Below, in pieces: positions 1-33,598 of a DNA stretch of 33,598 nt (position 1 is its first letter; each line of letters opens with the position of its first letter). A program made the position numbers and the translations under genes. Source of the DNA: Lutibacter sp. GTDB lineage: Bacteria; Bacteroidota; Bacteroidia; Flavobacteriales; Flavobacteriaceae. The notes below the pieces were generated by a model. It saw only the letters and a list, made by a program, of their open reading frames with translations, was not told where the DNA came from and made no database searches. The DNA lies in the NCBI GenBank assembly GCA_014859175.1, contig JACUUQ010000008.1:1-33598 (forward strand). The letters run 5' to 3'.

Positions 1-915
1 TTGGTCGGCCAAATCGAAAAGTGCTTTTTTCGGATAAGGAAATAAGGTAATTGGTCTTAATAAACCAACTTTTATTCCTTTAGCTCTTCCCAATTCAACG
101 GCTTTTTGTGAAATTCGTGCACTTGAACCGTAAGCAACAATTAAATATTCAGCGTCGTCGCAGTTTATTTTTTCAAAACGCAAGTCCTCTTTTTCCATTT
201 GTTCGTATTTTTTCATTAACCTACGAACCCTGGCTTCCATTTTTTCAGATTGTAAATCGAGTGACGTAATAATATTGCGTTCTCTTCCTTTTTTGCCGGT
301 AACAGCCCAATCACCATTTTTTTCAATCAATTCCTCATTGGTCATTCTTGGTTTTTGTGGTTTAAGGACTACTTTTTCCATCATTTGGCCAATCAAACCA
401 TCAGAAAGAATTAAAACGGGAGCGCGGTATTTAAAGGCGATATCAAAAGCGTCTTCAACAAAATCGGCCATTTCCTGAACCGATGCCGGCGCCAAAACAT
501 ACAATTTGTAATCTCCGTGTCCGCCACCTTTTACCGATTGGAAATAGTCGGCTTGTGAAGGCTGGATTGTTCCCAATCCCGGTCCGCCGCGCACAACGTT
601 CACAATAACGGCTGGCAATTCTGCCCCTGCCAAATAGGAGATTCCTTCCATTTTTAAAGAAATTCCCGGACTTGATGAGGAAGTCATTGCTTTTTTTCCG
701 GTGCTTGCGGCACCATAAACCATGTTTATGGCCGCTATTTCGCTTTCCGCCTGTAAAACAATCATTCCAGTCCTTAATTCGGGGCGTTCGGTCATTAAAT
801 ATTCAATAATTTCTGTTTGTGGTGTAATTGGGTAACCAAAATAACCATCAACTCCAGCCCTAATTGCAGCTTCAGCCAATGCTTCGTTACCTTTCATTAA
901 TTTTAATTCTGACAT
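1..915 (-). CDS. vorB: 2-oxoacid:ferredoxin oxidoreductase alpha subunit, VorB/KorA type (partial, 3' end outside window)
   Basis: Read on the minus strand from ATG at 915, the frame stays open for 305 codons to the window edge, so the C-terminus is missing. The protein carries the family's N-terminal pyrimidine-binding signature YPITPQTE (residues 28-35), then a Ser-rich STGKKAMTSSSSPG stretch and VVRGGPGLGT. These match the alpha subunit of thiamine-diphosphate 2-oxoacid:ferredoxin oxidoreductases, which oxidatively decarboxylate a 2-oxoacid to acyl-CoA and reduce ferredoxin. Twenty bases separate it from the upstream ferredoxin gene, so the two form one operon; the beta and gamma subunits are expected beyond position 1. 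The substrate (2-oxoisovalerate, 2-oxoglutarate or pyruvate) cannot be settled from this subunit; the VorB name follows the usual family annotation. Confidence 0.85.
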   Translation of the reverse strand, partial: MSELKLMKGNEALAEAAIRAGVDGYFGYPITPQTEIIEYLMTERPELRTGMIVLQAESEIAAINMVYGAASTGKKAMTSSSSPGISLKMEGISYLAGAELPAVIVNVVRGGPGLGTIQPSQADYFQSVKGGGHGDYKLYVLAPASVQEMADFVEDAFDIAFKYRAPVLILSDGLIGQMMEKVVLKPQKPRMTNEELIEKNGDWAVTGKKGRERNIITSLDLQSEKMEARVRRLMKKYEQMEKEDLRFEKINCDDAEYLIVAYGSSARISQKAVELGRAKGIKVGLLRPITLFPYPKKALFDLADQ

Positions 916-935
916 TCTTCGCAGTGTTTAATTGG

Positions 936-1166
936 TTAGTCTGAAACTTTGATTCTATAAACGGAGATTGCTCTGTCCGGGCAAACAACGCCGCAATTTG
1001 TGCAGCCTGTGCAAGCTTCAGGATTTTTCATGTAAGCATAGTGGTAGCCTTTTCTGTTCACGTCTGTTGACATGCCAATCACGCCATCCGAACAAACAGG
1101 AATACAAACTTCACATCCCTTGCAGGTTTGTGTATCAACAACTATAGCTCCTTTTACTTTTGCCAT
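936..1166 (-). CDS. 2x[4Fe-4S] ferredoxin subunit of the 2-oxoacid oxidoreductase
   Basis: A 76-residue protein with two complete bacterial ferredoxin motifs: Cys15, 18, 21 and 25 (CKGCEVCIPVC) and Cys52, 55, 58 and 62 followed by Pro (CTGCTNCGVVCP). Each set should bind one [4Fe-4S] cluster, the second set using the remote Cys of the first as is usual. It lies 20 bases upstream of vorB on the same strand and is probably the delta (PorD/VorD-like) electron-transfer subunit of that enzyme. There is no signal peptide, so it is cytoplasmic. A TAnnTTTG -7 box lies about 47 bases upstream of the ATG. No Shine-Dalgarno sequence is visible. Confidence 0.88.
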   Translation of the reverse strand: MAKVKGAIVVDTQTCKGCEVCIPVCSDGVIGMSTDVNRKGYHYAYMKNPEACTGCTNCGVVCPDRAISVYRIKVSD

Positions 1167-1212
1167 ATCAATAAATTTATAGGTGATTACTCTAATGTAA
1201 TTTTATTATTCT

Positions 1213-1220
1213 CAAAGTTA
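1213..1220 (-). promoter_or_regulatory. Candidate -7 promoter box for the ferredoxin-vorB operon
   Basis: On the minus strand this reads TAACTTTG, a full match to the Bacteroidetes -7 consensus TAnnTTTG, about 47 bases upstream of the ferredoxin ATG. I see no TTTG element at the usual 19-21 base spacing upstream, so the call rests on the -7 box alone. Confidence 0.4.
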
Positions 1221-1309
1221 TGGGATAAATATTGTAAAAAGAATGATAAATATCAATAGCTGACCCTTGTCATAATCTTTGTAGAGATTTTAAATATGAC
1301 ATCAATAAA

Positions 1310-1333
1310 AAAAACACCTGAGTAGGTGTTTTT
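1310..1333 (-). terminator. Rho-independent terminator of the E1 gene
   Basis: AAAAACACCT (1310-1319) and AGGTGTTTTT (1324-1333) form a perfect 10-bp stem with a GAGT loop. It lies 33 bases past the E1 stop codon. Because the stem is flanked by A and T runs it would also work on the opposite strand. Confidence 0.8.
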
Positions 1334-1366
1334 ATTGAATTTTTATAAAATGCAATTTGTGTTACA

Positions 1367-3817
1367 TTAATAAAGTGGTTTGTATTTTGTTGGATTTACC
1401 TCATTCATGATGCTGTAAATTGCTTCAAAAATATCTTCTTCATTTGGTTTTGAAAAATAATCGCCATCTGTTCCGTAAGCTGCTCTGTGCGGTTTTGCGG
1501 TTAACGTAACAGGTTTGCTGTCTAAATATTCGTAGGCATTTTGATTTTCCAGAATTTCATTCAACAGATAGGCGGAAGCGCCTCCGGGAACATCTTCATC
1601 AATAATGATTAAACGGTTGGTTTTTTGGATACTTTTCACCACATCTTTGCTGACATCAAAAGGCAGCAGACTTTGAACATCAATCAATTCAATATCAATA
1701 TCAACCTGTTTTAAACTATTTATAACATCTTCCACTAATTTTAGGGTTGATCCGTAAGAAACTACGGTAATGTCCCTACCTATTTTAATGGTTTCAACAA
1801 CACCGATGGGTGTTTTAAATTCGCCTAAATTATTGGGGAATTTTTCTTTAAGTCGGTAGCCATTTAAATTTTCCACAATTAATGCAGGTTCATCACATTC
1901 TAATAAAGTATTGTAAAATCCGGCAGCTTTTGTCATGTTTCTCGGAACCAAAATATTCATTCCCCGCAACAAATGCACAATAGCGCCCATTGGCGATCCG
2001 GAATGCCAGATTCCTTCCAAACGGTGGCCACGAGTTCGTACAATTAACGGCGCTTTTTGTTTGCCAACGGTTCTGTAATGAAGTGTCGCCAAATCGTCGC
2101 TCAGTATTTGAATGGCATACAATAAATAATCCAGATATTGAATTTCGGCTATTGGGCGCAATCCTCTTAGCGCCATACCTATACCTTGTCCGATAATCGT
2201 TGCTTCCCTGATTCCGGTATCGGCAACGCGAAGTTTTCCGTATTTTTCCTGAAGTCCGACAAGTCCCTGATTTACATCGCCAATATTTCCTGCATCTTCT
2301 CCAAAAATAAACAATTCGTTGTATTTTGAAAATAAGAAATCAAAGTTGTCTTTTATGATAATTCGTCCATCAACCATTTCAGCATTTGCATCATAAGTTG
2401 GCAAAACTTCTTTTACATGGCTTACTTTTTTATCGCTTTGGCTATATAAAAAGGAGCTAAAGTTTTGTTGTTCTTTTTTTAAATAACTGACAATCCACTG
2501 TTGAAGTTGCGATTTTTCTGCAGATTTTTCTTCCCTAACGTAAACAATGGCCTTTCTTGCAGCAACTAAAAGATCTTTTCTTGAAGTGTCCAGAACAACG
2601 GTCAAGTCATTTTTTAATTTAAGGATAAAAGATTTGTTGTGGCTTTTGTTCGCCAAATTCTCAAGTAATTGCAGCACTTTGGCTTTTTCTTCCTTAATCG
2701 GATTTAAAAATGCATTCCAAGCGTCTCTTCTGGCTTGATTGACCTCTTTTTTTGCATCTTTTTCAATGACAATCAATTCTTCTTCGGAATCAACAAAGCG
2801 AAGCAAATTATTGTTGCTGTCTTTTAATTCGAATTCAATAATCCAGTCGCGCATTTTGGCCAAACAGTCGTTTTGTTTTTCCCAAACCAAGCGTTCTTTG
2901 GTTTTATAGCGTTCGTGTGAACCGGAAGTTGAATGGCCTTGCGGCTGCGTTAAGTCTTTTACGTGAATTAATACCGGCACGTGCTCTTCACGGGCAATTT
3001 TTGCCGCTTTATTGTAAACGGAAATTAATTGCGGATAATCCCAGCCTTTTACCTCAAAAATTTCAAATCCGTCTTCGTTTTCATTTCGTTGAAATCCTTT
3101 TAATATCTCAGAAATACTTTCTTTGGTGGTTTGAAATTTTGCCGGAACAGAAATGCCGTAATCATCGTCCCAAACACTTATAATCATTGGAACCTGCAAT
3201 ACGCCGGCAGCATTTATGGCTTCAAAAAAAACACCTTCGGAAGTGCTTGCGTTTCCAATAGTTCCCCAAGAAACTTCATCCCCATTGTTCGAAAATTTCG
3301 GATTTTTTAATTCAGGAATATTTCGAAACATTTTTGAAGCCTTTGCAATACCGAGCATTCTTGGCATTTGGCCGGCAGTTGGCGAAATATCTCCGGTTGA
3401 ATTGTATTGTTCTGTCAAGTTTTTAAAATGGCCGTTTTCATCCAGACTATGGGTTGCAAAATGACCGCCCATTTGTCGACCGCCCGACATAGGGTCGGCT
3501 TTGATATCAGCGTGCGCATAAAGTCCGGCAAAAAATTGCTGTGGGGTTAATTCGCCAATTGCCATCATAAAGGTTTGGTCGCGGTAATAACCCGACCTGA
3601 AATCGCCTTTTTTAAAGGCTTTTGCCATCGCCAGTTGCGGCACTTCTTTGCCATCGCCAAAAATTCCAAATTTTGCCTTTCCCGTTAAAACTTCTCTACG
3701 CCCCAAGTAACTGCATTCCCTGCTTATTACAGCAATTTGGTAATCGCGTAAGACTTCCTTCTTAAATTGATTGAATGATAACTGTTCTTGGTTGGTGGAT
3801 GAAGATTTTACCTGCAT
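1367..3817 (-). CDS. Fused alpha/beta 2-oxoacid dehydrogenase E1 component (branched-chain type)
   Basis: This 816-residue protein fuses the two halves that are separate subunits in most E1 enzymes. The E1-alpha half (about 1-430) holds the thiamine-diphosphate site around residues 186-220. The E1-beta half (about 480-816) includes GEDAG and the catalytic-Glu region GIREATIIGQGIG. E1 decarboxylates a 2-oxoacid and passes the acyl group to the lipoyl domain of E2. By family resemblance this is the Bacteroidetes branched-chain (2-oxoisovalerate) type, though pyruvate is not excluded. The classical GDG...NN metal motif reads GNA (188-190) and DD (217-218), an apparent Asp/Asn swap of the two Mg ligands. 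It starts at an ATG with a TAnnTTTG box 32 bases upstream and ends before a strong terminator, so it is probably monocistronic. No E2 or E3 gene is nearby. Confidence 0.87.
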   Translation of the reverse strand: MQVKSSSTNQEQLSFNQFKKEVLRDYQIAVISRECSYLGRREVLTGKAKFGIFGDGKEVPQLAMAKAFKKGDFRSGYYRDQTFMMAIGELTPQQFFAGLYAHADIKADPMSGGRQMGGHFATHSLDENGHFKNLTEQYNSTGDISPTAGQMPRMLGIAKASKMFRNIPELKNPKFSNNGDEVSWGTIGNASTSEGVFFEAINAAGVLQVPMIISVWDDDYGISVPAKFQTTKESISEILKGFQRNENEDGFEIFEVKGWDYPQLISVYNKAAKIAREEHVPVLIHVKDLTQPQGHSTSGSHERYKTKERLVWEKQNDCLAKMRDWIIEFELKDSNNNLLRFVDSEEELIVIEKDAKKEVNQARRDAWNAFLNPIKEEKAKVLQLLENLANKSHNKSFILKLKNDLTVVLDTSRKDLLVAARKAIVYVREEKSAEKSQLQQWIVSYLKKEQQNFSSFLYSQSDKKVSHVKEVLPTYDANAEMVDGRIIIKDNFDFLFSKYNELFIFGEDAGNIGDVNQGLVGLQEKYGKLRVADTGIREATIIGQGIGMALRGLRPIAEIQYLDYLLYAIQILSDDLATLHYRTVGKQKAPLIVRTRGHRLEGIWHSGSPMGAIVHLLRGMNILVPRNMTKAAGFYNTLLECDEPALIVENLNGYRLKEKFPNNLGEFKTPIGVVETIKIGRDITVVSYGSTLKLVEDVINSLKQVDIDIELIDVQSLLPFDVSKDVVKSIQKTNRLIIIDEDVPGGASAYLLNEILENQNAYEYLDSKPVTLTAKPHRAAYGTDGDYFSKPNEEDIFEAIYSIMNEVNPTKYKPLY

Positions 3818-3848
3818 ATTTTTGATTTTTTTAGTAGGGGTAAAGTTA

Positions 3849-3856
3849 CAAATTTA
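3849..3856 (-). promoter_or_regulatory. Candidate -7 promoter box for the E1 gene
   Basis: Minus-strand TAAATTTG fits TAnnTTTG and lies 32 bases before the E1 ATG, implying a leader of roughly 25 bases. No clear -33 element was found. Confidence 0.4.
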
Positions 3857-3934
3857 AATGGTAATTAAAATTGGGGTAAAAATGGGGCTATTATTAAATA
3901 TTAGAAGTCAAATATCAAAAGTTTCCGGTTTAAC

Positions 3935-3970
3935 GTTTCAAGTTTGAAAATTGGATAATTAACTTGAAAC
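3935..3970. repeat. Perfect 10-bp inverted repeat after the M1-like gene
   Basis: GTTTCAAGTT (3935-3944) and AACTTGAAAC (3961-3970) are perfect complements around a 16-base loop, directly abutting the stop codon of the M1-like gene at 3971. It could be a transcript-end hairpin, but no T run follows it on the minus strand, so it is not a canonical rho-independent terminator. Confidence 0.6.
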
Positions 3971-6781
3971 TCAATAAAACCCTCTTTTAGCGAAATTGTA
4001 TATTTTTTTAGGGTTTAAAATAAGCACAAATCTAATTTTGGAGCTGTAACTTGGCTGTCCCAATTCCCAGCCCAAATTTGAATAAAATGGAAAATACACT
4101 TCTAAAATATCAGGTACAAAGTTCAATCTGGCGCCGCTATCATAGGCAAAGTAAACTTTTTCATTTTTATTTTTTACAAAACCAATATCATTATACGCTT
4201 CAATCCAGCGCCACAATCCAACGCTTGTGTTTATGGTTGTTAGCCATTGGTTTGCATAGGGAACGGGTAGTTTGGATTTAAATCCTCCTTCATTGATAAT
4301 TATTTGTTGACTTAAAAAACCTGTAGTTTCCGATCTTCCCAAATAATCGTATTGAAATAAATAATCCGTTGGCCTGTCTAATGAAAAACTAAAAAAATCT
4401 GTTTCAGTGTTATTCGATAAAAACGCTCCTGCAAAAACTCTAAAATCAAATTGCCTGTTAGAGTCCGTCAGGATTCTATAATGTCCTGTCGCCGATATTT
4501 TGCTGAATTTATTTGCAACTTGAATTCCTCCCGCGAATCTTATGTCTTCTATAATATTTGGTTTTGAATAACCGTAACCTAAATTAAAAACATTGTATTT
4601 ATTGGTTTCAATATGTTGTGTTTGTGTTGGGGATTTTTCCCTGTCAACTAAAAAATAAGAAGCATATATCGCGTTACTGCTAACATCTCTCAAGCTTTTT
4701 CGTTTAAATTCGAGTATTGTAAACGGACTAAAAGTTGTATAGGACAGGTTTTCGGCATAATCAAAACTGCTGCCTAAAATTCCTGCCAAAAATTTATTCA
4801 CTTTTTTATTTTCAGGCAGGTATTCATAAAGCAAGCTAAATGAACCGGAAGGGGAATTGCTTTTTGTGCCGTAAGATGGCGTAATTTTGTATTGAAAACT
4901 TTTGTTTAGCAATGTTTTGTTAGAAATTGACATTCCTAAAATTACGCCATTATAAAAATTATATCTGGCTTCTGGCGTATAAAAAAACTGGTTGTAATAG
5001 GGGTTTTCTATATCCTTCATGAATTTTAGCTGCAGCGGCCTGTTAAATAAATTTCCGTCAATATTTTTCCAGTTATTTCTTAAATTATATTCTGGCAGAT
5101 AGAACTCGTGATTTAATGATAATCTGTCAAAACCATTTGCGGGAATGGTTATTTTTGTCAAGGAATCTATGCCAACCAGCCATTTTTTATAAATAATTTC
5201 TTTATTATGGATGCCATACAACTGAACGGGTGCTGTAAAGTTTCGTTTATTTAAAATGCTAATTTCGAGTGAATCATTTTTTTTGACTATTTTTTTGATG
5301 GTATAATCAACTTTTTTGTTGGTGTTTAAATAATCTGTTTTAAACCATTCAATATCTTTGGGCGTATCAATCAGATTTAAAAATTTATCGCTTTGTGCGC
5401 TTTGTCCTGAATATTTTTCTGAAAAAACCTTAATGGCATTGAAGATTGTGGCTTCTCCCAAATAATTTTCCAAATAGCGAATGCCCAAACCCGCCTTATA
5501 TTTATTTACAATTTTTCTGTTGAAATTTGAGAGGGAATCGGTTGGCATTGTTAATGGCTGGTCCAAGTTTTTTCTTGCCGCAAACTGATAAACAAAAGGG
5601 TATTTTTCGTTAAAATCAATTTTGGCCAGATTAAAGTTTTTTAGCACCCAAATTTTAGAAATATCGCCAATCGCTTTTACTTCAGGATAATATTTTTCAA
5701 CATATTTAATCATTAAATAGATTTGCAAACCATCTGCAAGCCAAGCATCTTCTCTTTGGTTAAACAAAAAAACGTTGTCGATATATTTTCTGCTTAATAT
5801 TTTAAACAGTTGAATGTCAAACTCAAAAGTGTCACTAAAGGGTTTTAAAAACGTAGGCAATTGGTTAAGCCCATAAACTGGATTTTTCTCATAATCAATT
5901 TTATTGATCAGCAATTTTTCATACGGATAGTCGCCTAAATAGGATTGAATAAAGGAAAGCTCTCTATTGATAATCTCTGTTTTAATGGCAGGATGCAATT
6001 TTTTCGAATCTAGGTTTGTAAGCAACTTAACCGGATTCGAATTATAGGCAACAAAATCATTTACTTTAGTGATGTTTAAGGCGATGTCCTGTCTGTTTTT
6101 TCCAACCAATTTATAGTTGTTAAAATTGGCGAAAGAATCAACGGAAACCGTTAAATCACTGTTCAGCGTATATTCCTTCGGCAATTTAATGTTGATCAGA
6201 TAATTTGTAAAATCAACATACAAATCGTCCATATCCAGATTGTTTTGCAGCTGCCATTCGCCATCAAAAACTGCCGGAATTAAGTACCAATACCTTAAAT
6301 TATAGCCAGTTTTGCTTGCGCCATAATTTGTAAACTTATCATTGGGGATTTTTATGGTATAAGTTGTAACTATTTTTATGGATTCCTTGGGTTTTAAAGG
6401 TTGCTTCAGATTGATTTTTAAAATATCAGGATTTTGTTCTGTAATTTCCCAAGTCACAAGATCGTAATTGACCGAAAAACTGTTTATTTTGGAGCTTCCT
6501 CTGTGCTTTTCGCTGGCGAAATGAAATGTTTTTGAATAATTTTCAATAAAACGATTGGCCAGCGGCGTATTTTTATCCTTGTAAGCATTTGCCCAATTGT
6601 GAAAATAAACGGCGTTTAAAGTACTGTCGGATTTGTTGTAAAAATTAATTTCCTGCTGTATTTTAAGCTCATTTGTTTGCGTATTTAAAACAGCAAGTAT
6701 GGTGGTGCTGTTTGTTTGAGAATACAAAGTGTTCAAACAAAAAATACCGGATAAAAACGTTAAAAACAGCGTTTTTTTCAA
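3971..6781 (-). CDS. M1-peptidase-like protein lacking zinc ligands, with C-terminal beta-barrel-like region
   Basis: A 936-residue secreted protein with signal peptide MKKTLFLTFLSGIFCLNTLYS. Residues about 25-480 resemble the N-terminal and catalytic domains of M1 (gluzincin) aminopeptidases. No HExxH occurs anywhere: the segment where it should lie (327-338) contains SRKYIDNVF, and the downstream WL-E-G motif reads WLADG (347-351) with Asp for the zinc-binding Glu. Where GAMEN is expected there is GLNQLP. The last ~350 residues are alternating, aromatic-rich strands ending in KRGFY, which looks like an outer-membrane beta-barrel. I infer a catalytically dead, outer-membrane-anchored M1-fold protein of unknown role. 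The start codon is TTG; no in-frame ATG fits the signal peptide. It lies 8 bases after the LOG-family gene and is probably cotranscribed with it. Confidence 0.72.
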   Translation of the reverse strand: MKKTLFLTFLSGIFCLNTLYSQTNSTTILAVLNTQTNELKIQQEINFYNKSDSTLNAVYFHNWANAYKDKNTPLANRFIENYSKTFHFASEKHRGSSKINSFSVNYDLVTWEITEQNPDILKINLKQPLKPKESIKIVTTYTIKIPNDKFTNYGASKTGYNLRYWYLIPAVFDGEWQLQNNLDMDDLYVDFTNYLINIKLPKEYTLNSDLTVSVDSFANFNNYKLVGKNRQDIALNITKVNDFVAYNSNPVKLLTNLDSKKLHPAIKTEIINRELSFIQSYLGDYPYEKLLINKIDYEKNPVYGLNQLPTFLKPFSDTFEFDIQLFKILSRKYIDNVFLFNQREDAWLADGLQIYLMIKYVEKYYPEVKAIGDISKIWVLKNFNLAKIDFNEKYPFVYQFAARKNLDQPLTMPTDSLSNFNRKIVNKYKAGLGIRYLENYLGEATIFNAIKVFSEKYSGQSAQSDKFLNLIDTPKDIEWFKTDYLNTNKKVDYTIKKIVKKNDSLEISILNKRNFTAPVQLYGIHNKEIIYKKWLVGIDSLTKITIPANGFDRLSLNHEFYLPEYNLRNNWKNIDGNLFNRPLQLKFMKDIENPYYNQFFYTPEARYNFYNGVILGMSISNKTLLNKSFQYKITPSYGTKSNSPSGSFSLLYEYLPENKKVNKFLAGILGSSFDYAENLSYTTFSPFTILEFKRKSLRDVSSNAIYASYFLVDREKSPTQTQHIETNKYNVFNLGYGYSKPNIIEDIRFAGGIQVANKFSKISATGHYRILTDSNRQFDFRVFAGAFLSNNTETDFFSFSLDRPTDYLFQYDYLGRSETTGFLSQQIIINEGGFKSKLPVPYANQWLTTINTSVGLWRWIEAYNDIGFVKNKNEKVYFAYDSGARLNFVPDILEVYFPFYSNLGWELGQPSYSSKIRFVLILNPKKIYNFAKRGFY

Positions 6782-6789
6782 GGTTTTAC

Positions 6790-7497
6790 TTAAAAATTTG
6801 GACTTAAACTGTATTTTTTGTAGAAGGTGTTTATCACTTCCAAAACTTCTTCTTCCGTGTCAACGATTGAAATTAAATTGAGATCGTCCAAACTAATGGA
6901 GCCCTCATTCACCAACGTATTTTTAATCCAATCTATCAATCCCGACCAATATTTTGTGCCAACCAATACAATTGGAAATTTTCCGATTTTTTTAGTTTGA
7001 ATTAAGGTGATTGCCTCAAAAAGTTCGTCCATGGTACCAAAACCTCCCGGCATTACCACAAATCCTTGGGAATATTTAATGAACATCACTTTACGGACAA
7101 AAAAGTAATCAAAATCCAAACTTTTATCTGAATCAATATACGGATTGTCATGTTGCTCAAAAGGCAATTCAATATTTAATCCAACGGAAGTTCCTTTGCC
7201 GCGATGCGCGCCTCTATTTCCTGCTTCCATAATTCCTGGGCCGCCGCCGGTCACAATGCCATATCCATTTATTGTTAAATTATAGGCAATATTTTCTGCC
7301 AATTTATAATATTCATGGTCTTCTTTTGTGCGCGCAGATCCAAAAATAGTGACACAAGGTCCAATTTTGCTGAGCCGCTCAAAACCTTCAACAAACTCGG
7401 CCATAATTTTAAATATGGCCCAAGAGTCGTTTGTTTTGATTTCATTCCACGTTTTTTGTTTGAATTTTTCCCTTATTTGTCTGTCCTCATTTGTCAT
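6790..7497 (-). CDS. LOG-family (TIGR00730) Rossmann-fold protein
   Basis: A 235-residue protein with the family's nucleotide-binding signature PGGFGTMDE (about residues 148-156). It also has an N-terminal Rossmann start (CVTIFGSAR) and a Gly-rich GIVTGGGPGIME segment. The family, often mis-annotated as lysine decarboxylase, includes cytokinin riboside 5'-monophosphate phosphoribohydrolases that split nucleotide monophosphates into base and ribose phosphate. Which nucleotide this one uses cannot be told from sequence. It is cytoplasmic, starts at an ATG and is 8 bases upstream of the M1-like gene. The 75-base gap to uvrA carries a TTTA tandem repeat that lies in this gene's leader or promoter region. 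Confidence 0.85.
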   Translation of the reverse strand: MTNEDRQIREKFKQKTWNEIKTNDSWAIFKIMAEFVEGFERLSKIGPCVTIFGSARTKEDHEYYKLAENIAYNLTINGYGIVTGGGPGIMEAGNRGAHRGKGTSVGLNIELPFEQHDNPYIDSDKSLDFDYFFVRKVMFIKYSQGFVVMPGGFGTMDELFEAITLIQTKKIGKFPIVLVGTKYWSGLIDWIKNTLVNEGSISLDDLNLISIVDTEEEVLEVINTFYKKYSLSPNF

Positions 7498-7534
7498 AAT
7501 TACGTTGTAATTTCTTTATTATTTGATAAAATTC

Positions 7535-7558
7535 TTTATTTATTTATTTATTTATTTA
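7535..7558. repeat. Tetranucleotide tandem repeat (TTTA)x6
   Basis: Six perfect TTTA units lie in the 75-base gap between uvrA (stop at 7573) and the LOG-family gene (start at 7497). Read in the direction of transcription they are TAAA units about 38-61 bases before the ATG. Slippage here would change promoter or leader spacing without touching a reading frame. Confidence 0.9.
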
Positions 7559-7572
7559 TGGAAACCTGCGGG

Positions 7573-10398
7573 CTAATTTAATTCTTTTTTTAAGAATTTG
7601 GCCGTATAGCTTTTTTTATGTTTGCTTACTTCTTCCGGCGTTCCAAAACAAAGTAACTGTCCGCCCTTTTTTCCGCCTTCCATACCAATGTCAATCACGT
7701 GGTCGGCAAGTTTTACAACATCTAAATTATGTTCTATAACGAGAATTGTATTTCCTTTATTGGCTAATTTATTTAAAACTTCCATTAAAACGCGAATATC
7801 TTCAAAATGAAGCCCTGTTGTGGGTTCATCTAAAATATAAAAAGTGTTCCCGGTATCTTTTTTCGACAATTCCGAAGCCAGTTTTATGCGTTGCGCTTCT
7901 CCTCCGGAGAGTGTTGTGGATTGCTGTCCAAGTTTTATATAGCTTAAACCCACATCTTGGATTGTTTTCAGTTTTCTGTGGATTTTGGGAATGAGTTCAA
8001 AAAATGCCGTGGCTTCTTCGATGGTCATATTTAGCACATCGGAAATTGATTTTCCTTTGTATCTAATTTCCAATGTTTCTCTGTTGAAGCGTTTTCCCTG
8101 GCACGTTTCGCATTCCACATGAACGTCTGGCAAAAAGTTCATTTCAATCACGCGAACGCCGCCGCCTTCGCAGGTTTCGCAGCGCCCATCTTTAACGTTG
8201 AATGAAAACCGGCCTGGCTTGTAACCTCTTATGGCTGCTTCGCTTGTTTTGGCGAACAAATCCCTTATTTCGCTAAAAACACCGGTATAAGTGGCCGGAT
8301 TTGAGCGTGGTGTTCTGCCAATTGGGGATTGGTCTATCGCAATTACTTTGTCAATATGTTCCAATCCTTCAATAGATTTGAAAGGCATCGGTTTTTTAAC
8401 GCCATTGTAAATGTGTTCGTTTAAAATGGGGTATAAAGTTTCGTTGATTAAAGTCGATTTTCCGCTACCCGAAACACCGGTCACGCAAATTAATTTTCCC
8501 AGTGGAAATTCTACGGTAATATTTTTTAGATTATTGCCGGTAGCGCCTTTTAACACTATTTTATGTCCGTTTCCTGCACGTCGTTTTTTAGGTATTTCAA
8601 TGGATTTTGTACCGTTTAAATAATCGGCCGTCAGTGTATGGTGCTGTTTCAGTTCTTCAAAAGTTCCCTCACTTACAATTTCCCCGCCGTGAATGCCTGC
8701 GCCCGGACCAATATCGAGCACAAAATCGGCATGCTGAATCATTTCTTTATCGTGTTCAACAACAATTACCGAGTTGCCGATATCGCGTAAATTCAACAGC
8801 GAATTTATTAATTTTTGGTTGTCGCGCTGGTGCAGGCCAATGCTAGGTTCATCTAAAATATAAAGCACGCCAACCAATTGCGAGCCAATTTGCGTGGCCA
8901 ACCGAATGCGCTGTGCTTCGCCGCCCGACAGTGATTTTGAGCTTCTGTCGAGGGTTAAATAATCCAAGCCAACGTCCAATAAAAACTGAATTCTCGTTCT
9001 GATTTCTTTCAGTATTTCCGTTGCAATTTTTATTTGTTTTTCGGTTAATTTTTCTTCAATATTGGCAAACCAATTCGCAAGTTCATTGATGTCGAGTTGC
9101 GCCAATTCTGATATATTTTTTTCGTTGACCTTAAAATACAAGGCTTCTTTTTTCAGCCGTTTTCCATCGCAGGTTTCGCAATTGATCTCGTCCATAAATT
9201 CATTTGCCCAACGTTTTATGGAAGTGGAATCGCTTGTATTGTATTGGTTTTCAATAAAATGAATAATTCCTTCAAAATCAATTTCATAAGTTCGGGTAAT
9301 TCCTGCCGTTTTTGAAATAATGTCGAATTTTTCGCTTCCGCCATTTAAAATGATTTCCAGCGCTTCAGCAGGTATTTTTGAAATAGGATCGCTTAATTGA
9401 AAATGATAACGGTCTGCAATTAACTGAAGCTGTTTAAAAATCCAGCTGTTTTTTTGCTCGCCAATGGGTTTTATTCCGCCATTTTTGATGGAAATTTTTG
9501 GATCCGGAATTATTTTTTTGATATTCACTTTATCTATTTTTCCCAATCCGCCGCAAGTTTCGCAGGCGCCTTTTGGAGAATTGAAAGAAAATGAATTTGG
9601 TTCGGGATTTGGGTAGGAAATTCCTGTGGTCGGACACATTAAATCGCTGCTGAAATAACGCGGATTGTTGGTTTCATGTTCCAGAATCATCACCACATTG
9701 TCACCGGAATATAAGGCTGTTGCAATGCTTTCTTCCACTCTTTTTTCCGATGCTTCATTCACTGTTAAGCGGTCAATCACAATTTCAATATCGTGTGTTT
9801 TATAACGGTCAAGGCGCATTCCTTTGGTAATTTCCATCAATTCTCCATCAACCCTCACGCGCACAAAACCTTGTTTTGAAATTTGTTCAAAAAGTTCTCT
9901 GTAATGCCCTTTCCTCGACTTAACAATAGGTGCCAAAATCACTATTTTTTTAGCTTCAAATTCCTTTAAAATAAGTTCTTTTATTTGCGTATCCGCATAA
10001 CTTACCATTTTTTCATTGGTATTGTAAGAATAGGCATCAGCGGCTCTCGCATAAAGCAATCGCAAAAAATCGTAAATTTCTGTGATGGTTCCCACGGTGG
10101 AACGCGGACTTTTATTCGTTGTTTTTTGTTCAATGGAAATAACAGGCGAGAGGCCGTCAATTTTATCAACATCCGGCCGTTCCAAACCTCCTAAAAACTG
10201 TCTGGCATACGCCGAAAAAGTTTCAATATACCTGCGCTGGCCTTCCGCATAAATCGTGTCAAAAGCCAAAGACGATTTTCCGCTGCCGCTTAAACCAGTT
10301 ATTACCACCAATTTTTCTCGGGGAATACGAACGTCAATATTTTTTAAATTGTGGACTCGCGCGCCCAAAACTTCAATATATTCTGTGTGTTTTGTCAT
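7573..10398 (-). CDS. uvrA: Excinuclease ABC subunit A
   Basis: UvrA is the ATPase that scans DNA for bulky lesions and loads UvrB in nucleotide excision repair. With this start the protein is 941 residues, normal for the family. The first ABC domain has Walker A GLSGSGKS at residues 35-42 and the second has GVSGSGKST near 640. Both have the LSGGEAQRI signature, and zinc-finger Cys pairs such as CETCGG and CETCEGGG are present. I use the ATG at 10398. A TTG 21 bases upstream would add seven residues, but it falls inside a TAACTTTG promoter box, so it is unlikely to be translated. The next gene downstream on the same strand is the LOG-family gene, 75 bases away. Confidence 0.97.
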
Positions 10399-10416
10399 TG
10401 GATTTTTGGAAAGTTG

Positions 10417-10424
10417 CAAAGTTA
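10417..10424 (-). promoter_or_regulatory. Candidate -7 promoter box for uvrA
   Basis: Minus-strand TAACTTTG matches TAnnTTTG and sits 19 bases before the uvrA ATG, giving a leader of roughly 10-15 bases. It overlaps the alternative TTG codon at 10419-10417 and so decides against that start. The best -33-like TTG (10441-10439) has only a 14-base spacer. Confidence 0.45.
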
Positions 10425-10502
10425 AAAAAATGTAGCTACAATTTTAGTATGCCAGCTCATCTTTATTTTGAAAATTAGTATATTGCGTCAAAATTATAGA
10501 TT

Positions 10503-10730
10503 GTGGGCTGGATAGTTTCTTTGCGTCATTTTTTTGAAAAACACGGATTTGCGGTTTCCTCGAGATTTGCAGATAAATTGGGGATTGACGTATCCAATGT
10601 GCGCATATTTTTCATCTATATTTCCTTTATTACCTTGGGGTTTTCCTTCGGCATTTATTTAACGCTCGCTTTTTTATTGCGTTTGAAAGATATGGTTTAC
10701 ACCAAACGAAAATCTGTTTTTGATCTATAA
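10503..10730 (+). CDS. PspC-domain small membrane protein
   Basis: A 75-residue protein resembling the short PspC-like proteins of Flavobacteria: an amphipathic N-terminal segment (HFFEKHGFAVSSRFADKLGI), then a hydrophobic membrane segment (about residues 34-58) and a basic tail ending TKRKSVFDL. PspC proteins are inner-membrane components or sensors of envelope-stress responses; the function of this stand-alone form is unknown. No ATG is available, so the start is a GTG at 10503; a TTG at 10521 would also fit. Four bases separate its stop from the potassium-channel ATG, which suggests coupled expression. It is divergent from uvrA, the two sharing a ~100-base intergenic region. Confidence 0.75.
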   Translation: MGWIVSLRHFFEKHGFAVSSRFADKLGIDVSNVRIFFIYISFITLGFSFGIYLTLAFLLRLKDMVYTKRKSVFDL

Positions 10731-10734
10731 CAAA

Positions 10735-11730
10735 ATGATATTTAAAAAAAAATTATACATTTCAATACTATTTTTTATTTCTGTTGTTTCAATAGGCGTA
10801 ATTGGTTATATGATTCTTTCCGCAGCCAACTTTTTGGATGCCTTGTATATGACCATTATAACAATGACAACAGTTGGTTTTAGTGAAATACATCCTTTAA
10901 ATGAACACGAAAAGATTTTTACCATTTTTTTAATATTAATAAGTATTATTGTTTACGCGTATTCCGTGACTGCTTTATCTGAATATTTGGTGAATGGGAA
11001 ACTTCTTCAACTTTTAAAATCAAGAAAGGTGCAACGAAAAATTCAAAATTTAAAAAGCCACACAATTGTTTGTGGTTATGGGCGTAATGGCAAACAAGCC
11101 GTTATAAAATTAAAGAACTTTAAGATGCCTTGCGTTGTGATTGAAAAAGACAAAGCCCTGATTGAACAACTTGAGCGCGACAATATTTTGTATGTTGAAG
11201 GTGATGCAACCCAAGACGAATCTATACAAAAGGCTGCTGTGCACAATGCCAAAAGTTTAATTACGGCTTTGGCTTCTGATGCCGACAATTTGTTTGTGGT
11301 GCTTTCTGCCAGGCAGTTAAATAAAGAAATGATTATTATTAGCAGGGCTTCAAATGAATCGTCCATCAATAAATTAAAAATTGCCGGGGCAAACAATATT
11401 ATCATGCCCGATAAAATTGGCGGAATGCATATGGCATCATTGGTGGTTACGCCAGATTTGGTTGAATTTGTGGAAAGACTCACAATTCTTGAAGAAGGTT
11501 CTACAAATTTGGAAGAAATCTCTGTAAATGGGTTGCACACTGAATTTTTAAACAAAACCATCCGGGATTTGGATTTAAGACGTAAAACAGGCTGTTCTGT
11601 AATAGGTTTTAAAACCGCAACTCATGAATATGTGATAAACCCGGAATCAGATACAAAATTAACAGCGGATTCTAATTTAATTGTACTGGGAAGACCCAGT
11701 CAAATTAAAAAATTACGTGAAATATTATAA
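10735..11730 (+). CDS. Two-TM potassium channel with RCK (TrkA-N/TrkA-C) domains
   Basis: With the ATG at 10735 the protein has 331 residues (a TTG 15 bases upstream, inside the previous gene, is the alternative). TM1 spans about residues 8-28, and the pore helix and selectivity filter read TTVGFSE at 45-51. TM2 spans about 62-87. A cytoplasmic RCK domain follows with Rossmann motif CGYGRNG, then a TrkA-C domain to the end. This is the MthK/Kch plan, in which four subunits form a K+ channel gated by a ligand bound to the RCK ring. The filter has Phe in place of the usual Tyr and Ser-Glu in place of Gly-Asp. It is tightly downstream of the PspC-like gene. Confidence 0.9.
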   Translation: MIFKKKLYISILFFISVVSIGVIGYMILSAANFLDALYMTIITMTTVGFSEIHPLNEHEKIFTIFLILISIIVYAYSVTALSEYLVNGKLLQLLKSRKVQRKIQNLKSHTIVCGYGRNGKQAVIKLKNFKMPCVVIEKDKALIEQLERDNILYVEGDATQDESIQKAAVHNAKSLITALASDADNLFVVLSARQLNKEMIIISRASNESSINKLKIAGANNIIMPDKIGGMHMASLVVTPDLVEFVERLTILEEGSTNLEEISVNGLHTEFLNKTIRDLDLRRKTGCSVIGFKTATHEYVINPESDTKLTADSNLIVLGRPSQIKKLREIL

Positions 11731-11848
11731 TGCTCATTTATAGCTACTTAGTAAATAAAAATCAAGTTTAAGGCAAAAAATTTGTGGCAAGCTTTTTTTT
11801 TTAGCATCTTGGAGGCTTTTTAGAGCTATTTTAACCAACTGACAAACT

Positions 11849-13921
11849 ATGACTTCAAAATTATTGATACCTATTCTGCTGCTGTTTACTGCAGCTTCAT
11901 TTTCTCAAAATCTTACCGTAAATGAAAATATCGTAAATCCATCCAGCTTAATTAATGATGGGATTCTTGAAGTTAAAGTGCATGGCGGCACACCTCCTTA
12001 CACCTATAAATGGAGCCACCAAAGCACTCCGTTAACTTCCAATAAAGCTTTCGGTTTGGTGGAAGGCGTTCCTTATAGCGTTGTAATAACCGATTCTATT
12101 GGCAATACGGTTACCAAAAAATATAAAGTTCCTATGCAAAATATTTCGGAGCGATTTAACGGAACTTTTACGCCGGTTGTAAACGGCATCGCCATGGTTT
12201 TGTTTTGGGATCCTTTTTCCGCAGTTGGAATTTATGATCCTAATGTATATGTTGAGAAAAAAAATATTCCTATTCCAGGTTGGAGTCCGGGCATTAAAGG
12301 GGAATTTTTGATTAAAAAATGGCTAATTCAAGATGGCGAAAAAGTTAAGGAAGGTGATACCATCGCCATTATTTCAAGAGGAGGAAGCGACATAGTTGGA
12401 AGGGCTTTTGTGGACGGTACTTTAAAACACCTGGCAATAGAAGGCGGGTCTATTTACAATTCTGAAAAAAAGGGGGATGTTATTGAGGAAGGAGCACATA
12501 ATTATGCCGCGGTGGTTTATGATGAAAAAATACCGTTGCTTCATCCAAATGGTGACCTCCAAAAAAAGCATATTCCTTTTATTGTGATTTGGCTGTCTAT
12601 TGGCGCATTGTTTTTCACCATTCGAATGGGCTTTATAAATATTAAAGGATTTAAACACGCCATTGATTTGGCACGCGGAAAGTATGATGATCCAAATGCT
12701 CCCGGACAAGTTACGCATTTTCAGGCGCTGGCAACAGCTGTTTCTGGCACTGTTGGTTTGGGAAATATTGCCGGAGTTGCAGTTGCGATTTCTTTAGGTG
12801 GCGCCGGAGCAACTTTTTGGATTATTCTTGCCGGATTGTTGGGAATGTCTTCAAAATTTGTGGAATGTACTTTAGGCGTAAAATATCGTGATATCGCTTC
12901 TGACGGAAGGGTTTTTGGAGGTCCGATGAATTATTTGCGTAAAGGATTGGAAAAACAAAATAAAAAGGTATTGGGTAAAGTTTTAGCTGGTGTATTTGCT
13001 GTTTTATGTGTTGGAGCCTCATTTGGTGGCGGTAACATGTTTCAGGCAAATCAGGCCTTTGAAGCAGTTTCCGGACAAATTCCTGAACTTGCAGGCCACG
13101 GATTTTATTTTGGCGTCATTATTTCTTTGCTTGTTGCCGCAGTTATTGTTGGCGGAATTAAAAGTATTGCCAAGGTTACCGAAAAAATAGTTCCCATTAT
13201 GGCTTCTATTTATGTGATTGCCTGTTTGGCGGTAATTTTTATCAATATAGAAAATATAGGGCCGGCATTTGCGGCAATTTTTGACGGCGCATTTAGTCCA
13301 TCAGCCTTAAAAGGTGGCGTTATAGGTGTTTTGATTATAGGTTTTCAAAGAGCTGCTTTTTCTAATGAAGCAGGTGTTGGGTCTGCTGCTATCGCCCACA
13401 GTGTTGCAAAAACAAACAATCCCCCTTCTGAAGGATTTGTTTCCCTGTTAGAACCTTTTATTGACACCGTGGTGGTTTGTACGCTAACGGCTTTGGTATT
13501 AATTTTTACCGGTAAACATGAAGTTGTTGGTATGGGTGGCGCGCAATTGACTTCTGATGCTTTTGGCACCGTAATTTCCTGGTTCCCTTACGTATTGACT
13601 GTCGCCATATTTTTATTTGCTTTTTCTACCATGATTTCCTGGTCTTACTACGGAATGCGCGCCTGGTCTTATTTATTCGGGAAAAGCAAAAAAGCGGAAA
13701 TGGTTTATAAAATGTTTTTTTTAATTTTTGTTGTGGTTGGCGCTTCCGTTAGTTTGGGCGCTGTTTTAGATTTTTCTGATATGATGATTCTTGCCATGGC
13801 GTTTCCAAATATAATCGGACTCTATATAATGTCTGGTGAAGTAAAAGTGGATTTAAATGAATACTGGCGCAAACTGAAAGCCGGCGAACTTTACAAAGCC
13901 CAAAGGCTGGCTAAAAAATAA
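11849..13921 (+). CDS. AGCS-family sodium:amino-acid symporter with N-terminal SprB-like and lipoyl-like domains
   Basis: At 690 residues this exceeds the usual ~450-500 of alanine/glycine:cation symporters. A signal-like segment (1-19, MTSKLLIPILLLFTAASFSQ) comes first. A SprB-type repeat follows (about 25-98, with GGTPPYTYKWS). Next is a short hydrophobic segment ending FWDPFSAVGIYD, then a barrel-sandwich (biotinyl/lipoyl-like) domain at about 145-213 with DGEKVKEGDTIAII. The symporter core starts near 242 (IPFIVIWLSIGALFFTIR) and carries the family signature SGTVGLGNIAGVAVAI. The lipoyl-like domain lacks a modifiable Lys at its hairpin (GGSDIVG there), so I infer an unmodified structural domain. 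It should import a small neutral amino acid with Na+; the exact substrate is unknown. It lies 10 bases upstream of the helix-hairpin-helix gene. Confidence 0.88.
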   Translation: MTSKLLIPILLLFTAASFSQNLTVNENIVNPSSLINDGILEVKVHGGTPPYTYKWSHQSTPLTSNKAFGLVEGVPYSVVITDSIGNTVTKKYKVPMQNISERFNGTFTPVVNGIAMVLFWDPFSAVGIYDPNVYVEKKNIPIPGWSPGIKGEFLIKKWLIQDGEKVKEGDTIAIISRGGSDIVGRAFVDGTLKHLAIEGGSIYNSEKKGDVIEEGAHNYAAVVYDEKIPLLHPNGDLQKKHIPFIVIWLSIGALFFTIRMGFINIKGFKHAIDLARGKYDDPNAPGQVTHFQALATAVSGTVGLGNIAGVAVAISLGGAGATFWIILAGLLGMSSKFVECTLGVKYRDIASDGRVFGGPMNYLRKGLEKQNKKVLGKVLAGVFAVLCVGASFGGGNMFQANQAFEAVSGQIPELAGHGFYFGVIISLLVAAVIVGGIKSIAKVTEKIVPIMASIYVIACLAVIFINIENIGPAFAAIFDGAFSPSALKGGVIGVLIIGFQRAAFSNEAGVGSAAIAHSVAKTNNPPSEGFVSLLEPFIDTVVVCTLTALVLIFTGKHEVVGMGGAQLTSDAFGTVISWFPYVLTVAIFLFAFSTMISWSYYGMRAWSYLFGKSKKAEMVYKMFFLIFVVVGASVSLGAVLDFSDMMILAMAFPNIIGLYIMSGEVKVDLNEYWRKLKAGELYKAQRLAKK

Positions 13922-13931
13922 TAAATAATAG

Positions 13932-14804
13932 ATGAATCTCATAAAATCCCATTTCAGGTACACTAAAAGTCAAAGAAATGGGATTTTCTTTTTGCTAATT
14001 TTTATCGTTTTTCTTCAAGGCATTTTCTTTTTTGTTGATTTTTCTTCGGATGAAAATACTGCAGTTTCCCAAACAGAAATTTTGGCTTTTCAGCAGGAAA
14101 TGGATTCGTTGAAAAATGTGGCATCAGCAAAAAACATTCCTAAAATTTATCCTTTCAACCCTAATTTTATTACCGATTTTAAAGGACATCAACTTGGAAT
14201 GAGCACCATTGAAATTGATAAATTGCTGGCGTTTAGGGAACAGGGAAAATTCATCAATTCAACGAAGCAATTTCAAGAAATAACCGGGGTAAACGACAGT
14301 TTATTGGCGGTTATGAGTCCGTATTTTAAATTTCCGGAATGGATTTCTTCAGGAAAAACCATAAAAATGCCAATTCCGAAGAATATTGTTGAAAAATCAA
14401 TTCAGAAGAAAGACATCAATGCTGCTTCCGCAGAAGACTTAATAATTGTTAACGGAATTGGGGAAAAACTGGCGAAACGCATCATTGATTACCGCACAAA
14501 ATTGCAGGGATTTTCTTTTAATTACCAAATATTTGAGGTTTGGAATTTAGACAAAGAAGTTGCCGAAAAAGTGTTACAATATTTTGAAGTCACAAACCCG
14601 CCTGTAATTCAAAAAATAAATGTCAACACCGCCACTTTTAAGGAAGTGTTGGCCATTGTTTATCTGGATTATGAACTTACCAAAAAAATCTTCAATTATA
14701 AAAATCAAGTTGCTGAAATACAATCCATTGAAGAACTGAAAAAAATTGATGGATTTCCGCTCGAAAAATTTAACAGAATAACCTTATATTTGGACGCTAA
14801 ATAA
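13932..14804 (+). CDS. ComEA-like helix-hairpin-helix protein, membrane-anchored
   Basis: A 290-residue protein with a basic N-terminus and one membrane segment (about residues 17-36, FFLLIFIVFLQGIFFFV), then repeated helix-hairpin-helix modules. One module reads INAASAEDLIIVNGIGEKLA, followed by KRIIDYR; a later one begins KINVNTATFKEVLAI. This DNA-binding fold and layout match ComEA-type proteins, which hold incoming DNA outside the inner membrane during natural transformation. In Bacteroidetes many such proteins are annotated only as helix-hairpin-helix proteins. No other competence gene is nearby, so a role in DNA uptake is inference. It lies 10 bases after the symporter gene and 30 before the acyl-CoA dehydrogenase gene, probably in one transcript. 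Confidence 0.8.
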   Translation: MNLIKSHFRYTKSQRNGIFFLLIFIVFLQGIFFFVDFSSDENTAVSQTEILAFQQEMDSLKNVASAKNIPKIYPFNPNFITDFKGHQLGMSTIEIDKLLAFREQGKFINSTKQFQEITGVNDSLLAVMSPYFKFPEWISSGKTIKMPIPKNIVEKSIQKKDINAASAEDLIIVNGIGEKLAKRIIDYRTKLQGFSFNYQIFEVWNLDKEVAEKVLQYFEVTNPPVIQKINVNTATFKEVLAIVYLDYELTKKIFNYKNQVAEIQSIEELKKIDGFPLEKFNRITLYLDAK

Positions 14805-14834
14805 TAGCACTAATATTTTAAGCGAACAGCCTTT

Positions 14835-16001
14835 ATGAATAGTATGTATTTTACAGAAGAACACCAAGCATTCAGAAAAAGTTTTCAGGATTTTTTACAA
14901 AAGGAAGTCGTTCCCCATATTGATAAATGGGAAAAAACTGGCACCATTGAAAGGTTTATCTGGAAGAAATTTGGGGAAATGGGCTATTTGGGATTAAACG
15001 CTTCCGAAGAATTTGGCGGATTAGGTTTGGATATGTTTTACACCGTGATATTGTTGGAAGAACTTCAAAAAGTGAATTCAGGAGGTTTTGCGGCAGCTAT
15101 TTGGGCTCACGTATATTTGGCGATGACCCATTTGGAAAAAGAAGGCAGCGAAGCCATAAAAAGGAAATATTTAACGGCAAGCATTGAGGGCGAAAAAATT
15201 GGATGTCTGTGCATTACAGAACCTTTTGGAGGTTCCGACGTTGCGGCAATGAGAACAACGGCAGAAAAAATAGGCGACACTTATGTAATTAACGGCTCAA
15301 AAACCTTCATTACCAACGGTGTTTATTCAGATTATTTGATTGTGACTGCAAAAACAAATCCGGCAGCCAAAGCCAAAGGCATCAGTATTTTTATTTTGGA
15401 TAGAAATACCCCTGGAATTTCGGCGACAAAGCTGAATAAATTGGGATGGAGGGCTTCAGACACCGCCGAAATTGCTTTCGATAATGTAGTAATTCCAGCC
15501 GAGAATTTAATGGGTAATGAAGGAAAAGGGTTTCAATATTTGATGAATCATTTTGCGTTGGAGCGTTTGGTGATGGGAATTAATGCGCACGCAAGATCGG
15601 AATATGCTTTAGACTATGCCATCAAATATATGGCAGAACGCCAGGCTTTCGGAAAAACAATTGATCAGTTTCAGGCATTGCGACATAAAATCGCCGATTT
15701 GGCCAGTGAAGTTGAAATGTGCAAAGAATTTAATTATTCCGTAGCCAAAAGATTGAATGAAGGGCAATACATTGTAAAAGAAGCGACTATGTCTAAATTG
15801 GTTTCCACTAAAATAGCCGATAAAGTAATTTACGAATGTCTGCAATTTTTGGGCGGTTACGGTTATATGGAAGATTACCCGATGGCAAGATTGTTAAGAG
15901 ACAGTAGGTTAGGACCAATAGGAGGCGGAACTTCTGAGATTTTGCGTGAAATTATCGCAAAAATAATTATCGATAAAAAAGAGTACAAAGCAACAATATA
16001 A
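14835..16001 (+). CDS. Acyl-CoA dehydrogenase
   Basis: A 388-residue flavoenzyme of normal family length that oxidises acyl-CoA to 2-enoyl-CoA. The signature CITEPFGGSDVAAM and the C-terminal segment LGGYGYMEDYPMARLLRD are diagnostic. The catalytic Glu of medium-chain enzymes, normally in YEGT-SEI, is replaced here: the text is GGGTSEI. Glu243 in FALERLVMG lies where isovaleryl-CoA and long-chain acyl-CoA dehydrogenases keep their base, so this is likely of that subtype. A branched-chain or long-chain substrate is plausible but not shown. It starts at ATG 14835; a second ATG (Met4) also fits. Probably the last gene of the symporter transcript; no terminator is visible after it. Confidence 0.93.
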   Translation: MNSMYFTEEHQAFRKSFQDFLQKEVVPHIDKWEKTGTIERFIWKKFGEMGYLGLNASEEFGGLGLDMFYTVILLEELQKVNSGGFAAAIWAHVYLAMTHLEKEGSEAIKRKYLTASIEGEKIGCLCITEPFGGSDVAAMRTTAEKIGDTYVINGSKTFITNGVYSDYLIVTAKTNPAAKAKGISIFILDRNTPGISATKLNKLGWRASDTAEIAFDNVVIPAENLMGNEGKGFQYLMNHFALERLVMGINAHARSEYALDYAIKYMAERQAFGKTIDQFQALRHKIADLASEVEMCKEFNYSVAKRLNEGQYIVKEATMSKLVSTKIADKVIYECLQFLGGYGYMEDYPMARLLRDSRLGPIGGGTSEILREIIAKIIIDKKEYKATI

Positions 16002-16052
16002 TTGTTGAGATGATTTTTTTTAAAAATATATGGCACATATTATATTTAGATG

Positions 16053-16060
16053 TATATTTG
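16053..16060 (+). promoter_or_regulatory. Candidate -7 promoter box for rpsU
   Basis: TATATTTG fits TAnnTTTG and lies 47 bases before the rpsU ATG, leaving a leader of about 40 bases that includes the Shine-Dalgarno sequence. No good -33 TTTG is seen. Confidence 0.5.
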
Positions 16061-16088
16061 CAAACCAAAATTAAAAAAGGAACAGTTT

Positions 16089-16099
16089 GAAAGGAGGTG
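16089..16099 (+). promoter_or_regulatory. Perfect extended Shine-Dalgarno sequence of rpsU
   Basis: GAAAGGAGGTG is fully complementary to the conserved 3' tail of bacterial 16S rRNA, and its GGAGG ends 9 bases before the ATG. No other gene in this window has anything comparable. In Flavobacterium the anti-Shine-Dalgarno is normally occluded by bS21, bS6 and bS18 on the ribosome, and rpsU itself is known to keep a strong site. Ribosomes lacking bS21 can then use it preferentially, giving autoregulation. Confidence 0.9.
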
Positions 16100-16106
16100 C
16101 TAAACT

Positions 16107-16304
16107 ATGTTAATTATACCAGTAAAAGACGGAGAAAATATTGATAGAGCGTTAAAACGTTATAAAAGGAAATTTGATCGGACAAAAACGATGAAAAATC
16201 TACGTGCACGTAAACAGTTCATAAAACCATCAGTAACAAATCGTGCTAAAAACATAAAAGCCAAGTATGTTCAAAATTTAAGAACAAACGAAGAGCAAGG
16301 TTAA
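16107..16304 (+). CDS. rpsU: 30S ribosomal protein bS21
   Basis: A 65-residue, strongly basic protein matching bS21 along its length, including the N-terminal strand MLIIPVKDGENIDRALKRYK and the Arg/Lys-rich helical tail. bS21 sits on the 30S platform beside the 3' end of 16S rRNA. In Bacteroidetes it helps sequester the anti-Shine-Dalgarno, explaining why most mRNAs in this phylum have no such site. The ATG at 16107 is fixed by the strong ribosome-binding site at 16089-16099. The gene has its own -7 box and a terminator-like hairpin after it. xerC and hpf follow. Confidence 0.96.
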   Translation: MLIIPVKDGENIDRALKRYKRKFDRTKTMKNLRARKQFIKPSVTNRAKNIKAKYVQNLRTNEEQG

Positions 16305-16322
16305 TTTTTTAACCAATTTCAT

Positions 16323-16378
16323 AAACCGTTAGTAAATACAAATAACAATTCGTAAATTTGTGTACTAACGGTTTTTTT
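16323..16378 (+). terminator. Terminator hairpin between rpsU and xerC, with a -7 promoter box in its loop
   Basis: AAACCGTTAGTA (16323-16334) and TACTAACGGTTT (16363-16374) are a perfect 12-bp inverted repeat followed by four more T residues. This fits an intrinsic terminator for rpsU, although the 28-base loop is long. The loop holds TAAATTTG (16353-16360), a match to the -7 consensus TAnnTTTG, and the xerC ATG follows the T run immediately at 16379. The same stretch may therefore end the rpsU transcript and start the xerC one. Confidence 0.6.
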
Positions 16379-17263
16379 ATGCCCATAACCTCGTTTCTGA
16401 ATTACCTAGCTTTAGAAAAAAAATATTCGCATCACACCATTACGGCGTATCAAAATGATTTGAATTCGTTTCAAATATTTTGTGACCAGGAATATGGCGA
16501 TGAGAGCATCGCGAATGTTAATTATGCGCAAATCAGAAACTGGATTGTGAGTTTGGTAAATGCGAAAATCACCAACCGCACCATCAACAGAAAAGTTTCT
16601 TCCTTAAAATCATTTTACAAGTTTCTTCAAAAAACCAAACAGATAGAGGCAAGCCCTTTGGTGAAACATCAGGCTTTAAAAGTGTTGAAACAGGTTCAGG
16701 TTCCTTTTTCGGAAAAGGAAATTTTTAAGGTGCTTGACACATTGGATGACGGCGATTTTGAATCGGTTCGAAATAAATTAATGGTCGAATTGTTTTATTC
16801 CACAGGAATGCGAAGAAACGAGTTGATTAACATTAAAATTACCGATATTGATTATGTTAATGAAACTGTTAAAGTGTTGGGAAAGCGGAATAAGGAACGT
16901 TTTATTCCGTTATTAAAAACAGTGAAGGAGTCCTTAATGAAATATAGTGCCATCAGGGAAAATCTTGAGATTAAAGAACCTTATTTATTTTTAACAAAAA
17001 ACGGCAAAAAAATATATGATACGCTTGTGTATCGCACAATAAATAATTATTTTAGTGCGGTGTCATCAAAAGCAAAGAAAAGCCCTCACGTAATAAGGCA
17101 TTCTTTTGCAACACACCTGCTTAATGAAGGTGCTGATTTAAACGCGGTAAAAGAATTGCTTGGACATTCTAGTTTAGCGTCAACACAAATTTACACCCAC
17201 AGTAGTTTGGGTAAATTAAAGGAAGTATATAACCAGGCCCACCCAAGAAGCCAAAAAAACTGA
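16379..17263 (+). CDS. xerC: Tyrosine recombinase XerC
   Basis: With ATG at 16379 the protein has 294 residues, typical for XerC/XerD, which resolve chromosome dimers at dif during division. The N-terminal SAM-like core-binding domain (about 1-85) is followed by the catalytic domain. All active-site residues are in place: Arg145 (GMRRNEL), Lys169, His237 and Arg240 (HVIRHS), His263 (LGHSS) and nucleophile Tyr272 (QIYTH). A TTG at 16358 would add seven residues but lies inside the preceding hairpin. Position next to rpsU and hpf favours the housekeeping recombinase over a mobile integrase. Six bases separate it from hpf, so the two are cotranscribed. Confidence 0.93.
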   Translation: MPITSFLNYLALEKKYSHHTITAYQNDLNSFQIFCDQEYGDESIANVNYAQIRNWIVSLVNAKITNRTINRKVSSLKSFYKFLQKTKQIEASPLVKHQALKVLKQVQVPFSEKEIFKVLDTLDDGDFESVRNKLMVELFYSTGMRRNELINIKITDIDYVNETVKVLGKRNKERFIPLLKTVKESLMKYSAIRENLEIKEPYLFLTKNGKKIYDTLVYRTINNYFSAVSSKAKKSPHVIRHSFATHLLNEGADLNAVKELLGHSSLASTQIYTHSSLGKLKEVYNQAHPRSQKN

Positions 17264-17269
17264 TTTATT

Positions 17270-17569
17270 ATGAAAGTATTTGTACAATCTGTGAATTTTA
17301 ATGCGGATAAGGATCTTATTGATTTTATTGAGAAAAAAGTAACCGGTTTAGAGAAGTATTATGATAAAATTGTAGATTCAGAAGTGTTTTTAAAAGTGCA
17401 ACAAACAAGTGAAAAAGAAAATAAAACAGTTGACATTAAAATTAACATTCCAGGGAATGACATTGTAGTTAAAAAACAATGCAAAACATTTGAAGAAGGC
17501 ACTATGGTTGCAGTAGATTCATTAAAAAGAAAATTGACAAAAGAGAAAGAAAAAGTACGTGATAAATAA
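17270..17569 (+). CDS. hpf: Ribosome hibernation promoting factor, short form
   Basis: A 99-residue protein of the HPF/RaiA (YfiA) family. It starts MKVFVQSVNF, with the DLIDFIEKKVTGLEKYYD helix and a basic second helix near the C-terminus (VDSLKRKLTKEKEK). Its length matches short HPF, without the C-terminal dimerisation domain of long HPF. The family binds the 30S decoding site and stabilises idle ribosomes. The gene is six bases downstream of xerC, and a terminator-like hairpin follows it before the tRNA cluster. Having hpf close to rpsU puts two modulators of ribosome state in one neighbourhood. Confidence 0.92.
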   Translation: MKVFVQSVNFNADKDLIDFIEKKVTGLEKYYDKIVDSEVFLKVQQTSEKENKTVDIKINIPGNDIVVKKQCKTFEEGTMVAVDSLKRKLTKEKEKVRDK

Positions 17570-17593
17570 AATAATAAAAATTATCATAAAAGC

Positions 17594-17625
17594 TTTGTTT
17601 AAAAAATAAAACTTTAATACATTTG
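17594..17625 (+). promoter_or_regulatory. Promoter of the tRNA-tuf cluster
   Basis: TTTG at 17594-17597 and TACATTTG at 17618-17625 are separated by 20 bases, matching the Bacteroidetes -33/-7 pattern (TTTG, 19-21 bases, TAnnTTTG). Transcription would start near 17631, about 35 bases before the first tRNA. This is the best promoter in the window and likely drives the tRNAs, tuf and possibly secE onward. Confidence 0.68.
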
Positions 17626-17626
17626 C

Positions 17627-17655
17627 AGTCCGTTAGAAATAGCGGACTTCTTTTG
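17627..17655 (+). terminator. Hairpin with T-rich tail after hpf
   Basis: AGTCCG (17627-17632) pairs perfectly with CGGACT (17643-17648) around a 10-base loop, followed by TCTTTT. It could end the xerC-hpf transcript. It starts just after the tRNA promoter's -7 box, so only read-through RNA would contain the whole stem. Confidence 0.5.
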
Positions 17656-17666
17656 TGGAGTAAAAA

Positions 17667-17740
17667 GCCGATGTAGCTCAGCTGGCTAGAGCAGCTGATT
17701 TGTAATCAGCAGGTCGTGGGTTCGAGTCCCTCTATCGGCT
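17667..17740 (+). tRNA. tRNA-Thr (anticodon TGT)
   Basis: A 74-base cloverleaf. The acceptor GCCGATG pairs with TATCGGC, the D arm has GTAGCTCAGCTGGCTAGAGC, and the anticodon stem CTGAT/ATCAG holds TGT. The T arm has GGTTCGAGTCCC. The discriminator is T. CCA is not encoded (the next bases are CTT). First gene of the tRNA-tuf cluster; its 3' end is copied in the repeats that follow. Confidence 0.97.
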
Positions 17741-17978
17741 CTTTGAAATTTTAAATATGCTTGGGAGTAAATATTTTGATTTAATTTGAGATGTTTATAA
17801 AATGGGACTAGAAGTTTATCCTGAGCGCAGTCGAAGGGAGTCCCTCTATCGGCTCTTTGAAAGAGAAAAACGCTAAGGAAAGTAAATGTTTGATTTTTTA
17901 AATATTTACGAAATATGAAAATAAGTTCATCCTTTGTGCAGTCGAAGAAAGTATCTATCGGCCAGATCTTTGAAAAAT
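17724..17978 (+). repeat. Tandem repeats of the tRNA-Thr 3' end plus a shared repeat module
   Basis: The last 17 bases of tRNA-Thr and the 8 after them (17724-17748) recur exactly at 17838-17862. A decayed third copy lies at about 17949-17977 (it keeps CTATCGGC and ATCTTTGAAA). The unit is about 111-114 bases. Before each copy stands a module whose best version is AAGTTTATCCTGAGCGCAG followed by TCGAAGG (17812-17837); the second is a worn AAGTTCATCCTTTGTGCAG plus TCGAAG (17923-17947). The array fills the whole gap between tRNA-Thr and tRNA-Tyr. The same module occurs downstream of tRNA-Trp. Confidence 0.85.
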
Positions 17979-18059
<81 letters not shown>

Positions 18060-18106
18060 CAATTGTTTTATGGCAATATAAAGCATAGGGAATTGAAAAA
18101 AATATT

Positions 18107-18179
18107 GCGAGAGTAGCTCAGTTGGTAGAGCTTCAGCCTTCCAAGCTGACTGTCGCCGGTTCGAGCCCGGTCTCTCGCT
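18107..18179 (+). tRNA. tRNA-Gly (anticodon TCC)
   Basis: A 73-base cloverleaf. The acceptor GCGAGAG pairs with CTCTCGC and the anticodon stem TCAGC/GCTGA encloses CTTCCAA (TCC). The T arm is CCGGTTCGAGCCCGG. The discriminator is T and CCA is not encoded; a short T run precedes the next tRNA. Confidence 0.97.
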
Positions 18180-18187
18180 CTTTTTTT

Positions 18188-18259
<72 letters not shown>

Positions 18260-18322
18260 CAAAATAAGAATTGAAATTAACACTATATATAACTAAGATT
18301 TAAAAATTAAAATTTAATAATC

Positions 18323-19510
18323 ATGGCAAAAGCAACCTTTGATCGTTCAAAACCACATTTAAACATCGGGACAATTGGACACGTTGATCACGGTAAAACA
18401 ACTTTAACAGCTGCTATTACTGTAGTATTAGCAGAAAAAGGATTTTGTGAAATAAAAAACTTTGATCAAATTGATAATGCTCCAGAGGAGAAAGAAAGAG
18501 GTATCACTATCAATACCGCACACGTAGAGTATTCTACAGCAAATCGTCACTATGCCCACGTTGACTGTCCAGGTCACGCGGATTACGTGAAAAACATGGT
18601 AACAGGTGCTGCGCAAATGGATGGTGCTATCATCGTAGTTGCTGCAACAGATGGTCCAATGCCTCAAACTAGAGAGCATATCTTATTAGGCCGTCAGGTA
18701 GGTATTCCAAGATTGGTTGTATTCATGAATAAAGTGGATATGGTTGATGATGAGGAATTATTGGAATTGGTAGAAATGGAAATCAGAGACTTATTGTCTT
18801 TCTATGACTATGATGGTGACAATACGCCAGTTATTCAAGGTTCTGCTTTGGGAGCTTTAAACAAAGAGCCAAAATGGATGGAAAAAATCATTGAATTGAT
18901 GGACGCTGTTGATACTTGGATTGAATTACCATTACGTGATATTGATAAACCATTCCTTATGCCAGTTGAAGATGTGTTCTCAATTACTGGTCGTGGAACA
19001 GTTGCAACAGGACGTATTGAAACAGGAATCGCAAATACTGGTGATGTTGTTGACATTATTGGTATGGGTGCTGAAAAATTAACTTCTACCATTACAGGAG
19101 TTGAAATGTTCCGAAAAATATTAGATAGAGGTGAGGCAGGAGATAACGTTGGACTTTTATTAAGAGGTATTGCAAAAGAAGATATCAAAAGAGGTATGGT
19201 AATTTGTAAACCAAAATCTGTAACACCACACGGTAAATTTAAAGCGGAAGTTTACGTTCTTAAAAAAGAAGAAGGTGGTCGTCACACACCATTCCACAAC
19301 AACTACCGTCCACAGTTCTATGTTAGAACAACAGATGTAACTGGTACAATTTCTTTACCAGAAGGTGTTGAAATGGTTATGCCCGGTGATAACTTAACAA
19401 TAAAAGTAGATTTACATCAACCAATCGCATTAAACGTAGGTTTACGTTTTGCAATCCGTGAAGGCGGCAGAACAGTTGGTGCAGGTCAGGTTACTGAATT
19501 ATTAGATTAA
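18323..19510 (+). CDS. tuf: Elongation factor Tu
   Basis: A 395-residue translational GTPase that delivers aminoacyl-tRNA to the ribosome. G1 is GHVDHGKT at residues 19-26. [12 protein letters not shown] (switch I), [11 protein letters not shown] (G3) and NKVDMVD (G4) follow in order, and domains 2 and 3 are intact to the C-terminal VTELLD. It starts at ATG 18323 after an A/T-rich leader without a Shine-Dalgarno sequence. No promoter box is visible directly upstream, so it is probably read from the tRNA promoter at about 17600. The small hairpin at 19540-19565 lies between it and tRNA-Trp. Confidence 0.98.
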
Positions 19511-19539
19511 TTAAATACACCTGATACAAGATAAATTAT

Positions 19540-19565
19540 AGGTGCTTCTTTTAAGAGGGGCACCT
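19540..19565 (+). other. Hairpin between tuf and tRNA-Trp
   Basis: AGGTGC (19540-19545) pairs with GCACCT (19560-19565), with a further CTT/AAG pairing possible inside. There is no clear T run after it. It may be a weak terminator or a processing hairpin that separates tuf mRNA from pre-tRNA-Trp. Confidence 0.5.
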
Positions 19566-19572
19566 TAAATTT

Positions 19573-19645
19573 ACGGGTGTAGCTCAGTTGGTAGAGCACT
19601 GGTCTCCAAAACCAGGTGTCGGGAGTTCGAGTCTCTCCACCCGTG
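19573..19645 (+). tRNA. tRNA-Trp (anticodon CCA)
   Basis: A 73-base cloverleaf. The acceptor ACGGGTG pairs with CACCCGT and the anticodon stem CTGGT/ACCAG encloses CTCCAAA (CCA). The T arm is GGGAGTTCGAGTCTCTC. The discriminator is G and the 3' CCA is not encoded. The tuf-trnW-secE order is the common bacterial arrangement. The tRNA's own 3' end begins the repeat array that follows. Confidence 0.97.
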
Positions 19646-19845
19646 CTAATAAATAAAATGTGGTGCGAGAAGTTTATCCTGAGCGCAGTCGAAGGAAGTC
19701 TCTCCACCCGTGCTAATAAACAAAAGTGGTTCGAGAAGTTTATCCTGAGCGTAGTCGAAGGAAGGCTCTCCACTCATGCGAATAATAAAAAGTGGCGCGA
19801 GAAGTTAATCCTGAGCATAGTCTAAGGAAGTTTTTCTACACGATT
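19631..19845 (+). repeat. Tandem 66-67-bp array seeded by the tRNA-Trp 3' end
   Basis: Three full units (19631-19697, 19698-19763, 19764-19829) and a partial fourth (19830-19845). Each begins with the tRNA's 3' T-arm and acceptor strand (TCTCTCCACCCGTGC) and an A-rich spacer. It ends with CGAGAAGTTTATCCTGAGCG and AGTCGAAGGAAG. The first unit is the real tRNA end. The second start is identical over 23 bases, the third has several changes (GCTCTCCACTCATGC) and the fourth is badly decayed (TTTTTCTACACGATT). The array stops 13 bases before the secE ATG, so it forms the secE leader. Confidence 0.92.
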
Positions 19846-19858
19846 AAAATTTTAAAAA

Positions 19859-20047
19859 ATGAATTTAATCAATTACATCAAAGACTCATTTGAAGAGTTA
19901 CGCAATAAGGTGTCTTGGATTTCTTGGGAAGAAGCTCAAAAATCGACTGTTGTTGTTGCAATATTTACCATATTATTCGCAATAGCGGTATTTGCTGTAG
20001 ATAAAGTTTTTCAAGCAGGTTTAACTGAATATTTTAAACTGTTTTAA
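19859..20047 (+). CDS. secE: Preprotein translocase subunit SecE
   Basis: A 62-residue single-span inner-membrane protein, the minimal SecE found in most bacteria. It has a conserved amphipathic stretch (ELRNKVSWISWEEAQKST), then one membrane helix (about residues 30-50, VVVAIFTILFAIAVFAV). SecE clamps SecY in the protein-export channel. It lies between tRNA-Trp and nusG in the canonical order. Its leader is entirely occupied by the tRNA-Trp repeat array, with no visible promoter box, so it is probably transcribed from upstream. nusG starts 15 bases later. Confidence 0.95.
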   Translation: MNLINYIKDSFEELRNKVSWISWEEAQKSTVVVAIFTILFAIAVFAVDKVFQAGLTEYFKLF

Positions 20048-20062
20048 TTAGTAAAAGTTAGT

Positions 20063-20614
20063 ATGACAGATTCTGTTAAAAAATGGTATGTTGTTAGAGC
20101 AATCGGAGGACAAGAGAATAAGGTGAAAACTTATATTGAGAACGAGATTGCCCGTTTAGGCATGACTGACTATGTTGATAGAGTTCTTGTTCCTTCAGAA
20201 AAAGTTATTCAAGTGCGTAATGGAAAAAAAATAAACAAAGAACGCGTTTATTTTCCCGGTTATGTAATGATTGAAGCAAACTTAAGTGGTGAACTTCCAC
20301 ACATCATTAAATCAATACCTGGTGTTATCGGATTTTTAGGCGAAGTCAAAGGCGGAGATCCCGTACCTATGAGAAAGTCTGAAATAAACCGAATGCTAGG
20401 TAAGGTTGATGAGTTATCAGTTCAAAATGATAATGTTGCAATTCCGTTTACTGTTGGAGAAACCGTAAAAGTAATTGACGGGCCATTTAATGGTTTTGAC
20501 GGCACTATCGAAAAAATAAATGAAGAAAAACGTAAACTTGAAGTTATGGTTAAGATTTTTGGCAGAAAAACGCCATTGGAATTAAGCTATATGCAAGTTG
20601 AAAAAATTTCATAA
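20063..20614 (+). CDS. nusG: Transcription termination/antitermination factor NusG
   Basis: A 183-residue protein with the N-terminal NGN domain (KWYVVRAIGGQENKVKTYIE, and the conserved FPGYVMIE strand) and a C-terminal KOW domain (FTVGETVKVIDGPFNGFDGT). NusG binds RNA polymerase across the clamp and links it to Rho or to the ribosome. Length and domain order are standard. It lies directly after secE; a 73-base gap carrying a perfect inverted repeat follows before rplK. Confidence 0.97.
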   Translation: MTDSVKKWYVVRAIGGQENKVKTYIENEIARLGMTDYVDRVLVPSEKVIQVRNGKKINKERVYFPGYVMIEANLSGELPHIIKSIPGVIGFLGEVKGGDPVPMRKSEINRMLGKVDELSVQNDNVAIPFTVGETVKVIDGPFNGFDGTIEKINEEKRKLEVMVKIFGRKTPLELSYMQVEKIS

Positions 20615-20634
20615 TTGTTACAGAAATAATGGAG

Positions 20635-20669
20635 ATATTATGCATTGGCTTCCAATTTATGCATAATAT
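20635..20669 (+). promoter_or_regulatory. Inverted repeat in the rplK leader, candidate ribosomal-protein regulatory hairpin
   Basis: ATATTATGCAT (20635-20645) and ATGCATAATAT (20659-20669) are perfect 11-base complements. Inside, TGG and CCA can add three pairs, leaving an asymmetric ATTT bulge on the 3' side. No T run follows, so this is not an intrinsic terminator. Its place just before rplK-rplA, whose product L1 autoregulates this operon in E. coli through its leader, makes an L1-binding or processing role plausible but unproven. Confidence 0.6.
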
Positions 20670-20687
20670 ATAATTTAAGATTTAAAG

Positions 20688-21131
20688 ATGGCAAAAGAAA
20701 TTAGTAAAGTAGTAAAATTACAGGTTAAAGGAGGTGCTGCAAACCCATCACCACCAGTTGGACCTGCTTTGGGTGCTGCCGGAGTTAATATTATGGAGTT
20801 TTGCAAGCAATTTAATGCAAGAACCCAAGACAAACAAGGAAAGATTTTACCAGTAGCAATTACTGTTTATAAAGATAAATCCTTTGAGTTTGTTGTAAAA
20901 ACACCACCAGCGGCCATGCAAATTATGGAAGCTGCTAAAGCAAAAAAAGGGTCTTCTGAGCCTAACCGTAACAAGGTGGCAACAGTAACCTGGGATCAAT
21001 TAAGAGTGATCGCTGAAGATAAAATGAAAGATTTAAATGCATTTACAATCGAGTCGGCTATGCTTATGATGGCTGGTACAGCACGCTCAATGGGTGTTAA
21101 TGTAAGTGGAGATGCTCCTATAAAAAAATAA
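20688..21131 (+). CDS. rplK: 50S ribosomal protein uL11
   Basis: A 147-residue protein with the invariant N-terminal [20 protein letters not shown] segment. The C-terminal rRNA-binding domain ends in [10 protein letters not shown]. uL11 forms the base of the L7/L12 stalk and the GTPase-associated centre on 23S rRNA. It starts at ATG 20688, preceded by an inverted repeat at 20635-20669, and is followed by rplA after 13 bases, the canonical L11 operon. Confidence 0.98.
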
Positions 21132-21144
21132 AACAGTTATTAAA

Positions 21145-21834
21145 ATGGCAAAATTAACTAAAAAGCAAAAAGAAGCACATGCGAAGATTGATAAAAATCA
21201 AGCATATTCTTTAAAAGACGCTTCCGCTTTAGTAAAAGAAATTACAAGTGTAAATTTCGATGCATCTATTGATATAGCTGTTAGATTGGGTGTAGATCCA
21301 CGTAAAGCAAATCAAATGGTTAGAGGCGTGGTTACATTACCGCACGGAACCGGAAAAGATGTTAAAGTGTTGGCATTGGTAACACCAGATAAAGAAGCTG
21401 AAGCTCTAGAAGCAGGCGCTGATTATGTTGGATTGGATGACTACCTTCAAAAAATTAAAGATGGTTGGACTGATGTGGATGTTATTATCACTATGCCAAG
21501 TATTATGGGTAAATTAGGTCCTTTAGGTCGTATTTTAGGACCAAGAGGTTTGATGCCAAACCCTAAAACTGGTACAGTTACTATGGACGTTGCAAAAGCA
21601 GTAAGGGAAGTAAAGGCTGGTAAAATTGACTTTAAAGTTGATAAAACCGGTATTGTGCATGCAGGTATTGGGAAAGCATCATTTGATGCCGAACAAATTA
21701 TTGACAATGCACATGAAATCATCAATACTTTGATAAAACTTAAGCCTACAACGGCAAAAGGAACTTATGTCAAAAGTATTTATCTTTCAAGTACAATGAG
21801 CCCTGGAGTGAATATTGACACTAAATCAGTTTAA
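21145..21834 (+). CDS. rplA: 50S ribosomal protein uL1
   Basis: A 229-residue protein of normal length with the uL1 signature region [20 protein letters not shown] and the following MPNPKTGTV. uL1 binds helix 76-78 of 23S rRNA to form the mobile stalk that helps release E-site tRNA. In many bacteria it represses rplK-rplA translation by binding a mimic of its rRNA site in the mRNA. It sits between rplK and rplJ with gaps of 13 and 22 bases. Confidence 0.98.
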
Positions 21835-21856
21835 TTAAAGTTAAAACTTAGTAATT

Positions 21857-22372
21857 ATGACGAGAGAAGAAAAATCACAAGTAATAGAAGCTTTAACAAC
21901 CAAGTTAACTGAAGGTAAAATTATATATTTTGCAGATATATCAGGGTTAAACGCTTTACAAACATCAAATTTACGAAGAGCTTGTTTTAAAGCAAACATA
22001 AAACTTGCAGTAGTAAAAAATACATTGCTTGGTAAAGCAATGGAAAAATCTGATAAAGATTTCGGAGATTTACCTTCGATATTAAAAGGAAACACTTCTT
22101 TAATGATATCTGAAACAAGTAACGCTCCAGCGAAATTAATTAAAGATTTCAGAAAAAAGTCTCTTATTCCTTTATTGAAAGGTGCTTATGTTGAAGAAGC
22201 AATCTATATTGGTGACAACCAGTTAGAATCTTTGGTTAACATAAAATCTAAAGAACAAGTTATTGGAGATATCATTACCTTATTACAATCGCCTGCTAAA
22301 AATGTTATTTCAGCATTGCAATCAGGAGGTAATAAATTATCTGGTATTCTTACAACATTATCAGAGAAATAA
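21857..22372 (+). CDS. rplJ: 50S ribosomal protein uL10
   Basis: A 171-residue protein that anchors L7/L12 dimers to the ribosome. The N-terminal RNA-binding domain (MTREEKSQVIEALTTKL, with LRRACFKANIKLAVVKNTLL) and the C-terminal helix that carries L7/L12 are both present. Only 22 bases separate it from rplA, too little for the long L10 leader seen in E. coli. Any L10-based feedback would need a site inside the rplA coding end. rplL follows after 45 bases. Confidence 0.97.
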   Translation: MTREEKSQVIEALTTKLTEGKIIYFADISGLNALQTSNLRRACFKANIKLAVVKNTLLGKAMEKSDKDFGDLPSILKGNTSLMISETSNAPAKLIKDFRKKSLIPLLKGAYVEEAIYIGDNQLESLVNIKSKEQVIGDIITLLQSPAKNVISALQSGGNKLSGILTTLSEK

Positions 22373-22417
22373 ATACGTGCACTAATAAACTAAATAATAA
22401 AATTTAAACAAAGAGAA

Positions 22418-22795
22418 ATGGCAGATTTAAAAGATTTCGCAGAGAAACTTGTTAACTTAACAGTTAAAGAAGTAAATGAGTTGGCTAAAATATTAAAAGA
22501 TGAATACGGTATTGAGCCAGCAGCAGCAGTAGCGGTTGCAGGTCCTGCATCAGCAGGCGGAGGAGATGACGAAGCAGAAGCAAAAACTGAATTCGACGTA
22601 ATTTTAAAAGCAGCTGGTGATTCTAAATTGGCAGTGGTTAAATTGGTTAAAGAATTAACCGGTTTAGGTCTAAAAGAAGCTAAAGCTATTGTTGATGCTG
22701 CACCAGCACCAATAAAAGAAGGTATTTCTAAAGATGAAGCTGAAGGATTAAAAGCAGCATTAGAAGAAGCCGGAGCTGAGGTTGAGCTTAAATAA
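22418..22795 (+). CDS. rplL: 50S ribosomal protein bL12 (L7/L12)
   Basis: A 125-residue acidic protein. It has an N-terminal dimerisation domain ([20 protein letters not shown]), then an Ala/Gly-rich hinge ([15 protein letters not shown], about 44-58). The C-terminal factor-binding domain contains [18 protein letters not shown]. It recruits translational GTPases to the ribosome. As usual it follows rplJ, and a long hairpin lies between it and rpoB. Confidence 0.98.
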
Positions 22796-22809
22796 GCTTT
22801 CATTAGCTA

Positions 22810-22864
22810 ACACAATTTAAGGTTTAGGTCTGGGTGAAAGCCTCAGACCTAAACCGCTTTGTGT
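22810..22864 (+). promoter_or_regulatory. Extended hairpin between rplL and rpoB
   Basis: GGTTTAGGTCTG (22821-22832) and CAGACCTAAACC (22844-22855) form a perfect 12-bp stem with an 11-base loop. An outer stem ACACAA/TTGTGT (22810-22815 with 22859-22864) extends it. No T run follows, so partial attenuation or endonuclease processing fits better than full termination. E. coli has an attenuator and an RNase III site in this same gap. Confidence 0.72.
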
Positions 22865-22917
22865 ATATATTCGTTCTTATATTTTATATTGTTTTATTAA
22901 CCTAAAGTTTTTGTCCA

Positions 22918-25900
22918 TTGGCAACAAAAAAAATCACCGAAAGAATAAACTTCGCATCAGCTAAAATGGTAATAGATTATCCCGATTTCTTGGATATTCA
23001 GGTAAAATCATTTCAAGATTTTTTTCAACTAAAAACCAAAGCTGACGAAAGAAGTACCGAAGGATTATATAAAACCTTCCTCGATAACTTCCCAATTAGT
23101 GATACTCGTAACCAATTTGTGTTAGAGTTCTTGGACTACTTTGTAGATCCGCCTAGATATTCAATTCAAGAATGTATCGAAAGAGGTTTAACTTATTGCG
23201 TGCCTTTAAAAGCGCGTTTAAAGCTATATTGCACTGATCCTGAACACGAAGATTTTGAAACGATTGTACAAGATGTTTATCTTGGCACAATTCCATATAT
23301 GACGCATAGCGGTACCTTTGTTATCAATGGCGCCGAAAGGGTTGTAGTTTCTCAATTACATCGTTCACCGGGTGTATTCTTCGGACAATCATTCCACGCA
23401 AATGGAACAAAATTATATTCAGCAAGGGTAATTCCTTTTAAAGGTTCCTGGATAGAATTTGCAACTGATATCAATCAGGTAATGTACGCTTATATTGATA
23501 GAAAGAAAAAATTACCGGTAACCACCTTGTTCAGAGCCATTGGTTATGAACGAGATAAAGATATTTTGGAGATTTTTGATCTTGCGGAAGAAATTAAAGT
23601 TTCTAAAAGCGGATTGAAAAAATACATCGGCAGAAAACTGGCCGCCCGTGTTTTAAAAACTTGGTTTGAAGATTTTGTTGATGAAGATACCGGCGAAGTT
23701 GTTTCTATTGAAAGAAATGAAATCGTATTGGACAGAGATACCATTTTAGAAAAAGATCAAATTGAAGAAATTATTGAATCAGGAACCAAAACAATCCTGC
23801 TTCATAAAGAAGATAATGAAATGGCCGATTATGCCATTATTCACAATACCCTGCAAAAAGATCCAACAAACTCTGAAAAAGAAGCTGTTGAACATATTTA
23901 CAGACAGTTGCGTAACGCTGAACCGCCAGATTTCGAAACTGCAAAAGGTATTATCGATAAATTATTCTTCTCAGAACAACGTTACAATTTAGGTGAAGTT
24001 GGCCGTTACAGAATGAACAAAAAGTTAGGATTGGATGTATCTGTTGATGCTAAAGTTTTAACGAAAGAAGATATTATTACCATTATCAAAAACTTGATAA
24101 AATTAGTCAATTCAAAAGCGGAAGTGGATGATATTGACCATTTATCAAACCGTCGTGTACGTACTGTTGGCGAGCAATTGGCCAGTCAGTTTGGCGTAGG
24201 TCTTTCCCGTATGGCAAGAACCATTCGTGAACGTATGAATGTACGTGATAATGAGGTGTTTACACCAATTGATTTGATAAATGCAAAAACGTTGTCATCT
24301 GTCATCAATTCATTTTTTGGAACAAACCAATTGTCTCAATTTATGGACCAGACAAATCCATTGGCTGAAATTACGCACAAACGAAGATTATCGGCACTAG
24401 GACCTGGAGGTTTATCCAGAGAAAGAGCAGGTTTCGAGGTTCGTGACGTTCACTTTACGCACTATGGCCGTTTATGTCCAATTGAAACGCCAGAGGGTCC
24501 AAATATTGGTTTGATTTCCTCTTTGGCAGTTTTTGCAAAAGTGAATAATTTAGGATTTATTGAGACGCCTTACAGAAAGGTAACCAATGGTAAGGTAAAT
24601 ATTACTGATGAACCAGCGTATTTAAGTGCTGAAGAAGAAGAAGGAATGAAATTTGCCCAGTCAAATCTTCCTTTAGACACCGAAGGCAATTTTGTAAACG
24701 ACAAAGTGATTGTTCGTGAGGAGGCAGATTATCCGGTAGTTGACCCAAAAGCGGTGAATTTTATGGATGTGGCGCCTAACCAAATTGCTTCAATATCGGC
24801 TTCTTTAATTCCGTTTTTGGAACATGATGATGCAAACCGTGCGTTGATGGGATCGAATATGATGCGTCAGGCAGTTCCATTAATCAGTCCGGAAGCGCCA
24901 ATTGTTGGTACCGGATTAGAAAGAAGGGTTGCAAAAGATTCACGTATTTTAATCAATGCTGAAGGTTTGGGTACTGTAGAGTATGTTGATGCCAACACCA
25001 TTAAAATTAAATATGACAAAACTGATGAAGAGCGTATGGTTAGCTTCGACAGCGACAGCAAAACATACAATTTAATCAAGTTCAGAAAAACAAACCAAGG
25101 AACTTCAATCAACTTAAAACCGATTGTTAAAAAAGGCGACAGGGTTGAAGAGGGGCAGGTGCTTTGTGAAGGTTATGCCACACAAAACGGTGAATTGGCT
25201 TTGGGAAGAAATATGAAAGTGGCTTTTATGCCTTGGAAAGGGTACAACTTTGAGGATGCAATTGTGATTTCTGAAAGAGTTGTAAAAGAGGACATTTTTA
25301 CCTCGATTCACATTGACGAATATTCATTGGAAGTTAGAGACACCAAATTAGGTGCGGAAGAATTGACAAACGACATTCCTAACGTTTCAGAAGAAGCTAC
25401 AAAAGATTTGGATGAAAACGGAATGATCCGTATTGGCGCAGAAGTAAAACCGGGAGATATTTTGATCGGTAAAATTACGCCTAAAGGAGAATCTGATCCA
25501 ACACCTGAAGAAAAATTATTAAGAGCAATTTTTGGCGACAAAGCCGGTGATGTAAAAGATGCTTCGTTAAAAGCTTCTCCATCATTGCGTGGGGTTGTAA
25601 TTGACAAGAAGTTGTTTGAGCGTGCCGTAAAAGATAAATCAAAAAGAGCAAAAGATAAAATTAGCATTACCAATTTAGAGCACAAATATTCTTCGAAATT
25701 GGAGGATTTACGTACCGTTTTAACCGAAAAATTATTCAACCTAATAAGCGGAAAAACTTCTCAGGGAGTGATGAACGATTTGGGTGAAGAAATTCTTCAG
25801 AAAGGTAAAAAGTTTACGCTAAAAATGCTGAATGCAGTTCCTGATTTTGCTTATTTAACAAGAGGCGTTTGGACTACGGATGACCAAATCAATGTACTTG

Positions 25901-26733
25901 TTAATGAATTGATTCACAATTATAAAATAAAAGTGAATGATTTACAAGGATCTTTGCGTCGTGAGAAATTTACAGTTTCAGTTGGTGATGAATTGCCTGC
26001 AGGAATTTTAAAACTTGCCAAAATTTACATCGCTAAAAAACGTAAGTTAAAAGTGGGCGATAAAATGGCTGGACGTCACGGAAACAAAGGTATTGTTGCA
26101 CGTATTGTTCGCGCAGAAGATATGCCATTCTTAGAAGATGGAACCCCGGTTGATATCGTGTTGAACCCGCTTGGTGTGCCTTCACGTATGAATATCGGAC
26201 AAATTTATGAAACGGTTCTTGGATGGGCTGGCCAGAAACTTGGAAAAACATTTGCAACACCAATTTTTGATGGTGCAAAAATAAGCGAGATCAACCAGTT
26301 AATTGAAGATGCCGGAATTCCAAAACATGGCCATACTTACTTATATGATGGTGGCACAGGAGAACGTTTTGACCAACCTGCAACTGTAGGCGTTATTTAT
26401 ATGATCAAATTAGGCCATATGATTGATGACAAAATGCACGCACGTTCAATTGGACCATACTCATTAATTACACAACAACCATTGGGCGGTAAAGCACAAT
26501 TTGGAGGTCAGCGTTTTGGTGAGATGGAGGTTTGGGCACTTGAAGCTTATGGTGCATCAAGCACATTAAGAGAAATCTTAACAGTAAAATCGGATGATGT
26601 TTTGGGAAGAGCCAAAACGTATGAGGCTATTGTAAAAGGTGATGATATGCCAGAACCAGGATTGCCAGAATCATTTAACGTATTAATGCACGAGCTTAGA
26701 GGTCTTGGATTGGACGTTAGGTTAGAGGAATAA
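22918..26733 (+). CDS. rpoB: DNA-directed RNA polymerase subunit beta
   Basis: A 1271-residue beta subunit of the size typical of Flavobacteriia. The start must be the TTG at 22918: the frame is closed 15 bases upstream and the first ATG (Met17) would remove conserved residues. The rifampicin region is wild type at the main resistance positions: Asp477, His487 and Ser492 align with E. coli Asp516, His526 and Ser531. Catalytic-core segments such as GRHGNKG and the C-terminal [20 protein letters not shown] are intact. The gene follows rplL after a hairpin-bearing 122-base gap and precedes rpoC by 86 bases. Confidence 0.98.
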
Positions 26734-26741
26734 CAAAAACG

Positions 26742-26772
26742 ATAGTCAGGAGGTTTTACACCTTCTGGCTAT
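26742..26772 (+). promoter_or_regulatory. Hairpin between rpoB and rpoC
   Basis: ATAGTCAGGAGGT (26742-26754) pairs with ACCTTCTGGCTAT (26760-26772) over 13 positions, two of them G-U wobbles, around a TTTAC loop. A T-rich stretch follows but no clean T run. It may be a processing or attenuation site that sets rpoB:rpoC ratios. The AGGAGG inside the stem is not a start signal for rpoC, which begins about 66 bases later. Confidence 0.6.
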
Positions 26773-26819
26773 TTATACTATTTTTACATTTTTAAATTCG
26801 AACCCATTATTAATATATT

Positions 26820-29800
26820 ATGGCCAGAAAAACCGATAATAAATACACTGTAAAAAAATTCAATAAAATTTCTATTGGTTTGGCATCTCCTGAAGTAATT
26901 CTTGAGAAATCAAACGGAGAAGTTTTAAAACCGGAAACTATAAATTACCGAACTCACAAGCCTGAAAGAGACGGATTGTTTTGTGAGCGAATTTTTGGAC
27001 CAATAAAAGATTTTGAATGTGCTTGCGGAAAGTACAAGAGAATTCGCTATAAAGGAATAGTTTGCGACCGTTGCGGTGTTGAAGTAACCGAGAAAAAAGT
27101 TCGTAGAGACAGAGTAGGACACATTAATTTGGTGGTTCCTGTTGCCCATATCTGGTATTTTAGATCATTGCCTAACAAAATGGGATACCTTTTAGGGTTG
27201 CCATCTAAAAAGTTAGATATGATTATTTACTACGAACGTTATGTAGTCATTCAACCTGCCGGAGCTAAAAACGCCAGTGGAGACCCATTGCAAAAAATGG
27301 ATTTCTTAACGGAAGAAGAATACTTGGACATTCTTGAATCATTCCCTGTTGAAAACAGGTATTTAGATGATAATGACCCAGAAAAGTTCATTGCTAAAAT
27401 GGGTGCCGAATGTTTAATTGATTTATTTAATCGCATCAATTTAGATGAATTGTCTTATGAATTGCGTCATAAAGCAAACACAGAAACATCTAAACAACGT
27501 AAAACAGAAGCGTTAAAAAGACTCAATGTTGTTGAAGCTTTTAGAGATGCAGGCAAAAATCGTGAAAATCGTCCTGAATGGATGATTATGAAAGTGATTC
27601 CGGTGACACCGCCAGAATTGCGTCCGTTGGTGCCGTTGGATGGTGGCCGTTTCGCCACTTCCGATTTAAATGATTTATACCGCAGGGTGATTATCAGAAA
27701 CAATCGTTTAAAAAGATTGGTTGAAATAAAAGCGCCTGAGGTAATTTTACGTAATGAAAAACGTATGTTGCAAGAATCTGTGGATTCATTGTTTGATAAC
27801 ACGCGTAAATCATCCGCAGTAAAAACAGAATCAAACCGTCCGTTAAAATCATTGTCAGATTCCTTAAAAGGTAAGCAAGGGCGTTTCCGTCAAAACTTAC
27901 TTGGAAAACGTGTTGATTATTCTGCACGTTCTGTAATTGTTGTTGGACCGGAATTAAAATTATTTGAATGCGGATTGCCAAAAGATATGGCAGCTGAGTT
28001 GTACAAACCTTTTGTTATCAGAAAATTGATTGAAAGAGGAATTGTAAAAACAGTAAAATCTGCAAAGAAAATTATAGATAAAAGAGAGCCAGTTGTATGG
28101 GATATTTTAGAAAATGTTCTAAAAGGACATCCTGTGTTGCTAAACCGTGCCCCAACATTACACCGTTTGGGTATTCAGGCTTTTCAACCAAAATTGATTG
28201 AAGGAAAAGCAATTCAGTTGCATCCATTGGCTTGTACTGCGTTCAATGCCGATTTTGACGGTGACCAAATGGCAGTTCATTTACCATTAGGCCCTGAAGC
28301 TATTTTAGAATGTCAATTGTTGATGTTAGCATCACACAATATTTTAAATCCGGCTAACGGAGCGCCAATCACGGTTCCTTCCCAAGACATGGTTTTAGGC
28401 CTGTACTATATGACCAAAGAAAGAAGATCGACTCCTGAACGTAAAGTGAAAGGTGAAGGGTTGACTTTTTATTCTCCTGAAGAAGTAACCATTGCATTCA
28501 ACGAAAAAGCTGTTGAACTAAATGCGGTTATTAAAGTTAGAACAAAAGATTTTAATGCGGAAGGCGCATTGGTTTCACAAATTATTGAAACAACTGTCGG
28601 CAGGGTTTTATTTAATGAAGTTGTGCCTGAATTGGCAGGATATGTCAACGAAGTATTGACTAAAAAATCTTTAAGAGATGTTATCGGACAAATTCTGAAA
28701 GTTACGGATGTGCCTACAACAGGTAGATTCCTTGATGATATGAAGGATATGGGATACAAATTTGCATTCCGTGGCGGCTTGTCATTCAGTTTGGGAGATA
28801 TTATCATTCCGCCGGAAAAAGTACAAATGATTGCTGATGCAAACGAGCAGGTTGACGTTATTATGGCAAACTATAATATGGGTATGCTAACAAATAAAGA
28901 GCGTTACAATCAGGTAATTGATATTTGGGGTTCCACAAACAACCGTTTAACGGAACTTTCCATGAAACGTTTGCGTGAAGACCAACAAGGATTTAACTCT
29001 GTGTTTATGATGCTTGATTCTGGTGCAAGGGGTTCTAAGGAACAAATTCGCCAGTTAACAGGTATGCGTGGATTGATGGCGAAACCTAAAAAATCTTCAT
29101 CGGGCGGGGGGGAAATTATTGAAAATCCAATTTTGTCGAACTTTAAAGAAGGGCTGTCAATTCTTGAATACTTTATTTCTACCCACGGTGCACGTAAAGG
29201 TTTGGCGGATACTGCTTTAAAAACAGCCGATGCGGGTTACTTAACACGTCGTTTGGTTGATGTTTCGCAAGATGTGATTATCAATGAAGTGGATTGTGGC
29301 ACTTTAAGAGGTTTATTTGTTGAGCCACTTAAAAAGAATGATGAAATTGTTGAATCATTAAGCGAAAGACTTGATGGCCGTGTTTCATTGCATGACGTTA
29401 TTGATCCGGTTACTGAAGAGTTATTTGTGCGTTCAGGAGAAGAAATCTCTACTGAAATTGCAAAACGTATCGAAAATTCATCACTTGATGGTGTTGAAGT
29501 TCGATCTGCGTTAACTTGTGAATCCAAAAAAGGTATTTGCGCAAAATGTTACGGGCATAGCTTATCAACAAGAAAAATGGTACAAATTGGTGAAGCGGTT
29601 GGCGTTGTTGCGGCACAGTCAATTGGAGAACCTGGTACACAGTTAACACTAAGAACATTCCACGTTGGTGGGGTTGCAGGAAATATTTCAGAAGAAAATA
29701 GCTTAATTGCCAGACTTGCTGGAACAGCCTCTATTGATGATTTAAAAACTGTTGCCGGTAAAGACAATGAAGGAAATGATATTGATATCGTAATTTCAAG

Positions 29801-31097
29801 GACCTCAGAAATAAAGGTTATTGATGAAAAAACCGGATTAACGCTTAGCACAAACAACATTCCTTATGGTTCAAACATTTATATTAAAGATGGCCAAAAA
29901 CTAAAAAGAGGCGACGTAATTTGTAAATGGGATCCATTTAACGGTGTTATTGTTTCAGAATTTGCGGGTGTTATTGAATTTGACAATGTTGAGAAAGGCG
30001 TAAATTACCTTGTTGAGATAGATGAGCAAACCGGGTTCCAGGAAAAAGTGATCATCGAATCAAAAAGCAAAAAAACAATTCCAACATTATTGTTGAAAGA
30101 TAAAAAAGACAATATACTAAGATCGTACAACTTGCCTTTGGGCGCTCATTTACTTGTAGAAGACGGTGAGAAAATACCTGCAGGTAAAATAATTGTTAAA
30201 ATCCCCCGTAAATCTGGTAAAGCCGGTGATATTACAGGAGGTTTACCACGTGTAACGGAATTATTCGAAGCCCGTAACCCCTCAAATCCAGCAGTTGTGT
30301 CGGAAATTGACGGTGTTGTTTCCTTCGGTAAAATTAAAAGAGGTAACCGTGAAATCGTTGTTGAGTCTAAATTGGGAGATATCAGAAGGTATTTAATCAA
30401 ACTTTCTAACCAAATCCTAGTTCAGGAAAACGATTATATTAAAGCAGGAATGCAACTTTCAGAAGGCGCAACAGCACCTGATGACATTTTAAATATTCAA
30501 GGTCCGGGAAAAGTTCAGGAATATATTGTGAATGAAATTCAGGAAGTTTACCGTTTGCAAGGGGTGAAAATTAACGACAAGCATTTTGAGGTGGTAGTTC
30601 GCCAAATGATGCGTAAAGTTAAAATTATTGATTCTGGAGATACCTTATTCTTAGAAAACCAATTGGTGCATAAAAACGATTTCTTTGAAGTAAATGATGA
30701 AATTTACGGATTGAAAGTGGTTGAAAATGCAGGTGATTCTGATGTTTTAAAAGAAGGACAAATTATTACGCCTCGCCAATTGCGTGACGAAAATTCCGTA
30801 TTGCGAAGAGAAGACAGAAATTTGGTGGAAGCCAGAGATTCTAGGCCTGCAACCGCTGAACAAATTTTACAAGGGATCACTAGAGCGTCTTTACAAACGA
30901 AATCGTTTATTTCTGCTGCATCATTCCAAGAAACAACCAAAGTGTTGAATGAAGCTGCGGTAAGCGGTAAAATTGATTACTTAGAAGGATTGAAAGAAAA
31001 TGTAATTGTTGGAAAAAGAATTCCGGCAGGAACAGGAATGAAAAATTACGACAATATGATTGTTGGCCCTAAAGAAGAAATGATGTCAAAACTTTAA
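26820..31097 (+). CDS. rpoC: DNA-directed RNA polymerase subunit beta'
   Basis: A 1425-residue beta' subunit. The N-terminal zinc-binding site is present ([20 protein letters not shown]). The catalytic Mg motif is NADFDGDQ with Asp478, Asp480 and Asp482. The second zinc site ([13 protein letters not shown]) and trigger-loop/bridge-helix region ([16 protein letters not shown]) are also intact. ATG at 26820; no Shine-Dalgarno sequence. Its stop codon is two bases from the ATG of the DUF3467 gene. Confidence 0.98.
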
Positions 31098-31099
31098 TT

Positions 31100-31414
31100 A
31101 TGAGCAATAACGAACCTAAAGGAGACGGACAGATAAATATTGAGTTGGACGATAAAACAGCCGAAGGAATTTATTCCAATTTGGCAATTATCAACCATTC
31201 AGTTTCTGAATTTGTTGTTGATTTTATCAGTGTTATGCCGGGGCAACCTAAGGCTAAGGTAAAATCAAGGATTATTTTAACGCCGCAACATGCAAAACGC
31301 CTGGTTAAAGCGCTTGCCGATAATGTGCATAGGTTTGAGAAATCTCATGGTGAAATAAAGGATTATGACCAACCTGGAATCCCATTGAATTTTGGACCTA
31401 CGGGCGAAGCATAA
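31100..31414 (+). CDS. DUF3467-domain protein
   Basis: A 104-residue, soluble, mildly acidic protein matching the DUF3467 family (INIELDDKTAEGIYSNLAII, then VVDFISVMPG and RIILTPQHAKRLVKAL). No function is known to me. The ATG is two bases after the rpoC stop, so translation is almost certainly coupled, and a strong terminator follows at once. Being the last cistron of the RNA polymerase operon suggests, without proving, a role connected with transcription or with nascent-RNA or ribosome handling. Confidence 0.88.
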   Translation: MSNNEPKGDGQINIELDDKTAEGIYSNLAIINHSVSEFVVDFISVMPGQPKAKVKSRIILTPQHAKRLVKALADNVHRFEKSHGEIKDYDQPGIPLNFGPTGEA

Positions 31415-31420
31415 AAAGTA

Positions 31421-31450
31421 AAAAAAGCCAAACGAAAGTTTGGCTTTTTT
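31421..31450 (+). terminator. Strong intrinsic terminator of the rpoBC operon
   Basis: AAAAAAGCCAAAC (31421-31433) and GTTTGGCTTTTTT (31438-31450) form a perfect 13-bp stem closed by a GAAA tetraloop and ending in a T run. It lies seven bases after the DUF3467 stop codon. Confidence 0.93.
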
Positions 31451-31485
31451 TATATATTTTCACTCCCTGTTTAGTTTGATTTTAA

Positions 31486-31493
31486 TAGCTTTG
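31486..31493 (+). promoter_or_regulatory. Candidate -7 box for the TonB-dependent receptor gene
   Basis: TAGCTTTG fits TAnnTTTG, 28 bases before the ATG at 31521. No convincing -33 element was found at the usual distance. Confidence 0.4.
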
Positions 31494-31520
31494 CCGGTTA
31501 CTAAAAATGAAATTAATTAC

Positions 31521-33329
31521 ATGAAAATACCATACTGCCTGCTTGTGTTTTTGTCAATTTTAAGCACTTCTGCAAATGCGCAAAAAGACACCGTTAAATT
31601 AAAGGAAGTTGAAGTCACTTCTAGCAGAATATCCTTGCCTTTTTCCAAAACTTCCCGCACCATCATTATTTTAACCAACGATGATCTTATAAAGTCCGCG
31701 GCAACCAACCTAACTGATGTGCTTCAAAATGTTGCCGGTGTTGATATCAGAAGAAGGGGAATAGACGGAATGCAATCGGATTTGTATATCAGAGGTGGAA
31801 ATTTTGACCAGACTTTATTGTTGATTGATGGCGTAAAAATGGATGATGCACAAACGGGGCATCATACCATGAACGGTATTTTATCTTTGGAAAATATTGA
31901 AAGAATCGAAATTATTAAAGGACCTGCGGCCCGTATTTATGGTCAAAATGCTTTTACAGGCGCCATAAATATTGTTACAAAAGCGGTAACAGAAAATACT
32001 GCTGCCATCAATTTGGGTTACGGCTCTTATAACAATAAAAAAGGAGAAGTTTCTTTTGCCAAAAAATTTACAGATGGCAATATCTTAGCTTCAGTAGGTT
32101 ATCAGGAATCTGACGGTTATCGGTTTAATACCGATTTTAAAAATGGCAATATTTTTCTAAAATCGAATTTTAAAAATTATAGTTTAATCACTTCTTTTGC
32201 AAAGCGTAAATTTGGCGCAAACGGCTTTTATGCAAGTCCGGCCTATAAAGACCAATATGAAGAAACCCAAACTAGTTTGGTGGCGCTTTCTTCGGATTAT
32301 TTGATTGGAAATGTGATCATCAAACGAAGAATTTATTGGAGAAGAAATCAGGATTTATATTTATTTATCAGAGAAAATCCTTCTTATTACCGAAATCTGC
32401 ATATTTCAAATAAAGTTGGCGGGGAAACAAATATTGTTTTCAATTCAGGCTTGGGAAAAACTGGTGTTGGATTGGATATTTCAAGATTGTTTTTTGTAAG
32501 CAACAATTTAGGCAATCACCAAAGAACGACCATTACGGGCTTTATTGAGCACCGATTTGAATTGTGGAATGAAAAACTGGATATTACGCCGGGTGTTGCC
32601 ATAAGCTCTTATTCTGATTTTGACACGAAAGCTTTTCCCGGATTGGATATGGGTTACCGCATTTCAGAAAAAGTAAAATTGTACGGTAATATTGGCTATA
32701 CCTATCGCGTTCCCACTTTTACCGATTTGTATTATGTGGGGTTAACCACCAAAGGAAATGCTGATTTGGAGGCGGAATCTGCTTTGGCGGAAGAGTTGGG
32801 GATTAAATTTACTGCCAATAATTTTTTTATGGATGCGGCAATATTCAATAGAAAATCGGATAATTTAATTGACTGGACCAAAGATAGTGAAACCGATAAA
32901 TGGGAAGCCAGAAACTTTAGTGAAGTGGTTACGCAAGGCCTGGAGACAACCTTAAATTATCAATTTAAATTGGGCAACCAACAACAAAAAATCAATTTGG
33001 GTTACAGTTTTATTGATGACAATATAAAAAACAACAACGTTCAATTTACGCAATATTCTCTCAATAGCATCAAACACCAGTTTACATCAGGTATTTCTGC
33101 TAAATTCAGTCCAATTTTCAGTCAGCATATAACCTACAGATATGTTGAAAGAACCAACGGTCAACATTACAATGTGCTGGATGCCAAAATAGTGGCCGCG
33201 CTTAAAAATAATATGGAGTTTTCATTGGCGGCAAATAACATTTTCAATGCGGAATATACCGAAACCAATTTAGTGCCGATGCCAAAAGGAAATATGATGG
33301 CGGGGTTTACCTATAAAATAGCCCCCTAG
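31521..33329 (+). CDS. TonB-dependent outer-membrane receptor, BtuB-like
   Basis: With ATG at 31521 the product is 602 residues and begins with a clear signal peptide (MKIPYCLLVFLSILSTSANA, cut near Ala20). The plug domain spans about 40-155, with LTDVLQNVAGVDIRRRG, YIRGG and the conserved IERIEIIKGPAARIYG followed by GAINIVTK. The rest is a 22-strand barrel ending in GFTYKIAP. The compact size and lack of an N-terminal carboxypeptidase-like domain resemble cobalamin receptors (BtuB), but the ligand is not proven. A TTG at 31440 would extend the frame, but it lies inside the terminator hairpin and would displace the signal peptide. No cobalamin riboswitch is evident in the short leader. Confidence 0.9.
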   Translation: MKIPYCLLVFLSILSTSANAQKDTVKLKEVEVTSSRISLPFSKTSRTIIILTNDDLIKSAATNLTDVLQNVAGVDIRRRGIDGMQSDLYIRGGNFDQTLLLIDGVKMDDAQTGHHTMNGILSLENIERIEIIKGPAARIYGQNAFTGAINIVTKAVTENTAAINLGYGSYNNKKGEVSFAKKFTDGNILASVGYQESDGYRFNTDFKNGNIFLKSNFKNYSLITSFAKRKFGANGFYASPAYKDQYEETQTSLVALSSDYLIGNVIIKRRIYWRRNQDLYLFIRENPSYYRNLHISNKVGGETNIVFNSGLGKTGVGLDISRLFFVSNNLGNHQRTTITGFIEHRFELWNEKLDITPGVAISSYSDFDTKAFPGLDMGYRISEKVKLYGNIGYTYRVPTFTDLYYVGLTTKGNADLEAESALAEELGIKFTANNFFMDAAIFNRKSDNLIDWTKDSETDKWEARNFSEVVTQGLETTLNYQFKLGNQQQKINLGYSFIDDNIKNNNVQFTQYSLNSIKHQFTSGISAKFSPIFSQHITYRYVERTNGQHYNVLDAKIVAALKNNMEFSLAANNIFNAEYTETNLVPMPKGNMMAGFTYKIAP

Positions 33330-33343
33330 CCCCCGAAGGGGGG
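33330..33343. repeat. C5/G5 hairpin directly after the TonB receptor stop
   Basis: CCCCC (33330-33334), loop GAA and GGGGG (33338-33342), preceded by CCCCCTAG. Short C-run/G-run hairpins of this type are common between genes in Bacteroidetes. It may stabilise the mRNA 3' end upstream of the true terminator. Confidence 0.6.
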
Positions 33344-33355
33344 ACAGAGCGTTAA

Positions 33356-33378
33356 AAAAACAGCTGGTAGCTGTTTTT
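33356..33378 (+). terminator. Intrinsic terminator of the TonB receptor gene
   Basis: AAAAACAGCT (33356-33365) and AGCTGTTTTT (33369-33378) form a perfect 10-bp stem with a GGT loop and a T run. Confidence 0.85.
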
Positions 33379-33462
33379 AGCGATTGGGCCAGCTGGCGCG
33401 TTTGCATTTTAAAAGTTAATAGTTAAAAGACTTATAAGAAAACAGGATACAGAAAAAAGACA

Positions 33463-33493
33463 ATTCATCATTCAACATTCAAAATTCAACATT
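33463..33493. repeat. Short direct repeats of ATTCAACATT type
   Basis: A 31-base run of near-identical ATTCA-based units (ATTCATC, ATTCAAC, ATTCAAA, ATTCAACATT) upstream of the last gene. Such low-complexity stretches occur between genes in Flavobacteria. No function is apparent. Confidence 0.6.
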
Positions 33494-33500
33494 ATTTAAA

Positions 33501-33508
33501 TATATTTG
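33501..33508 (+). promoter_or_regulatory. Candidate -7 box for the DUF962 gene
   Basis: TATATTTG fits TAnnTTTG but ends only five bases before the ATG at 33513. If used, the transcript would be leaderless or nearly so. No -33 element is seen. Confidence 0.35.
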
Positions 33509-33512
33509 TTTT

Positions 33513-33598
33513 ATGGAAGATCGCATAAAATCGTATGAGGAGTTTTATCCTTTTTATTTGAAACAGCACAGCAATAAAATTTGCCGTTTGTTGCACGT
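33513..33598 (+). CDS. DUF962/Mpo1-like protein (partial, 3' end outside window)
   Basis: Only the first 28 codons are inside the window: MEDRIKSYEEFYPFYLKQHS, then NKICRLLH. The pattern of H-S-N, then Cys-Arg, then His matches the N-terminus of DUF962 proteins, whose yeast member Mpo1 is an Fe-dependent dioxygenase acting in alpha-oxidation of 2-hydroxy fatty acids. The His residues would be metal ligands. Bacterial members are small multi-span membrane proteins of unknown substrate. The call rests on a short segment. Confidence 0.65.
   Translation, partial: MEDRIKSYEEFYPFYLKQHSNKICRLLH

Follow-up and report, generated by a model that had tools for sequence, protein, structure and literature searches.

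Tandem tRNA-end and hairpin units behind tRNA genes, mostly of Flavobacteriia: a probable family of insertion cassettes with small GIY-YIG nucleases as candidate drivers

The stretch of Lutibacter DNA analysed here (33,598 nucleotides, referred to as the window) carries an intact tRNA-Trp gene that is followed by tandem short units and then by an ORF that we take to be secE. The gene names secE, nusG and tuf are our assumption, made by eye and from gene order rather than from a database call. The features of this part of the window are as follows:

19573-19646, plus strand: intact tRNA-Trp(CCA), carrier of the array (ARAGORN; Rfam tRNA, 69.8 bits)
19632-19698, plus strand: unit 1, 67 bp, made up of the intact tRNA's 3' part (position 60 onwards), a spacer, an arm and the hairpin module
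19666-19698, plus strand: hairpin module 1, CGAGAAG...GGAAG
19699-19764, plus strand: unit 2, 66 bp, with a tRNA end identical to the gene
19732-19764, plus strand: hairpin module 2
19765-19830, plus strand: unit 3, 66 bp, with a decayed tRNA end; related distal units are present in genomes G027 and G030
19798-19830, plus strand: hairpin module 3
19831-19845, plus strand: last, decayed tRNA 3' copy, TTTTTCTACACGATT, followed by a flank resembling an empty site up to secE
19859-20047, plus strand: ORF of 62 aa presumed to be secE (by eye and gene order), with its ATG at 19859

Three units (67, 66 and 66 bp) and the decayed remains of a fourth tRNA end fill the trnW-secE interval (19632-19858), and 13 nt separate the decayed copy from the ATG of the secE-like ORF. 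An earlier reading made from the sequence alone had described three tandem units and a partial fourth at this gene, and this description was correct. Each unit starts at position 60 of the tRNA, directly 3' of TTCGAG (T60 in the T-loop, 19632 for the first unit). Within a unit, the tRNA 3' part from position 60 is followed by an AT-rich spacer, a short arm and CGAGAAGTTTATCCTGAGCGNAGTCGAAGGAAG or a near variant of it, so that each unit ends in a palindromic, REP-like hairpin. A repeat finder reported three 66-nt copies in the tRNA-Trp array with identities of 100, 86 and 71%, and the last copy is decayed; the proposed increase of decay with distance from the tRNA was thus borne out. When the window was searched for TCCTGAGCNNAGTCGAAGGA with up to 3 mismatches, four matches were found, whereas 100 shuffled sequences gave 0.01 on average. 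Three of them lie in the tRNA-Trp array and the fourth, at 17819, behind tRNA-Thr(TGT). No GIY-YIG ORF was found in the 33.6-kb window, and we therefore call the array ORF-less and not a homing endonuclease gene.

The match at 17819 belongs to a second array:

17667-17741, plus strand: tRNA-Thr(TGT), carrier of the second array (ARAGORN; Rfam)
17727-17840, plus strand: unit 1, 114 bp, with its module at 17808-17840
17841-17951, plus strand: unit 2, 111 bp, with a decayed module
17952-17963, plus strand: last, decayed tRNA-Thr 3' copy, after which the empty-site sequence AGATCTTTGAAAAAT comes next

This array (17727-17963) has the same module as the one behind tRNA-Trp, but its duplicated 3' end is that of tRNA-Thr itself.

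When 84,980 species genomes were scanned for the core of the module, CCTGAGCNNAGTCGAAGGAAGYC, at least 118 stretches with at least 131 core copies were obtained. Copies with GAGAAG on their left side (GAGAAG-type) represent the tRNA-type module. Among the matches listed, 52 of 56 GAGAAG-type copies had a tRNA gene on the same strand less than 500 bp upstream, whereas only 2 of the 75 other core copies did (Fisher 4e-29, for copies that are not independent). The four exceptions comprise three copies near the start of the extracted stretch and one at locus L091. The 3' part of the carrier's own tRNA, at least 80% identical, came after the module in 46 of these 52 listed cases; the remaining six have shifted or partial copies. 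The carriers represent 14 isoacceptors (Trp, Thr twice, Lys twice, Leu twice, Asn, Met, Ala, Gln, His, Ile and Arg), and the upstream junction lies at one and the same tRNA position across many different tRNAs.

The same picture was seen among relatives of the window's genome. Within the genus, the tRNA-type module (up to 2 mismatches) was present in 12 of 38 genomes at 25 places, 23 of them behind a tRNA gene; one exception lies at a contig end, and at the other (G029) no tRNA was found by ARAGORN. In 392 genomes of the phylum, the module occurred in nine, all from the window's family, and 25 of its 28 places were behind a tRNA. Of the three exceptions, two are part of a 545-bp tandem that follows tRNA-Asn, and the third is separated from tRNA-Leu, 1.9 kb upstream, by cargo. 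A single module match (G412) was found outside the family but within the order. An ordinary dispersed repeat without a preference for tRNA 3' ends had been named as the finding that would speak against the sequence-only reading; these counts indicate that the module does prefer tRNA 3' ends. The claim that the unit was built from one tRNA needs correction: the module stands behind 14 isoacceptors. Contigs of metagenome-assembled genomes may misassemble repeats; units are also present in named isolates with long contigs, e.g. Christiangramia oceanisediminis and Pedobacter kyungheensis, and in genome G067, which consists of one contig. In C. oceanisediminis (L123) two tRNA-Lys genes are each followed by their own units. 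P. kyungheensis (L138) has a four-unit tRNA-Asn array with terminator-like hairpins in spacers 1-3 and a different one in spacer 4. Identical units stand behind tRNA-Ile at three places of G175:C1 (L217, L222, L226), perhaps in rRNA operons.

The stem of the core is CCT/AGG in 61 of the 68 modules scored, CCC/GGG in five and unpaired in two, and the core alone folds weakly (-2.4 kcal/mol). It is a short imperfect palindrome with several intergenic copies, as is required of REP elements. In the window's genome (G000) it occurs at 15 places, six at tRNAs and nine away from them, the latter mostly with a different right end.

Comparison with empty sites revealed that the units are insertions. Among 18 trnW-secE stretches from congeners, 14 were empty, three had decayed remnants and one had a unit. 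As to the recurrence of the array among relatives, one to three units were found in the trnW-secE interval of nine parsed genomes, G000 included, with remnants in two more; in another genus (G076) this interval is filled by a five-unit array. The flank 3' of an array's last copy equals the flank of the empty site, which places the entry of new DNA at the side of the tRNA. Unit 3 of G000 and the sole unit of G030 both stand directly before the decayed copy TTTTTCTACACGATT, and unit 2 of G010 shares a nested insertion with the sole unit of G001. Proximal units are lineage-specific and distal units are common to several species, and these shared distal markers support growth beside the tRNA. The stepwise outward growth suggested earlier from the gradient of decay is thereby supported. 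The insertions have a defined target and leave the host gene functional, as indicated by the junction after TTCGAG, the intact tRNA and the empty sites. The downstream end of the duplicated stretch is variable; a fixed-length target-site duplication is not supported, given this varying length.

Some members carry genes. At L360 (G067, 8474-10520) a tRNA-Leu gene is followed by a Peptidase_M78 gene (PF06114), a DUF4411/PIN gene (PF14367), the module and a displaced tRNA-Leu 3' end. Two tRNA-Asn arrays (L212 and L361) contain the module as well as small GIY-YIG ORFs, and at L091, where no tRNA was found, a GIY-YIG ORF lies just 5' of the module. Searches with PF01541 gave many more small GIY-YIG ORFs. 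Such an ORF was located between an intact tRNA with its terminator and a displaced copy of that tRNA that bears a palindrome at genes for tRNA-Val, Met, Phe (three units), Met (two), Arg (three), Val (two), Asp and Val, the multiple units being GIY-YIG cassettes in tandem; a further one lies between tRNA-His, likewise intact and with a terminator, and its displaced copy. The palindrome is in the T-loop of the displaced copy at L443 and L445, at L443 directly after TTCGAG. Mirrored cases, with a displaced 5' part before the intact tRNA, were found at L365, L448 and L451. In ORF-bearing members the displaced fragment often starts in the anticodon or D arm, and the palindromes differ from the module. 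Thirteen displaced copies, picked by eye, have perfect palindromes of 6-9 bp. A stem of this length was reached by 0-7 of 200 shuffles for 12 of them and by 30 of 200 for L369, in a control that leaves out stems native to tRNA arms as well as the 5'-side copies and L364. At L440 (G076:C34:6300-10300), eight GIY-YIG ORFs follow each other at a spacing of ~364 bp; palindrome-bearing tRNA-Met-like fragments lie between those ORFs that were read, and the stretch holds no intact tRNA.

To quantify these associations, the neighbourhoods of small GIY-YIG genes were compared with those of Y1_Tnp and ParE loci. The core lies within 300 bp of 10 of 29 small GIY-YIG genes from relatives (the first batch of a set of 53) and 5 of 27 from an order sample, but of none of 21 Y1_Tnp and none of 28 ParE loci (Fisher 3e-5). 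A tRNA lies within 300 bp of 3 of 29 and 4 of 27 of these genes, and of 0 of 49 Y1_Tnp and ParE loci (Fisher 0.014); both comparisons include related rows and tandem copies, which do not count as independent. Six small GIY-YIG genes of the relatives' set have the core on both sides. When all 53 ORFs of this set were compared with the 21 Y1_Tnp loci only, the p value for the core was 0.053. In the relatives' set, a tRNA and an intact core were never found together within 300 bp of one small GIY-YIG gene; L212, L361 and L091 are therefore the loci that link module and GIY-YIG genes directly. The two small GIY-YIG genes of the window's genome (L345, L367) have neither within 300 bp. Two further sets of 20 GIY-YIG stretches each lie outside the 56 genes tested and were picked partly for visible tRNAs or tandem matches; in the second of them, a tRNA is present within the stretch in 13 of 20.

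We also analyzed the short arm that precedes the module. Its base before CGAG pairs with tRNA position 60 in 42 of 57 cases, or in 55 of 57 if G-U pairs are included. The arm can be read as complementary to the 3' strand of the T-stem and in this reading tracks the tRNA type, with a mean Watson-Crick run of 3.44 compared to 1.39 for permuted types. None of 50000 permutations reached the type mean of 3.14 in this anchored test, which was devised after seeing the sequences and covers those 69 out of 81 instances whose tRNA tail matched at 9 or more of 15 positions. As the instances are related by descent, the permutation test overstates their independence. Free local alignment of the arms gave no signal (p 0.11).

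According to equilibrium predictions, pairing of the tRNA-Trp acceptor drops from 0.98 for the tRNA alone to below 0.1 with the array. Over 51 instances, predicted acceptor pairing was 0.34 with arm and module compared to 0.69 when these were shuffled, and 0.24 with arm, module and tRNA copy compared to 0.50 when all were shuffled. It was equally low (0.17, p 0.91) when the tRNA copy was kept and the module shuffled, indicating that the additional tRNA end accounts for much of the effect. Real arms did not outperform shuffled ones (lower in 26 of 55, p 0.79); the sets of 55 and 51 instances were obtained by limiting the distance and the fold of the isolated tRNA. Of 59 first units, 11 have a terminator-like hairpin that separates the tRNA from the module. 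As no general effect on pre-tRNA folding was seen, such an effect was rejected as the explanation of the arm. The earlier suggestion that the array affects pre-tRNA folding is therefore weak: the predicted loss of acceptor pairing agrees with it, but a shuffled module does just as well, the arm adds nothing over shuffled arms, the tRNA is transcribed first and some first units have terminator-like hairpins.

Taken together, we consider it probable that the array arose by tandem amplification of an ORF-less cassette and belongs to a family of tRNA-targeted insertion cassettes, found mostly in Flavobacteriia, with small GIY-YIG nucleases as the putative drivers. On this model, a cassette would split the tRNA gene, supply a new 3' part and push the old one downstream; because it brings its own 3' part, the tRNA would stay intact. 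The displaced fragment bears the palindromic hairpin, which in the window sits exactly in the T-loop, after TTCGAG and before position 60. What separates this fragment from the intact tRNA may be just a spacer or terminator, as in the window, a small GIY-YIG gene or, once, a Peptidase_M78-DUF4411 pair. Later cassettes would join at the intact tRNA, which would leave the newest copy beside the gene and the distal copies to decay. Of these features, the data show the layout, the insertion relative to empty sites, the place of the junction, the recurrence at many tRNAs, the growth on the tRNA-proximal side and the existence of members with cargo. A small GIY-YIG nuclease may cut an arm of the tRNA, and repair may leave the cassette with a duplicated tRNA part. 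We infer that GIY-YIG nucleases are the movers and that the REP-like hairpins may act together with them in insertion. The palindrome in the displaced copy may abolish the cutting site, and units that lack an ORF, like the ones in the window, could be served in trans by GIY-YIG nucleases.

Alternatively, the arrays might have arisen by a local accident of replication: a REP-like hairpin close to a tRNA would stall synthesis, a template switch in the T-arm would duplicate the tRNA end and slippage would amplify it. This would require no dedicated nuclease, and GIY-YIG genes would only use the same fragile sites. The variable downstream end of the duplicated stretch and the varying tandem copy number are in line with this, and an arm that is complementary to the T-stem by tRNA type would be expected from fold-back synthesis. 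However, the arm agrees with the T-stem complement at 12 positions, with a copy of the T-stem 5' strand at 9 and with neither at 16, and the Trp units of the window break the rule, their predicted pairing being shifted. Considering also that the upstream junction is constant across many tRNAs, that genes are carried within the same layout and that the module is a distinct subtype which is scarce away from tRNAs, such an accident seems rather unlikely.

A restored tRNA with a displaced 3' copy, as observed here, is the hallmark of tyrosine-recombinase elements that integrate into tRNA genes and restore their 3' end. The units could thus be remnants of att sites, and by eye truncated tRNA-Leu copies and a module lie beside an integrase-like ORF at L043 (G029:C103). 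Against this stand the palindrome inside the displaced copy, the tandem units of 66 bp, which are too short for a recombinase gene, and the GIY-YIG or M78/DUF4411 genes carried by the ORF-bearing members examined; we regard such an origin as highly improbable. Even less credence is given to a selected RNA element, in which repeated tRNA ends would regulate tRNA-Trp maturation or secE. Occupation of the whole trnW-secE interval, also by the five units of G076, and the altered predicted folding of the tRNA would suit it, but the site is empty or decayed in 17 of 18 congener stretches, distal copies are decayed, units stand behind unrelated tRNAs, and neither the terminator-like hairpins before the module nor the performance of the arm against shuffled arms fits regulation of this kind. 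Least probable of all is mobilisation of the units as a REP element by a RAYT (Y1 transposase), even though the short palindromic core has copies dispersed in the genome and modules occur in 9 of 16 congeners with PF01797 compared to 0 of 9 without (25 genomes; p 0.008, a value that ignores descent). Among 50 Y1_Tnp stretches, some of them overlapping, one (L281) has an intact core variant at a distance of ~0.4 kb and two have weak matches. RAYT as the mover was rejected on account of this near-absence of gene adjacency, the core being within 300 bp at none of the 21 Y1_Tnp loci.

Several known systems resemble the cassettes in part. In the rtT region of E. coli, tandem repeats follow the tRNA gene tyrT, and every repeat includes a duplicate of the tRNA 3' end; the likeness concerns the layout alone, and whereas those units are long and restricted to one locus, the units described here are short hairpin units at 14 isoacceptors in many genomes. 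Phage T4 SegB is reportedly a free-standing GIY-YIG homing endonuclease at a tRNA cluster, comparable to the small GIY-YIG genes sited at tRNA genes. Here, in contrast, the tRNA is restored, the displaced fragment bears a palindrome, units stack in tandem and ORF-less members exist, with a nuclease that is putative. Integrative elements and casposons target tRNA 3' ends and leave a displaced 3' copy as a direct repeat, a feature they share with the cassettes; unlike them, the latter have 66-bp units without an integrase, and the cargo seen is GIY-YIG or M78/DUF4411. REP elements with their RAYT, as well as GTAG- and CGTC-tagged repeats, are short multi-copy palindromes (PMC3733652, PMC6006769), but the tRNA-type module is tied to the ends of tRNAs and its core is unlinked to Y1_Tnp genes. 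At the foot of the module, inspection by eye of 81 tRNA-type instances found no GTAG or CGTC tag, but CGAG or similar. Among the titles listed from the open-access literature, none concerned such tRNA-end/hairpin arrays.

We therefore put forward, tentatively, that this could be a nuclease-palindrome system not described so far. Its GIY-YIG enzymes would target arms common to many tRNAs (TTCGA of the T-loop, the anticodon arm), restore the tRNA and leave a palindrome-immune fragment, and ORF-less units mobilised in trans would grow into ordered stacks at tRNA genes. The same enzymes might also be the missing movers of CTGAGC...TCGAAG hairpins. If true, many partial tRNA copies in Flavobacteriia would be explained, and ordered arrays would be a record of successive insertions beside a tRNA. 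The association of the core with small GIY-YIG genes and tRNA arms offers a testable candidate mechanism for hairpins without a known mover; CGTC repeats, for instance, are reported to be without a dedicated transposase (PMC3733652).

Further hairpins were observed in these genomes. Dispersed cores are embedded in other repeats, some of which read GGGCTATCCGCT...CTGCTATCCCTAACGC (G000:C154, C301 and others; L055, L057-L064). At L093, L106, L108, L150 and others, a core is nested in the loop of another core, and by eye the inserted arm is the complement of the arm of its host. Next to small GIY-YIG genes (L330-L334, L337, L339), cores often have a GTCA foot, resembling CGTC-tagged repeats. At the Y1_Tnp loci L262-L281, another palindromic repeat, similar to GCACGGATTTGCAATCCGCGCTATC, is present in up to 6 of 20 stretches.
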